From an archaeon (lineage in GTDB: Archaea; Nanobdellota; Nanobdellia; Woesearchaeales; GW2011-AR9): a DNA stretch of 64,000 bases. Shown one piece after another: positions 1 through 64,000 of the stretch. A model generated the notes under the pieces. It had not been told where the DNA came from and did not search any database. It saw nothing but the letters and a program-made list of their open reading frames with translations. Numbering within the stretch: the stretch's first letter is position 1; every line of letters begins with the position of its first letter. Location: the NCBI GenBank assembly GCA_018697095.1, contig JABHSG010000003.1:420839-484838 (forward strand). The letters are read 5' to 3'. Both the position numbers and the translations under genes were made by a program.

Positions 1-2396
1 CAGTCTTCTACAACATACATTCCATACGTTGGAGCAGAGTCACTATCAACATAGACAATTGTTTCAACAACTTCTACTGTATTAGATGAATCAGTGTTAC
101 TTTCTTCAACAATAACTTCGTCTCCAATAACTTCAAGAGTCCATTCTTGCATAACACAATTGCGACCATCGCAAACACGAACACTTACTTTTTTGGTTCC
201 AGATGAGCTAAACACTCGGCTAATGGAGCTAGGTCCTTCAATTTTATTCAAATCAAATCCGCTAAACTTCCAAGCATAAGTTAATTCATCTCCATCTAAG
301 TCAATAGCATCAACACTAAAGTCTATTGCGTCATCAAACCCGATTGCAAAAGAGTCAGAAAACCCTGGTTCCAAATCATCAATTTGTGGCGCCCTATTAA
401 CATTTTTAACAGTAACAGATACAGGCATTAGTACTTGCGCTTCCCCATCAGTTACCATAAATTCAAGCCAAAAAGTTTCTTGGTCACCACCAAAATATCT
501 AGTCAAAACATCGCTTCTTCCAATAACGTTAGAAAAAAATCCAGTGCTTTTATTCTCAATAACATCGTAGCTAGGTACCCATGAATAAGTTCCATCGCCA
601 AACCAACTTCCGTCAGGACCATTTACAAGAGTGATAGTTAGGTCATCTTCGTTATCCAAGTCTTTTGCTTCAATAAAGAATTTAACTTCTTCTCCTTCTA
701 AAACAGTGTAGTCATCTTTAGATAAAGTAAACCAAGGATCACGATTAGTCTTCTCAACAATAACTTCTACAGTTTCATCAGCTGTTAAATATCCATCACT
801 TGCTGTTACAGTAATATAATACGCACCAGAATCTTCAAAGTCAGTTTCCCAAGACCCAGTAGAATCAAAAGGTTCACTAAAGTAATATGTAAGTACGTCG
901 TTATCTAGGTCACTTGCCAAAACTTCTATTGTAGCAATATCAGTTTCGCTAACAACCAAGTCTCCCAAAGTTACAAATTCAGGAGCTAAGTTAACATTAG
1001 ATATAATTAATTCAACAGTTGCTTCACTACATTCAATTGCGCCACATGCTTTTACTCGTAAGTCATATGATCGCTCGGAAGTGAACCAGTTTTCAATTCT
1101 TAAACTGTTAAAAATGTCAGTAACAAAATTACTTTCACGTAAAATTGCATCGTAGGGAACTTCCCAACTAAAAACGCCTTTACTAGAAAATGCAGCGCCA
1201 TCAGGTAATCCACTTACTACACTAAAAGTAACAAAGTCCCCATCCAAATCTTCGCCTTCCAAAATAAACTCCATCACTTCTCCTTCATTTGCATCATAAA
1301 AGGTGCTGCCATAAATGGCAGGCGCCCTATCAGTATCTTCAATAAGAATAGTTACAGTAAATTCAGTAGTTAACTCTCCATCACTGGCAAATCCGAGAAC
1401 CTCTACTTCCCCAGCGTCTTCATATCCTACTGTATACTGTCCATTCTCATCAAATAATTGATCAAAAGTGTAAGTAATTCCATTTCCATCCAAGTCAATT
1501 AATAATAAATCTAAACTAATAGTTTCTCCTTCAGCAGCATTCATAGTTATAGAATCAACTTCAGGTGCGCGGTTCAAATCATCTACAGATACGCTCCAAG
1601 ATAGCCACTGTTCATGTTCCAAGTCAGATATTAGTAAAGCTAAAGTATAAACTTCATCTCCAGATTCATAATCAAAATTCAAATCAAAAGAGGCATCAAT
1701 TGAAACTTTTTCTTCATCAACATACCAAGAGTAACTAATTTCATCTCCATCCAAATCCACAGCTTCAACATATAAGTCAATCATCTCACCTTCATCAAGG
1801 TTAAAATTAATCCCGTCAGCTTCAAAAATGTCTAATATTTCAGGTGCTACGTTTACGTCTTCAATAACAATTTCAACCTCGCGAAGCAAAGAAAATTCTC
1901 CATCATCCATTGTAACTTCAATTACATAACGTCCAGCATCAAGTGGGCCTGTTTGCCAAACTCCTTCAGAATCAAACGGTTCACTAAAAGAGTAATCTAA
2001 AACATCATTGTCTGGGTCAGCCAAAACTTCTCTTAGATCAATTTCATCTCCTTCTTCAAAAGTAAGTGAGTTCTCTAAAAGGTAAGGTTCTTGGTTAACA
2101 TCTTCAACAACTAAAATAATATCTTGCGAAACTTCATTACCTGCACTATCTTCAGCCAGAATAGTTACTACGTACTCGCCAGCATCCTCGTGGTCAGTAA
2201 TCCAACGTCCAGTAGAATCAAAAGGTTCAGGATAAGTTGTAATAACTAAATCCCCATCCAAATCGAAAGTCTCAGCGCTCAAATAAAGCACCTCTCCTTC
2301 AAGTGCATTGAATTCTGGAATTGCTAAAACTGCAATACTAGAAATTAAAATTATCAAACAAAGAATCAGTCCAGTGACGAGTGTTTTTCGTGCCAT
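1..2396 (-). CDS. Large secreted/surface protein with tandem Ig/cadherin/PKD-like repeats; C-terminus lies outside the window
   Basis: Minus-strand frame from ATG at 2396 (MARKTLVTGLILCLIILISSIAVLAIPEF..., signal peptide) reads ...SEPFDSxGxWxTxxxDAGxYxVxVTxxDGE...EDVNxxP... repeatedly. The frame is still open at position 1 (TIVYVDSDSAPTYGMYVVED), so the ORF caller missed it. Confidence 0.88.
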   Translation of the reverse strand, partial: MARKTLVTGLILCLIILISSIAVLAIPEFNALEGEVLYLSAETFDLDGDLVITTYPEPFDSTGRWITDHEDAGEYVVTILAEDSAGNEVSQDIILVVEDVNQEPYLLENSLTFEEGDEIDLREVLADPDNDVLDYSFSEPFDSEGVWQTGPLDAGRYVIEVTMDDGEFSLLREVEIVIEDVNVAPEILDIFEADGINFNLDEGEMIDLYVEAVDLDGDEISYSWYVDEEKVSIDASFDLNFDYESGDEVYTLALLISDLEHEQWLSWSVSVDDLNRAPEVDSITMNAAEGETISLDLLLIDLDGNGITYTFDQLFDENGQYTVGYEDAGEVEVLGFASDGELTTEFTVTILIEDTDRAPAIYGSTFYDANEGEVMEFILEGEDLDGDFVTFSVVSGLPDGAAFSSKGVFSWEVPYDAILRESNFVTDIFNSLRIENWFTSERSYDLRVKACGAIECSEATVELIISNVNLAPEFVTLGDLVVSETDIATIEVLASDLDNDVLTYYFSEPFDSTGSWETDFEDSGAYYITVTASDGYLTADETVEVIVEKTNRDPWFTLSKDDYTVLEGEEVKFFIEAKDLDNEDDLTITLVNGPDGSWFGDGTYSWVPSYDVIENKSTGFFSNVIGRSDVLTRYFGGDQETFWLEFMVTDGEAQVLMPVSVTVKNVNRAPQIDDLEPGFSDSFAIGFDDAIDFSVDAIDLDGDELTYAWKFSGFDLNKIEGPSSISRVFSSSGTKKVSVRVCDGRNCVMQEWTLEVIGDEVIVEESNTDSSNTVEVVETIVYVDSDSAPTYGMYVVED

Positions 2397-2508
2397 TTGT
2401 AGTTAGTCCCCATCACCAACCTACTGTTTCGCGCAAGTTGCCATATATAAATATTACTCCTAATAAGTGTAAAAATAAAAAAATAAAAAATTAACTATTT
2501 TCAAAAAC

Positions 2509-3516
2509 TTAGTTCCTTTCCAAGTTAATATCAATGATCTGTGGAGGCATGTTAACATCCTCAACTACGATATTAATTGTTTCGGTAACAATGTCTTTTC
2601 CATCATCAGCAGTGATAGTAACTTCGTATTCACCATTATCTGTGAAACTAAGCTCCCAAACTCCATCTTGTCCAACTGGATCGCTAATAGTTAAAGAGAT
2701 GCTATCACCATCTAAGTCTTCTACACTTAAATCAAGTTCAATTGTATCTCCTTCTTTAACAGTTAAGTCTTCAAATCCGCTAATTACTGGTAGTACGTTA
2801 ACATCTTCAATAGTTAATGTAAAAACACTCTCAGATGATAATTCTCCGTCATCTGCTTTTACAACAATTTCGTAAACACCACTACTTGTGTGGTCAGTTT
2901 CAAAAAGTCCTGAAGCTAGTGGTTCAGAAATTTCAACTTCAACACTGTCTCCGTTAGGGTCAATTGCGATAACTTCAAAGACAATCTCATCTCCTTCGCT
3001 ATAACTTAAATCTCCAAGTTCAGAGATTTGAGGTGCAACATTTACTCTGTTGATTCTAAGCAAAATATCTTGAGTAACTGTGTGAACAGTATCGCTTGCT
3101 GTAAGTGTTACAACATAATCTCCAGCATCGCCGTAGTTTGTTTGCCATTCTCCGCTCTTATCAACTGGCGCGCTAAAATAGTATGTTACTTCGTCATCAT
3201 CTGGGTCTACTACTACTGCGCCCAAATCAACAAATTCAGATTCATCAGCTTCAATTGTAACTAAGTCTTCAGAAGCTACAACTTCTTGCTCTTCTACAAC
3301 TACTTCTTCTTCTTCTTCTACCAAGTCTTCAGTAGCGTCGCTTTCAGATTCTTCTAATTCAGTTTCATCCAAAACTTCATCGCCCATCTCAACTTCTAAG
3401 TCCACTAATTCAGAATCAACTAATTCTTCATCGCCAGCGGCTTTATAATCAATACAGCTAACAAGTAACATGCTAGTCATAAGTAATAATCCAAGTAATA
3501 CAATAATTCGTTTCAT
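2509..3516 (-). CDS. Putative lipoprotein with the same Ig-like repeats
   Basis: MKRIIVLLGLLLMTSMLLVSCID: signal peptide with lipobox-like LVSC, acidic linker, three repeats ending VEDVNxxPxI as in the neighbouring gene. Confidence 0.88.
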   Translation of the reverse strand: MKRIIVLLGLLLMTSMLLVSCIDYKAAGDEELVDSELVDLEVEMGDEVLDETELEESESDATEDLVEEEEEVVVEEQEVVASEDLVTIEADESEFVDLGAVVVDPDDDEVTYYFSAPVDKSGEWQTNYGDAGDYVVTLTASDTVHTVTQDILLRINRVNVAPQISELGDLSYSEGDEIVFEVIAIDPNGDSVEVEISEPLASGLFETDHTSSGVYEIVVKADDGELSSESVFTLTIEDVNVLPVISGFEDLTVKEGDTIELDLSVEDLDGDSISLTISDPVGQDGVWELSFTDNGEYEVTITADDGKDIVTETINIVVEDVNMPPQIIDINLERN

Positions 3517-3684
3517 AATCCTCTACCCCCCTCAGGTATGTTTCACATCCTAAATCTGGATGCATTAATGTTATCTAATTGGGTACTTTTGCGTAACAAC
3601 TGTTTAAAAGAATTTATACACTTTAGAACATATTCTCTAAAACTTGCGAAGTAAAATAACTTCAGTATCATAAGAAAAAAATGG

Positions 3685-3785
3685 TGGCCCCGCCCAGATT
3701 TGAACTGGGGACCACTCGATGTGCTGAGTAAAGCCAATGGCTTGACATATCAGTCGAGCACTCTACCAGGCTAAGCTACAGGGCC
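3685..3785 (-). tRNA. tRNA-Ile(GAT) with a 27-nt intron after position 37
   Basis: GGCCCTG-TA-GCTT..GAGT-G-CTCGA-CTGATA[intron 3721-3747]A-TCGAG-TGGTC-CCCAG-TTCAAAT-CTGGG-CGGGGCC-A. The mature form is 74 nt with all arms paired; intron TCAG pairs with loop CTGA (BHB-like). Confidence 0.93.
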
Positions 3786-4185
3786 ACAGTCATGCTCCAA
3801 CTGCTTTTCTTTTTAAGGTTTTCTGCAAGCAAGCTATTTTCTCAAATTAAATCCTTTATATTTTATTCTTACTATTACCAATAATTAGCAAGATTTTCTT
3901 TGAAAAACAATATTTTTATCTTCAAAATTTGTATCATTTAAGGGTGATTGTATTCTCTGGAGAATAAAAGTTTATAAGTGTTTTTTTTTAAAAATCACAC
4001 GGGGTTTGAGAAAGTGTTGTGGTGATTTTATTTTCATACAATTTACGAAATTAATTCTTGGATCCTTTAGTAAAAAATTTAGATGTTTTGAATAAAAATA
4101 TCCAAAATAAAAATTATTCAGAATTTAAACAAAAAATATTTTTTAATATATAACACTAAGAATTATATGAAAAAGGTGAATACAA

Positions 4186-7100
4186 ATGAGACAAAACATA
4201 ATGCGATTTATTGTACTTGCAATGATCTTTACTCTTTCAATGAGTTTAGTTTTTGCAGCAGACATTGAACTAACTGCACCATTAGGTGGAGATGATGACG
4301 GATCTAGCCGAGAATATTACGGTGGGACTCTTGGAACAACAGTAGATATAGAATGGGAAACTGCGCTTTCTTGTGGTGCAGGCTCTGATGCTGTGATTAT
4401 TGAATTTTCTGATGATGACGGAACCACTTGGAGTATTTTAACTAGTACAGCATCTGTAAGTGATTTAACTTATGGTTGGGATGTATCATCTTTAACCGAC
4501 GGAAGTGGATACATGACTCGTTTATCTTCTTCATGTAACGTACCAGATGAAATTTCAGGTTCTTTTAGCCTTGATACTACTGCTCCAATTGCAGATCTTG
4601 CTAATTTAACAATTGACGAGGGTGATGATTTAACTCTTGATGCAACTGCCTCTGATGATGCAACTTCTCCATTAGTTTCATTCACTTATACTATTAATAG
4701 TGTTGAATACCTTAGTGGCGCGGTATCAACTGATACTCTTGATTTAACTTGGGAAGATTTAGCTGACTATTCAATCACAAATGATGGGACTTATACTATT
4801 GAAGTGGAAGTAGAAGATGCCAGTGGGAACACTCACAGTGATTCTGCAACCTTAACAGTTGAAAATTCAGAAGCAACTGTAGAAATAACTTACCCTAATG
4901 GCGCTGAAGAAGTAACTAGTTTCATTGATGTTACAGCTGAAGTAAGTGATCCTGTTGACACAAGTTTTACCTGTGAATATTTTATTGTAGAAAATGCTTC
5001 AACAAGCCCAGTAGAAACTTCTCTTGGCTCTCAATCATGTACTACTGGAACAGATACATTTAGTTTTGATTCTAGTGCATATACTGATTCAACTGACATT
5101 GAAATTAAAGTTGAAGTAGATGATGGTACTGATGTCACGCAAGATTATTCTGATGCGAGTTTCACCATTGATAACACAGCACCAACTTTATCTATTGATT
5201 TATTATCATCAATTTATGAATCAGATGAAGCAACTTTGGTTTTTCATCCTTCAGATAATGTTTCTGGTTTTGATAACAGTGATAGTTTTGAAATTGATTG
5301 GGACGATGGGACTGTTGAAACAACAGATAGTGAAACACTAACTCACTCTTACATTGAAGATGGAACTTATACTATTGAAGTTACTGTAACCGATGACGTA
5401 GGATTATCTGTAACAGATACCTTACTTCTTACTGTAATAAACGTTGCTCCAGTAATTGATAGCTTAACGTGTACAGCTACAATTCTTGAAGGAGAATCTA
5501 TTGATTTAGATATTGAATTTTCTGATGTTGGTGTAGAAGACACACATGAATTAGGAATTGATTGGGACGATCTTTCAACAACAAACATTACTGTTCCAAC
5601 AAGTTCTTATGAAATGAACAGTACTCACACCTACGACCAAGATGGGACTTATGTGATTGAAGCTACTGTAACCGATGACGATGGCGGTTCTTCAACAGTA
5701 TCGTATTGTACTGTAATTGTTACAAATGTTGCTCCAACTGTAGAGATTACTTCTCATACTGATGGTGAATACTTAACTGGAACTCAAAGTATCGAATGGG
5801 ATGTATTTGATGTCGGAATTTCTGATGCTGTTGAAATGGAAGTATTTTATGCTCTTGCAACAGCAACAACAAGTTGCGGTGATGCTTCTGAATGGACTTC
5901 AATCGATTACTATATTGCCACATCACCTGTAGATGGTTCATTTAGTTATTCTTGGGATACAACTACTGTTAGTGACGGTGATTATGACTTATGTGTTTTT
6001 GTTGAAGATCATGCGGACTCTAGTGATGATACTATATCTATAACTATTGATAGCACAATTCCTGAAGTATATGGTCCTGAAGTTTCTTACGACCATTTCC
6101 AAAGTGATAGCTATGTTTATTTTACTGCATCAGCTTCCGATATTGATGGGGGAATTGTATCAGCTGTTGTAGAAATATATGATGAAGATGGCGATTTAGT
6201 CTCTTCAACTGCAATGGATGCAAGTGACGATACTTTTGAAGACGATGATTTTGAAGGTCTTGAAAGTTGGATCTTAATTGATTCAAGTTCATATCTTGAT
6301 GGAGTATACACCTATATCATTTGGGTAACTGATTTAGCAGGAAATGAAAATGACGAAGACGATTTAGTTGTAGGAACTTTCATTGTAGATGCTTCTGCAG
6401 GGACTCCAAGTTATACTGATGACGAAATAGATGCACTACTTGCTGTACTTGAAGATGACATCACTTCATTAGAAACTGATCTTACAACTCTTGATTCAGA
6501 ACTTGATGATTTAAGTGATCTTGTAGATACAAACTCTGATGACATAACCTCTCTTGAATCTAACTTAAGTGATTTAAGTGATGAAGTTGATACATTAAGT
6601 GACTCAATTAGTGATCTTGAAACAGAAGACGCAAGCCTTCAGTCTCAAATAGATGACTTGACTTCTGACTTGACCAGTTTAGAAAGTGATCTAACTAGTT
6701 TAGAAAGTGACCTTAGTGACTTAGAAACAGAGTTTGATGCATACACTAGTTTTACTATCTCACAAACAAGTGATACTAGTGATTCTGACGGTGATTTTTC
6801 AGTAACTGTAAGTACAACTTCTAGTGCTGCATGTACTATCGCTGATGTTTTTGATAGTTCTGTAACTACCACAACTTCCGCGGCAACATCTCATACTTTG
6901 ACAGTATCAGATGCTGACCTTGGAATGCAAATCTACTCTGTAACTTGTACAGATAGCACCTATGGATTTAGTAAAGAAACAACTGCTTATGTTAACGTAG
7001 TTGGGTTTTACAATCTCTTTATTGCTGACGGTGGAAACGATGGTTTTCTTGCAAGAATTCAAAGGTTTGTACTAAGTTACGCAGAATTAATTGAAGCTGG

Positions 7101-7335
7101 GCTGAGTAGTTATGATGTTGATACAGTATTAACTTCAACTGATGGTCCAAGTGACATGCAATTAAACGCAACTGAAGATGTGGATATGCTTTGGGCATAT
7201 AATGGAACAACATGGTCATCATATAATGTTTCAAACTCAACTGGTGACTTTGGCGGTTTTGATGCAACAGACGTTCCTGTCTATTATTGGGTAACTTTAG
7301 AAGACAGCGCAGCAGGAAAGGCAATCATTCATTAG
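4186..7335 (+). CDS. Secreted surface protein with PKD-like domains and a C-terminal coiled-coil stalk
   Basis: Signal peptide MRQNIMRFIVLAMIFTLSMSLVFAA; PKD-like repeats (DWDDGT..THSY..DGTYTIEVTVTDD); coiled coil DLTSLESDLSDLETEF; SD aaggtga upstream. Confidence 0.9.
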   Translation: MRQNIMRFIVLAMIFTLSMSLVFAADIELTAPLGGDDDGSSREYYGGTLGTTVDIEWETALSCGAGSDAVIIEFSDDDGTTWSILTSTASVSDLTYGWDVSSLTDGSGYMTRLSSSCNVPDEISGSFSLDTTAPIADLANLTIDEGDDLTLDATASDDATSPLVSFTYTINSVEYLSGAVSTDTLDLTWEDLADYSITNDGTYTIEVEVEDASGNTHSDSATLTVENSEATVEITYPNGAEEVTSFIDVTAEVSDPVDTSFTCEYFIVENASTSPVETSLGSQSCTTGTDTFSFDSSAYTDSTDIEIKVEVDDGTDVTQDYSDASFTIDNTAPTLSIDLLSSIYESDEATLVFHPSDNVSGFDNSDSFEIDWDDGTVETTDSETLTHSYIEDGTYTIEVTVTDDVGLSVTDTLLLTVINVAPVIDSLTCTATILEGESIDLDIEFSDVGVEDTHELGIDWDDLSTTNITVPTSSYEMNSTHTYDQDGTYVIEATVTDDDGGSSTVSYCTVIVTNVAPTVEITSHTDGEYLTGTQSIEWDVFDVGISDAVEMEVFYALATATTSCGDASEWTSIDYYIATSPVDGSFSYSWDTTTVSDGDYDLCVFVEDHADSSDDTISITIDSTIPEVYGPEVSYDHFQSDSYVYFTASASDIDGGIVSAVVEIYDEDGDLVSSTAMDASDDTFEDDDFEGLESWILIDSSSYLDGVYTYIIWVTDLAGNENDEDDLVVGTFIVDASAGTPSYTDDEIDALLAVLEDDITSLETDLTTLDSELDDLSDLVDTNSDDITSLESNLSDLSDEVDTLSDSISDLETEDASLQSQIDDLTSDLTSLESDLTSLESDLSDLETEFDAYTSFTISQTSDTSDSDGDFSVTVSTTSSAACTIADVFDSSVTTTTSAATSHTLTVSDADLGMQIYSVTCTDSTYGFSKETTAYVNVVGFYNLFIADGGNDGFLARIQRFVLSYAELIEAGLSSYDVDTVLTSTDGPSDMQLNATEDVDMLWAYNGTTWSSYNVSNSTGDFGGFDATDVPVYYWVTLEDSAAGKAIIH

Positions 7336-7362
7336 GATGGGAAAAATAAAAGGTGAAATAAA

Positions 7363-8295
7363 ATGAACAAATTATTAATGGCATTTATTTTTTCTCTTTT
7401 TTTTATCCTGCCTTTTGCAAATGCAGCAGGTGGAATTTGGGGAGATTTAAGTGATTCACCAAGTGCAGTACGAGGAACAGTAACAGTAGATGGTTCTACT
7501 GCAAGTTCTAGTATTGAAGTAGTAGCATCTATTGGTGAAGATGAATACAAATCAGTTAGTTGCGACTCTGATGGAAATTATTATGTGACAGTTGGTGGAG
7601 ACTCAGCAGACACAATTGATCTAGCAGTGTGTGGGATTAGTGCAGACACAATCACTTTTAGTGAAGGAGATGTACAAGAATTAGATCTTACTATCTCAAC
7701 TCAAGACGATGGTGTTACAGGTTGTACTTGTGACGGCATTTGTTCTGGTGAAAACTGTGTAAATCCTGGGTCAACAGGTGTTTGTAGTTCAGACACATTT
7801 TACTGTGACAGCGATGGAACTTGCGAGGCAGACTTTGGTGAAACAACAACCACTTGTTCTGCGGATTGTTCAACTTCAAGTGGCAGTTCTAGTAGTGGAG
7901 GTGGATCTTCTGGTGGTTCTTCTGGCGGCGGTGGCGGAGGATCTAGTTCAAGTAGTTTAGGATCTTCATCCACAACTTCAGACTCTGGGGACTCTAGCAC
8001 TACTCAAGGTTCAACTGATTCCAACGGAAATAATGTTCCTGAAATAATTGACATCTTCGATGAAGAAGCAATAGGTCGTGGACTTTTAAGTGACGGCTCA
8101 ACTACAGAAACTAGCCTTAGTCTTGAAACACAAAGTGATGAAAATCAAGGTGGGTTTCTAACTGGAGCAGTAACTGCTGGTCAAAATGTGGCTGGGTATG
8201 CAAAAGATAATGTCTGGGCAACTTCCGGGATTTTTGCAGTAATTTTGCTTCTAGTAGGCGGACTTGTTTTTGCACGTTTTAAGAAGAAAACATAA
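7363..8295 (+). CDS. Surface protein with Ser/Gly-rich linker and C-terminal TM anchor
   Basis: Signal peptide, Cys-rich region, GSSSSGGGSSGGSSGGGGGGSSSSS linker, C-terminal TM GIFAVILLLVGGLVFARFKKKT; SD aaggtga. Confidence 0.88.
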   Translation: MNKLLMAFIFSLFFILPFANAAGGIWGDLSDSPSAVRGTVTVDGSTASSSIEVVASIGEDEYKSVSCDSDGNYYVTVGGDSADTIDLAVCGISADTITFSEGDVQELDLTISTQDDGVTGCTCDGICSGENCVNPGSTGVCSSDTFYCDSDGTCEADFGETTTTCSADCSTSSGSSSSGGGSSGGSSGGGGGGSSSSSLGSSSTTSDSGDSSTTQGSTDSNGNNVPEIIDIFDEEAIGRGLLSDGSTTETSLSLETQSDENQGGFLTGAVTAGQNVAGYAKDNVWATSGIFAVILLLVGGLVFARFKKKT

Positions 8296-8384
8296 TTGCA
8301 TAACTACATTATTTTTTTATTTTATTTTTTTATTTAACATGATCTCTTCTATTTCTTATCACTCCTCCAATCTTAGTTCTTTCT

Positions 8385-8435
<51 letters not shown>

Positions 8436-8650
8436 TACTTGTCTCTCAGCCAGCGCGCATCTAAGCCCTATAGCTAACTATGTGTTTACCATCACTTACT
8501 AAAAATAATCTCATACGAACTAAGCATAGAGTCAAATCACTAAACATATCTCAACAGAAAAAAATAATCATCAAAGAAACATAATCAATCAAAGAAACCT
8601 AACTAATATTAAAAAAAGAAATTAAAAAAAAATAAAATTAACTTAAAACC

Positions 8651-10840
8651 TTACACTCCAAGTTGTGCTTCATTTAGTCCTTTACGTTGAACGATTTTAG
8701 TCTTAATTTTTTCTTGAAGCTCCATTGGAAGTCTATCAAAAGTTTGACTAACAAGTGAAGATGTTCCACGTCCACCAGTTGCTGATCGAAGATCATTACT
8801 CCAACCAAACATCTCTCCAACAGGCATTTTTGCAAGTACGATGGTGATGTCACCTTCTGCCTGCATATCTTGAAGTTGTCCACGTCGCCCACTAACTAAT
8901 TTAGAAACTTCTCCAACATAATCTGTAGGTGCTTCAATTCTAGTCATTTGTAATGGCTCGTTAAGTACAGGTCCAGCAGTCATAATTGCTTTTCTAACTC
9001 CTTCACGTACAGTAGGGTACATCTGTGCAGGCCCACGGTGAATCGCATCTTCGTGCAACTTACAATCCATTAGTGTTAGTTTCATACCAACACATGGTTC
9101 TTTTGCTAGTGGTCCAGCTTTCATAACATCTTCAAACATGTCAAGTACCATCTCCATGATCTCGTTAATTTGAACAATTCCACGAGTTCCGTCAACAAAT
9201 ACATTTCCTTCGAAAATATCTTTAACTTTAGCAGCAACTTTAGCGTCCCAACCAATCTCACGAAATACTTCAACTACTTCAGCATCTTTTTTCTTAAGAC
9301 GACCTGGTGACAATTTACCTTTTGAGATAGCATCACGTACTTCTTCTTCAAGAGGCTCAGCTACAAAGTATAAACGGTTGTGTTTGTTAGGTGATTTCCC
9401 TTCGCTTTCAGTACCCTCACGAGTAATAGCTTCTCGGTAAACAACAATAGGTGGTGATGTTTTAACTTCAACTCCTTTTTCACTTTTAATTCTGTTTTCG
9501 ATAACTTCTAAGTGTAGTTCTCCCATCCCATGCATTAAATGCTCTCCTGTCTCCTCGTTAATTTCGATTGTAACAGTAGGGTCTTCCTTACTTACTTGAT
9601 GAAGTACTTCAATTAGTTTTGGCAAGTCAGCTGGTTTTTTAGCTTCAATTGCTTTACTAACAACAGGATCAAATATGTGGGAAATTTTTTCAAATGGCTC
9701 ACCTGGTCCATCGGTTGTAACAGTTTCTCCAGGTCTAGCAGCCTTAAGTCCAGCAACTCCAATAATATTTCCAGCAGGAACATTATCTACAATTGCTCTT
9801 TTAGCTCCGTTGTAAACAAAAACTTGTTGTACACGTCCAGGCATGTTAGCAATATTTTGATGTACAGCATCTCCTCTTCTCATAGTTCCAGAAAATAATC
9901 TTCCTGTTGCGATTTCTCCAGCTTGTGGGTCAATTACAACTTTAGTAACTACAAAATAAGTTCGTCCGTTAGGATCACAAGATACTAGTGATTTCCCGTC
10001 TTTACTTTCCACATCTCCATGCCAAATTTTTGGAACTCTGTATTCTTGAGCTACCATTGGTGATGGGTGGTGTGTAACTACCATATCAAGTACAACTTCG
10101 TGTAGTGGTGCTTTTTTTGCAAGAGCTTTGTATGCTTCATCATCAGCTTCATCTTTGTAAGCGTCAATAATGTCAGCAAAAGTGATCCCTTTTTTCTTCA
10201 TGTATGGGATACTTAAAGCCCAATTGTGAAATGCTGAACCAAAAGCTACAGACCCGTCAGCTACGTTTACTTGCCATTTGTCTTTTGCATCTTTTGGTAC
10301 TAGTCCAGCGATAATTCTGTTCACATTTGCAATTTGTTTAACAAAACGTTCTTGCATCTGTTCTGGTGTTAGTTTTAATTCCTTAATTAAACGGTCAACC
10401 TTGTTGATAAAAAGTACAGGTTTAACCTTTTCACGAAGAGCCTGACGAAGTACAGTCTCTGTTTGTGGCATAACTCCTTCTGATGCACAAATAAGTGTGA
10501 TTGCCCCATCAACTGCTCTCATAGCACGGGTAACGTCCCCACCAAAATCTACGTGACCTGGCGTATCAATTAAGTTAATTAGAAATTCCTCTTCATCAAC
10601 TGCATGTACCATAGATACTGCAGCACTATCAATTGTGATTCCTCTTTCTTGCTCATCTGCATGAAAGTCAAGTTGCCTAGCTTTTCCAGCCAGTTCATCA
10701 CTCATCATTCCAGCGCCTGAAAGCAAATTGTCTGAAAATGTAGTTTTACCGTGATCAATATGTGCACAAATTGCAATATTACGAATTTGTTTGTTGTTAC
10801 TCATGATGCGCGAAACGCGATCCACCATTTTTTCTGCCAT
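8651..10840 (-). CDS. fusA: Translation elongation factor EF-2
   Basis: AHIDHGKTTFSDNLL, DTPGHVDFGGDV, NKVDR; start taken as the ATG at 10840 (MAEKMVDRVSRIMSNN) behind GGGGAG. Confidence 0.98.
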   Translation of the reverse strand: MAEKMVDRVSRIMSNNKQIRNIAICAHIDHGKTTFSDNLLSGAGMMSDELAGKARQLDFHADEQERGITIDSAAVSMVHAVDEEEFLINLIDTPGHVDFGGDVTRAMRAVDGAITLICASEGVMPQTETVLRQALREKVKPVLFINKVDRLIKELKLTPEQMQERFVKQIANVNRIIAGLVPKDAKDKWQVNVADGSVAFGSAFHNWALSIPYMKKKGITFADIIDAYKDEADDEAYKALAKKAPLHEVVLDMVVTHHPSPMVAQEYRVPKIWHGDVESKDGKSLVSCDPNGRTYFVVTKVVIDPQAGEIATGRLFSGTMRRGDAVHQNIANMPGRVQQVFVYNGAKRAIVDNVPAGNIIGVAGLKAARPGETVTTDGPGEPFEKISHIFDPVVSKAIEAKKPADLPKLIEVLHQVSKEDPTVTIEINEETGEHLMHGMGELHLEVIENRIKSEKGVEVKTSPPIVVYREAITREGTESEGKSPNKHNRLYFVAEPLEEEVRDAISKGKLSPGRLKKKDAEVVEVFREIGWDAKVAAKVKDIFEGNVFVDGTRGIVQINEIMEMVLDMFEDVMKAGPLAKEPCVGMKLTLMDCKLHEDAIHRGPAQMYPTVREGVRKAIMTAGPVLNEPLQMTRIEAPTDYVGEVSKLVSGRRGQLQDMQAEGDITIVLAKMPVGEMFGWSNDLRSATGGRGTSSLVSQTFDRLPMELQEKIKTKIVQRKGLNEAQLGV

Positions 10841-10884
10841 AGTTTTTGTTCTCCCCAAATATTAATTGGAATTATTTTTTTAAT

Positions 10885-10935
10885 CTATATTCTTCGATTC
10901 AAAGTTTTAAATTCATAAAGAAATCTTCTCCTCAT
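10885..10935 (-). other. Possible 16-codon upstream ORF in the EF-2 leader (MRRRFLYEFKTLNRRI)
   Basis: ATG preceded by AGGTGG at about 5-nt spacing; TAG 44 nt before the EF-2 ATG. Confidence 0.35.
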
Positions 10936-11079
10936 GAAAACCACCTGTCTCTAAGCCTTTTCCACCTTGGGCGCTTTTTAAACATTTCGCAGAAACTATA
11001 GCTAAAACAGCTCTTAAACATATAACATAATAATTCAGAAATAAAGTAAAAAAAACAAAAAAAAAAAATAATAATTAAT

Positions 11080-11562
11080 TTAGTTCAAAATATGAGCTTC
11101 ATGCACATTTTTGTAACTGTGCAATTCATTACCAGCAAACCATAATTCAACTTCTGCTTTTGCTTCTTTTAGAGTTGCGCTAGCGTGAATTAAGTTTTTA
11201 AGACCGATTTTTTTACTATCTGCCCAGCCATAACTTGCGTGTGCAAAATCTCCACGAATAGTCCCAGGTGCTGCACTTTTAGGTTCAGTTCCACCAACCA
11301 TCTTTCGAATTAGTGCAACAGCTTCAATTCCTTCAAAAACCATAGCTAGTACTGGTCCTTCAGTAATCATATTTTCAAGTCCAGGATAAAAACCTTTTTC
11401 AACGTGTTCTTCGTAATGTTTTTTGGACCTTTCTTTATCTGCCCAAACCATTTTACAACCAACCATTTTTAGGCCAGCATCTTCAAATCTTCCAAGTACT
11501 CTTCCCATCAAACCACGTTGTACAGTATCTGGTTTGAATAAAACTAATGTTCTTTCAATCAT
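11080..11562 (-). CDS. ndk: Nucleoside diphosphate kinase
   Basis: ERTLVLFKPDTVQRGLMGRVLGRFE; GTIRGDFA. Confidence 0.96.
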   Translation of the reverse strand: MIERTLVLFKPDTVQRGLMGRVLGRFEDAGLKMVGCKMVWADKERSKKHYEEHVEKGFYPGLENMITEGPVLAMVFEGIEAVALIRKMVGGTEPKSAAPGTIRGDFAHASYGWADSKKIGLKNLIHASATLKEAKAEVELWFAGNELHSYKNVHEAHILN

Positions 11563-11665
11563 TTTTATCTATCCTCACGTTATTAGTATATTCTATACTA
11601 TAAATTCAAATCATTATTAATTAAATTAAAAAAAAAGAAAACAAAAACAAGATATGAGTTTCAAA

Positions 11666-11878
11666 TTATTTTTTCTTAGCAGCTGATGATTTTTGCTTTT
11701 TAGCTTTTTCATCATGAAAAAACTTAGTCCATTTAGTCCTAAGTGGTTTTCTTTTAAGTTTCAAATAATTTTTTTCACATTTAGATCCTGTAAAGTGTAA
11801 GATTGCCCCATCAGCTTTGATGTACATCTTACCAGTACCAGGTTCCATTCTTTCTCCGCAAAAATTACATGTTGGCAT
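11666..11878 (-). CDS. rpl24e: Ribosomal protein L24e
   Basis: CNFCGERMEPGTGKMYIKADGAILHFTGSKCEKNYLKLKRKPLRTKWT. Confidence 0.97.
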   Translation of the reverse strand: MPTCNFCGERMEPGTGKMYIKADGAILHFTGSKCEKNYLKLKRKPLRTKWTKFFHDEKAKKQKSSAAKKK

Positions 11879-11889
11879 TCTTTAGTCAC

Positions 11890-12174
11890 CTATTTCTTCT
11901 TCTTGCGCTTTCCGCCAGCTCTAGCTTCCAGTTCAGTATCAAGTAACATCAGTGTGTCACCAATTCTAACTGGACCTTTTACATTACGACGAATTGCTTT
12001 ATTTTTATCACGGCCATCAAGGATTTGTGCCATCACAAGAATTAAACCTCCTCGTGATCCGCCACGGCTAAGAATCTCTTTCACTTCAGCGGGTACTGCA
12101 CTTGCAAACCCAGCTTCAGATCCACTAGAATCTTTGCCTTTTCCTCCTTTGCCTTTTTGTTGTTGTATTGCCAT
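11890..12174 (-). CDS. rps28e: Ribosomal protein S28e
   Basis: [47 protein letters not shown]. Confidence 0.96.
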
Positions 12175-12182
12175 CTATTCAC

Positions 12183-12497
12183 CTATGCATTAAGTTCTTT
12201 AAGTAGAGCTTTAGCATCTCCTTCTTTGGTAATAGCAACTGCTGCACATCCAACACTTAGGCCAACTGCTGCGCCTAAATCATCTTTTTTGCTAACTTCA
12301 ACACATAATACTTCTTTCTCTTTTGATAAAAGAGGTAAGTGCATTACGATTTCTTTAGGGTTAACATCGCCCGCGTATGCTACAAGTTTTGCAGTTCCAC
12401 GTTCAAGTGCTTTAGTCACTTCGTTAGATCCCTTACTAATTTTTCCTGTGTTTCGAGCAATTTCAATTGCTTCGAGTACTTTTGCTTCATCAGCCAT
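12183..12497 (-). CDS. rpl7ae: Ribosomal protein L7Ae (K-turn binding)
   Basis: KISKGSNEVTKALERGTAKLVAYAGDVNPKEIVMHLPLL; conserved cluster with S28e, L24e and Ndk. Confidence 0.96.
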   Translation of the reverse strand: MADEAKVLEAIEIARNTGKISKGSNEVTKALERGTAKLVAYAGDVNPKEIVMHLPLLSKEKEVLCVEVSKKDDLGAAVGLSVGCAAVAITKEGDAKALLKELNA

Positions 12498-12690
12498 TTT
12501 ATTTTGTCCTCACAAATGTCTTAACCTAATTTAGAAATTCAATAATTGCTATCGAACCTCGTTGCAACAAATATAAACCATGCAACTCATTGGTTAACAT
12601 CCTCTACCCGAGTACCTTATTTATAAATGTTATGCCAAACATAGCTTTGTAAGAAAAGTATTTTTTAAATTTTGCAAATCCAAATAACTT

Positions 12691-13296
12691 TTATTTTTCG
12701 CATAACTTCGCTAAATCAAATTCTCGAATTTCTTTTAACAACTCTCTCGCAGCTATACGTGCTACATTTGTCTGGCCAGAACTAGTGCTATATCTTTCAA
12801 CAAATGAATGTAATGCAAGCATTGCAAACAGTGCATTTTCAGGAGAACTCCCATTATTATGTATATATCTGTTATCTACAAATCCTTCAGAGTTAAATTT
12901 GATATCTTCACCTTGAGTCCAGTGGTTTGTGATGCCTCCCCTTATTTGATCTTCACATGTTCCAGTAGGAAGATAAAGCCTTCCCTTTACAAAAGAATAA
13001 TTCCTTATATCATTGAAATCAGGTCTTTTATCTTTTCTGTGAAGTGCGCCTGCTACCTCAATACATTTTACTCTTTCACTAATTAACTCGTAAGAAAAAC
13101 CTATACTAAATAATTGGCCCCTGTCTACTTCAACACGAGCAGTTAAGCCATTCTCAGCCACCATGTCCCATGGTGTTTCAGAAGAAGGTGGATTGAAAAT
13201 TCCTCTTTCATCTACAAATGGTGCTTTTGCAATATCAGTGCCACGATAATTATTTTTAACAAAATCAAGTATCGCTGCTTTATGATCATAATCCAT
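12691..13296 (-). CDS. Hypothetical protein
   Basis: 201-aa ORF with credible composition; no family recognised. Confidence 0.7.
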   Translation of the reverse strand: MDYDHKAAILDFVKNNYRGTDIAKAPFVDERGIFNPPSSETPWDMVAENGLTARVEVDRGQLFSIGFSYELISERVKCIEVAGALHRKDKRPDFNDIRNYSFVKGRLYLPTGTCEDQIRGGITNHWTQGEDIKFNSEGFVDNRYIHNNGSSPENALFAMLALHSFVERYSTSSGQTNVARIAARELLKEIREFDLAKLCEK

Positions 13297-13445
13297 ACTA
13301 ATTCAAAAGAGACACCATTTATAAGTTTACTCTTTGAAAGAGGCAACAATCGCAAAAGGCATCCACACTAACTTAACCATCTTCTAAACTAAAACTCTAC
13401 TCGATATTTTTAAACACAATCAATTTAAACAATTTTAAGCAAAAT

Positions 13446-14048
13446 TCACTTAGCAAGATCAAGAAGCACAGAATCCTCGGTATATCTTTTGCTATATGCA
13501 TTTCCCCAGACGTCAGGGTCAATGAACCGCTTAACTCTTCTACCATCTGGCATCACAACTGTAACAGATTCTTTATCGAATTTAGATTCAATCATTTCAA
13601 GTGTTCTTCCATTAGATACATCTTCCATTAAAAGACCAAGAAGTGGTTCCATTCTATTTTCAACCGGTGTTTGAACAGCCCCTACAAAATAAGGTGGATT
13701 TTTTTCTAATTCAAATGCTCTTTCATATCCCATCAGTTGTCCTTCAATATCAAGTGGGCTTTCACTAAAATATGGCAGCATAAATTTAAGCTTAAGTGCC
13801 AAAGGAATGTTTTGACCATTTAAGGGGTCAGTAACGCTTGCTTCAAGTCCAAAAGTTCCATGGACTGTTCCTTCACCTAATCTAATTACTCCCTCTGGCC
13901 AAATAAACTGTCTTTTTCTTCTGCCATCATCATCAAGAGCATACATTGCATTAAACACTGCTTGTATTCTATCACAAATATCATGATTAGCTGCGATAAC
14001 TGGCATCAAACGCTGTGTTCGAGCAAAATACTGTTCTGCTAAATTCAT
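13446..14048 (-). CDS. Hypothetical protein with faint protein-kinase N-lobe resemblance
   Basis: GEGTVHGTFGLEASV..IPLALKLKF..LMGYERAFEL..LLGLLMEDVSNGRTLE. Confidence 0.7.
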   Translation of the reverse strand: MNLAEQYFARTQRLMPVIAANHDICDRIQAVFNAMYALDDDGRRKRQFIWPEGVIRLGEGTVHGTFGLEASVTDPLNGQNIPLALKLKFMLPYFSESPLDIEGQLMGYERAFELEKNPPYFVGAVQTPVENRMEPLLGLLMEDVSNGRTLEMIESKFDKESVTVVMPDGRRVKRFIDPDVWGNAYSKRYTEDSVLLDLAK

Positions 14049-14149
14049 GTCCTTGGTTTTTTAATCAAAATATTATAAACATTTACTACAAAACTATGAA
14101 CATAATTGCAAAAGCTTCTTAAACTAAATTCTAAAAAACCTCATTCAAG

Positions 14150-16042
14150 ATGTGTGGAATAATAGGTTACATTGGTCCAAAGGTTGCGTATCCAATACTT
14201 CTAACTGGGCTAAAAAGAATGGAGTACCGTGGTTACGACTCTGCTGGTATTTCTACAATCAGTATAGAAGATAATCAAAGAGCAGTTAACATAGTAAAAA
14301 AGCAAGGTAAAGTATCAAACTTAGAAAACAAACAAACCGAACTACAAGGAAACTTAGGGCTGGCGCACACGCGCTGGGCCACACATGGCCAGCCAAGCGA
14401 ACTCAATTCTCATCCACATTTTAATGATGATAAATCTTTAATGCTTGTACACAACGGTATCATTGAAAACTATCTAACTATCAAACGTAACCTTGAGCAA
14501 AGAGGTTATGTTTTCCATACTCAAACAGATACTGAAGTTCTTACAAAACTAATTGATTACTATCATAAAAAGTGTAAACAAAAACTCTCAACTACTCTTC
14601 AAAATTACGAGCAAAAAAAAGATCCTTTAGAATTAGCTCTTAGAGCCGCACTTCATGATGTTGTTGGAGCTTACGGAATTGTTTTATTCCACAAAGATAC
14701 TAACAAACTTTACGCAGCAAAACATGGGAGTCCACTTGTAATTGGAATTGGTAAAAACGAACACTTTGTTGCTAGTGACCCTGCGGCTTTTTTAGATCAC
14801 ACACGTAGAGTTCTCTACCTCGAAGACGAAGACATCGCTATCATAAAAGAAAATTCTTACGAACTCAAAAGTCTTTGCAGTCACAATGGTGAGTGTATCA
14901 AACGTAAAGAAGATTTGGTTGACTGGGATATAACTGCTGTTGAAAAAAATGGTTATGAACATTTTATGCTAAAAGAAATAATGGAGCAACCACAAACGCT
15001 TGCGAATTGTCTCGCTGGACGTTTAGATCCACAATTGAACGACATTAAATTCACATTAAAACTTACTCTTAACTTTATTAAAAATATTAAACGTATCTCC
15101 ATCATTGCTTGTGGAACCAGTAGCTACGCAGCTATGGCTGGAAAATTTCTAATTGAAAAGTATCTACGAATTCCAACTGAAGTTGAGGTGGCTAGTGAGT
15201 GGCGCTACAAAAATCCAATTATTAGTAAAGATGATTTGGTGATTGTGATATCTCAGTCCGGTGAAACTGCTGATACATTAGCAGCACTAAAACTTGCAAA
15301 ACAATTTGGCGCCAAAACTTTTGGAATAATTAATGTGGTAGGATCCACAATGTCACGCGAAGTTGATTCTGGAATTTATATCCATGCAGGTCCAGAGATT
15401 TGCGTAGCTTCCACTAAAGCTTTCACAGCGCAAGTACTTTGTCTAAATTTTCTCTTAATCAAACTTGGAAAAATCAGGGGCGACTTAACAGAAACTCAAA
15501 TCCAACGTATGATCTCGAACCTTCTAAATACTCCTGAACTCGTAAAACAATCATTAAATAATATTGAGCAAATAAAAGCTGCAGCGAATTTAATCAAAGA
15601 CAAACAATCTATTTTCTATCTTGGTAGGGGAATCAATTTTGCAACTGCTAAAGAAGGCGCAATTAAAATTAAAGAAATATCTTACATCCACGCAGAAGAT
15701 TTCGCGTCAGGTGAAATGAAACATGGGCCAATTGCATTACTCGAAAAAGGATTTCCAGTTGTGACTTTTGTAAACAAAAACGATCCACTTTACGAAAAGA
15801 ACCTCTCCTCTATCCAAGAAGCAAAGGCTCGTGGCGCATACATTATTGTAGTAGCTGATCACATTGACAGCACCTTGCAATCCTATGCAGATACAATCTT
15901 GCAAGTTCCTAAAGTGCCTGACTATTTGCAACCTCTAATTAACACAATTCCACTTCAACTTCTTGCGTATTATACTGCAAAGCTACGTGGCTGCGAAATT
16001 GACCAACCTAAGAACTTAGCAAAAAGCGTTACCGTCGAGTAA
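14150..16042 (+). CDS. glmS: Glutamine-fructose-6-phosphate aminotransferase
   Basis: MCGIIGYIG N-terminal Cys; HTRWATHG; two SIS domains; C-terminal LAKSVTVE. Confidence 0.98.
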   Translation: MCGIIGYIGPKVAYPILLTGLKRMEYRGYDSAGISTISIEDNQRAVNIVKKQGKVSNLENKQTELQGNLGLAHTRWATHGQPSELNSHPHFNDDKSLMLVHNGIIENYLTIKRNLEQRGYVFHTQTDTEVLTKLIDYYHKKCKQKLSTTLQNYEQKKDPLELALRAALHDVVGAYGIVLFHKDTNKLYAAKHGSPLVIGIGKNEHFVASDPAAFLDHTRRVLYLEDEDIAIIKENSYELKSLCSHNGECIKRKEDLVDWDITAVEKNGYEHFMLKEIMEQPQTLANCLAGRLDPQLNDIKFTLKLTLNFIKNIKRISIIACGTSSYAAMAGKFLIEKYLRIPTEVEVASEWRYKNPIISKDDLVIVISQSGETADTLAALKLAKQFGAKTFGIINVVGSTMSREVDSGIYIHAGPEICVASTKAFTAQVLCLNFLLIKLGKIRGDLTETQIQRMISNLLNTPELVKQSLNNIEQIKAAANLIKDKQSIFYLGRGINFATAKEGAIKIKEISYIHAEDFASGEMKHGPIALLEKGFPVVTFVNKNDPLYEKNLSSIQEAKARGAYIIVVADHIDSTLQSYADTILQVPKVPDYLQPLINTIPLQLLAYYTAKLRGCEIDQPKNLAKSVTVE

Positions 16043-16099
16043 TGTAATTTAGCGAATTTTAATTATCTTAAACCAGTCTTCTATAATTAAAATAATTAT

Positions 16100-16335
16100 T
16101 CAAAAAAGAAATAAGGGCCAAGCATTTGCTGGCCCCAATAGAGGTGTTGGGTCTTGAGAACAAAACCCATTTGTTTTGAGTGTGGATGGAAGTCCACATT
16201 CAAAGAGGTGGTTTGCGAGACTTGACGAGCAAGCCTCAAAAATCCAGTTAAGGATTTTTTTAAGTTTGAGTCTTGGTATAAGACTCAAGAGGTGTGTGTT
16301 CAAAGCAAGGTAGGTGGCCTTGCTCTTGGAAGAAC
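16100..16335. ncRNA. Candidate structured RNA: about seven tandem stem-loops with GAGGTG (+) / CACCTC (-) linkers
   Basis: Hairpins at 16115-16135, 16148-16169, 16175-16204 (12 bp), 16210-16235, 16238-16259, 16266-16288 (9 bp) and 16305-16323. GAGGTG at 16141, 16205 and 16289. Minus side has TATA-like CTTTATATAGC near 16358-16367 and T-rich TTATTTCTTTTTT after the last hairpin. Confidence 0.6.
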
Positions 16336-16506
16336 ATTATACTAACTGTCTATTTGCTATATAAAGCAAGTGAGGACTAAATGAAGAAACTAGTACCACA
16401 ATGTTTTTAAAAGGAAAAACAAAAAAACGACTATCAAGTAACAACCAAACTGACAAAAAAGTCATTTAACCGTTATTTTTTGAATGGATGGTGGAGAGAG
16501 GAAAAC

Positions 16507-17253
16507 ATGTTTACATTATTTCAAACACCACAATGGTTTGCAGGATTCGATCTACTATTTGATACTATTACACTTCTAATAGCATTACTAATTACAGCTT
16601 ACAGCTATAAATTATACAAGCTAAGTGATGAGAACAAGTTCTTTTACTTTTCAGTGGCTTTTGCACTAATGAGTGTTGGATTTTTATTCAAGTTAGGAAC
16701 ATATCTAACAATTTACTCTCCAGCATCTCAGTACGCTGCTGCTGTTACAATTGTAAAGGTTACAAACTCCCAAGGTATTGGTTCTATTTTTAGAAACTTA
16801 CTTTACAGAGCAGGCTACTTTGTTCAAATGGCTTCCATGCTTGGTTCATGGTTACTACTATTTTTTGTAAGTCAAAAAGGACGTGACCGTCTAAACAAGA
16901 TGCATGAAAGATCACAAATTTTACTTTCAATTTACTTAATCACTTTAATTGCAGTTGTAAGTACTTTTGAGTATCGTATTTTTTACTTAACAAGTCTAGT
17001 ACTTTTAGCTTTAATTGTGCTTCACTTATACGAGAATCACCGTTTAAGAAGATCACAAAACTCCAAAAAAGTTTTACTTGCATTTTTGCTTTTACTAGCA
17101 GCGCAAATATCTTTCGCTTTCATTTTTATTGTGCCAGAATTATACATTGTTGGTGAACTACTAACTCTAGCTGGGTTTGGAACTATTGCTGCAACTTATA
17201 TTGCAATTCAGCAAAAAACAAAACAGATGGCGAATTCCGAGGTACTCAGATAA
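16507..17253 (+). CDS. Polytopic membrane protein, hypothetical
   Basis: Multiple hydrophobic helices; ATG at 16507 has SD ggagagagg (ORF track starts at 16480). Confidence 0.8.
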   Translation: MFTLFQTPQWFAGFDLLFDTITLLIALLITAYSYKLYKLSDENKFFYFSVAFALMSVGFLFKLGTYLTIYSPASQYAAAVTIVKVTNSQGIGSIFRNLLYRAGYFVQMASMLGSWLLLFFVSQKGRDRLNKMHERSQILLSIYLITLIAVVSTFEYRIFYLTSLVLLALIVLHLYENHRLRRSQNSKKVLLAFLLLLAAQISFAFIFIVPELYIVGELLTLAGFGTIAATYIAIQQKTKQMANSEVLR

Positions 17254-17255
17254 AT

Positions 17256-17546
17256 ATGCCAGCAAAAACTAGAAGATCTCGTATGGAACTTGTTTTTGAT
17301 ATCCTTGAAGCTATTCAAAATAGGGGCGGCCAAATTAAACCAACTCATTTAATGTACAAATCAAATTTATCACACAAGCTTCTAACTAACTATCTTCAAG
17401 AGCTTACTCAAAAAGAAATGGTTGAAGTTCGTGAGTACCAGCAAAAAAAGACAGTGAACAAGATGGTTCACATTACTGAAAAAGGTCTTGGCTTTGTAGA
17501 AGAGTACCGTAAAATGCGTGAGTTCACCAGCGCCTTTGGCTTGTAA
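17256..17546 (+). CDS. Winged-helix DNA-binding protein
   Basis: KPTHLMYKSNLSHKLLTNYLQELTQKEMVEVREYQQKKTVNKMVHITEKGLGFVEEYRKM. Confidence 0.85.
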   Translation: MPAKTRRSRMELVFDILEAIQNRGGQIKPTHLMYKSNLSHKLLTNYLQELTQKEMVEVREYQQKKTVNKMVHITEKGLGFVEEYRKMREFTSAFGL

Positions 17547-17671
17547 ATATTTATTCATTCTTTTCAAATGATTCAAATCACTTATCTTCCATAAAATGTT
17601 TTCAAGCTAAAATAACTAGCCACTGGTCAGGTTCAGATATGGTTTAAATACCAGCTAATTTTAATTTTTTA

Positions 17672-18691
17672 ATGGATGATTTTGAATCAAAAATAGCTCA
17701 ATGTGTTGGTCTTTGGTTAGCTGAAGGTGACAATAAAACTCATTCTGAAGTTACTTTTACAAATAACTGCTTTCCATTAATCAAACTATTTCATCATGTG
17801 TCAAAGAGATTATTTTTGAGCTCTGGTGACTTTAGGCCAAGGTTATACTCTTACAAAAAGGAAGGTCAAAAAATAAAAAAGATTCTTTCCATACAAAACA
17901 ATGAATATTTTGACAAAAGAGCAAGAAAACCATACTATATCTACAGGTTCTCTTCAGTAAAACTAACAAAAATTTGGAAAGAAATAGTCCGGAAATTCAA
18001 AGAAGATGAGCAATATCACATTAAGATATTACAGGGATTTTTTGCAGGGGAAGGCAATGTCAAGTCAGGTAAAAAAAATAGAGCCCTACGAATTGCACAA
18101 AAATACAGATCAAAATTCTTTGAAGTAATATTTGATCAACTTCAACTTACTTATAATTTTAGAATTAAAGAGAGATCTTATATTTTTTGGTCAAGAACAA
18201 CATGGGATATTTTTGCCAAGCACCAAATTTCAGATCTACACCCAGAGAAAAAGCAAAGGTTTGAAACAATCCATTCTCAATTCAAGGAGTATCACTATCC
18301 AAAAAACTATCTATTAACAAGTATCCCTAAACAGTTGAAAAAGCCCAAGACTGCAAAAGAACTCTCAAAAATATTCTCAAGATCACAGGCGCGCGTCTCT
18401 GAAATATTAATAGAGCTAAAAAAGCAAAATAAAGTTGAAGATTTTAGAGTTGGAAGTAAAAATCATTGGGTAAGAATTCCTCATAACTTTGTAATCATCT
18501 CCAAAGTAAAAGAAAAGTACCTAAATATTCTTAAAGTACCGTGCCAAACATATCAAATAGCTAAAACTCTTGGAGTAACTCATAATACCTCAAGAAATAG
18601 GTTGTCTGAGCTTGAAAAATTGAGGTTAGTTGAAAAAAAAGAAAAACTATGGCACAAAAAAAAAACCTCAAAAATAATCGTCGTATTATAG
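17672..18691 (+). CDS. LAGLIDADG-like domain protein with C-terminal HTH domains
   Basis: Two LAGLIDADG-like motifs (CVGLWLAEGDN; LQGFFAGEGNV) followed by HTH segments (TAKELSKIFSRSQARVSEILIELKKQNKV; TYQIAKTLGVTHNTSRNRLSELEKLRLVEKK). Confidence 0.8.
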   Translation: MDDFESKIAQCVGLWLAEGDNKTHSEVTFTNNCFPLIKLFHHVSKRLFLSSGDFRPRLYSYKKEGQKIKKILSIQNNEYFDKRARKPYYIYRFSSVKLTKIWKEIVRKFKEDEQYHIKILQGFFAGEGNVKSGKKNRALRIAQKYRSKFFEVIFDQLQLTYNFRIKERSYIFWSRTTWDIFAKHQISDLHPEKKQRFETIHSQFKEYHYPKNYLLTSIPKQLKKPKTAKELSKIFSRSQARVSEILIELKKQNKVEDFRVGSKNHWVRIPHNFVIISKVKEKYLNILKVPCQTYQIAKTLGVTHNTSRNRLSELEKLRLVEKKEKLWHKKKTSKIIVVL

Positions 18692-19381
18692 TTGGCACTG
18701 ACGAGGCAGGAAGCGAAGTTTAGAAAAATCTATTCTTCTCCTAAAGGTCCTCTCATTGGCTCTATGATTATGGTAGCGCTAGCAGTAACACCTGAGCAAG
18801 AACAAAAACTGCAATGGCTTGGCGTAAAAGATTCTAAACTTCTAAGCCGTGAAGCCAGAGAGGAAATGTTTGATCGCATTCACGAAATTGTACATGACTT
18901 TCGAATAGAAGTAATTGAAGCAGATGCAGTTGACAACGCATTAAACGATATCAATAGTAACCTTAATTGGCTTGAAGCAAATTCTCAAGCAAGAATGTGT
19001 AGTGAACTTAACCCAGACCTTATGATTATAGATTGCCCAAGTATCAATATCCAAGGTTACACTGACTATTTTAAAACAAAACTAAGTAAAGGCGTTCTTG
19101 AAAAATCAGAAATTAGAATGGAACACAAAGCAGATGCTAAGTATCCAGTAGTTGCAGCAGCATCCGTTGTTGCTAAAGTAATTAGAGACAGAAGTATCGA
19201 CCATCTCAAAGAAGAAATTGGAATTGACTTTGGTTCAGGTTATATGGGTGATCAGAAAACCAGGGACTTTCTTAGTGAGCATTATGACAATCCTAAGTGC
19301 CAACATATCTTTAGAAAGATGTGGAAACCTTATCAGAATTTAGTAGAAGCTAAAAAACAAAAAAAACTAGGCGAGTTCTAA
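18649..19381 (+). pseudogene. rnhB: RNase HII, reading frame broken inside the DEAG-RG motif
   Basis: Frame 1 from ATG 18649: MAQKKNLKNNRRIIVGTDEAGSEV-TAG(18721). The body continues in frame 2 from GGT 18746: GPLIGSMIMVALAV...IDCPS...HKADAKYPVVAAASVVAKVIRD. Confidence 0.85.
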
Positions 19382-19390
19382 AAGTATTAA

Positions 19391-19642
19391 TTATTGTTCA
19401 GTTTGATATGTGTTGCCTGTTAAATAGTTACTTAGATTTTTGCGTGCCCCTCTAGCTCTTCCACGTACGTCTTCACTCATGTTTCTAGCTGTTCCACAAA
19501 GTCCTTCGTAAGCTAACTGTGTTAAAATGACAGGCGTTACAAGTAATCCTGCAGTTGCCAAAGCACCTACACCTAAAGTAGCTGTTCCTATTTTTTTCCC
19601 AGTTGTTGCAAATCTATCAATAGTAGTATCAATTGTTCTCAT
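19391..19642 (-). CDS. Small hypothetical protein with hydrophobic segment
   Basis: 83-aa ORF with central hydrophobic stretch and basic C-terminus. Confidence 0.6.
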   Translation of the reverse strand: MRTIDTTIDRFATTGKKIGTATLGVGALATAGLLVTPVILTQLAYEGLCGTARNMSEDVRGRARGARKNLSNYLTGNTYQTEQ

Positions 19643-19699
19643 AGTTCCTCACAAAAACGAAGCTCATTTAAAAAACTAGATGTAGTAAACTAAGAAAAA

Positions 19700-20191
19700 T
19701 CATTTCAAAATTACCAAGAAATCATAATTGTTTCTTGCTAAACCAATTTTTAATTCAGGTGGCATCACTGGTTTATCTTTAATCCAAGCACCATAACAAT
19801 CAAATAGATCTGTTTTTTTACTTCGCAAAAAGTTTCTTCCTTGCCAATAAATATTACTCGCAATGGAACACCCATCAGTTATTTTCGCTCTATTCCTCAT
19901 ATGAACTTGTGTATCATCTAATCTTCTTTCAGTTATTTCTTGCGCAGTAACTAATCTCGTCTCACCACGAAGTATTTTTTCTAAATAATCAACGTGTGCC
20001 AAAGTAACAGGGAATCTCCCATTAAAAAATTCTTCTTCTTTTACAAAATCAATTGCTGCCTTGTATCTATTAGAAGTTCCAAATTCATGGGCTCTTTTAA
20101 TTGTCTCATGAAATCTACTTCTACCATGACTCAAAAAAAACATAGAATCAAATAATGGGTTGTAAAAATCAGAATCTTGCCAATCAATCAT
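19700..20191 (-). CDS. Hypothetical protein with faint APH/choline-kinase C-lobe resemblance
   Basis: Begins MIDWQDSDFYNPLFDSMFFLSH, like the IDWE..P..DLA region of APH-type kinases. Confidence 0.65.
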   Translation of the reverse strand: MIDWQDSDFYNPLFDSMFFLSHGRSRFHETIKRAHEFGTSNRYKAAIDFVKEEEFFNGRFPVTLAHVDYLEKILRGETRLVTAQEITERRLDDTQVHMRNRAKITDGCSIASNIYWQGRNFLRSKKTDLFDCYGAWIKDKPVMPPELKIGLARNNYDFLVILK

Positions 20192-20246
20192 AACTTACTA
20201 AAAAAGCTATTTTTTATAAAGCTAAACCTTCATATTATCAATAAAG

Positions 20247-21104
20247 ATGGTAGTATTTACAGATATGGGCCTTGAAGATATTCAAATTCTTTATGGCAAA
20301 GGCTTTGTTGAATTAAAACAAAAAACAATTTATGAACTAGCACGTCTAAAAAAAGGCAGCAAGAAAGGCGAAACAGTTCTAGCAATCTTATACACTTCAG
20401 GTAAACTTCTTTTGCAAGGTAATGAAAAACTCATAAACCAAACAGCAAATTATTTTCGTGGCAAAGCTCAAAACAAATCAAAAGAAGTAAAACCTCAAAA
20501 ATTCAATAAACAAATCGGAAGAGTAATTGGTTCTGATGAATCTTTGAAAGGTGATTCTTTTGGTGGAATTACAATAGCTGCTGTTAAAGCAGATGATAAA
20601 ATCAGATTACAATTAAAAGAAATTGGCGTTGCAGATTCTAAAACTCTTGATGATAAAGAAATTTTGCAAATGGCGATCAAAATTAGGAAGGTGGCGCCTT
20701 GCACAGTAATTAATGTTTATCCACATGAATATAATGATAAAGTGAATCCTAGTGAAAACAAACATAATAATGTGACAGCGCTTCTAAACAATTTACACCA
20801 TCAATCTGCAAAAGACCTAAGCCCAGGTTACCATATTGTAGATAAATATCCTGGCTGCATTGTTGGAGATTTGCAAGAAACTAAAGCTGAGAGTAAATAT
20901 GTTGAAGTAGCTGCAGCAAGTATTCTTGCACGTGCTGCTGCTGTTGATCAATTAAATCATCTTTCTAAACTAGCTGGCTTTCAAATACCTAAGGGTTCAA
21001 CTCATGTAGCTTGGGCTTTTAAAGAATTAAAAGAAAGAAATTTGAATCCCAAAGAGTTTGTGAAATTACATTTTAAGAACGTTCAGAAGGCATTAGACTT
21101 ATGA
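20247..21104 (+). CDS. rnhC: RNase HIII
   Basis: RVIGSDESLKGDSFGGITIAAV; ADSKTLDD; N-terminal TBP-like region; AESKYVEVAAASILARAA. Confidence 0.9.
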   Translation: MVVFTDMGLEDIQILYGKGFVELKQKTIYELARLKKGSKKGETVLAILYTSGKLLLQGNEKLINQTANYFRGKAQNKSKEVKPQKFNKQIGRVIGSDESLKGDSFGGITIAAVKADDKIRLQLKEIGVADSKTLDDKEILQMAIKIRKVAPCTVINVYPHEYNDKVNPSENKHNNVTALLNNLHHQSAKDLSPGYHIVDKYPGCIVGDLQETKAESKYVEVAAASILARAAAVDQLNHLSKLAGFQIPKGSTHVAWAFKELKERNLNPKEFVKLHFKNVQKALDL

Positions 21105-21167
21105 ACGGCAAAAAAGCATTTGCTTTTTGAGCACGTTAAAGCTGCTTTAGAAGAATAAACTAAATCA

Positions 21168-21803
21168 TTACATCTCACTGTTTGCAACATATTCTAAGTT
21201 AGAAATTCTTCCATCTTGTAAATCAATTATTGCTAACCCACAGTTAGCCATTTCTAATAAAGGCATATAACCAAGACCTTTTGCAATCGACGCATTTACA
21301 TGTTTATGCGCTACAACTAAATCTCTGTGATTACTAATTCTTAAAAAATATTCTGCAAGATCTCGTGAACGTTCAGGGATGTCTCTTTTCCAAATTTCAT
21401 TTAATTCAGGATGTTGTGGTAGCCCTCCTCTTGTATTGTAAACTCTACCAACAATCCCTGCAGTGTTTATAGCGCGTGACATTGAAGAACTTCGAATTCT
21501 TCTAAGCTCAATACTCTCGCGTAGCATATAATCTCTAAGTCTTTCTGCTTGTTCAAAACCATCGCTTGTTAATGAACCAAAATCAAGTTCATCACATGAC
21601 AAACCTTCCATCCCTGCAATTTCAAGAACATCTCTTAACACCATATTTCCTTTTAGATAACCACTAAATTCTTCTTCAGAAAAAGGATGGTTTATTGTTC
21701 TAAGCCACATAAAACCTTTAAACTTAGATGGATCCATATGCCTAGAGTACAAATTATTTAATGTCTCTCCATGCCTTGCTAAGTATACTGTTCCATTCTG
21801 CAT
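21168..21803 (-). CDS. Histidine phosphatase (phosphoglycerate mutase-like)
   Basis: VYLARHGETLNN; SSSMSRAINTA; VVAHKHVNASI. Confidence 0.85.
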   Translation of the reverse strand: MQNGTVYLARHGETLNNLYSRHMDPSKFKGFMWLRTINHPFSEEEFSGYLKGNMVLRDVLEIAGMEGLSCDELDFGSLTSDGFEQAERLRDYMLRESIELRRIRSSSMSRAINTAGIVGRVYNTRGGLPQHPELNEIWKRDIPERSRDLAEYFLRISNHRDLVVAHKHVNASIAKGLGYMPLLEMANCGLAIIDLQDGRISNLEYVANSEM

Positions 21804-21836
21804 GACTCTTCAAAAACAAGCCATCATTAAAAATAA

Positions 21837-22385
21837 TCACTTCAAAATTAGTGAAATGATCTTAGAACTAATTTCTTCAACAGTTAAGGCAGAACTGTCA
21901 TATGTAACATCAACTTCAAATTTATTGGCAATATAATTATCATACAATCGTAAAACCTTAGAACTTTCAATCTCTTTATCATGCAATTTGTTAACAACTC
22001 CACGTTTTTTAGCACGAAGCGCCACAACTTCTTTTGGAGCTTCAATATTAATCACTTTTACAACTACTTTTTTCTCCATTCCAAGATCAATAAATGGTTT
22101 TACATATTCTTTTTTGCAAAACGCTTTCTCTACAATCACAGAAAATCCAGAATCCAAGAAACGACTTACAACATCCAAACCCACTAGAGATGCAGTTTCC
22201 AAATCAGTTGAACTGTAATCACTAATCATCCATTTAATCTCATCCAGATTCAAAATAACGCAGCGAGAAAGTCCACTCCAAACTTTTCTACTTATCGTAG
22301 ATTTTCCAGCGCCACTTGGACCATTGATAATTAACATAAATTGCTTTTCTAAACTCACATTAGCCATATTATAACAAAAATACAA
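21837..22385 (-). CDS. P-loop kinase (zeta-toxin/adenylylsulfate kinase-like)
   Basis: Walker A GPSGAGKSTISRKVW. Confidence 0.8.
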   Translation of the reverse strand: MYFCYNMANVSLEKQFMLIINGPSGAGKSTISRKVWSGLSRCVILNLDEIKWMISDYSSTDLETASLVGLDVVSRFLDSGFSVIVEKAFCKKEYVKPFIDLGMEKKVVVKVINIEAPKEVVALRAKKRGVVNKLHDKEIESSKVLRLYDNYIANKFEVDVTYDSSALTVEEISSKIISLILK

Positions 22386-22433
22386 AACTTCACTTAAATA
22401 ACTTTCCAGAAAATAATCTACCTAACTAACTAA

Positions 22434-24851
22434 CTAACTAACAATTCTACTCTTTCCTGCTGTCTTCTCTACCCTTACAACGCGATTCACAAATCCTTCC
22501 ACATTAGGTTCATGTGAAACAATAATTATCTGAGCTAAACCAAGTTTTTCTAAAACATCGCGCAGTCGATCTAATTGTTCAGAACTAAATCCATCAGTAG
22601 GCTCATCAAGCATCAGTAAATCTTTAGTTTTGATTTCATGCACAACATCGTTAATTACTTTATTCAAAGAAAGTCGATAAGCCAAACTAGCAGCAGTTCT
22701 TTCCCCTCCTGATAAATAAGCAAAAGAAATCTCATGTCCATTTTGAGATATTACTGGAGTAAAAGATTGGTCAAGGCGAGCTGTAACTTCGCCTCCTTCA
22801 ACAAGGCTACTAAACCAGTATACAAACAGTTCATTAAACCGATAATAAATTTTTAGCATGATCTCTTTTTCAATAGTGTATGTTAAACTAATGAAATATG
22901 AGGATAGCCAATGTAATTGCTCAGATAACCAAATCAAATCTGCTTTAATTTTCTCAAGTTCAGTAATCTCTAAAATCAAATTTTTCAAATCAATTGACAT
23001 ATGCTCAAATTTAGCGCCAATTTCTGCATACTCGACAGCTCGCTTTTCATAAACCGTGCGCAAATGCTCAAGTTTAATTTTCAAAGAATCAATTAAAGAA
23101 GTAGAAACTTCAATCAAAGATTCCTGCTCTTTCAAATTAGAAATTTCCAAAACTACATTATCTATCTTCACAATCAATTGTGACTTTTCACTTTCAAACG
23201 CATTTTTTTGCTTTAAAAGTTGTGCCTTAACTTCTATTTTTTTCTGAACAGCTCGCAAGTCAGCAACTCTTTTTTGCATACGTGGCAAAGTAATTTTCTC
23301 CTCATTGTTCAATTCCCCAAGTTTACCCATTAAAGAATTATTTTTCACAATAGTTTCTTTCAAAGTCTCCTTTAACGCAACTAAACGCAAACGCCGCTCA
23401 CCCATCAAAACAAGTGATCCTTCCAAACTCTTTTTCTCATCAATCAAAAGGCGTACTTTGTCAATAGCTAAACCACTCTCACGCAAATTAAACACTGATC
23501 TCTCCTCTTGTAAAACAGATTCACGCAAATCTGTTTCAAGTTTCAATATCTTCTCTCGCTCAATTTTGCCAATATGTTCTTTGTGAGATAACCCGACCTC
23601 TTGTAAACATAAACTACATTCTCCAAGCCCAAGAACTTTGTCCAGATTTTCACGAAGTAAATCTGCTTTAGAAAGAGCAGTCTGTTTCAAAGCCAGCACA
23701 GTTTTCTCCTGAACTAACAACTCCTCTCGCCTCTTCTCAAGTCCTAAAATATCTAAATCCAAAGAATTAATCTCTTTTAACCTACTTTCACTTAAAAAAA
23801 ATTTCTCTTCATCAAAATTAATCTCTTGCATCTCTTTTTTCACAGTCCCAAGCTGCGCAGCAACTAGTGAAATTTCACTTTCAATTTTAATTTTAGACTC
23901 CATGAACTTTCTAATCTCACCCTCAAGTCGCAAAATTTCTTCAGAAATTTTCAAGGAATCCATCTCTGAAGATAAAAACAATCCCTCGAGTTCTTCCAAA
24001 ACTTCTCGCAAGGAAAATTCTAACTTCGCCTTGCGATCCAAAAGACCAATTTTTTTTTCTTCACTAATTTTAATCTCTAAATTTAATTTTTCTTTTTTGT
24101 CACGCAGCAAAACCAAACTCTCGAATTTATCTTTGCACGTTCCTAGCTCCAAAGAAGCCTTATCTTTCAAACCCAAAACTCCTTCACATTTTATCTTAAG
24201 TTCCTTATGCTCACTTTCTAATCTCAATTTAGATTCTACTTTGTCCATGAACGGTTCAAGCCTTGTTTCTAAAACAATTTTCTCTCGGCGCATATCTTTT
24301 AGATAGATCTGTAAATTGTCACGCACCAACTTATATTTTTCAACACCAAACAGTTTACGTAAAATGTCAAGTCGATTCTCAGCATTCTCTTGCAAGATAT
24401 GCTTCATCTCTTCTTGCGGGCAATACACAGTATATTTGTAAACGTAATTTTTTCCTCGTCCTGCCAAATCTTCAGGGTAACCAAGTAGTCCTACGATCTC
24501 AGCCTTAAGTTCCACTGGAGTCAAATCGCGCCTAACTCCGTTAATTATCAGATATCCATTACCTTGGCGTATTCCAGCTTTTTGTAAACTAAGGTTACGC
24601 TTAATAGCAACTTCTTTTCCGTCAACATTAAACCATAATTCAACGCTCGCCTTGCTTTCTCCTTTACGTAGAAGTGCTTCAGCAGGTAAATCAGCACGCG
24701 AACTACCAAATAGTGCAAATTCCACCGCTAGTAAAATAGAACTTTTCCCAGAACCAATATCTCCAGAAAGAAGTGTGATCCCAGAATCAAAAGATAGCTC
24801 GCAATCTACGTAAGTACGTATGTTCACTAGGCGTATTTTCAAAAGCTTCAC
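22434..24851 (-). CDS. rad50: Rad50/SbcC-like SMC-family ATPase
   Basis: Walker A GDIGSGKSSILLAVEFALFG; long coiled coils; zinc hook CSLC; signature YLSGGERTAASLAYRL; LLMLDEPTDGF. Confidence 0.95.
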   Translation of the reverse strand: MKLLKIRLVNIRTYVDCELSFDSGITLLSGDIGSGKSSILLAVEFALFGSSRADLPAEALLRKGESKASVELWFNVDGKEVAIKRNLSLQKAGIRQGNGYLIINGVRRDLTPVELKAEIVGLLGYPEDLAGRGKNYVYKYTVYCPQEEMKHILQENAENRLDILRKLFGVEKYKLVRDNLQIYLKDMRREKIVLETRLEPFMDKVESKLRLESEHKELKIKCEGVLGLKDKASLELGTCKDKFESLVLLRDKKEKLNLEIKISEEKKIGLLDRKAKLEFSLREVLEELEGLFLSSEMDSLKISEEILRLEGEIRKFMESKIKIESEISLVAAQLGTVKKEMQEINFDEEKFFLSESRLKEINSLDLDILGLEKRREELLVQEKTVLALKQTALSKADLLRENLDKVLGLGECSLCLQEVGLSHKEHIGKIEREKILKLETDLRESVLQEERSVFNLRESGLAIDKVRLLIDEKKSLEGSLVLMGERRLRLVALKETLKETIVKNNSLMGKLGELNNEEKITLPRMQKRVADLRAVQKKIEVKAQLLKQKNAFESEKSQLIVKIDNVVLEISNLKEQESLIEVSTSLIDSLKIKLEHLRTVYEKRAVEYAEIGAKFEHMSIDLKNLILEITELEKIKADLIWLSEQLHWLSSYFISLTYTIEKEIMLKIYYRFNELFVYWFSSLVEGGEVTARLDQSFTPVISQNGHEISFAYLSGGERTAASLAYRLSLNKVINDVVHEIKTKDLLMLDEPTDGFSSEQLDRLRDVLEKLGLAQIIIVSHEPNVEGFVNRVVRVEKTAGKSRIVS

Positions 24852-24935
24852 AATGCAGCCTCTGCTTTCTTAACATCCATCACAAAGAAAAAAAACTCTT
24901 ACCTTTTAGAGCTTTATGCCACTACAGAGAACATA

Positions 24936-25643
24936 TCAATGATGTTTACTTGTGGTTATTGTCCAACTAGATGTGAATCTATCAGGAAGAGAATTTCGTT
25001 GGTACACTGTGCCTTCAACATCGACTCTGTATACTTCAAATGGTTGGCTTTCTTTTCCCCTGTAAATTTTATCGAGCCTTCGAGCATCATCTTGGACAAC
25101 CTCTGCAAGCATTTTCCAAGGGCCTCCTTTTTGCCAGACAGGACCGGCCATAACTCTTTTCATAACATCTTCTGGAACATCTTGTAAAATAAAATAGACT
25201 CTGTTTTCAGCATATTCTCCAACTTTTAACGTTTGCCTCGGTCCCGGTTTTAATTCATCACTAAATGTAATCTCATATAGTCCATTGTCTTGGATTGTCC
25301 GATTTACATAAGTAGTTTGCGCATTAATTATCACTGCACTTTGTCTTGTTCGTTCCCAATTTTTATTGTTAACTTCATAATCACCTGCTGCAGTTTCAAC
25401 CTGTAACACGCTATTTAAACCTTGATCATTAACGAGAACTTTTGCTCTTGCGACTAAATTTCGATTAGTATCAGCAAAATCTCTTGCAAAATCCAAAGAA
25501 ACACCTTCTAAGGAATGCTTTCCGTTGATAATTAATTGGCCGCTCGTTTGGTCATACTGAAATCGAGAAAGTACTCCTTCGGCCGTTTTTTCCTGCATAA
25601 ACTCTATAATCTCACTGTAGTTATAAACTTTACTACTTAGCAA
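24936..25643 (-). CDS. Hypothetical protein
   Basis: 235-aa ORF, no family recognised. Confidence 0.7.
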   Translation of the reverse strand: MLSSKVYNYSEIIEFMQEKTAEGVLSRFQYDQTSGQLIINGKHSLEGVSLDFARDFADTNRNLVARAKVLVNDQGLNSVLQVETAAGDYEVNNKNWERTRQSAVIINAQTTYVNRTIQDNGLYEITFSDELKPGPRQTLKVGEYAENRVYFILQDVPEDVMKRVMAGPVWQKGGPWKMLAEVVQDDARRLDKIYRGKESQPFEVYRVDVEGTVYQRNSLPDRFTSSWTITTSKHH

Positions 25644-25670
25644 TGATTAAATCACACAAATATCATTTAA

Positions 25671-25812
25671 GGTGCTAATTCCACTGGTGTGTTCACCAGT
25701 GGGCACATGATTTTGTTTGAGTTAAATACCGCGAAGCAGGCTAATAGCGAAGGGGTCGAGTGAAGCGAGCATACTACTGGTCTATTGATCAGTAGTGCCC
25801 CTGAGTTTTTTT
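25671..25812 (+). ncRNA. Candidate structured RNA ending in a terminator-like stem and T8
   Basis: GTGC-taatt-CCACTGGTG-TGTT-CACCAGTGG-GCAC; AGGGG..ACTACTGGTC-TATT-GATCAGTAGT..CCCCT; then gagTTTTTTTT. The G.T pair in the last stem favours the + strand. Confidence 0.55.
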
Positions 25813-26000
25813 TGACTTAATTATCTACTTTTAATTTGAAGAAAACGCTTTCGCAACAAGACCAAAACTCCCATCATCAAGTTGAACAATAGAAGGATCT
25901 ACTGGGACATGAAACCAACTCAATTACAAAAAAAGCAAGCAAGATAAAACCATCAATTTCTTTTTAACCATCATTCAAATGTATTCACAGGAGATATAAA

Positions 26001-26459
26001 ATGTCTACCAAAGGCTTTATAAAAAAACTTCAAAATAAGCTTATTATGTCAGACTATGAATCAATGCTCGATAAAGCCTATGCTGAATTGCCAGAACTAA
26101 TGGCAGAATCCCAGCGTTTTACATTTGAGAAAGTAAAAGGACACATTGAAGGTACTAAGACAGTTATTATCAATCTAAAACAAATTGCAAAAGACTTAGG
26201 TCGTAAACCAGAACACTTGCTAAAATATCTTCTAAAAGAGTCTGCAAGTGCTGGGAAATGGGCGGGTACTCGTGCTATCTTTGCATCCAAAATCTCAGCA
26301 TCCTCTTTAAACAAAAAAATCAAAAAATATGCAAGTGAGTTTGTCTTTTGTTCAGAATGTGGAAAACCAGATACCACCTTAGAAGTTGACCGTAACAGTA
26401 TCACAAGACTAAAATGTATGGCTTGCGGAACTAAAAAACCAGTAAAAAGCATCAGGTAA
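26001..26459 (+). CDS. Translation initiation factor aIF-2 subunit beta
   Basis: FTFEKVKGHIEGTKTVIINLKQIAKDLGRKPEHLLKYLLKE; C-terminal zinc ribbon CSECGKPDT..CMACG. Confidence 0.96.
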   Translation: MSTKGFIKKLQNKLIMSDYESMLDKAYAELPELMAESQRFTFEKVKGHIEGTKTVIINLKQIAKDLGRKPEHLLKYLLKESASAGKWAGTRAIFASKISASSLNKKIKKYASEFVFCSECGKPDTTLEVDRNSITRLKCMACGTKKPVKSIR

Positions 26460-26484
26460 AAGTTAACTTTCTTTTTAATTAAAA

Positions 26485-26817
26485 ATGTCATTAACAATTA
26501 ACATCAAACAAGGCCCGCACGGCACAATTCTAGTAGTTACAGATACTGATATTTTAGGCAAACAATTCGAAGACACAATTTTAAACACAATAACGAGTAA
26601 AGAATCAGCTATCTCTTTAGATCTAACTAGTAGTTTTTACCAAGGTAAAGATAGCAAAGTTGCAAGCATAGCTGAAATTCAAGAAATGGCAAAAGGCGCA
26701 TACATTCTGCACGTTACTGGTCATCATTCAATTGCAGCACTTGAAGAATACATTGACAAAGACCAAATTATGATCATCCAAGAAGTCCCACACGCACAAG
26801 TGCATATGGGCGAGTAA
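26485..26817 (+). CDS. DUF424-like protein
   Basis: Short archaeal protein directly after aIF2-beta, with DUF424-like N-terminus and IAEIQEMAKGAYILHVTGHHSIAALEEY. Confidence 0.65.
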   Translation: MSLTINIKQGPHGTILVVTDTDILGKQFEDTILNTITSKESAISLDLTSSFYQGKDSKVASIAEIQEMAKGAYILHVTGHHSIAALEEYIDKDQIMIIQEVPHAQVHMGE

Positions 26818-26823
26818 ACAATT

Positions 26824-28806
26824 TCAAGATTCTGAAAAGAACTTCTTAATCACTTCTTCAGGTTTACGACTTACCATTAATCCTTCTTTAGGTAAACAAG
26901 AATAGTATTTGTCCCAACTAAATCTTTCGTCTAAGTAAATTACAACTCCTCGGTCTGTTGATGATCGAATACATCGTCCTGCAGATTGAACGCATTTATT
27001 GATCGCTGGAAATGTGTAAGCATAATTCCATCCTTTTTTGTTAAACATTCGGTCATAGTACGCAATTGTATCTTGAGTTTTCAAATCAGGTCGAGCTAGT
27101 GGGATTCCAATAACAACAACTCCCTTGAGTAAATCTCCTGGAAAATCAACACCTTCAGCAAAGTTAGCTCCAGTAACGCCAAACAAAACAGCCCCACGTG
27201 AAGCGTGACTTTTGAAATCCGCCAAGAATCTATCTTTGGCTTCTTTGTCCATATTACGCTCCTCAACAAAAGCTTTCTTCAAAGTCAAAATTTTAGAACA
27301 GACTTTATCGCGAAGTGCGTATGACGGAAAAAATAATGCAACGTTCCCTGGAATCGCCTTAATGTAATTGCTACACTTATTTGCAATATCAGAATACATC
27401 TTATCTGAACGCATTTGATACTTAGTAGAAGTTTCAGGAACAATAATTGTTCTTTTATTCTCCAAGGGAAATGGTGATGGGTATTTCTTGAGTACAGCTC
27501 CATCGGCTCCAAGTAAATCAGCATACATCTTTAGTGGTGTTAATGTCCCACTCATAATCACAGCGCCAGAGACTCCTTTCAAAACATCGCGCGTTACAAT
27601 ACTTGGGTCAAGGCAGGCGTATTCTAATTCAATATATTTTCCAATTTTTCCTTCGACTTCCTTAAGGATACGAGAATAACCAACGCTATCTCCTTTCCAA
27701 GATTCTAAAAACGTGCATACACTACGGCAATAACTTTTTTTAGATCCACTTTCAATGACTAAGTCAGCCACTTCATCAATTTTTTCAATAAGTTCTTCGT
27801 AGTCGCAAATCCCTGAAACATTCAAAACAAAATCTTCACGAATTACTCTTTTTTCATTACTACTAAACTTGCTACTGTAATTACTTGTAGACTTAAACAC
27901 AGCCATGCGTGATAATAAATCGTGCAGTTTAGATAAATAAGAATAAACTTCATCTGCTTGAGCTTTAGAAGCTTCAGCAGCAGCATTACGTAGTACGTTA
28001 GTAGTCAAAGAAGAAGATAACATATCTGCAATTCGGTTTGGCACATTGTGTGCTTCATCAAGTACTAAAATAATATCATCAAAACTAATGTCGAGTTTTT
28101 TAAGAAGAGCATCTCGCACCGGTGGATTGAATAAATAATAATAATCACCAATCATTACATCTGCTTTTTTTGCAATCTCAATTGCAATTTCATAGCTACA
28201 CATCCCTTCGCGGTTCGCTGCAGCCTGAAGTTCTTCGTTATGCATAGGTCCAGCGCCTGCGAGTTTATCGAGTAAATATCTTGCCTCAACAGTTCGTTCT
28301 CCTTTTTTACCACGCACATTAGAAAAATATGAACAGTTCCCTTTACTCACAAGCGATCTGCAAAATTCATTGAAATCATTTCCAAACAGTTTTGCAACAT
28401 CTTGGCCACACATTCCTTTCTTACCAACCAAATCAGAACAAAAAAGTGGGATGTCATGCTTTTTTTTGATAGCCTTTAATGTGTCAACAGCGATTCTGTG
28501 TTGCGTATGCCTATTTGTTAAAAAGAAAACTTTTTTCTTATCTCGTTTTGCTTTAGCTACAGCAACGCATAGTGCTGCTGCTGTTTTCCCTAGGCCAGTA
28601 GGTGCATGTGCAAGGATAATCTTACTGCTACCTTGGCCACCAACATCTCCTGAATAAAGTGTTGCTTCAATATCAGCAATTAGTTCCTTTTGTCCAGGAC
28701 GCATAGTGTCATGTGGAAACAAAATTCGCGATTCAGAAGATTCTAATTGTTCAGGAGATTTAAATGATTCTAAGAGTTCGTCAGTCATAAACAAATCACA
28801 AAACAA
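26824..28806 (-). CDS. XPD/Rad3/DinG-family ATP-dependent DNA helicase
   Basis: HAPTGLGKTAAAL; LVLDEAHN (DEAH); ANFAEGVDFPG; QSAGRCIRSSTDRGVVIYLDERF; Cys residues consistent with an Fe-S domain. Confidence 0.93.
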   Translation of the reverse strand: MFCDLFMTDELLESFKSPEQLESSESRILFPHDTMRPGQKELIADIEATLYSGDVGGQGSSKIILAHAPTGLGKTAAALCVAVAKAKRDKKKVFFLTNRHTQHRIAVDTLKAIKKKHDIPLFCSDLVGKKGMCGQDVAKLFGNDFNEFCRSLVSKGNCSYFSNVRGKKGERTVEARYLLDKLAGAGPMHNEELQAAANREGMCSYEIAIEIAKKADVMIGDYYYLFNPPVRDALLKKLDISFDDIILVLDEAHNVPNRIADMLSSSLTTNVLRNAAAEASKAQADEVYSYLSKLHDLLSRMAVFKSTSNYSSKFSSNEKRVIREDFVLNVSGICDYEELIEKIDEVADLVIESGSKKSYCRSVCTFLESWKGDSVGYSRILKEVEGKIGKYIELEYACLDPSIVTRDVLKGVSGAVIMSGTLTPLKMYADLLGADGAVLKKYPSPFPLENKRTIIVPETSTKYQMRSDKMYSDIANKCSNYIKAIPGNVALFFPSYALRDKVCSKILTLKKAFVEERNMDKEAKDRFLADFKSHASRGAVLFGVTGANFAEGVDFPGDLLKGVVVIGIPLARPDLKTQDTIAYYDRMFNKKGWNYAYTFPAINKCVQSAGRCIRSSTDRGVVIYLDERFSWDKYYSCLPKEGLMVSRKPEEVIKKFFSES

Positions 28807-28833
28807 TTTGCATATAAGCCTATTGGTGTAACT

Positions 28834-29529
28834 CTAACTAAACTTCTTAACGTGCCGCTCTAACTCTTTTCTAACAAAGGCCATATCATCCTGATTACTC
28901 AAATGCACAACTCGATTAGCTTCTTTGTCCATTATATCCACATGTGCATACCACTGTTCATCTGTAAATATGCTCAAACCTAATTCACTACAAACCTTAT
29001 TCAATATTTCTTGAGCATTAGCAACTAGTTCTTCAGAACCTTCTACGTCTAATTCGCCTAGTACTGCAATCTCAGCTTCAAAAAATATGCTGTGAATTGG
29101 CACTGTAGAACTTTGTTTTGGTGGCGAGATAACCTCTATTATTGCGAACTCTATAATTGAACCATTAACTTCTAATTCATATCTTTCAGAATGCCGCTCT
29201 GCCCAAATAACTCTATCATAGCCTAGTAGCTTAAGTGCATTAACAAGTCCCATATATTGTCCTTCACCTAAATATACAGAAACTTCTTCTCGGGAATCGC
29301 TGCCGCCCCATTTACCTTTTTTAATACTAAGTTCACCAACTCCATTAGTAATCTTTGAGCGAACATCTAAACAAGCACCATCTCCTTGTTTCAACTCATC
29401 TACATCCATACAACAAAGCATCTGTCTTTCCTTACGTTTAACATAACGTCCATTCGACTTCAAATGAGAAACTAACTTAGAATGCAAAAAACCACTCAAC
29501 GGACCACGCACTTCTACTTCAATCACCAT
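28834..29529 (-). CDS. CYTH-domain (class IV adenylyl cyclase/triphosphatase-like) protein
   Basis: MVIEVEVRG N-terminus; alternating charged beta strands (LDVRSKITNGVGELSIKKG). Confidence 0.55.
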   Translation of the reverse strand: MVIEVEVRGPLSGFLHSKLVSHLKSNGRYVKRKERQMLCCMDVDELKQGDGACLDVRSKITNGVGELSIKKGKWGGSDSREEVSVYLGEGQYMGLVNALKLLGYDRVIWAERHSERYELEVNGSIIEFAIIEVISPPKQSSTVPIHSIFFEAEIAVLGELDVEGSEELVANAQEILNKVCSELGLSIFTDEQWYAHVDIMDKEANRVVHLSNQDDMAFVRKELERHVKKFS

Positions 29530-29738
29530 TTAATTATCGCTCTTCTAACTAGATATAAACTTACTGAAATGAAACACCTATCAATTCGTCACTATGCCAA
29601 AATGGTATTGCTTTCAAAAATAGACGATAACATAGTTTCATTCAAAAATAATTCTACTAACCTATAGGCTGCGCAAGAAAGCTTTATATAATGCAAATCG
29701 CAAAAATATTCTGAGGGAGATGGATAGAGATATCCGAG

Positions 29739-30035
29739 GTGGAAATAATTATGCCAAGTTTAAAAGAAAATAACAAAAGTATTTTTGAAGTATTTTTTAG
29801 AGAAAAACCTGCAATGATGCTCGTAGAATTAAAAAACGCGAATTCGCAAATCTACGCAAGTGTCTTAGCAAAACAAATTGACTGCACATACTCTCATGTG
29901 GTAAAAATTCTGCAAGAAATGCAAAAAGCAGATTTAATCAAGTTCAAAAAGGAAGGTAGATTGAAGCTTCTAGAACTTACAGGTAAGGGTCAAGAAATTG
30001 CAACTAACATTGAAAACATTAAAACAAGACTTTAA
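29739..30035 (+). CDS. Winged-helix transcriptional regulator
   Basis: IYASVLAKQIDCTYSHVVKILQEMQKADLIKFKKEGRLKLLELTGKGQEI. Confidence 0.82.
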   Translation: MEIIMPSLKENNKSIFEVFFREKPAMMLVELKNANSQIYASVLAKQIDCTYSHVVKILQEMQKADLIKFKKEGRLKLLELTGKGQEIATNIENIKTRL

Positions 30036-30140
30036 GTCTTACTTTTTTTTTTCTTTTTTAACTTCTTTATTTTATCCTTACAAATAATTTTTCTTAAATA
30101 AAAATAATTGATTATGTCATTTATCGGCGCTTCTATTATT

Positions 30141-30776
30141 TCACCGACTAACAATAAAACTTTCTTGCCCATAATCTTCTGAACTAGGCATCGGTGGATA
30201 ACCACAAACAAAAATATCTATTGAATCTCCAATTCCCATGATATCTTTTTCCAATAAATTTGCTTTGAATCCTCCGTCATCTTGTGGAACAAATAAGTAA
30301 CAATTAATCTCTCTTGGTGAATCATGACCTACAAAAAAATATCTCATGTTGCTTGGGTCAGAAAATTCTTCTCTCACATCGTATGGGTTCATACCATTAA
30401 CTACTTCTCCTCTTTCTAAAGCAGAGATTGCAAGGCTTTCTAATGAATAAAAACCATCACCTAATTTACTCTCATCAATCCCAACAGCTCTGTTGCCATT
30501 AGCATCTTTTCCAACATAAAGTGGCCGATCATATCTTGCGTTATCTGGGGGCGCAAAAGAAAGTTGGGAAGGAAGAATAACTGCAAAGGCAAAAATTCTA
30601 ACAAAAGGTAGTATCAAATCATCTAAATTAATCACATCTTTATCCATCAAAAAAATAATCCAATTATTGTTTAAGAATTCCGTGACATAAATTGTGCAAA
30701 TTATGTGGAAAAAACAAATATTTTGCCATAGACATAGAGCAAGATTTATATACCGTAAATCAATAATTAAAAACAA
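30141..30776 (-). CDS. Hypothetical protein (true start may be near MDKDVINLDD)
   Basis: 211-aa ORF; the N-terminal part overlaps the 30.75 kb promoter. Confidence 0.55.
   Translation of the reverse strand: MFLIIDLRYINLALCLWQNICFFHIICTIYVTEFLNNNWIIFLMDKDVINLDDLILPFVRIFAFAVILPSQLSFAPPDNARYDRPLYVGKDANGNRAVGIDESKLGDGFYSLESLAISALERGEVVNGMNPYDVREEFSDPSNMRYFFVGHDSPREINCYLFVPQDDGGFKANLLEKDIMGIGDSIDIFVCGYPPMPSSEDYGQESFIVSR
30745..30768 (+). promoter_or_regulatory. Promoter copy 1: TTTATATACCGTAAATCAATAATT
   Basis: 24 nt identical to 31425-31448; contains a TATA box. Confidence 0.8.
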
Positions 30777-30791
30777 AGAGGTGTTAAGTAC

Positions 30792-31355
30792 TTGGTAAGC
30801 CAGTTTCGTAGTGCATTGGAATTTCTAAATGAGATTGGACTCTATGATGTAGTCCTTCCGTTTGTATTAGTATTTACTTTAGTATTTGCAATTTTAGAAA
30901 AAACAAGGCTTTTAGGAGTACATGAACACGAATCTTTCAAAGGAAGAAAGATAACTAAAAAAAATCTTAATGGAATGGTAGCAATGTCTGTTGCCTTTCT
31001 TGTTGTAGCTTCAACTCAATTAGTTGGGATCATCAATGAAGTTATGGCGAATTTCGCACTTTTACTTGTTCTTGCAATTTGTTTTATGTTACTTGCAGGA
31101 GCTTTGCATTCAGACAAAGAATTTTCATTAGAAGGCCGAGAACCTTGGATGATGATTTTAATGGTTATCATGTTTGGTGGAATCATTTACATCTTTTTGG
31201 ACGCTCTTGATTGGCTTAGTTACATACTTTGGTTCTTTCAAAACTTAGACTTAGAATGGATTTCTAGTTTAGTTTTTTTAGCAATTGTAATTGGATTAAT
31301 CATGTTTATTACTAGAGACCCTGCTAAGAAAAAAGAAAGTTCATCTAGCGATTAG
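30792..31355 (+). CDS. Polytopic membrane protein, paralogue 1
   Basis: FLNEIGLYDVVLPFVLVFTLVFAILEKT, shared with the next two genes. Confidence 0.82.
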   Translation: MVSQFRSALEFLNEIGLYDVVLPFVLVFTLVFAILEKTRLLGVHEHESFKGRKITKKNLNGMVAMSVAFLVVASTQLVGIINEVMANFALLLVLAICFMLLAGALHSDKEFSLEGREPWMMILMVIMFGGIIYIFLDALDWLSYILWFFQNLDLEWISSLVFLAIVIGLIMFITRDPAKKKESSSSD

Positions 31356-31424
31356 ATTTCAATACTGTCAAAAATAATGAAATCAACCAAAATTACTACT
31401 AAAACTGCAGTAAAAATAAACAAG

Positions 31425-31448
31425 TTTATATACCGTAAATCAATAATT
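31425..31448 (+). promoter_or_regulatory. Promoter copy 2: TTTATATACCGTAAATCAATAATT
   Basis: Identical to 30745-30768. Confidence 0.8.
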
Positions 31449-31452
31449 TAAT

Positions 31453-31499
31453 ACACAAAGAAAGCTTTGCTTTCTTGTGTAAGTGAGCAAAACTCACGT
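31453..31499 (+). promoter_or_regulatory. 5'UTR hairpins: ACACAAAGAAAGC-TTT-GCTTTCTTGTGT then GTGAG-CAAAA-CTCAC
   Basis: 12-bp stem with one bulged A; same element as the nrdJ leader. Confidence 0.7.
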
Positions 31500-31519
31500 C
31501 ACAATCGAGGTAAGAAAGG

Positions 31520-32089
31520 ATGGCAACGTTTGAAACATTAGCAAACATTTTTCAAAATACAGGAGTAATGGAATTTTTACTCCCATTTCTACTAGTTTTT
31601 GTAATAGTTTATGCAGTATCAATTAAGCTGCCTCTTTTCAAAGACAATAAAAATTTCGCAGTTATAATCTCACTTGTTATTGGACTTACTTTTGTAGTCC
31701 CTCATATTACAGGAACTTATCCACTTGGTTATGATCCAGTGCAAGTTATGAATGATGCACTTCCAAGCATCTCTCTTGTAGCAGTGGCTGCAATTATGTT
31801 ACTAATTTTAATGGGGATTTTTGGAACTGACTTTGCAAAAACTGCAGCTCCAATAATTGGAGTAGTTTCAATTGGTTTTGTACTTTTTATCTTCGGATCA
31901 GCACTCGACCTATGGCGTGGCCCATATGATATCTTTAGTTGGTGGTCGGCTGAAGTGACGGAATTAATCATAGTGCTGCTCATATTCGGGCTTGTTGTGT
32001 GGTTCATTGTACGTGATCCAGACAACGACAAATCATCTGGAGAAAGTGCTCTCAAATCATTTGGGAAACTTTTCGACAAGAAGTGGTAA
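31520..32089 (+). CDS. Polytopic membrane protein, paralogue 2
   Basis: NTGVMEFLLPFLLVFVIVYAVSIKLPLF; SD gaggt. Confidence 0.85.
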   Translation: MATFETLANIFQNTGVMEFLLPFLLVFVIVYAVSIKLPLFKDNKNFAVIISLVIGLTFVVPHITGTYPLGYDPVQVMNDALPSISLVAVAAIMLLILMGIFGTDFAKTAAPIIGVVSIGFVLFIFGSALDLWRGPYDIFSWWSAEVTELIIVLLIFGLVVWFIVRDPDNDKSSGESALKSFGKLFDKKW

Positions 32090-32160
32090 ATTACTAATTT
32101 TTTTACTTTTTCATTATTTTACGATTCAAATTAAACAAACTTAGTAAATGACAAAAAAAG

Positions 32161-32733
32161 ATGGCATCCATACTCGATTTAGGACTACTTCAATTCTTTA
32201 AGGTAATTTTTCCTACCTTACTAGTTTTTGTAGTAATATATGCTGTACTTCAAAAAACAAAAGTTGTTGGTGCAAAAAAACCAATTGATGCTATTGTGGC
32301 AATTGCTTGTGCAATTTTAACTGCAATCTCAGCTTCTGCAATTGATTTGATCACTTTTATTGCTCCATGGTTTGTATTACTCTTCTTAGGGATTGTTCTG
32401 TTTTTCTTTGCCTTTCGAGTTATGGGTTATGATGAAGGATTCATCAGTAGTGTTTTGAAAAATAATCAGTATGGCACTGGTTTTTTTTGGGTAACAATTG
32501 CTATTGGTGCAATGATTATTTTCGCAGGGGTTGGTTCAGTTTTTGGAGATCAATTAATTAGTTTAACAGGTGATATTCAAGATGATGGTGAGTTTAATAA
32601 TGCAGAGAATGCAGATATCAATGAATATGAACAAAATATCATTAAAACAATAATTCATCCAAAAGTTGTAGGTGCAGGGATATTTTTACTAATCTGTGTA
32701 CTTGCCGTCGCCATGCTAACTGGGTCGCCGTAG
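32161..32733 (+). CDS. Polytopic membrane protein, paralogue 3
   Basis: LLQFFKVIFPTLLVFVVIYAVLQKTKV. Confidence 0.85.
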   Translation: MASILDLGLLQFFKVIFPTLLVFVVIYAVLQKTKVVGAKKPIDAIVAIACAILTAISASAIDLITFIAPWFVLLFLGIVLFFFAFRVMGYDEGFISSVLKNNQYGTGFFWVTIAIGAMIIFAGVGSVFGDQLISLTGDIQDDGEFNNAENADINEYEQNIIKTIIHPKVVGAGIFLLICVLAVAMLTGSP

Positions 32734-32798
32734 GTTAAATTTTCACAAAACACAATCAATTTTTTTTCTTCAAATTATAATTAAACTAGTAAAACGAA

Positions 32799-33191
32799 AT
32801 GGTAAAACAAAAAAGTCCTCCAAAATCTTTGCAACTATGGTTTATTTTACATTTCATGATTGATATTTTCATCGCAATCCCACTTTTCTTATTCCCAGAA
32901 ACTTTTCTTTCAGGTATGGGCTTTGAAGTAGCTAGTGCAGGTATTGCTCTCTCACGTGTTGTAGCAGCAGCGCTCATTGCAGTAGGCACAATTTCATTTT
33001 TGATGCATCACAAGAAGATAGAATTTTATTTACTTATGTTAGACTTCAAACTAATCTGGTCAGCAAGTGCAATTGTGGGACTTCTAATTAGCGCATTTCA
33101 AACCAAAGTAACAGCACTCTACCTATTCGCAGCATTATTTGCAGCATTCTTCTTACTCTGGCTCTATTGGAAACAAAGGCTCAACAGATAA
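32799..33191 (+). CDS. Small membrane protein
   Basis: 130 aa, about four hydrophobic helices. Confidence 0.75.
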   Translation: MVKQKSPPKSLQLWFILHFMIDIFIAIPLFLFPETFLSGMGFEVASAGIALSRVVAAALIAVGTISFLMHHKKIEFYLLMLDFKLIWSASAIVGLLISAFQTKVTALYLFAALFAAFFLLWLYWKQRLNR

Positions 33192-33194
33192 CTT

Positions 33195-33917
33195 CTAACT
33201 ACTTATCTCTCTTACGCGATATGCTCTAACTGTATTTGGAACACAAAATTCCAAACTAATCGAAACCCTTCCCAAATACTCTGGATCTCTAATATGTTCT
33301 GGATAATTGGTCCTAGGTATTTTTTTGGCATCTTCTTCTTTCATAACTAAAAAAACAGGTAATTTATGTGAATTCTCATTAAATCCACTTCGCAAAAATC
33401 TTTTTGCCATTTCTAGTGAATGTGACATATCATATGACGGAATTGGCATTGCACCAGTACCACCACCTCTTTGTAACATATACTCATCAATCCAAATAAC
33501 ATTGTTTGGAGCATAAGGGTTAACTACTTGGTGTCCAAGATCAGTTCCTCGAAACAAAGCACCAGCAGAAAAAGAATCGCGTCCAGGTAATTCAGGTAAT
33601 CTTTCCCATACTGCCTTGTAATGATGACGCATAGTTGCAAGTGTATCTTCAAAATTTCTGAGTGGTTTTTTAACTTCATCTCGAACTTCTCTATACCATG
33701 AAAGTTCAACAAATTCCCTCAGTGTTCTATCTTCTACTCTTGCTTCATGGTATTTTCTAAGAAATGTTGCTGTTATTTCTGAAGTTGGAGAAGATTGTGA
33801 TCTTGCAAAAGAAACAATCTCGTGATATCTTGGAAGAATTGTTTGAAAGGCAGTAAACGCTTCAACATATCTGTCAATAGAAGCTTCTTCATGTCTACTT
33901 GGAACTACTAATACCAC
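33195..33917 (-). CDS. Putative ADP-ribosyltransferase-fold protein
   Basis: ALFRGTDLG; PSYDMSHSLEMAKRFL (STS-like); GRVSISLEFCVPNTVRAYRVREI, in the order of R-S-E ARTs. Confidence 0.45.
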   Translation of the reverse strand: MVLVVPSRHEEASIDRYVEAFTAFQTILPRYHEIVSFARSQSSPTSEITATFLRKYHEARVEDRTLREFVELSWYREVRDEVKKPLRNFEDTLATMRHHYKAVWERLPELPGRDSFSAGALFRGTDLGHQVVNPYAPNNVIWIDEYMLQRGGGTGAMPIPSYDMSHSLEMAKRFLRSGFNENSHKLPVFLVMKEEDAKKIPRTNYPEHIRDPEYLGRVSISLEFCVPNTVRAYRVREISS

Positions 33918-33987
33918 TAATCTTCCAAAACAAACCTACTTTAAAAGAATTAATCAAGATAAATAAAAAAAATTAGAATAATAATAA

Positions 33988-34722
33988 TTACTTCTTCAAG
34001 CCTTTAGTCACATCGCGAAGTTCTTTAACATTCTCAGTAAAGACCGGAATCACATCTTTGAATACTTTTCCAACTGCTTTTAGTTCAACACCCACATCAG
34101 TCATACGTTTGTCATACTCTTCAACTTTGCCAAGTACGCCTTGGTGAAGCATCTTAAAATCTTCTTTGAGTTTTCCTACGTCGCTTTCTAATTTAATCAG
34201 TCTTGTTCCAGATTTGTTTTTCCACGCAATTATCTTTTGAACTTCTTTAATCAAATCGTCCCATTTCTCATCAATCATTTCTTCAGCGATTTCTTCAATT
34301 CTTTCGTACAAATCTTCAGAACCACTTTGTCCTTTAGAACGTCCAGCTCCACTCATGCCTGGGCCCATAGCCCCTGCTGGTGGCGTTGGTAACCTGAATC
34401 CTGAATCAGCTCCTCCTGCAGCAGGCGCGCCCATATTAGGCATTCCTCTTGCAGCACCTGGTGGTGCTCCCATTCCTAAATCAATGTCATTTGGTCCGCC
34501 CATCATGTCAGCTCCACTCATTGGCATTTCAGAACTAATTTTCCCAAGAGAATTAATTACTTGCGTCTCTTTTGCTCCTTGTGATTTTAATTCGCTAAGA
34601 ATTTGGTCATCAGTGAGTCCAGATGAACGCATACTACGAACTTGCGCATCTACATCTAACTTACCTGGGTGCCCACCTGCCCCTCCAGGACCACCTTGTT
34701 TTTGATTTGTAAAAAGTGCCAT
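33988..34722 (-). CDS. Coiled-coil protein of the archaellum/pilus-like locus
   Basis: Pro/Gly/Met-rich middle and C-terminal coiled coil (LIKLESDVGKLKEDFKMLHQGVLGKVEEYDKRM). Confidence 0.75.
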   Translation of the reverse strand: MALFTNQKQGGPGGAGGHPGKLDVDAQVRSMRSSGLTDDQILSELKSQGAKETQVINSLGKISSEMPMSGADMMGGPNDIDLGMGAPPGAARGMPNMGAPAAGGADSGFRLPTPPAGAMGPGMSGAGRSKGQSGSEDLYERIEEIAEEMIDEKWDDLIKEVQKIIAWKNKSGTRLIKLESDVGKLKEDFKMLHQGVLGKVEEYDKRMTDVGVELKAVGKVFKDVIPVFTENVKELRDVTKGLKK

Positions 34723-34768
34723 CTTAATTTACCTCGATAATATACAAACTATTCTAATTACGCTTTTA

Positions 34769-34856
34769 TTTCTTTCCCTAAAAGGGCAAGAAATGATCAG
34801 AAATCATCTGTTCAAAGAGATACAATGTATCTCTTGATCAAAAAATTGTTTTTGAT
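34769..34856 (-). promoter_or_regulatory. Hairpin array in the leader of the 34722 gene
   Basis: 34769-34793; 34815-34835 (9 bp, AAGAGATAC-NNN-GTATCTCTT); 34837-34856 (ATCAAAAA..TTTTTGAT). Confidence 0.5.
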
Positions 34857-34858
34857 TT

Positions 34859-35293
34859 CTATTTTATTTCTTTCGCCTTACTCTTAGTAACTTTACCACT
34901 GCTCTTTTGATCGGCTAGTTTTCTCTCAATTAATCTTTCCACATCTTTTTCGGTAACAAAATTCATCGGGTTCCAAAATTCCATGTATTTTTTCAAAACA
35001 TCAAGTTCCTCAGAGCCAGCTGTTTGTTTTAATTCCTTAATCATCAAATTCATATTTTCAAGCATTTTGCCTTGCTTGTGTGAAAAATCAACCATATCAG
35101 AATTCAGTGCAGACAAATCTTGTTTCATCTCTCCACTAGATCGAGTAATATTATTTTTAAGTAATTCAAATTCCCTACGTAAGCCATTCAACTTAGACTC
35201 AAGTGCCTTCACCCAAGTATAGAAACGTTGTGCATCGAATTCTTCTTTAGCAGCTGGTTTAACAACAGCTTTACTCCCCATCAGTCCCATCAA
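34859..35293 (-). CDS. Coiled-coil protein of the archaellum/pilus-like locus
   Basis: FYTWVKALESKLNGLRREFELLKNNI; ...KYMEFWNPMNFVTEKDVERLIERKL. Confidence 0.75.
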   Translation of the reverse strand: MMGLMGSKAVVKPAAKEEFDAQRFYTWVKALESKLNGLRREFELLKNNITRSSGEMKQDLSALNSDMVDFSHKQGKMLENMNLMIKELKQTAGSEELDVLKKYMEFWNPMNFVTEKDVERLIERKLADQKSSGKVTKSKAKEIK

Positions 35294-35471
35294 TGAGCAA
35301 TAATCAGTTTTAGCTATTTAAACCTAGCGGGCTTTACTCGCCCAGCACCCAAAACAATAAATATCGCAAACTTTAGTTTGCTAGATTAAAAACCACATAA
35401 GTTTTTAATACACTCTAACTCTTTTCTTTGTAAAATATGATACAAATATACTTGTATTACTGTGATTAACG

Positions 35472-37814
35472 ATGGCCAGCATAGATAAAAGAACATGTTT
35501 TGACTTTGACACTTTCCACGAAGGTGCAAATAAAATTTGTAAAGTATACTTGGAGAGCTGCCTTTTTCCCCCTTCTATTGAATACAGCGAAATTTGTATG
35601 GGCAAAGTAATTGACTTACTTCTCAAAGTTTCAGGCATCACAAATATTGTCTTAAGCCAACAGCGAGAATATGATTACGATGAATCCCAAGTAAAACTTC
35701 TATATGAATTAGCACTTCTATACAAACGTTTCAACAAAGACGAGCGTTACTTATACAACCATATTGTGGCGGACCCGCTACACGAACGTTACATCAGATC
35801 GGCCTACGCAGAATTCCAAGGTATTATCTCTAGAAGGTTAAAACAAGATCCGCTTGGAGCGTACATCGAACTAAAACGTTTAGAACGTAGAGAAAAAATA
35901 AAACATAATAACATTATCGAACCACAACAAAAAAATTCTCAACAAAAATTCATCCAAATCATGGCAGACGCTGTGATGAAAATCCAACAACTAACTATCA
36001 TAAAACGCTTAAATCCACATCTAAATGAGTACAAAGCTGGTGAACGTACACTTTACTCTTATGTCCTTCACCCAAGCACCAGGCCAGATTTTATGTATAC
36101 TAAATTAATCTCAGAATTTCCTCAAGGTGCAAACTTGCTTGAAAGTTATGAATTCACACCGCAAACTGGCGGCCAAGATGATAACAGTGAAGAAAAAGTT
36201 CAGATAAACATTTTTGGATTCGATGATAGCATAAAATATCTCTATCATATAACTCCACCAGAAAATAATCTTAAACAAGATGAGTATGAACTTCTAGACG
36301 CAGCTAAACGTGTTCTTAGTGAACACAAACCAACTAGAAAAGAGTTTGTGGACCCACAGCGTATGCGTGAAGTTTTCTTTAACATCGGTAAAGATTTGAT
36401 AACAGACTTAGCGCAGCACAGAGGAATAAAAATCAAAGAATCTAAAGCAGAAATGCTAACACGTGCTTTACTACGATACACTGTAGGTTTTGGGATAATG
36501 GAATTAATGCTCAGCGATCCACGAATTCAAGATGTGAATGTAAATTCCCCTAATGGCGAAGTTCCAATTTTTGTAGTACACCAAGACTATGGTGATTGTG
36601 ACGCGAACGTTTACCCCACTGTGAGTGAAGTAGATTCCTGGGCGACAAAACTACGTTTAATCAGCGGACGTCCTTTAGACGAAGCAAATCCTATCTTAGA
36701 CACTGAACTAAAAGTTGAAGGATTCAGTAGTAGGGTTTCAGCGGTAACAGCGCCACTAGATCCTTTTGGCATGGGTTTTTCATTCAGGCGTCACCGTGAT
36801 CATCCATGGACTTTCCCATTATATCTGCAACCAAAATTCAAGATGATGAATTATACAGCTGCTGGACTTTTGTCTTTCATAATTGATGGTAATGCTACAC
36901 TTCTAATTGCAGGGACCCGTTCCTCAGGTAAATCCAGTTTTCTAGGTAGTGTATTAATTGAAATCATGCGACGTTACAGAATAATCACTATCGAGGACAC
37001 TTTGGAACTTCCAACAGAATCCATGAGAAAACTAGGTTACAATGTTGAATCTCTTAAAGTAGGAAGCGCACTAAGTACTCAAAAAGGTTCAGAGGTTGAT
37101 GCAAGTACTGGTATCAGGTCTACTTTACGTCTTGGAGACTCCGCACTAATTGTGGGGGAAGTAAGAAGTACTGAAGCAATTAGTCTTTACGAAGCAATGC
37201 GTGTAGGAGCAGCCGCGAACGTTGTAGCAGGAACAATTCACGCAGCGTCCCCTTATGGAGTATATGATAGGGTAGTGAACGATATTGGTGTTCCAAAAAC
37301 TTCCTTTAAGGCAACTGACATTATTGTCATAACTAATCCAATCAGATCAGCATCAGGAATGAAAAAACTAAAACGTGTTCTAAGAATTACTGAAATCCGA
37401 AAAAAATGGGAAGACGACCCTCTTAAAGAAGGTGCGTTTGTAGATTTGATGGTTTACAATCCTCAAACAGATGAATTAGAAATCACTGATGATCTAATTA
37501 ATGGTAACAGTGAAATTCTAAAACGTATAGCAGGTTCAATTAAAGAATTCGCTGGAAATTGGGACGCTGTTTGGAATAACATCCAATTACGTGGATTTTG
37601 TAAAAAAGCAATTGTTGACACCTCTTTAGAATTTGATGATCCAGATATGCTTGAAGCTGAGTTTGTAATCAAAGCAAATGATAGGTTTCACATCCTCTCT
37701 GGAAAAATCCAAGAAAAGCTGGGTTTCCAAGACACAGATCGGATCTTGCACGAATACAATGCTTGGCTGCAGCAAGAAGCTAGAAAACGTAAGGCACTAA
37801 AAAATCAAGTATGA
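35472..37814 (+). CDS. Type II/IV secretion ATPase (archaellum ArlI/FlaI-like)
   Basis: Walker A GTRSSGKSSFLGS; IITIEDTLELP; LRLGDSALIVGEVRSTEA; GTIHAASPYGVYDRVV. Confidence 0.95.
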   Translation: MASIDKRTCFDFDTFHEGANKICKVYLESCLFPPSIEYSEICMGKVIDLLLKVSGITNIVLSQQREYDYDESQVKLLYELALLYKRFNKDERYLYNHIVADPLHERYIRSAYAEFQGIISRRLKQDPLGAYIELKRLERREKIKHNNIIEPQQKNSQQKFIQIMADAVMKIQQLTIIKRLNPHLNEYKAGERTLYSYVLHPSTRPDFMYTKLISEFPQGANLLESYEFTPQTGGQDDNSEEKVQINIFGFDDSIKYLYHITPPENNLKQDEYELLDAAKRVLSEHKPTRKEFVDPQRMREVFFNIGKDLITDLAQHRGIKIKESKAEMLTRALLRYTVGFGIMELMLSDPRIQDVNVNSPNGEVPIFVVHQDYGDCDANVYPTVSEVDSWATKLRLISGRPLDEANPILDTELKVEGFSSRVSAVTAPLDPFGMGFSFRRHRDHPWTFPLYLQPKFKMMNYTAAGLLSFIIDGNATLLIAGTRSSGKSSFLGSVLIEIMRRYRIITIEDTLELPTESMRKLGYNVESLKVGSALSTQKGSEVDASTGIRSTLRLGDSALIVGEVRSTEAISLYEAMRVGAAANVVAGTIHAASPYGVYDRVVNDIGVPKTSFKATDIIVITNPIRSASGMKKLKRVLRITEIRKKWEDDPLKEGAFVDLMVYNPQTDELEITDDLINGNSEILKRIAGSIKEFAGNWDAVWNNIQLRGFCKKAIVDTSLEFDDPDMLEAEFVIKANDRFHILSGKIQEKLGFQDTDRILHEYNAWLQQEARKRKALKNQV

Positions 37815-37834
37815 ACAAACATAAAATCAATGTA

Positions 37835-38605
37835 TTATTTTTCTGCATGTTCCCATAAATCTTCAAAGAAGCTACTAAAACTTTCTGCAATGCTAGGAGT
37901 TGTTGAATGAATGCAATGTAGCGTACCATCATAAGAAAAAATAAAACTGTGTTTTCCAACAATCAAAATAGCTGAAGGACTAATAGTATGGTTATCACGA
38001 ACCTTTGTACGAGATAATTTGACAAAAAATTTCCAATAATCACTTTTTTTATTTTCATTTAAGTCACCACTAAATAATACGCGGGCAGAAACTTTCATAT
38101 CCACACGTGCCCTATGCCAATGTTGCCAAAAAATATTAAAACGACTATTTTTCGATGGCCGTACACCCATAACAAGTACCTCTTGTCCAGATTTTTTTGC
38201 ATAGTCCAGTACATCATACACTATTGGTTTGACTCCTTTGAGTCCTTTGAGAAGTGAAACACTATCTTCTTCTTGTGTTTCTATATACAGTTGCGTGAAT
38301 TCTGGCAATAATTCCTTAACTTTGATTTCTTGTCTCAAAACAATTTCTTTTTTATCTTCCATATAAGAGAGTAAACTTTTTGGGTCAGTTGTGCAAAACT
38401 GTTTTACATTATTCTCAATTACAAATTGCACAAGTCCCTTAGCTATCAGTTTCTCGAGTGTTTCATAGATCTTCCCAGAACTAATTTTAGCTTTCTTAAT
38501 TATCTGTCCTGTTTGAGATTTTCCAATACGTAGTAATGTCAAATATACCTTAGATTCATTGGTCGTCAAACCTAATTCTTCTAGCAATTTCTCCTTCATA
38601 ATCAT
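37835..38605 (-). CDS. TrmB-family transcriptional regulator
   Basis: LLEELGLTTNESKVYLTLLRIGKSQTGQIIKKAKISSGKIYETLEKLIAKGLV. Confidence 0.9.
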   Translation of the reverse strand: MIMKEKLLEELGLTTNESKVYLTLLRIGKSQTGQIIKKAKISSGKIYETLEKLIAKGLVQFVIENNVKQFCTTDPKSLLSYMEDKKEIVLRQEIKVKELLPEFTQLYIETQEEDSVSLLKGLKGVKPIVYDVLDYAKKSGQEVLVMGVRPSKNSRFNIFWQHWHRARVDMKVSARVLFSGDLNENKKSDYWKFFVKLSRTKVRDNHTISPSAILIVGKHSFIFSYDGTLHCIHSTTPSIAESFSSFFEDLWEHAEK

Positions 38606-38638
38606 ATCATCAAGCTCAAACTATATAATTGTTTTGAA

Positions 38639-38665
38639 ATTGCTCCCCACTAGAAGGGAGGCAAT
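38639..38665. promoter_or_regulatory. Inverted repeat ATTGC-TCCC..GGGA-g-GCAAT between the divergent TrmB gene and cassette
   Basis: 9-bp interrupted palindrome in the divergent promoter region. Confidence 0.5.
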
Positions 38666-38723
38666 ATTAACATTAGGTTTGCAATATATTATCTTTATCA
38701 AATAAACAAAATAAGGTGATAAT

Positions 38724-39131
38724 ATGTACGCAGCATTAAGAACACAAGAACCATCAATTGGTTTGCCTCAAATATTACAAACAAGTCAACTATACACAGC
38801 AGTAGGAATAGTTTATGATCCAAATACAAAAGAAGTATTGTCAGAAAATTTAGACGGAATTGTCCTTCCCAGTGTGACTTTTGAAAACAGAGTTCCTAAA
38901 GAAAGTGATGTCTCTCAACTTCTTGGTGAAAAAGGAATATATCTTTCTGCCGAAAGATTTCAAAAACAAAGAGTAAGTGATATGCCTAATACTAAATATT
39001 TTCTTGCAGCAGTAACACCAATGGAAAAAAGATTATATGGCGGAAATTGGGTTGCTGTAGATTTAGAAGAATTATTACCAAGAATAAAGCAAAATCACAA
39101 TGACCAATTTAGAGGTAGGATAAAATGTTAA
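38724..39131 (+). CDS. Hypothetical protein, cassette gene 1
   Basis: SD aaggtgat; overlaps the next gene. Confidence 0.8.
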   Translation: MYAALRTQEPSIGLPQILQTSQLYTAVGIVYDPNTKEVLSENLDGIVLPSVTFENRVPKESDVSQLLGEKGIYLSAERFQKQRVSDMPNTKYFLAAVTPMEKRLYGGNWVAVDLEELLPRIKQNHNDQFRGRIKC

Positions 39132-39367
39132 ATCAGTTTGTTGAATTATACCAAAGACCTCCTATTGAACTTATTCCAGCTGGTAACAAAGAAATGCCAG
39201 GGGTAATACATCATGCAGAAAACCTTGGAAATAGGTTTGAATCATTACCTTACCAAATCAGAGAAAAAGCTTCAGGATATGTTCTTGAACAATTAGGCGA
39301 ACTTATAGGAAAAACATACGACAGTTCATTACAAGGAGTAGAATATGCAAATCAATTTCATGATTAA
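39125..39367 (+). CDS. Hypothetical protein, cassette gene 2
   Basis: ATG overlaps the upstream stop (ATGTTAA); 80 aa. Confidence 0.75.
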   Translation: MLNQFVELYQRPPIELIPAGNKEMPGVIHHAENLGNRFESLPYQIREKASGYVLEQLGELIGKTYDSSLQGVEYANQFHD

Positions 39368-39832
39368 ATGCGTGCATTTGTTTTTTTAAGAAATGCTAAT
39401 CGTTTAGAAAATAGAACTGCAATTGCTGGTAGTTTGTATGAAGTTCTACAAAATCCAAATTTAGAGTCAGCTGACACATTAAGTATTAATCCATTTGGTT
39501 CAAAAAAGCTAGAAAGAGATACAGGTTCTCAAACTCAATCTACTTTTGATATCTATGCAATGGGCCTTAATGCACTGGCATATCAACAACCAATTGGTAC
39601 AAATAGAGGAAAACAAATGGAATACGTCAATCTTTGGGAACAACTAATTCAAACAGCAACTGGTAAAAGGTTAGATGCAGCAGTTCGCGGATCTATTAAC
39701 ACAAAACCAGTAATCAGAAGAAAACAAGAAATGGAACGCCTAGGAGAATTAGTTAGTAGTATTGATACTGGAAATGAAAATGGCAAATCAAGAGCAGATA
39801 CCATTAAACACGCATTGGACACATACAATTAG
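39368..39832 (+). CDS. Hypothetical protein, cassette gene 3
   Basis: ATG abuts the upstream TAA; 154 aa. Confidence 0.75.
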   Translation: MRAFVFLRNANRLENRTAIAGSLYEVLQNPNLESADTLSINPFGSKKLERDTGSQTQSTFDIYAMGLNALAYQQPIGTNRGKQMEYVNLWEQLIQTATGKRLDAAVRGSINTKPVIRRKQEMERLGELVSSIDTGNENGKSRADTIKHALDTYN

Positions 39833-39908
39833 TTAAGAAAACTATTGCGATAATGGAAGGTTTAAAAACCTCTTTTCTCTTCTTTCCTTATTATATTAGG
39901 TAAACATA

Positions 39909-42098
39909 GTGGTGGATGATGATTATAGTGATCTTCTTGTAAAATACAAAGAAAAGATCAAAAAAGAGTTTGGAGAAGTAGGTATCAGCAGTGATGGCGC
40001 TGGAGCTAAAAAAATAGATTCTAGTGATTACCTTCAGTTCAAAAAAGAATTATATCCAACTCACTTCTCTTTATACGAAAAAGCATGTAATAAAGCAGAA
40101 GCTTTATTCAAATTAAAAGTAGAAAAAAAGCAAGCGCAAACCCTCCAAAAACAAATTGATACTTGTCATCTAAATGTAACTCCATCTGGAGTTATCGCTT
40201 TGAGTTTTCTAGCGCCGCTTGTTTTCATCTTCGTTGGCTCCTTAATTTCCTTTGCAGTATTTCAGATGATGGGTCTTGTTCTTTTTACAATCATAGCAGG
40301 GCTTGCTATGATTTTCGCTTTGCAAAAACTTCCTCAAATGATGGCTGACTCTTGGAGAATTGGAGCCAGTAGCCAGATGGTTCAATCTATTTTCTATTTA
40401 GTAACTTACATGCGTCACACAAGTAACCTTGAACGTGCGATCGCTTTTGCAGCCGAGCACCTTGAACCACCACTAAGTTTAGACTTTCGTAAAATGCTTT
40501 GGGATTTAGAAAACGGTAGATATTCTACTATCAAAGAAAGCGCTGATGGTTTTTTAATAATTTGGAAGGATTGGAACAAAGACTTTGTTGAAAGTTTTCA
40601 TATGGTGGAATCTTCACTAATGGAGCCTAGCGATGATCGAAGGCTATCACTACTGGACAAATCACTTGACATTATTCTTGACGGAACTTATGAAGGGATG
40701 TTAAGATACGCTCACAACCTTAAGTCTCCAATGACCATGCTTAACATGATGGGTATTATCCTGCCAATTCTAGGTCTTGTAATTTTACCACTTGTAGTTT
40801 CCTTTATGGCATCAGCTGAAACTAGTGCCATGACAATGGCAATTTATATCTCACTTTTATACAATATCACACTCCCTGTAGGAGTTTATTATTTGGGTAG
40901 AGTCATCCTCTCCAAACGTCCATCAGGTTATGGTAGTAGTGATCCAGTTAAAGCGCACAAGGGATTAAAAAAATTACAAAACGTAATCATACCTTTGGGC
41001 AAAAATACTAAAATTGCAATTAATCCACTTTACTTTACAATCACTTTACTTGCACTAACTCTTTTTATCGGGCTTAGTCCACTTCTAATTCATTCAGTTA
41101 GTCCTAGTTTTGAAATTCAAAACGAAGAAGGGACTTTGCAAATGATGAGTTATGTTTGTCCACCTGAATTCCCTGGTTGTGACGAAGCTGACAAAAAAGG
41201 ACCATATGGTCTTGGGGCAGCACTTTTATCAGTAGTTCTAGTTGCTGGACTTGGAGTCTCGTGGGGACTTTTCTATTCGCTTCGATCGATGAATATAATT
41301 AAGATACGTCAAAAAACAAAAGCGCTTGAAGACGAATTTTCTTCAGCAATGTTTCAACTTGGAAACAGGCTCGGTGATGGTCTACCTGCCGAGATTGCTT
41401 TTTCAAGAGTAGCAGAGACTATGCGTGGTTCAACTTCTAGCGAGTTTTTTGAAATGGCAGAAAAAAATATTACTAAACTTGGAATGGGAATTGAAGAAGC
41501 ACTTTTTGATCCAAGAGTTGGAGCAGTTGTACATTTCCCAAGTAAAGTAATTGAGTCATCAATGAAAGTAATGGTTGAGTCAATTAAACGTGGACCAATA
41601 ATTGCCGCGCAAGCACTACTTTCCATGTCCAGATACATCAAAGAAATTCATAGAGTTGAAGAACGGCTAAAAGACTTAATGGCTGAAGTTATTGGTTCTA
41701 TGAAAGCGCAAGTGGCTTTTCTAACTCCGGCAATTGCTGGTATTGTTGTTGGAATTACAAGTATGATATCCACAGTTTTAACAAAACTTTCCAGCCAACT
41801 TTCTCAGTTTTCAGGTGATGGTGCATCTGGGGGCTTTGGTAATATGCTAACTATTTTTGGAATTGGAATTCCAACCTATCATTTTCAGATAATCGTTGGG
41901 ATTTATGTGGTTCAATTAGCATACATTCTAACAGTTCTAGCTAATGGTATTGAGAACGGTTCAGACAAACTAGGAGAACGCTTCGCTCTTGGAAAAGCCC
42001 TTACTCGGTCCACTCTACTATACTGCGCAATCGCTGGGATAGTAATAATCTTGTTCAACCTTTTCGCAGGAGTTGTACTCACTAACAGTCTTGGTTAG
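39909..42098 (+). CDS. Archaellum/T4P platform membrane protein (ArlJ/TadC-like)
   Basis: Two TadC-like halves with paired TM clusters; partner of the upstream ATPase. Confidence 0.9.
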   Translation: MVDDDYSDLLVKYKEKIKKEFGEVGISSDGAGAKKIDSSDYLQFKKELYPTHFSLYEKACNKAEALFKLKVEKKQAQTLQKQIDTCHLNVTPSGVIALSFLAPLVFIFVGSLISFAVFQMMGLVLFTIIAGLAMIFALQKLPQMMADSWRIGASSQMVQSIFYLVTYMRHTSNLERAIAFAAEHLEPPLSLDFRKMLWDLENGRYSTIKESADGFLIIWKDWNKDFVESFHMVESSLMEPSDDRRLSLLDKSLDIILDGTYEGMLRYAHNLKSPMTMLNMMGIILPILGLVILPLVVSFMASAETSAMTMAIYISLLYNITLPVGVYYLGRVILSKRPSGYGSSDPVKAHKGLKKLQNVIIPLGKNTKIAINPLYFTITLLALTLFIGLSPLLIHSVSPSFEIQNEEGTLQMMSYVCPPEFPGCDEADKKGPYGLGAALLSVVLVAGLGVSWGLFYSLRSMNIIKIRQKTKALEDEFSSAMFQLGNRLGDGLPAEIAFSRVAETMRGSTSSEFFEMAEKNITKLGMGIEEALFDPRVGAVVHFPSKVIESSMKVMVESIKRGPIIAAQALLSMSRYIKEIHRVEERLKDLMAEVIGSMKAQVAFLTPAIAGIVVGITSMISTVLTKLSSQLSQFSGDGASGGFGNMLTIFGIGIPTYHFQIIVGIYVVQLAYILTVLANGIENGSDKLGERFALGKALTRSTLLYCAIAGIVIILFNLFAGVVLTNSLG

Positions 42099-42195
42099 AA
42101 CGAACAACAAAAAAAAGCTAAAACAAATCACAAATCACATTTCTAAAAAAATACAAACTCTTAATCAAACAACTTCCAACAATCTTCTACCACAG

Positions 42196-42447
42196 ATGTC
42201 GCAGCACTTCTTTAGATACTTGGAGTGCAACTCTAATTCTGTTATGGTAGAAATACACATTTGCAAAAGTTCGCAAGATCTTCCTGAATATCTGATCGCA
42301 AGGCAAATGCAACGCAGGCCTAAATTAAAAGTAGTTCAAAAAAGCACCTCCTATGGGCAAGATTGGCTAGTTCTTGCCCTTATGTTTCAATTAATCATTA
42401 TCAGTATCGCAGCATCCTTTGTTGGCTACTTCATTCTATTTAGATAA
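42196..42447 (+). CDS. Small protein with C-terminal TM
   Basis: ATG 42196 MSQHFFRYLECN...; TM LVLALMFQLIIISIAASFVGYFILF; the ORF-track start at 42073 overlaps the upstream gene. Confidence 0.6.
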   Translation: MSQHFFRYLECNSNSVMVEIHICKSSQDLPEYLIARQMQRRPKLKVVQKSTSYGQDWLVLALMFQLIIISIAASFVGYFILFR

Positions 42448-42525
42448 ATCTTTTACTCAGAATGGCATTAGTTAAGTAGTAAGCTTTATAAACAGTTTTC
42501 TTGTCTACCAAATATTGAGTGGATT

Positions 42526-42599
42526 GGGGCTGTAGCTTAATCTGGGGGAGCACCAGACTGAAGATCTGGGGGTTGTGGGTTCAAATCCCACCGGCCCCA
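42526..42599 (+). tRNA. tRNA-Phe(GAA)
   Basis: GGGGCTG-TA-GCTT..GAGC-A-CCAGA-CTGAAGA-TCTGG..GTGGG-TTCAAAT-CCCAC-CGGCCCC-A; TATA tttataaa upstream. Confidence 0.97.
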
Positions 42600-42683
42600 C
42601 TCATATAATTTCTAATTAACTATTTTTTACTAGGAAGTAGTTTATTGACAAACATTTATAAATCAAGGTTTTTTTAACAGATT

Positions 42684-43070
42684 ATGTCTATAGGATCAGA
42701 ATATTTAGCAAACAGTGCAGCAAGAAGAGCTGATTCAAGATCTCCTTTAGGGTTAAGTGTTTCTGCTGTGTTACTCGCGATAGGTACTGGCGTATTTTTT
42801 GGATATGAAAAAATAACAAGTCCAGATTTTACACCTGCATATTCTGGTTCAGCTGAAATTAGAATTTCTGCATTAAGAGAAGAAGCTAGGGGTTTAGCAG
42901 GGGACCAGGAAGTGATAAATGGCGAACTAAGTGATCTTGTAACTAAAAGGGAAAGAATTGCACAAAAATATGGGTGTCGCTCTAATGCTGAGTCATGGAC
43001 ATCTTTTACATCTAGTGGTTTAACCGAAGTTAGTGTTACAGTAAACTACAATGCAGGTTGCAGACAATAA
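42684..43070 (+). CDS. Hypothetical protein with N-terminal TM
   Basis: SPLGLSVSAVLLAIGTGVFFGYEK; extracellular-looking C-terminal part with two Cys. Confidence 0.7.
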   Translation: MSIGSEYLANSAARRADSRSPLGLSVSAVLLAIGTGVFFGYEKITSPDFTPAYSGSAEIRISALREEARGLAGDQEVINGELSDLVTKRERIAQKYGCRSNAESWTSFTSSGLTEVSVTVNYNAGCRQ

Positions 43071-43140
43071 TTTGACCGTTTTTTAATAATTAATCCAATT
43101 CTATTATCAAAAATTAAAAAAATAAAATAAAAAAACAAAC

Positions 43141-45774
43141 CTAATCACTACAGCTTTTGAACATCTGTCCATTCTCATCGAACTTCATTTCGCATTTGCT
43201 ACCTTCAGAAACTCCTTCTTGTGCACTTAATGATGCTTCCACTACATTAGTTTCAGAAGATGTTGATGATGTTTCAACGCCTAAGTTTTCAGAAACATCT
43301 TCTACACTAACTTCAGCTTCAGAAACTTCACTACTAGCTTCCCATTCACCACTGTTTGCGTTAGACTCTTCTTTTTTAGCATCAATAGTCAAAACTTGTT
43401 CATATCTACAGTTGTCACGGTAAATTGTAACTCCTTTACATCCTAAACGATAAGCTTCTTCGTATAACTGTTTAGTTTGCTCAATTGTAAAGTTTTCTGG
43501 AGCATTCGCTGTTTTACTAATTGAACTATCAGTCCAACGTTGCACTGCTGCTTGTACTCTAATGTGATCAAGTGGACTCATCTGCATAGCAGTTACAAAC
43601 CAATCAGGTAAGTTTCCATCAGCATCTGCATACTCAGCAGCAAGTGGGATTGTTTGTTTGTGAAAACCTAAACGACTTTGCCTAAAAAATTCAAAAGCAT
43701 AGTACGGCTCAATTCCAGTTGATGTTCCAAGCATTGTTCCAACAGTTCCAGTAGGCGCTTGTGTTGTTAATGTTACATTACGAATTCCATGCTCAAGTAC
43801 AGCATCGCGAACTTCTTGTGACATTGTTTTCATGTATCCACTTTCAATATATTTAGCAGGTTCACAAAATGGAAACATCCCTTTTTCTTTAGCAACTTCT
43901 ACTGATGCCAAATAGGTTTCGTTAGCAATCGCTTCGTAAACTTTGTCAATAATTTCCAAACTCTCACTACTTCCATAGCGAACTCGCAATTTAATTAGCA
44001 TTTCACCTAGGCCTAAAGTTCCAAGGCCAACACGCCTCTCGCCTTTTTGATTTTTCTCGTTAGCTTCAAAATGGTATGGAGTTAAGTCAATTACATTGTC
44101 CAAAAAGCGCTGTAAAATACGTGTTGCATTTCTAAGTGCAGACCAATTAATCTCATACAACTTACCTTTTTCATCAGAGCCGACCTCTTCACAAAAAGAA
44201 GCCAAATACAAATGACCTAAGTTACAAACTCCCCATGCTGGAAGTCCTTGTTCTCCACAAGGGTTAGTACAAATAATTGGATTATAATAATTGGAGTTAC
44301 TCATTTTGTTGTAACGTTCCATAAATACAATCCCTGGTTCAGCACTTGCATGCGCGGAAGAAACTAACATGTCCCACATCTCACTTGCTGGAATTGTTTT
44401 ATAAACTCGAGTTGGGTATCCTTGGTCTTTCCATTTCCATAAATCTCCATCCCACTGAGTTTTGTAAACTTCTTTCATTCCCTCAGCTTCATAATCTGGA
44501 AACTCAAGTGGCCAATCTTCACCTGCAGCGAGTGCAGCCATAAATCGGTCAGAAAACATTACTGAAATATTTGCGTTTTCAAGAACTCCTTTCTTACGTT
44601 TTGCAGTAATAAATTCTAAAATATCAGGGTGCCAATCATGTAACATTAACATAAGTGCGCCACGTCGTGATCCGCCTTGTTCAATCAATCCAGTTCCATA
44701 AGAAAAGATTCCTCCCCAAGATACTGCTCCAGATGATTTTCCATGTACTCCACGAACGTATGCGTAACGTGGGCGCAAAGTACTCAAATTAATTCCAACT
44801 CCACCACCACGACTAAAAATCTCAGTCATTTGGTGCAATGTCTCTTTGATAATTCCTTCACGACTATCTTTTGGACTTGGAATTACATAACAATTGTATA
44901 ATGTCAAATTTTTAGTGTATCCTTCACCAACGTTCGCTGCAGTCATAATTCTTCCAGCAGGTTGAATGTGTTTAGCAGCTAGTTCTGAGTAAAATGCGTC
45001 TTCCCATTTAGTTTGCAACTCACTATCTTTTTCAACACTAGCAGCTGCTTTTGCAACACGTCTATGTGCGTCAGAAATAGATTCAATTGGTTTGTCACAT
45101 TTCCAAATAGTAGTTTTAAATTCATAATTATTTTTGGCATCTGCGAAAACTCCAGTAATCATATGTAATGTAACATCATCTCCATTCAATCCAGTAACGA
45201 TTCCTAAATCTTTTTTTGGATATTTTGGATCTTCTTTACTAATTGCAATTACTAAGTCGCCTTTTTCAATATTATCTCGTTTTGTTTTAAGTGCATAACG
45301 ATCTAAAAAAATACTACGTCCTAGTTCATCAAACACAACAGATCCATTTAGTATACTTTCTGCTTGACTACTAACCATAACATTATGTTCATTCAAATGT
45401 GCAATGTCTTTTTGCACTTCAATTGCAACTTCTTTTTCAGCTAGAACTTCAGGCTGGCTTTCACTTGCTTCAACCTCAGAAGATTCTTCAGCAGCAACTT
45501 GTGACTCTTCACTTTCTACTGCTTCTTGTACTACACTTACGCTTGGAGCGCTTTGTGCACTTCGTACTACTAAGTTCACCATTGCTTCAAAATCTTTAGT
45601 AGATGGCACGCCACCTCTGTTAGAAATAACCTCAACTACATTTTGGGCAATTTCCATAGCTTCTTGCTCAGGCATTTTAGTCTTTGAGCTAAGTAGTGAA
45701 GAAATAGATTGTAATGTGTAATCTTTATCAAATTCAATTGTTGTTCCATCTGCTTTTTGTACATGTGTGATCAT
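43141..45774 (-). CDS. nrdJ: Adenosylcobalamin-dependent (class II) ribonucleotide reductase
   Basis: N-terminal ATP-cone; YNCYVIPSPKDSREGI; FSRGGGVGINLSTLRPR; NPCGEQGLPAWGVCNLGHL; C-terminal YRLGCKGVTIYRD. Confidence 0.95.
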   Translation of the reverse strand: MITHVQKADGTTIEFDKDYTLQSISSLLSSKTKMPEQEAMEIAQNVVEVISNRGGVPSTKDFEAMVNLVVRSAQSAPSVSVVQEAVESEESQVAAEESSEVEASESQPEVLAEKEVAIEVQKDIAHLNEHNVMVSSQAESILNGSVVFDELGRSIFLDRYALKTKRDNIEKGDLVIAISKEDPKYPKKDLGIVTGLNGDDVTLHMITGVFADAKNNYEFKTTIWKCDKPIESISDAHRRVAKAAASVEKDSELQTKWEDAFYSELAAKHIQPAGRIMTAANVGEGYTKNLTLYNCYVIPSPKDSREGIIKETLHQMTEIFSRGGGVGINLSTLRPRYAYVRGVHGKSSGAVSWGGIFSYGTGLIEQGGSRRGALMLMLHDWHPDILEFITAKRKKGVLENANISVMFSDRFMAALAAGEDWPLEFPDYEAEGMKEVYKTQWDGDLWKWKDQGYPTRVYKTIPASEMWDMLVSSAHASAEPGIVFMERYNKMSNSNYYNPIICTNPCGEQGLPAWGVCNLGHLYLASFCEEVGSDEKGKLYEINWSALRNATRILQRFLDNVIDLTPYHFEANEKNQKGERRVGLGTLGLGEMLIKLRVRYGSSESLEIIDKVYEAIANETYLASVEVAKEKGMFPFCEPAKYIESGYMKTMSQEVRDAVLEHGIRNVTLTTQAPTGTVGTMLGTSTGIEPYYAFEFFRQSRLGFHKQTIPLAAEYADADGNLPDWFVTAMQMSPLDHIRVQAAVQRWTDSSISKTANAPENFTIEQTKQLYEEAYRLGCKGVTIYRDNCRYEQVLTIDAKKEESNANSGEWEASSEVSEAEVSVEDVSENLGVETSSTSSETNVVEASLSAQEGVSEGSKCEMKFDENGQMFKSCSD

Positions 45775-45796
45775 AGTATTCCACCCCTTTTTATTT

Positions 45797-45857
45797 CACC
45801 TTTCGGTGCAAAGAGAACGTTGTTCTCTTGCACAAGAAAGCTTCGCTTTCTTTGTGC
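45797..45857 (-). promoter_or_regulatory. nrdJ leader with three tandem hairpins
   Basis: Minus strand: GCACAAAGAAAGC-GAA-GCTTTCTTGTGC; AAGAGAAC-AAC-GTTCTCTT; CACC-GAAA-GGTG. Confidence 0.65.
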
Positions 45858-46130
45858 TAATTTTTGTTTTGTTTTTCTGCATTCCAAAAACACTAAATCC
45901 TGTTTAAATAGATTCATGTGGTGCAGGCTACAAAAGAAAAAATAACTTCTGTAAAATCCTTAAACCAGTATCTCTTTTGGAATTTTTTAACTTCTGTAAG
46001 TACCACCCCAAGAAGTATCAATTCATCATCCTATCAACTATATAACCATTGCGTGAACACTACTCAATGAAAACCAAAAAGTCATACAAAACCAAGAAAC
46101 TTTAATCAATTGACATTGTTAAGAAGCAAC

Positions 46131-46538
46131 TTATCGCTTCACATAGAATTCTGGGGTACCTCCCAAAGATACCAGTCTGCCAAGTTTTGAAATTTCACAT
46201 ATACCATCGATCTCTTTACGATGAAAAACGTTAAATGGAGCAAATCCAGACAAAGTAACTGCCATGTGTATATATCTTTCAATGCCTGCATTTCTATTAT
46301 CTAAAAAAACAGCTAAACTCCCTTGAATTGGGTTGTCTACTGGAACCATTTTTTGTTGTAATACGTGGTCAACAAACCCAGTTTCTCCTCGAGTTTCACA
46401 ATTTCCGATGTATCTATCGTCATTTGTAAACCCAAGAACATAAAATGCAGTCCCAATACAATTTCGTGTGAATGGAGCCACACGATTTTCAAGTAGCGAT
46501 GCCATTCGTTGCACCATTTGTTGATCAGTCATCAACAT
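46131..46538 (-). CDS. Hypothetical; possible NlpC/P60-like papain fold
   Basis: TRNCIGTAFYVLGF ... GSLAVFLDNRNAG..YIHMAVTLSG ... pattern (Cys then His). Confidence 0.6.
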   Translation of the reverse strand: MLMTDQQMVQRMASLLENRVAPFTRNCIGTAFYVLGFTNDDRYIGNCETRGETGFVDHVLQQKMVPVDNPIQGSLAVFLDNRNAGIERYIHMAVTLSGFAPFNVFHRKEIDGICEISKLGRLVSLGGTPEFYVKR

Positions 46539-46617
46539 TTCATTTCAGAACCTACTTTAAAAATAATCTCGATGAAAAATAAACAAAAAAGAAAAATAAA
46601 AAAAAATACTCAGAAAT

Positions 46618-46746
46618 TTAGTAGCCTCTACAAGACTTACAATAATATCGGTTCGCGTTTTCCACGATCATCCTTTGGTTACAAGACTTACAGCATCGCT
46701 GAATCTTGAACTTTTTAACTTCCTGGAAAATATGTTGTTTTCCCAT
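46618..46746 (-). CDS. Small zinc-ribbon protein (42 aa)
   Basis: MGKQHIFQEVKKFKIQRCCKSCNQRMIVENANRYYCKSCRGY. Confidence 0.7.
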   Translation of the reverse strand: MGKQHIFQEVKKFKIQRCCKSCNQRMIVENANRYYCKSCRGY

Positions 46747-46932
46747 TATCCATCCACCTCTCTTGGTTTTCCAAGATATGCCAAAAATAAATTTTCTTAG
46801 CATCTTTAAACTCCAAAGCACCTCTACTCTAAAGCTAAATAATAAACACGAGCGGTTACCCTACTCTAGTTTTATTCAATAATGAATGGATAACTACTAT
46901 TTATACATTTCCCTAAATTAGTGTGGGAATTA

Positions 46933-47196
46933 CTAATATCTCCTAGAATTCCTTGTATTTAATATATTATATCCCACTGGTGTAAATCCTTGAGTCAAAC
47001 CACTTCTTCTAGGGGCAACAACTGCAATTATTCCTTCGTCCACCGTCCCTTGATAAAAATAACCTCGGTCTTGACCTACAGTAAGTTCTGATGTGTTTGG
47101 TCTTTGTCCAAAATCAAGTGTACTTGGTCCTACTAATGTTCCTACAACATATGTTAATGCAAGTGAAATTTCTTTTGGTAAATGTCTGTCTGTCAT
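46933..47196 (-). CDS. Hypothetical protein
   Basis: 87-aa ORF. Confidence 0.55.
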   Translation of the reverse strand: MTDRHLPKEISLALTYVVGTLVGPSTLDFGQRPNTSELTVGQDRGYFYQGTVDEGIIAVVAPRRSGLTQGFTPVGYNILNTRNSRRY

Positions 47197-47283
47197 AAAA
47201 CCAAAATCGAAACATATGCAATATAAAGATTTGCATTCAAGAAAATTAATTAATTAGAAATTATCATCTTCTAACTAAATTAT

Positions 47284-47940
47284 CTACAAAACCACCATCA
47301 GTGCAATTCCAAAAGCTACCATTGCAATCCAAACTGGCATGTTCCACTGATAGATCTTTCTTCCATCAAAGTTTCCAAACGGAATCATGTTGAAAAGTCC
47401 AAGCCAGATATTGATAAAAAATCCTACACTAAAAATGGACCAAAATCCACCTAAACTGCTAATTCCAAAAAACAGTCCAGCTAAAACATAATTAGTCAAA
47501 GGTCCAGCTGCTGAAATAATTCCGTTCTCACGCCGAGTAACATTACCAACAATCATAACTGCTCCTGGGGCTGCAAAAATGAATCCAATAACTGCAGCAA
47601 GGCCAACAGCCATGTAAAGCATCTGATCAAACGCGCGAAACTCAGCAGCGCAGCCATAATGCTGTGCTACAAATTTGTGTGCTAATTCGTGTAGTAAAAA
47701 ACCAAGACCAGCAGTAAATAGTGATACTAGAAATAAAATTAAAAATTCTAAACTAATGATGTTAGTAAAAGATCTTCCACCAAGTAAATGAATTCCTGAA
47801 TATATTAGTGCAAATGCAAATGAAAGAGCTCCCCATCCTTTAGCGATGTCTATTATCTCACGTTTAGATGTTTTAATAGGCCCTAGCCTAAATGGTTTAC
47901 TTGAATGACTTTGTAATGGGTCTGCATACAATTTATTCAC
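47284..47940 (-). CDS. M50-family (site-2-protease-like) metalloprotease
   Basis: LLHELAHKFVAQHYG; FNMIPFGNFDGRKIYQ; GTG start overlapping the upstream stop. Confidence 0.93.
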   Translation of the reverse strand: MNKLYADPLQSHSSKPFRLGPIKTSKREIIDIAKGWGALSFAFALIYSGIHLLGGRSFTNIISLEFLILFLVSLFTAGLGFLLHELAHKFVAQHYGCAAEFRAFDQMLYMAVGLAAVIGFIFAAPGAVMIVGNVTRRENGIISAAGPLTNYVLAGLFFGISSLGGFWSIFSVGFFINIWLGLFNMIPFGNFDGRKIYQWNMPVWIAMVAFGIALMVVL

Positions 47941-48256
47941 CTTTAGCCTTCAACTTCTTCTTCGCCTTTTTAACAGTTGCTTTCTTTTTTTTGACTCCAG
48001 TTGTCTTTTTATTTACAATTTTTTTCTTGACTTTTTTCTCTTCATTAACAACGTACTGTCCATCACTATCAATTCTCATCTTTTCTTCAACGAACCTTTT
48101 CAAAACTGCAGCTTCTTCTTCTAGTGGCAATAATAACCCAACATCACCAAAAAAATCCAGTGCACAATCTTTGCAATAGTAATCTGTAGTTCCTTTTAGA
48201 ACAAACTCAGCATTCAATTCACAAAGGCAGCATCCCTTAACCATATCAAAAACCAA
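47933..48256 (-). CDS. Zinc-ribbon protein with Lys-rich tail
   Basis: CCLCELNAEF..YYCKDCALDFF; KKKKATVKKAKKKLKAKGE. Confidence 0.75.
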   Translation of the reverse strand: MVFDMVKGCCLCELNAEFVLKGTTDYYCKDCALDFFGDVGLLLPLEEEAAVLKRFVEEKMRIDSDGQYVVNEEKKVKKKIVNKKTTGVKKKKATVKKAKKKLKAKGE

Positions 48257-48291
48257 GAATTCTAACTTTTAAAGATTGCTATTAGAAATTC

Positions 48292-49602
48292 CTATTTCCC
48301 AAGAAGTACTCTAATCATCTCATCAATTTCATGCTCAATTACTGATGATCCATGATATTTACAGTCCCATAGCACAGCTTCATACAGTGTTTTACGAGCT
48401 TCATTTTCTTCCCCTTCAGGCAAATATTCATTCAATAGGCCATATGATGCAGCGCATGCCGCCATTTCAATTGAACGAATAATTGTGGGTTTACCTACTT
48501 CAGATGAGAATTGTTTGACAATCCCAGAATCAACATTCACTTTCTTACGTTTACGAGTTTCAAGAAGTTTTTTCATCCCACTACTTTTCTCAATTAAAAG
48601 TCGCAGTGTTCTTTCATCAATAACAACTGGTGATCCAGAGGAACTAGGACCAAATTCCTTGGCAGCTACAATAGTTTCGATTTCTCCTGCTTGCAAAACT
48701 TCTAATTTTCCTTCTTTAATTGAAAATGCGCTATTAGCAAGTCTTGTTATTGATTTAACTCGAGTACTACTAATTTTGCCAGAATAAACTTCAATAATTC
48801 CAGAGCGAATAAGTCTTCGAACCTGCAAGGCTTCAAACGCAAAGCGACGAATCTCTTGCGGTTTTGAAATAATCTCTTCACGAACAGCTGGAGTTATATA
48901 AAATTTAGCGCCACTATACTCTTTAAGTGCAGCTAAAACTTCAATTAGTCCAGCCATTGAAAGTGTTATGATTGGCCCAGCATCTAAAAATAATACTGGG
49001 TTACTTTCTTTGGCAAATATGGCCATTGCTTTTTTCAAACGCAAATCAGCACGGCTACTTTCAGTATGCGCTTCCAAGGCAGTTGATCCTTGCAAATATT
49101 CTTGTATGTCCCAGCGGCTAACTCCCATAACTGATGCTGCTCGTGCTACTGACATTCCTTGTTCAAGTAAGTGTGACCCTTTTTTTAATTTCGAAGCAAA
49201 CATCACATCTTGAATATGCTCTTTAATTTTAGAATTACAATCTTTAATGATTGTAAAAGACTCAGAAAGTGCAATATTGTATTCACCAAACTTTTTTTGC
49301 GCTAAACTATTACGTACTCTTGTTAATTTCTCAATCAACATTGAATGTTTTTCAGGGTCAACACAAGCACTTACTTTGAAAATAGAGTAAATTAAAACAG
49401 CTAAAGTTGCTGCATCATAATTCTTGTAAAAGGTCACATCTTCAATAACATGTGTTGACAGTTTTTCTAGTTCAGCTCCACCAGCAGTAACACCTTTATC
49501 ATTCAAAATAGAAATAAGCCGATCTAAATCCTTAACCAAACTTCTACGCATAGCTTCTTTCATACATCCACCTAAATAATTAATTAACAGACTAAGAAAC
49601 AA
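48292..49602 (-). CDS. HTH plus PIN-like domain protein
   Basis: MSVARAASVMGVSRWDIQEYL (HTH); PVLFLDAGPIITLSMAGLIEVL..YITPAVREEII (PIN-like). Confidence 0.75.
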   Translation of the reverse strand: MFLSLLINYLGGCMKEAMRRSLVKDLDRLISILNDKGVTAGGAELEKLSTHVIEDVTFYKNYDAATLAVLIYSIFKVSACVDPEKHSMLIEKLTRVRNSLAQKKFGEYNIALSESFTIIKDCNSKIKEHIQDVMFASKLKKGSHLLEQGMSVARAASVMGVSRWDIQEYLQGSTALEAHTESSRADLRLKKAMAIFAKESNPVLFLDAGPIITLSMAGLIEVLAALKEYSGAKFYITPAVREEIISKPQEIRRFAFEALQVRRLIRSGIIEVYSGKISSTRVKSITRLANSAFSIKEGKLEVLQAGEIETIVAAKEFGPSSSGSPVVIDERTLRLLIEKSSGMKKLLETRKRKKVNVDSGIVKQFSSEVGKPTIIRSIEMAACAASYGLLNEYLPEGEENEARKTLYEAVLWDCKYHGSSVIEHEIDEMIRVLLGK

Positions 49603-49649
49603 AAACTCCTTTATAATCCTTATTAAAATAAGTACTAAAACAACTACTC

Positions 49650-51374
49650 TTATTTCTCTTTCTCAGAAAGTCCAGCCAAAAGAAGTTCAATAAATAATGG
49701 ATGGGCTGAAAGTGGTTTACTCTTATACTCAGGGTGAGCTTGTGTTGCAATAAAAAAAGGATGCTCAGAGCGAGGTAATTCAATCATTTCTACAAATTCA
49801 TTATCCGGACTAACTCCAGAAAATACAAATCCTTTTTCTTTTAACATCTCTCGGTAAGAATTGTTGAACTCATACCTGTGCCGATGCCTCTCAGAGATAA
49901 CACCTTCTCTAACTTTGCCTGATTCATCTAAGACAAAAGCATTATGTTTGGAGTAAACTTCATATGCCAAACTTCCAGCTAATAGGTGACTATCAAACGC
50001 ACCAAGTCTCATACTTGTTCCTTCACCCTTAATTGTTTGAACTGAAGAATCAAATTCAATTGAATGAATTATCTTGTGCGCAGCATCAGATTTACATTCT
50101 TCTGCATGCACATCTTCAAGGCCGCAAACATTACGTGCAAATTCAACACACGCAAGTTGCATTCCATAGCAAAGCCCAAGGTAAGGCACCTTGCGTTCTC
50201 TAGCATACTTAATAGCCGTAATTTTTCCTTCCACTCCTCGTTTTCCCCAACCAATAGGTACTACAATAGCATCCGACCCTTCAAGTAAACTTTCTCCTTC
50301 CTTCTCAATTCTCTCAGTAGAAATAAACCGAATTTCAACTTCAACTCCCACTTGCCAAGATGCATGTTTAATTGATTCAACAAGTGAATCATATACATCT
50401 ACAAGTTCATAATCACCAGCATTTTTAGAAAGATATTTCCCAGCAATAGTCAACACAATCTTTTTGTCTTTAGTACAAGTAACGCGAGAAACCAATTCTT
50501 CCCAATCACTCAAATCTATTCTGTGGTGAAACAATCCAACACTATGCAAAATCTTACTATCAAATTCTTGCTGCGCAAAAACAAGAGGGATTCGATAAAT
50601 GGTATTAACATCAGGCGCCATAATCACATTCGGTCCAGGAATTGAAGTTTTAAGTCCAAGTAAATATCGTCGACGTTCATCAAGTTCAGCCTCGCCGCGC
50701 AGTACCAAAAAATCAGGTTGAATTCCCATACTCATCAATCTGTTAACAGACATCTGTGTTGGTTTAGTTTTAGGTTCGCCAATATGTTTTGGCATAGGTA
50801 AATATGATACGTGTACATTAATTACTCGCCCAGGCATTGTAGTTTTCATAATTCTACAAGCTTCATAGTAGAGCATGTTTTGATATTCACCAGCAGTCCC
50901 ACCTAGTTCTACCATTACAATATCGTGGCCAACTCCTGCTGCTGTGATGCGATCAATAATCTCATTACTTACATGTGGGATTGCTTCAACATCTTCTCCT
51001 TCGTAACCCATAGAACGTTCACGATCAATTACTGCTTTGTAGACTTGGCCCATTGTTGTAAAATTTTTATGACCCATCTCTTTGCCTAAAAATCTCTCAT
51101 AAGTTCCAAGATCCATATCAGCTTCAAGTCCATCATTACACAAGAATGGGTCTCCATGTTCAATTGGGTTAATCGTTCCTGAATCTACGTTCAGATAATT
51201 TTCACATTTAATGGATCCAATGTTGTATCCATGTTTTTGTAACAAAACAGCCAAGCTAGCAGCGCATACTCCTTTCCCAATTCCAGAAATAACTCCGCCA
51301 GACACAAAGATGAAAATTGGCGCATCAATTTTTTTGCCAGTTAAAGAAAATTGGTTGGATGTTGTTAAGGGCAT
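49650..51374 (-). CDS. pyrG: CTP synthase
   Basis: FVSGGVISGIGKGVCAASLAVLL; NVDSGTINPIEHGDPF; YLGLCYGMQLACVEFARNV. Confidence 0.97.
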   Translation of the reverse strand: MPLTTSNQFSLTGKKIDAPIFIFVSGGVISGIGKGVCAASLAVLLQKHGYNIGSIKCENYLNVDSGTINPIEHGDPFLCNDGLEADMDLGTYERFLGKEMGHKNFTTMGQVYKAVIDRERSMGYEGEDVEAIPHVSNEIIDRITAAGVGHDIVMVELGGTAGEYQNMLYYEACRIMKTTMPGRVINVHVSYLPMPKHIGEPKTKPTQMSVNRLMSMGIQPDFLVLRGEAELDERRRYLLGLKTSIPGPNVIMAPDVNTIYRIPLVFAQQEFDSKILHSVGLFHHRIDLSDWEELVSRVTCTKDKKIVLTIAGKYLSKNAGDYELVDVYDSLVESIKHASWQVGVEVEIRFISTERIEKEGESLLEGSDAIVVPIGWGKRGVEGKITAIKYARERKVPYLGLCYGMQLACVEFARNVCGLEDVHAEECKSDAAHKIIHSIEFDSSVQTIKGEGTSMRLGAFDSHLLAGSLAYEVYSKHNAFVLDESGKVREGVISERHRHRYEFNNSYREMLKEKGFVFSGVSPDNEFVEMIELPRSEHPFFIATQAHPEYKSKPLSAHPLFIELLLAGLSEKEK

Positions 51375-51451
51375 AACGAATCAGCAGCAATCTCCCTTAT
51401 AAGCATTATTGTAACCAAGAAACAAAATACAAATTAAAAAAAATAAAGAAA

Positions 51452-51925
51452 TTAACGCTTTTTCTTAGCACTTTTACGCTTAGCAGCTTTTCGTTTTTTA
51501 GTTGTAGCTTTTCGCTTCACAACTTTTTTTTTTTTAGCTACTTTACGTTTAACTGCTTTTTTAACTCTAGATTTAGCACGTTTCACAACAGATTTTGCTT
51601 TTCCTTTAGCACGACTTGCTTTTTTCAGAGCAGCGCCCTTAACTTTGGACAATTCACGTTTAACTTCAGCTTCTACCATTTTTCGCATACGAGAATGATG
51701 AGCCTTACTTACTTTAACAATATCTTCAGCTAAACTGTGTAATTCTTTTGCGCTAACTCTTCCAGCTTTTACTAAATAATTTAGATGTTTTTTTACAGCA
51801 GCCTTACTTACAGGTGCTCTTTTTAGTGCAGTATCTGCTGCAAACTTCATCCCATGCTTTAACTCTTTTAATACCATCTTTCTCTTACCTCTTTTCTTAC
51901 TACTGTCTTTAACTAATTTAAACAA
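51452..51925 (-). CDS. Histone-H1-like Lys/Arg-rich protein
   Basis: C-terminal AKRKVAKKKKVVKRKATTKKRKAAKRKSAKKKR tail after a helical domain. Confidence 0.8.
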   Translation of the reverse strand: MFKLVKDSSKKRGKRKMVLKELKHGMKFAADTALKRAPVSKAAVKKHLNYLVKAGRVSAKELHSLAEDIVKVSKAHHSRMRKMVEAEVKRELSKVKGAALKKASRAKGKAKSVVKRAKSRVKKAVKRKVAKKKKVVKRKATTKKRKAAKRKSAKKKR

Positions 51926-51949
51926 CTATTTCAACCTTACTCTCTCGTC

Positions 51950-53680
51950 CTAATGTTTATACACGTGTTCTGTGCTATCTTTAAGTGTCCACATAATCAA
52001 TCCTAAAAACACAAGTGCAAGTCCAGCGCCAACAATACTGTACACTGAATAACCTCTCCAGTCTGGACTAAAATGCATAAGCATTGCACTACTCATCAAA
52101 AACGAAGAAAATAGTATTGAATAAATTCCTAGTTTACTCACTTTCCAAATTGTATGCGACATGTAGTGCGCAGTTTTGTCAATGTGCTCAGCACTACGTT
52201 CGAGCATTTCAATTTTACGGTTAAATGAATTAATCATCTGTGGGGCAGCGCCAATTAAGTCTTTCATTTCAAACGCAAAATCAACTCCTCCTTTAGCAAG
52301 AGTTCTTGGTGCCCATTCATCCTTGAGAAGTTTACGAATGTATGGTTTTGCACTTTCAACGACGTTGAAGTGTGGATCTAATTCACGGCAAGTTCCATCA
52401 AGTGTCAGAAGTGATTTTGAAAACAAGATCATCTGTGATGGCAGACGTAAATAATTACGGCGAGCAACATCAATTACATCATTTAGCATCTTAGGAATTG
52501 GCATTTTATTAATTGGCATGTTGTAATAATCACCAATTGCATGATAAATTCCTTCCTCAATTTTATGCATGTCTGGGTCACTTTTTGCTGTGTTCAAATT
52601 AATGAGTGCTGCTGCAGTTTTTTCCAAACTACCATCAATTAATGCTAAAAACAATTTACGGATTTTACGACGTAAATTATTATTTATGAATCCGACAATT
52701 CCAAAATCTAAAAAAGCAATTTGGTCGGTTGCTTTTATCTTTCCGCTAGCAGTTATTTTATTTTCAACTAAAATATTGCCTGGGTGTAAATCTGCATGAA
52801 AAAAACCATCTTCAAAAAGTTGTTTGTATACTGCTTTGTTTAATCTATCAACAATTTTTGTGTTTAATTCTTGCTTGCGATTTGAAAGTAAATTTTCTCC
52901 ATCAATATACTCCATAACTACTATGTTGCTGCTAGAATAATGTTCATAGACTTTTGGGATATGGATTCCTTTTACTCCTTCAAAATTTCTAGCAAAACGA
53001 ATCATGTTTCGTTGTTCATGCAAAAGGTCTAACTCCTTTAAAGTATATTTTTTGAATTCTTCAACAATTGATTTTGGATCTAAAAATTCTAAATCATATT
53101 TGTGGCTTAGTATCTGTACAAGTGAAAACATAATCCCTATGTCTTCCACAAATTTTTCTTCAATTCCAGGACGACGTACTTTAACAGCTACTTTTGTTCC
53201 ATCACGAAGTGTAGCGCGGTATACTTGTGCAATGGACCCGCTTGCAATTGGTTTTTTATTAAAAGACTTAAATGTACGAATCCCTTTTGGTAATTCTTGC
53301 TCAACAATGAATTTAATCTCGTCCCATGCTTGTTCTGGGACATGGTCGAGTAGTTTTTCAAATTCTTTAGAATATTCCTGGCCAACCAAATCTGGTCGAA
53401 GTGCTAATAATTGGCCAAGTTTCAAAAATGCACCGCCAAGTCTCTCAAAAATTAAACGTACAGTTTCTGGCTGTGTGTGAGAAATCACTTTACTTTTGCT
53501 TGGTGTTCCATCTGTAGAATTGCTTGGACTAATTTTTCTGTTATGGATTTTTTTATGCCAAGGTAAATGTTTGTTAAATGAGAATACATCAATTAGATGG
53601 TGTAGTTCAAGTTCTAAAAATACGGTTGCAATCTCCTTCATGCGTTTAGCATTCATAACTGTCTGTTTAATTCCCATCAA
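51950..53680 (-). CDS. ABC1/AarF/UbiB-family atypical kinase
   Basis: LGGAFLKLGQLLALRPDLV; PIASGSIAQVYRATLRDGTKVAVKVRRPGI; FFHADLHPGNILV; FLDFGIVG; C-terminal TMs. Confidence 0.95.
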   Translation of the reverse strand: MMGIKQTVMNAKRMKEIATVFLELELHHLIDVFSFNKHLPWHKKIHNRKISPSNSTDGTPSKSKVISHTQPETVRLIFERLGGAFLKLGQLLALRPDLVGQEYSKEFEKLLDHVPEQAWDEIKFIVEQELPKGIRTFKSFNKKPIASGSIAQVYRATLRDGTKVAVKVRRPGIEEKFVEDIGIMFSLVQILSHKYDLEFLDPKSIVEEFKKYTLKELDLLHEQRNMIRFARNFEGVKGIHIPKVYEHYSSSNIVVMEYIDGENLLSNRKQELNTKIVDRLNKAVYKQLFEDGFFHADLHPGNILVENKITASGKIKATDQIAFLDFGIVGFINNNLRRKIRKLFLALIDGSLEKTAAALINLNTAKSDPDMHKIEEGIYHAIGDYYNMPINKMPIPKMLNDVIDVARRNYLRLPSQMILFSKSLLTLDGTCRELDPHFNVVESAKPYIRKLLKDEWAPRTLAKGGVDFAFEMKDLIGAAPQMINSFNRKIEMLERSAEHIDKTAHYMSHTIWKVSKLGIYSILFSSFLMSSAMLMHFSPDWRGYSVYSIVGAGLALVFLGLIMWTLKDSTEHVYKH

Positions 53681-53806
53681 CCATTCAACCCAACATGTGT
53701 TGTAAAGTAACTATTATATTTACAATTTACTGATCTAAATAAATAAAACAGCGTATTTAAGCCTTACTCAAATAACTCCTCTTCAAACGTACTTGAAATA
53801 ATTACT

Positions 53807-54574
53807 TTATGCTCTGTTTTTAAGATAATTAGCAAGCAACCTTTGGTCATTTCGTGAAACTTGGATCTGAAAAGCATTCATAATACCTGGGTCATGACAT
53901 GGTTCTGAAGTTACATATACTCCAACAGTTGGTATTCTTGCAGCTCCAAGTGCATGAACCATCTCACAATCTCTTCTTGAGTTTCCATACACTACTGCTC
54001 TTTGAATTTGCCTTCCCATAAGTAAATGGTGTCCAATTACTCTTTGTATTGGTTTTACTTTTTTAAAAGCACTAGGATGATATCCTTGAAATTCAAGCGC
54101 TTGCGCAAATGCCCAAGCAACAATCCTATTGTTCCTAGTAACAATATATCTTCTTGCATCTTTATTTCTTTTTTGGTGTACTTCTGCAGCCCCTAAAAAA
54201 AGTCTATCTCTTGCAAATTTTGAAGTGTATCTTTTTACTAATGCTTTTTCAATTGGACCGTTGTTAGGAATAAATTCATCTTTATACCATCTCCAGTGCT
54301 TCTCCCTCACACTTTCTTCTTCGCCAAGACAACTTATTCTTCTACTAATTAATTCAACAATGTCGGGAAGGCTGTGTTTTCCAGAGATAACGTTTCTTCT
54401 AATTATGTCAGTAGCTTGACATGCAGCAATAGTGTCATCTAAATCAACAAAACTAGCATCAGCTTCAAGAACACCATCGAGTAATTGGTGCAGTTCTTGG
54501 TCATGTTGATAGATTAACCACTGGTTCCTACTAGATCCAGGTGCAATTTGTAATCTCATTATAATGCGCAGCAA
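53807..54574 (-). CDS. Putative HAD-superfamily hydrolase
   Basis: ASFVDLDDTIAACQATDI (motif I); YIVTRNNR; AVVYGNSRRDCEM. Confidence 0.65.
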   Translation of the reverse strand: MLRIIMRLQIAPGSSRNQWLIYQHDQELHQLLDGVLEADASFVDLDDTIAACQATDIIRRNVISGKHSLPDIVELISRRISCLGEEESVREKHWRWYKDEFIPNNGPIEKALVKRYTSKFARDRLFLGAAEVHQKRNKDARRYIVTRNNRIVAWAFAQALEFQGYHPSAFKKVKPIQRVIGHHLLMGRQIQRAVVYGNSRRDCEMVHALGAARIPTVGVYVTSEPCHDPGIMNAFQIQVSRNDQRLLANYLKNRA

Positions 54575-54687
54575 GCACTAAACTTAAGAATCTTCTGCAA
54601 GAAGCAACTGCTCTTTGCTTTCTCTAATTTTCTTATTCTCTTTTCTGGCCCAAACAATTATAACTTATCTCTTCTCTTCTTACTCTT

Positions 54688-55116
54688 ATGACAATCACGC
54701 TTCTTTGCCTTGGAAAATGCCGCCAACAGTACGTTAAAGATGGAATTAAAGAATATCAAAAACGCCTAGGTAAGTATTGCAAATTCGAATACAAAGAAAT
54801 CGACGAAAAATCTTTCTTAAACAAATCAAATCTATCTAAACTCGAAAATCATTGCGTTGTAGCACTTGACACTCTTGGGGCGCAACTCTCTTCAGAAAAA
54901 CTAGCAACTAAAATCAAAGACTTACATCTAAACCATAAAAATATCACATTCATTATTGGAGCGGCAAATGGGCTCCCAGAAAATATCAAAAAATCAGCCA
55001 ACCTAACACTTAGTCTTTCCAAACTAACTTTTCCTAATGAATTAGTTAGGGTTATTTTCATAGAGCAATTATACAGAAGTTTCACAATCATCAAAAAAGA
55101 AAACTATCATAAGTAA
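54688..55116 (+). CDS. rlmH: 23S rRNA pseudouridine methyltransferase RlmH
   Basis: ITLLCLGK; ITFIIGAANGLPENIKKSANLTLSLSKLTFPNELVRVIFIEQLYRSFTIIKKENYHK. Confidence 0.95.
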   Translation: MTITLLCLGKCRQQYVKDGIKEYQKRLGKYCKFEYKEIDEKSFLNKSNLSKLENHCVVALDTLGAQLSSEKLATKIKDLHLNHKNITFIIGAANGLPENIKKSANLTLSLSKLTFPNELVRVIFIEQLYRSFTIIKKENYHK

Positions 55117-55145
55117 GCAAAACCACTCATAAAAATAATATGCAA

Positions 55146-55514
55146 TTAATATTGGTTTGGTTGCGCTAAACTAATTTCTGTTGCGTAAAAAACGCCTTTT
55201 TGAGAATCATATGTCCCTTCAACTTGAACATTGTCTCTAAAAAAAACGGCATCTCCTAATTGATTTCCAAGTAACTTTGCCTCAGGGTACGAAATAGTTT
55301 CTCTAACTACTTCAAGTGTTCTATCTCTGTCGCTTACAGTGATCTCTCCTCGTACACTACCTTCTCTTCCACCTTCTGGTTCGTCTATGATAGTATATCT
55401 AGAAACTTTCACTCCCTCAAGAAGATACTCTGTGCCTTCAGCGTCACTTGTATTCTCAGCTTCTAATGCTAGTAATGTTTCAAGTCCAATTCGTACTATT
55501 TCTGCCATTTTCAA
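55146..55514 (-). CDS. Hypothetical protein
   Basis: 122-aa ORF, beta-rich composition. Confidence 0.65.
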   Translation of the reverse strand: MKMAEIVRIGLETLLALEAENTSDAEGTEYLLEGVKVSRYTIIDEPEGGREGSVRGEITVSDRDRTLEVVRETISYPEAKLLGNQLGDAVFFRDNVQVEGTYDSQKGVFYATEISLAQPNQY

Positions 55515-55520
55515 ACCAAT

Positions 55521-55721
55521 CTATTGGCAACAATCTGCTCGGCATTCGTCAACTTCGCCTTTTACAGCTTCAATTGCATGTCCAAGTGTTTTGTTCTCTT
55601 CTTCAATTTTAGCAAGCCTGGTACTTAGCCATTCAATGTGTGCGTAAAGTGCATGGATATCTCGCTTAGCCAAATCAAAACTGTGTGCTACTTTTTGTTT
55701 AAAGACCTTATCGTTTAACAT
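55521..55721 (-). CDS. Small coiled-coil protein
   Basis: ALYAHIEWLSTRLAKIEEENKTLGHAIEAVKGEV; C-terminal C..CC. Confidence 0.7.
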   Translation of the reverse strand: MLNDKVFKQKVAHSFDLAKRDIHALYAHIEWLSTRLAKIEEENKTLGHAIEAVKGEVDECRADCCQ

Positions 55722-55775
55722 GACTAACTAGAAAGAATGCTCCTTTATAAATATTTCGTCACTAAACAGTGATAA

Positions 55776-56096
55776 TTAAATCAAGTCTGATGCACTCACA
55801 TTCGAGCTACTAAGGGCATCGCTACTCCCACAATATGGACATACTGCTTTTCTAGAACTAAATTTATATCGGCATGCACCACAAAACAGATCTTGTTTTA
55901 CTTTTTTACGTTCTTCGCTAACCATTCTCAAGGTAGTGCCACGAGACGATTTAAAGCAAGGGTAACACTCATATACTGTTCCCATTCCATAGCGATCAAC
56001 TAGTACTGTTTCATTTTTAGGAGTACCATCGCCACATGTAAAACACTTTATTTTTGCTTGAATAACTGCCACTAAAAAAATCAATACGCAATTCAT
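55776..56096 (-). CDS. Double zinc-ribbon protein (start uncertain)
   Basis: CFTCGDG..CYPC; CGACRYKFSSRKAVCPYCGS. Confidence 0.7.
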   Translation of the reverse strand: MNCVLIFLVAVIQAKIKCFTCGDGTPKNETVLVDRYGMGTVYECYPCFKSSRGTTLRMVSEERKKVKQDLFCGACRYKFSSRKAVCPYCGSSDALSSSNVSASDLI

Positions 56097-56243
56097 ATAA
56101 AAACATTGTTTTAATGCAGAACTACAATTGCTTTAGTATCCTTAGAACTAACAATCAGGCAAACTAATATAAGTACAAAGTGAGCTTGCTTACATTGTAC
56201 TCAAATACAATCAACTTAATATGAGTTTTCAAGAATAAGTAAC

Positions 56244-57599
56244 ATGTCAACTATCAACACAATCCAAAAATCTGTACTCAAAAGCATCTCTCCAACTAGT
56301 ACTAGGTCCAAAGAGGTTCAAGATATAATTTCCAAAATCCAAAAAAAGCTTCAAACTCAAATAAAAAAACAAAAACTTCAAGCTGAAGCGTTTATTGGTG
56401 GTTCAATTGCCAAAGGAACATATTTTGCAAACAAAACAGATGTTGACATTTTCATAAGATTCGATTACATAACATACAAAACAAAATCAAATCAATTAAG
56501 TGATTTATTAGAACCAATTTTGACTGCAGCATTTCCATTGCTAGCAAAAAAAAATAAGCTCCATCGAGTGCATGGGTCTCGTGATTACTTCCAAATAAAT
56601 ATGCAAGGTTTCCAATTCGAATTTGTACCTATCCTAAATATCACTGACGCAAAAGATGCAATCAATATTACTGATGTAACTCCACTTCACGTTGATTACG
56701 TAAATAAATCTGCAAATAAACAACTAAAAGACCAAATCAGACTCGCAAAACAATTCGCTAAAGCAAATAATTGCTATGGTGCTGAAAGTTACATTGGTGG
56801 ATTCTCTGGCTACGTCCTTGAAATTCTCACGATCCATTACTCTTCTTTTGAGGCCCTTCTAAAAGCTAGCCAAAAGTGGAAACTAAACTCTCATCCTAAC
56901 GAAAAGAAAACTGTTATTGATCCATCTAACTATCACAAAGGCAAAATGATCTCTTTTGAAATAGATGTGTCTAAACTCCAATCTCCGATTGTTGTAGTTG
57001 ATCCAACTGACAAATGGCGTAACGCAAGTGCTGCTTTAATTATGCAAAAAGTTAAACTTTTTCAAAAAGCAGCAAAACAGTATTTAAAATCTCCAAACAA
57101 GAGTTTTTTCGAGAAGCAGCCAGTCACAGTAAAAAATCTAAAACAAATTGCTAAAAAAAGCAAACTTAATCTAACTTACTTAGAATTAATCCCAAACCTT
57201 GGCAAACAAGACGTTGTAGGTTGTCAAATCTTAAAAACTTTTGAGTTCATCAAAAAAGAACTAAAAGAGTTTACTCTCAAACAAGCGAACTGGGATTGGC
57301 AAAGACAAGAAAATAGTGATGGGCAAGAAAACAGTGGCAAAGCAATTCTTTACTACTTCACTAAAAAATCAAAGCTTCCAAAAACTTTCAAAATTCAAGG
57401 ACCACCAACAACTATGAGTGCTGCTTGTAAAGCTTTCAAAAAAGCGCACAAAAACACAACGACTGTTCAAGGTAAATTAGTTGCTACAGAAAATTACAAA
57501 CAAACAGACCTAGAACTAGTACTCTTAGCAATTCTAAAAAAATCATACCTCAAACAAAAATTTCAACAATTATCTAAAACAGAACTAACTCTCAATTAA
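56244..57599 (+). CDS. cca: Archaeal (class I) CCA-adding tRNA nucleotidyltransferase
   Basis: EAFIGGSIAKGTYFANKTDVDIFIRFDY; ESYIGGFSGYVLEILTIHY; VVVDPTDKWRNASAAL. Confidence 0.95.
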   Translation: MSTINTIQKSVLKSISPTSTRSKEVQDIISKIQKKLQTQIKKQKLQAEAFIGGSIAKGTYFANKTDVDIFIRFDYITYKTKSNQLSDLLEPILTAAFPLLAKKNKLHRVHGSRDYFQINMQGFQFEFVPILNITDAKDAINITDVTPLHVDYVNKSANKQLKDQIRLAKQFAKANNCYGAESYIGGFSGYVLEILTIHYSSFEALLKASQKWKLNSHPNEKKTVIDPSNYHKGKMISFEIDVSKLQSPIVVVDPTDKWRNASAALIMQKVKLFQKAAKQYLKSPNKSFFEKQPVTVKNLKQIAKKSKLNLTYLELIPNLGKQDVVGCQILKTFEFIKKELKEFTLKQANWDWQRQENSDGQENSGKAILYYFTKKSKLPKTFKIQGPPTTMSAACKAFKKAHKNTTTVQGKLVATENYKQTDLELVLLAILKKSYLKQKFQQLSKTELTLN

Positions 57600-57645
57600 A
57601 ATCAAACTATCTGTCATAAAAACAGGAACTAATTTTCAACTAAAC

Positions 57646-57753
57646 TTAATCTGCATGTTCAATCATCTTTTTCTTATCCATCCAGTATAGAAGTGCCATA
57701 ACTGCAATGTATACAACAATTACTGTGATAAAATAAGTTGTGATGCGACTCAT
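57646..57753 (-). CDS. 35-aa single-TM protein
   Basis: MSRITTYFITVIVVYIAVMALLYWMDKKKMIEHAD; below the ORF-track cutoff. Confidence 0.5.
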   Translation of the reverse strand: MSRITTYFITVIVVYIAVMALLYWMDKKKMIEHAD

Positions 57754-57834
57754 AACAAAGAAAACACAAATCTGGTATATAAAACTTCGCAGAATATTTC
57801 CACTCAAAGGTTCCTTTAGTTTTTATTGTTAGAA

Positions 57835-58275
57835 TTAATTTATTAATCTGTCAAAATCTCTTCTTGCGAAAGTTTCCTTAAGTGTATAGTCGTAATGTTC
57901 AAACCTTTTTATCTCTCCATCAACAAGTTCAAATCTGTATGCATGATTTTTTTCAAAATCAATTAGTTCTACTTGTTGCAAATTATCAAACCCAGGGAAA
58001 AAACTTCTTTGAACCATAACTTCATAATTAGTCTGATCTGAATCAATTCTAAAAACAAGCCATCCATTAGAGATTGATTCTGATTTTGTCATATCAATTC
58101 CTTTACCGTGGGCTAAGTGATAATCTTCACTCTTTTGCCCCATGTCTTCCATTTCTAATACTCTATCATAAAGGTCACGCACATCAGAATGATTTTTTTC
58201 CCCGTGATCAAACGTTACTAATTGTTCTTGAAGTGCTTTTGGGAAGTGAAGATATCCTATCATTTCGTCTCTCAA
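57835..58275 (-). CDS. Hypothetical protein
   Basis: 146-aa ORF. Confidence 0.6.
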   Translation of the reverse strand: MRDEMIGYLHFPKALQEQLVTFDHGEKNHSDVRDLYDRVLEMEDMGQKSEDYHLAHGKGIDMTKSESISNGWLVFRIDSDQTNYEVMVQRSFFPGFDNLQQVELIDFEKNHAYRFELVDGEIKRFEHYDYTLKETFARRDFDRLIN

Positions 58276-58296
58276 AGGCAGTTTATTAAAAAGCTA

Positions 58297-58755
58297 ATGT
58301 CCAATACATTTAAGAAACCACCAACCTCTCCACTCAAAGTAATGAAACTTAAACCATCTCAAAAGCCAAAAAAGCGTTACGTTGTTTTTGAAATCAAGGC
58401 TTCTTCTAAACCTTCTTTCACAGACAAAGAACTTTTCGAATCAATAGAATCCAATTTAGACAGATTCTTTGGCATATGGGGAAGGGCACTTTCAACACCT
58501 ATGCTTCTCAAAGAAACTTTGGCTTCAAATAAAGAAACTAATACCAAACTTCGTGCAAACGAAGGTTTAGAAATTTCAAAAAAATTTCAAAAACAAGTCA
58601 TCATCAAAATTGGCCACAAATTTACTGACGAACTAAAAGTAGCTATGGCTCTTCTAACACAAATTAAAACCAAGACCACACAAATAAAAGTAAGCACAAC
58701 TAGTATCACTACTTCTGGCACCATCAAAAGCGCTAAAGAAAAAATGGCCAAATGA
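58297..58755 (+). CDS. rnp2: RNase P protein component Pop5 (Rnp2)
   Basis: KKRYVVFEIKA..; TTSGTIKSAKEK; position upstream of psmA; start at the internal ATG 58297. Confidence 0.8.
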   Translation: MSNTFKKPPTSPLKVMKLKPSQKPKKRYVVFEIKASSKPSFTDKELFESIESNLDRFFGIWGRALSTPMLLKETLASNKETNTKLRANEGLEISKKFQKQVIIKIGHKFTDELKVAMALLTQIKTKTTQIKVSTTSITTSGTIKSAKEKMAK

Positions 58756-58857
58756 TACCATTGTATTCTCTACTGATTGCAAAAGATATAAATACTCTCA
58801 CCAAGCTAATTTCCCTTAGTAAATCATCAAAATCTAAACTATAGGGGTGTAATAATT

Positions 58858-59571
58858 ATGAAAATGCAAGATCGAATGGGATATGATAGGAGTATCACCA
58901 TGTTTTCTCCTGATGGACGACTTCTTCAGGTAGAGTACGCTAAAAAAACAGTAAAACAAGGTTCAACAGCTATTGGTGTTGAATGTAAAGACGGTGTTGT
59001 TTTAGTTGCTGACAAAAGAGTTAGTAGTAAATTAATGGTAGCTGATGCTATTGAGAAAACTTTCAAAATTGATGACCATATTATTGCAACAGCAGCTGGA
59101 ATTATCTCTGACGCTAGAGTTTTAGTAGACAGGTCTCAATTAAAAGCGCAGCAGCATTTTGTAACTTATAATTCCAAAATTGATGTTTTATCTGTTGTAA
59201 AAGATATTTGCGATTTGAAACAAATCTGTACTCAAAGTGGGGGATTAAGACCTTTTGGTGTATCTTTACTAGTGGCTGGTGTTGAAGAAGATGGTACAAT
59301 GAAACTTTTTCTAACTGAACCATATGGACTTTATTTCCAATACAGAGCAGCAGTAATTGGTGAACATGATACTGAAATCGAACAAACTTTGCAAAAGAAA
59401 TGGAAAAACACTCTTTCCACTACTGACGGAATTAAACTTGCACTTTCAGCTCTAAAAGAAGCAATGGGCGCTGAGTTTGATGCTGCAACTCTTGATGTTA
59501 TGACTGTAAGTAAAGAATCAAAAAGAGCAAAGCAACTTACAACCACAGAAATCAAAGCTCTTCTGAAGTAA
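58858..59571 (+). CDS. psmA: Proteasome subunit alpha
   Basis: GYDRSITMFSPDGRLLQVEYAKKTVKQGSTAIGVECKDGVVLVADKR. Confidence 0.98.
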   Translation: MKMQDRMGYDRSITMFSPDGRLLQVEYAKKTVKQGSTAIGVECKDGVVLVADKRVSSKLMVADAIEKTFKIDDHIIATAAGIISDARVLVDRSQLKAQQHFVTYNSKIDVLSVVKDICDLKQICTQSGGLRPFGVSLLVAGVEEDGTMKLFLTEPYGLYFQYRAAVIGEHDTEIEQTLQKKWKNTLSTTDGIKLALSALKEAMGAEFDAATLDVMTVSKESKRAKQLTTTEIKALLK

Positions 59572-59591
59572 TAATCTTTTATTTTTTTATT

Positions 59592-60206
59592 TCAATTTCT
59601 AATATGTCTTTTCAATTGCATAATTCCTTCCAATGTAATATCATACAAAAATGGTTCTCCTGGGTCGTATCCAAATACGCCTGTGTCTTTTTCAATATAT
59701 CTTGCACTAAGCTTATTCCTTACGTAAAATATGGCATCTTGTCGAGAATTAATTTTTGGTAAATCTAAGGCTTCTGGTTTAAAATCAAAAGGCCAATAAA
59801 AAGATCTTAAAAGAGTATTTGGTGAATCACTTTCATAGGTCCAAATGTTTCTAAATCTTCTATTGTCTTTGTCGGCAGTTTCAAGAACAATAGCACCTTG
59901 GTTAATTCTGAGCAAATTAATCTGTCCTTGCATGTTACTTTGCCAATCTTTTTTTAATATAGTTCCTTCTTGGGCAGGATTTGGGACTAATTTTCTGATT
60001 CTTTCGCCAATGGTATCATCTGGGTGGCCATTGATAACTCCAATAAGCATTGCAAGGTAATTTTTTCCAATTATAGATTTCTCCTCTTCTTTAGTTTTAT
60101 CAGAACCTACTATTGACACTCGGCTATCTGTTCCAGCAATGACTCCTAGGGTGGATCTTTCAATATAAGGAACAACTACATGGATTGTCATGATTCCCTT
60201 ATTCAC
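59592..60206 (-). CDS. Hypothetical; possible divergent Ntn-hydrolase/proteasome-beta-like fold
   Basis: MTIHVVVPYIERSTLGVIAGTDSRVS..KSIIGKNYLAMLIGVINGHPDDTIGERIRKLV..INQGAIVLETAD. Confidence 0.6.
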   Translation of the reverse strand: MNKGIMTIHVVVPYIERSTLGVIAGTDSRVSIVGSDKTKEEEKSIIGKNYLAMLIGVINGHPDDTIGERIRKLVPNPAQEGTILKKDWQSNMQGQINLLRINQGAIVLETADKDNRRFRNIWTYESDSPNTLLRSFYWPFDFKPEALDLPKINSRQDAIFYVRNKLSARYIEKDTGVFGYDPGEPFLYDITLEGIMQLKRHIRN

Positions 60207-60404
60207 TATCCTTTTAAAAAATAGTTATTAGTTAATGCGAATTTGTTTGATTTTCACTATTTTGTCAAATAAATCTCCAAGAGTACTACAAAAACAAGTT
60301 TTTGAGCTTCAGAAATATCCCTAATATTCAATAGTAACATTTTTAAACAAAACCCACTATTTATGCTTGCAAGAGAGAAAAGATAAGTATTAAAGAGGAA
60401 ACAC

Positions 60405-61103
60405 ATGAGTAGTTCAAACAAAGTAATTCTAGCACGTATTAAAAAACAAGGTAGCAATTTTGAAATTTCTGTAAACTCAGATAAGGCGCTAGACTTCAAA
60501 CAAGGAAAAATCGACAACGTCTCAGAAGCCTTAGAAGTTGAAGATATCTTCACAGATGCTAAAAAAGGCCTAAAAGCTAGCGAGCAGCAATTAACAGCTG
60601 CCTTTAACACAACTAATATTTTAGAAATTGCAGCAATTATCATCAATAAAGGAGAAATCCAATTAAGCGCAGAACACAGAAAAGAAGAAAGGCAAAAAAA
60701 ACAAAAGCAATTAGTTCACATGATCCATTCTATGGCAGTTGATTCTAAGACTGATTTGCCACACCCAGTGGCAAGAATCGAAGCTGCACTAACTCAAGCT
60801 AAAGCAACCCTTCTTGATCATAAAACTATAGAAGAACAATTCGATGATATCATCAAAAAACTCCGCCCAATTCTTCCAATCAAAATCTCTAAAAAACTTC
60901 TTTATGTTGTAGCCTCCGCGCAGCATGTCGGAAAATTAAGTAATTACATTAGAGGCAACTTAACTATCAAAAAAGAAGAGTGGACTAATGACGGGCACTG
61001 GGCAACTTTAAGTGAAGCTCCAGCAGGTCTTGTTCCAGAAATCGTGGATAAAATAAATGGTATCACTGGTGGCGACGCAAGCATAGATATCAGAGACGAG
61101 TAA
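60405..61103 (+). CDS. Ribosome maturation protein SBDS/Sdo1
   Basis: NKVILARIKKQGSNFEISVNSDKALDFKQGK; NTTNILEIAAIIINKGEIQLSAEHRKEERQKK. Confidence 0.97.
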   Translation: MSSSNKVILARIKKQGSNFEISVNSDKALDFKQGKIDNVSEALEVEDIFTDAKKGLKASEQQLTAAFNTTNILEIAAIIINKGEIQLSAEHRKEERQKKQKQLVHMIHSMAVDSKTDLPHPVARIEAALTQAKATLLDHKTIEEQFDDIIKKLRPILPIKISKKLLYVVASAQHVGKLSNYIRGNLTIKKEEWTNDGHWATLSEAPAGLVPEIVDKINGITGGDASIDIRDE

Positions 61104-61214
61104 ATTAAATCAAAAAAGATAACATAAGTAAACAAATTAATATTCAAAAAATAAAGATTAACATTCAAAAAATTAACAAATAAACTTAAACTTAACAAAA
61201 ACAGGTAAAACAAA

Positions 61215-61997
61215 ATGACAAATGTAAAAGTAGAACACAAAGAAATTGTGATCCCTGGACAAGTCCTAGCCGAAGGTATGGACTATCTACCAGGAGACGA
61301 AACATATAGAGAAGGTGAAAGAATCCTCTCAAAAGTGATGGGTATGGCGAACGTTAGTGGACGAGTAATTAAAGTAATGCCAATCTCAGGGCCGTACATG
61401 CCAACAGCTGGCGACACTATTATTGGAAATGTAGTAGATATTGCATTCTCAGGATGGCGTATTGGTACAGGTACTGCTTACAATGCAATGCTTAATGTAA
61501 AAGATGCATCTAATAGATTCATTCCAAAAGGAGAAGACCTTTCAGGAATTTTAGCAATTGGAGATTATGTTGCAGTAAAAATTACTAACGTAACTTCTCA
61601 AAACTTAATTGACTTAAGTATGCGTGAACCTGGACTTTTCAAGATCAGTAAAGGACGTATTATTGAAGTAAACGCAATGAAAGTACCTCGTATTATCGGA
61701 AAACGCGGATCAATGATCGGTCTTTTGAAAAAATATACTGGCTGCTCAATTGTGGTAGGTCAAAATGGTCGAGTAATGATTGCAGGCGCGGCTGATAAGG
61801 AATTAATTGTTGTTGAATCCATTCGTATGATTGAAGAACTAGCACACCAAAGTGGGCTAACTCAAAAAATGGAAGATTTTCTTAAGTCTAAAGGTCTAAA
61901 GGCAATTGAACATGAAAAAACAGTTGAAGCACCAAAAAAGTTTGAAAAAGAAACTGCAAAGCCTGCGCCAGAAAGTAAAAGCGCAGATAAAAAATAA
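61215..61997 (+). CDS. rrp4: Exosome complex RNA-binding protein Rrp4
   Basis: VIPGQVLAEGMDYLPGDETYREGERILSKVMG; KH segment VPRIIGKRGSMIGLLKKYTGC. Confidence 0.97.
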   Translation: MTNVKVEHKEIVIPGQVLAEGMDYLPGDETYREGERILSKVMGMANVSGRVIKVMPISGPYMPTAGDTIIGNVVDIAFSGWRIGTGTAYNAMLNVKDASNRFIPKGEDLSGILAIGDYVAVKITNVTSQNLIDLSMREPGLFKISKGRIIEVNAMKVPRIIGKRGSMIGLLKKYTGCSIVVGQNGRVMIAGAADKELIVVESIRMIEELAHQSGLTQKMEDFLKSKGLKAIEHEKTVEAPKKFEKETAKPAPESKSADKK

Positions 61998-62021
61998 TAC
62001 AAATCAGAAGGTAAAAAATAA

Positions 62022-62777
62022 ATGGCATATACTAAAAGATTCGACGGACGAAAAAATGATGAACTTCGTCCAATGATAGTAAAAGCTGGAGTTATCAAAA
62101 AAGCAGATGGCTCAGCTTATTTTAAAATAGGAAACACTGAATGCTTTGCATCAGTTTATGGGCCACGCGAATTACATCCAAGGTTTTTACAAAACCCTAA
62201 AAAAGGAATTATTCGTTGCCACTACAACATGCTTCCATTTTCCGGAACAGGTAGTCGTATTCGTCCAGGAAACAAACGTAGAAGTCAAGAAATTTCTATG
62301 GTTATGGAAAAAGCACTTAATCCAGTTGTTGATTTAACTGCTTACCCAAATACAGTTGTAGACATTTATATTGAATTTCCACAAACTGATGCTGGAACAA
62401 GATGCGCAGCAATTTCTGCAGCATCTATTGCTCTAGCAGACGCAGGAATTCGCATGAAAGAAATGGTGTCAAGTGTTGCTATGGGCGAAGTTGACGGAAC
62501 TGTTGTTGCGGATTTAACTTACGCTGAAGAAGCATTCGATGGAATTGTTTCTGATATCCCAGTTGCTATGGTAAACTCTACTCAAGAGATTACTCTTTTG
62601 CAAATGGATGGAGAAATTACTAAAAAAGCTTTAATTGAATCTCTTAATGCAGCAAAAGCAGCAACAGCTAAAATCCATGTTCTGCAAGAAGCAGCACTTA
62701 AGGCAAAATACGCAGGTGCAAAGACAAGCGCAAAAGTTGCAAATGCGCAAACTAAACCTGTGGAGGGATCACAATGA
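62022..62777 (+). CDS. rrp41: Exosome complex exonuclease Rrp41
   Basis: FDGRKNDELRPMIVKAGVIKKADGSAYFKIGNTE; YNMLPFSGTGSRIRPGNKRRSQEISMVMEKAL. Confidence 0.98.
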   Translation: MAYTKRFDGRKNDELRPMIVKAGVIKKADGSAYFKIGNTECFASVYGPRELHPRFLQNPKKGIIRCHYNMLPFSGTGSRIRPGNKRRSQEISMVMEKALNPVVDLTAYPNTVVDIYIEFPQTDAGTRCAAISAASIALADAGIRMKEMVSSVAMGEVDGTVVADLTYAEEAFDGIVSDIPVAMVNSTQEITLLQMDGEITKKALIESLNAAKAATAKIHVLQEAALKAKYAGAKTSAKVANAQTKPVEGSQ

Positions 62778-63571
62778 TAATTAACAAAAAAAGGGTCCAA
62801 AAATTAATGGCTGAAGGTAAACGTCTTGATGGCCGTGGCTTAACAGACTACCGTGGACCAATTGAAATTGAAGTTGGTGGCGTAAAAACTGCTGAAGGTT
62901 TTGCTAAAGTTCGTATTGGTGAAACTGTTGTAATGGCTGGAGTAAAACTTGGCCTTGAAAAACCATACCCAGATACACCCGAAGATGGTGGAATCATGGT
63001 TAACTGTGAACTAACTCCACTTTCAAGCCCAGAATATGAATCTGGACCACCTGGTATGAAAGCAGTTGAAATCGCAAGAGTAATTGATCGTGGTATTCGC
63101 GAGTCTCACGCAATTGATACAAAAAAACTTTGTATTGAAAAAGGTGAAAAAGCTTGGTTCGTTATGGTAGATATCATCTCAATTAACGATGCTGGGAATA
63201 TGTTTGACGCAGCAGGACTTGCAGTTTTAGCAGCTTTAAACGATACTCGGTTAAGAGACTTTGATCCAGTTACTGGGGTTGTTGACTACAAATCTAAAAC
63301 AGATAATAAATTGCCAATGACTAAGCAAGCAATTCCAATTACTGTTTACAAGTTAGGCGATAAGTTGTTTGTAGATCCAAGCTCTGAAGAAGAACATTGC
63401 TATGACGCAAAACTAATTGTTGGTTCAGATGATAAAGGAATCATCTCAGCACTTCAAAAAGGTGGAGACACTCCAATTAGTGTAGAAGACGTTGAAGCTA
63501 TGGTGGATATTGCTCTTGAAAAATCAGCAATGCTACGAAAGGTATTTAAAAAAGCCTTAAAACTAAAATAG
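62774..63571 (+). CDS. rrp42: Exosome complex component Rrp42
   Basis: GKRLDGRGLTDYRGPIEIEVGGVKTAEGFAKVRIGETVVMAGVK; ATGA overlap with rrp41. Confidence 0.98.
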   Translation: MIINKKRVQKLMAEGKRLDGRGLTDYRGPIEIEVGGVKTAEGFAKVRIGETVVMAGVKLGLEKPYPDTPEDGGIMVNCELTPLSSPEYESGPPGMKAVEIARVIDRGIRESHAIDTKKLCIEKGEKAWFVMVDIISINDAGNMFDAAGLAVLAALNDTRLRDFDPVTGVVDYKSKTDNKLPMTKQAIPITVYKLGDKLFVDPSSEEEHCYDAKLIVGSDDKGIISALQKGGDTPISVEDVEAMVDIALEKSAMLRKVFKKALKLK

Positions 63572-63590
63572 ATCGTAATAGGTAAATACT

Positions 63591-63851
63591 ATGGCAAAAA
63601 AAAATACAAACTCAGTTGACCCAAATAGCTTTAACAAATACGAGAAAGCTCGTATGGTAGGTTCACGTGCATTACAACTAAGCATGGGCGCTCCATTTTT
63701 GCTAAAACTTGGAACTAAAGAATTGGAAGAACTAAATTATAATCCTGTGAAAATTGCATTAGCAGAATTTGATGAAGGCGTTATTCCAATTACTGTAAGA
63801 CGTAGTGAACCCAAAAAAGAAGAAGCAAGTGAAGCTAAACCAGCTGCATAA
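63591..63851 (+). CDS. rpoK: DNA-directed RNA polymerase subunit K
   Basis: FNKYEKARMVGSRALQLSMGAPFLLKLGT..NPVKIALAEFDEGVIPITVRR. Confidence 0.95.
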   Translation: MAKKNTNSVDPNSFNKYEKARMVGSRALQLSMGAPFLLKLGTKELEELNYNPVKIALAEFDEGVIPITVRRSEPKKEEASEAKPAA

Positions 63852-63917
63852 GCTTATTTTTTTATTTTATTTTTTTTATCCTTATTTTAAATTAAAAAAA
63901 TTATTTCTAAAACCAAA

Positions 63918-64000
63918 ATGGAATCAGAAAATACTAACGATCTTTCTTCACAAAAATCATTCTCAAAAGAGTCACCAAATAACTTAGTTACAACAAAAAA
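63918..64000 (+). CDS. Start of an unknown CDS running off the window
   Basis: ATG 63918 MESENTNDLSSQKSFSKESPNNLVTTK..., open at the edge. Confidence 0.5.
   Translation, partial: MESENTNDLSSQKSFSKESPNNLVTTK

Follow-up and report, generated by a model that had tools for sequence, protein, structure and literature searches.

The stretch of 64,000 nucleotides analysed here (the window) carries, between glmS and a gene for a membrane protein, an array of hairpins that probably represents an antisense small noncoding RNA, made from the minus strand, which would mask ribosome-binding sites with redundant anti-Shine–Dalgarno motifs. Many Woesearchaeota appear to carry RNAs of the same kind at the corresponding place in their genomes, and this group of RNAs seems not to have been described: we found no publication that deals with regulatory RNAs in Woesearchaeota, and the literature on anti-Shine–Dalgarno RNAs of archaea, DPANN and Woesearchaeota yielded nothing on such RNAs. 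The named relatives used for comparison are metagenome-assembled genomes of Woesearchaeota and other DPANN archaea (Nanoarchaeota). Sequence comparison supplied the assignment of strand, position, promoter and end signals, the conservation and predicted exposure of the motif and the excess of complementarity at the level of the family. Features of the window are summarized in Table 1.

Structure of the array

The seven-hairpin array reported in the initial annotation is real. On re-reading of the window its letters and coordinates agree with that description, including the plus-strand GAGGTG at 16141, 16205 and 16289 and TAGGTGG at 16311–16317. All seven hairpins form in the predicted fold of the minus-strand RNA, but the fourth is not paired as listed; it uses GAGGCTTG/CAAGTCTC, the alternative pairing that had been raised as a caveat. 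Two of the seven are nested into a longer helix in the optimum fold of the plus strand. The region 16050–16400 folds with a z-score of −7.28 as minus-strand RNA and −6.24 as plus-strand RNA, with 0 of 100 shuffles equally stable in each case. CACCTC occurs three times on the predicted minus-strand RNA (16336 to 16101) compared with a shuffle mean of 0.18 (P = 0.0003), and the four motif copies of the window (three CACCTC and the CCACCTA of the first loop) are predicted to be 84–100% unpaired. The predicted start of the RNA is placed by the spacing from the TATA box and its end by the T-tract.

Table 1. Features of the array and its surroundings (window coordinates).
Feature	Position	Strand	Remarks
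Predicted noncoding RNA, about 236 nt	16101..16336	−	5' end ~29 nt downstream of TATA box start; 3' end at T-tract; same layout in relatives
TATA box TTTATATA of minus-strand RNA	16358..16365	−	TATA-like box at same place in 34/34 units (units chosen partly for it)
5'-most hairpin AGAGCAAGG/CCTTGCTTT, CCACCTA in loop (16311-16317)	16302..16326	−	Loop predicted 100% unpaired
Anti-Shine–Dalgarno motif CACCTC, copy 2, within ACACACCTCTTG	16289..16294	−	Predicted 84-99% unpaired
Five spacer hairpins separating motif copies	16147..16288	−	Fold; sequence found in this genome only, without DNA match in relatives
Anti-Shine–Dalgarno motif CACCTC, copy 3, within AAACCACCTCTTTG	16205..16210	−	Predicted about 98% unpaired
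Anti-Shine–Dalgarno motif CACCTC, copy 4, within CCAACACCTCTATTG	16141..16146	−	Predicted 85-99% unpaired
Terminal G+C-rich hairpin GGGCCAGCAAATGCTTGGCCC	16115..16135	−	Fold; position of CCGGGC-loop-GCCCGG of relatives
T-tract TTATTTCTTTTTTG, likely transcript end	16101..16114	−	TTTTTATT-type tracts 3' of hairpin in relatives
Promoter CACAATGTTTTTAAA of divergent membrane-protein gene	16397..16411	+	Same motif in 29/34 units
Membrane-protein gene, 248 aa, weak DUF7521	16507..17253	+	Constant neighbour, possible target
Winged-helix protein (HTH_45; Sso10a chromatin-protein family by NCBIfam)	17256..17546	+	Just 3' of membrane-protein gene

The earlier statement that no RNA family is recognized holds for Rfam, which has no match at the array at gathering or permissive thresholds, the best sub-threshold match being at chance level. 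A search with the array DNA in 98 relatives returned no homologue, only short matches at chance level. Model R1 scores the terminal hairpin in the window at 25.9 bits (E = 0.012), this sequence being itself part of the model. By these comparisons, architecture, position and motif are all that the array has in common with its counterparts in relatives, to the exclusion of DNA sequence. The array does not belong to the leader of the membrane-protein gene, since the promoter of that gene is downstream of the array, between it and the start codon. That the array is a glmS ribozyme, or another of the known RNAs that regulate glmS in cis, was rejected because Rfam gave no match and the unit also occurs without an adjacent glmS. 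The two further genomes of the genus (G001 and G002; loci L098 and L099) have unrelated genes separating the unit from glmS, which is therefore not always adjacent to it.

A divergent unit in the Woesearchaeota

The unit comprises a TATA box (consensus around GATTTATAAA), an RNA of ~60–240 nt with one to four exposed A(A)CACCUC(C/U)U motifs, a terminal hairpin and a T-tract, all on the minus strand. In the family of the window it lies upstream of membrane-protein orthologues, on the opposite strand, in most of 30 loci, and its terminal hairpin often reads CCGGGC-loop-GCCCGG. It is also found in further named Woesearchaeota genomes, with forms of it in other families of the order, and is missing at several orthologues (L041, L042, L047, L052, L055 and L112). 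Of 61 relatives, 42 have an orthologue of the membrane protein, and a profile detects it in 179 of 362 genomes searched in the order. The model built on the terminal part of the unit matches at most once per genome, in 19 of the 51 genomes of the family, and the matches that could be placed are beside the membrane-protein gene. The divergent promoters (16358–16411 in the window) are 46 nt apart here and mostly 55–62 nt apart in relatives; this mostly constant spacing suggests that one regulator serves both, for which the winged-helix protein encoded downstream is a possible candidate.

The motif was analysed in 34 units curated by hand, which were chosen partly for their TATA box and terminal hairpin. 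CACCTC corresponds to the anti-Shine–Dalgarno core, because the 16S rRNA of the same genome ends in GGATCACCTCCTTTT. ACCTC occurs 47 times in the curated units compared with 6.0 in shuffles (maximum of 14 in 300 shuffles), and ACCT[CT] is present in 33 of them; the copies take the forms ACCTC and ACCTT, and the RNAs of some relatives have a single copy. At 0.83, the predicted exposure of the copies exceeds that of composition-matched 5-mers (0.70; P = 0.02) and that of 5-mers rich in C and free of G (0.62; P = 1e-7). As to whether the linkers are lost while the stems vary, which would have told against the initial annotation, we find that the linkers are conserved and the stems vary between genera. 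The stems around the first motif are unrelated between genomes (GCAAGG/CCTTGC in the window, GTCAAGG/CCTTGGC in G001 and ACTCAAG/CTTGAGT in G002); at the place of the 5'-most hairpin of the window, a hairpin of differing sequence, with ACCTCT in its loop, is found in both G001 and G002. Genome G063, of another family, has four ACCTCC copies in the loops and linkers of unrelated hairpins, and in family f10 the motif is found in the loops of two hairpins.

A mimic of the 16S rRNA 3' end, or a decoy for rRNA maturation factors, that would include the bases before the core (GGAUCACCUCC) was rejected on account of mismatched flanks: the core is preceded by GAUC in 0 of 60 copies and by UC (U at −2, C at −1) in one of 60.

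Strand of the predicted RNA

The initial annotation had left the strand open between a minus-strand RNA with anti-Shine–Dalgarno motifs and a plus-strand RNA acting as a Shine–Dalgarno decoy; our comparisons back the former and lend no support to the latter. The TATA-like sequence and T-rich tail that it had noted recur in relatives, as a conserved divergent TATA box and as T-tracts after the terminal hairpin, and in 14 relatives a small ORF with its own Shine–Dalgarno sequence is found at the same place, at the expected start of the RNA. Wobble pairs had been judged to be split between the strands, but the changes in the hairpins of relatives give G–U pairs on the minus strand (A–C on the plus strand) and thus favour the minus strand. 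In the terminal hairpin of the nine f10 members, 97.4% of cells are paired, three pairs are changed on both sides and all one-sided standard changes are G–U on the minus strand. Over the entire RNA, the plus strand has, on average, a slight advantage in fold stability. We read the RNA as a minus-strand transcript because the TATA box, small ORF, T-tract, G–U changes and the pairing test described below, which succeeds for the minus-strand RNA only, are in agreement.

Predicted pairing with the start of the neighbouring gene

In the family of the window, the leader of the membrane-protein mRNA is short and contains a Shine–Dalgarno sequence. A first pairing test on the full-length RNA, terminator hairpin included, was not significant (P = 0.23); with this hairpin removed in a refinement made after that first look, the 45 nt located 5' of it pair better with the start of their own neighbour than with the starts from other genomes (P = 0.003 for 29 loci; P = 0.0009 for 24 non-redundant loci, with values from <0.001 to 0.04 over nine sizes of the sequence window). 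The controls were negative, with P = 0.52 for the start of the winged-helix gene, 0.60 for the reversed RNA and 0.72 for the plus-strand RNA; for the 26 loci that have a winged-helix start for comparison, the test itself gives a P of only 0.05. Examples of predicted pairing with the own neighbour are CTTGGAAAAC/GTTTTCCAAG in L061, 13 pairs in L049 and 14 pairs in L066. The RNA and neighbour of the window itself form an unconvincing pair, with a contiguous helix score of 13 versus 15.8 for the starts of other genomes. In view of the outcome of the first version of the test, we regard family-level pairing as good but not final evidence. The initial annotation did not raise this possible link with the neighbouring gene.

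The neighbour in family f10 looks leaderless by eye, with its ATG ~30 nt from its TATA box, so its Shine–Dalgarno sequence cannot be the target there and another target or function is needed. Envelope-protein mRNAs, as targets through AGAGGTG Shine–Dalgarno sequences, were tried and rejected (membrane-like segment in 9 of 14 genes compared with 5 of 11 control genes; P = 0.30).

Proposed mechanism and alternatives

The preferred reading is as follows. The RNA would be encoded on the minus strand of 16101–16336 and transcribed away from the membrane-protein gene that starts at 16507. Its independent hairpins would space and expose four A(A)CACCUCU-type copies that match the Shine–Dalgarno-pairing end of 16S rRNA, and these redundant copies would base-pair with Shine–Dalgarno sequences and hinder binding of the 30S subunit. 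The first target in the family of the window would probably be the mRNA of the neighbouring membrane protein, and other mRNAs led by Shine–Dalgarno sequences may be secondary targets. What we infer from the comparisons is that this organism transcribes the RNA, that the RNA pairs in cells and represses, and which mRNAs are affected.

The ACCUC copies may instead be binding sites for a protein, either an RNA-binding regulator or a factor of 16S 3'-end maturation, so that the RNA would be a sponge with a layout like that of CsrB/RsmZ. Many short exposed copies on interchangeable hairpins are also the layout of protein-titrating RNAs, and the leaderless appearance of the f10 neighbour mRNA, which excludes pairing with its Shine–Dalgarno sequence there, would suit such a role. 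Two observations make this reading rather improbable: the motif equals the Shine–Dalgarno-pairing core and extends no further into the 16S end, as the counts of UC and GAUC given above indicate, and the excess of complementarity to the start of the neighbour points to base pairing. Somewhat less probable still is that the minus-strand transcript is an mRNA for a conserved protein of 28–50 aa (..FV..LTPDELVYLLYK..), the C-rich part being a 3' UTR that perhaps pairs with its own GAGGTGA Shine–Dalgarno sequence. The 14 relatives with an ORF and Shine–Dalgarno sequence at the start of the RNA, and the four loci (L207, L211, L214 and L222) in which GAGGTGATG and ACACCTCC flank a hairpin, are consistent with this, but the window and 19 other units are without the ORF, and some RNAs of only 60–75 nt keep the motif and have no usable ATG ORF.

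We think it very unlikely that the array is a transcription terminator or a chance cluster of repeats with no regulatory role. Its hairpin and T-tract are terminator-like and glmS, which converges with the RNA, ends just upstream; however, the excess and exposure of the motif extend over 34 units, motif copies lie near the 5' end of the RNA and far from the terminator in L057, L044 and L066, and the model matches, never more than one per genome and the placed ones beside the membrane-protein gene, are unlike a general terminator signal. Least probable, by a little, is a plus-strand RNA that exposes GAGGUG as a Shine–Dalgarno decoy for ribosomes. Its fold is also very stable (z = −6.24), but no conserved plus-strand promoter is seen upstream of the array, the TATA box, ORF and T-tract of relatives are all on the minus strand, hairpin changes would give A–C on the plus strand and the plus-strand RNA has no pairing preference (P = 0.72).

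Comparison with known systems

To our knowledge, the mechanism is known for very few small RNAs of archaea. The protein-sponge RNAs CsrB and RsmZ are bead-strings of hairpins with short, repeated, exposed GGA motifs for the CsrA protein; the array of the window is alike in being a bead-string with exposed repeats, but its motif is ACCUC and not GGA, and the likeness does not imply that CsrA is its target. In pairs of the type I toxin–antitoxin kind, an antisense RNA is encoded divergently next to its target. The predicted small RNA of the window would likewise be divergent from its neighbour, to whose start it would be complementary; that neighbour encodes a membrane protein of 248 aa, found in about half of the searched genomes of the order, and not a tiny toxin.

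There is a close likeness to the α-r14/NfeR1/'cuckoo' RNAs of Alphaproteobacteria, which carry redundant, identical, unpaired anti-Shine–Dalgarno copies on differing hairpins and block translation starts, as is proposed for the window RNA (PMC10746234). Rhizobial NfeR1 has three hairpins with identical anti-Shine–Dalgarno motifs and differing stems and is reported to block ribosome binding (PMC10746234). The motif of these bacterial RNAs is an unpaired, ultraconserved CCUCCUCCC (PMC10746234), compared with A(A)CACCUC(C/U)U in the Woesearchaeota units, which also have a divergent gene as constant neighbour and, in some cases, a small ORF. With a different motif and no family match, the predicted window RNA is not a member of the α-r14 family, and an independent origin of the two kinds is most likely. 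If the preferred reading is true, archaea have reached the redundant anti-Shine–Dalgarno strategy of the rhizobial RNAs independently. In Methanosarcina mazei, sRNA162 masks the ribosome-binding site of its neighbour (PMC3510493); it is likened here by its way of working, but belongs to a distant archaeal lineage and has one pairing region in place of repeated motifs.

Small ORF at the divergent locus

A protein of 28–50 aa with the pattern FV..LT.(D/E)E(L/I)VYLLYK is encoded on the strand of the RNA in 14 of the 34 units (L043, L048–L051, L054, L056, L061–L064, L117, L133 and L134), while the remaining 20, the window among them, are without it. Pfam assigned no family above the cut-off to this small ORF. 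To judge by this distribution, it would fit better as an ancestral or alternative passenger. The wider proposal, which we hold to be evenly balanced between true and false, is that the units constitute an undescribed archaeal small-RNA family across the order, with redundant anti-Shine–Dalgarno motifs, that interchanges repeatedly with a small-protein mRNA at one divergent locus and controls the neighbouring membrane protein and possibly many mRNAs led by Shine–Dalgarno sequences. With its coding and noncoding forms, the locus lends itself to studies of how a small-protein mRNA gives rise to a small RNA or takes its place.

A different small ORF, in many cases with a KE..RKKHW-like end, is divergent to genes that are paralogues or remote relatives of the membrane-protein gene (L167, L169, L202, L203, L212, L220, L232, L235, L237 and L239). 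L207, L211, L214 and L222 show GAGGTGATG, a G+C-rich hairpin and then ACACCTCC, that is, a Shine–Dalgarno and an anti-Shine–Dalgarno sequence on either side of one hairpin, and are possibly transitional between small mRNA and small RNA.

Elsewhere in the window, a 339-aa ORF at 17672–18688 has weak winged-helix matches in its C-terminal part and an N-terminal half that, by eye only, resembles a LAGLIDADG-type homing endonuclease, and a 101-nt tRNA match that possibly contains an intron is located on the minus strand at 3685–3785.
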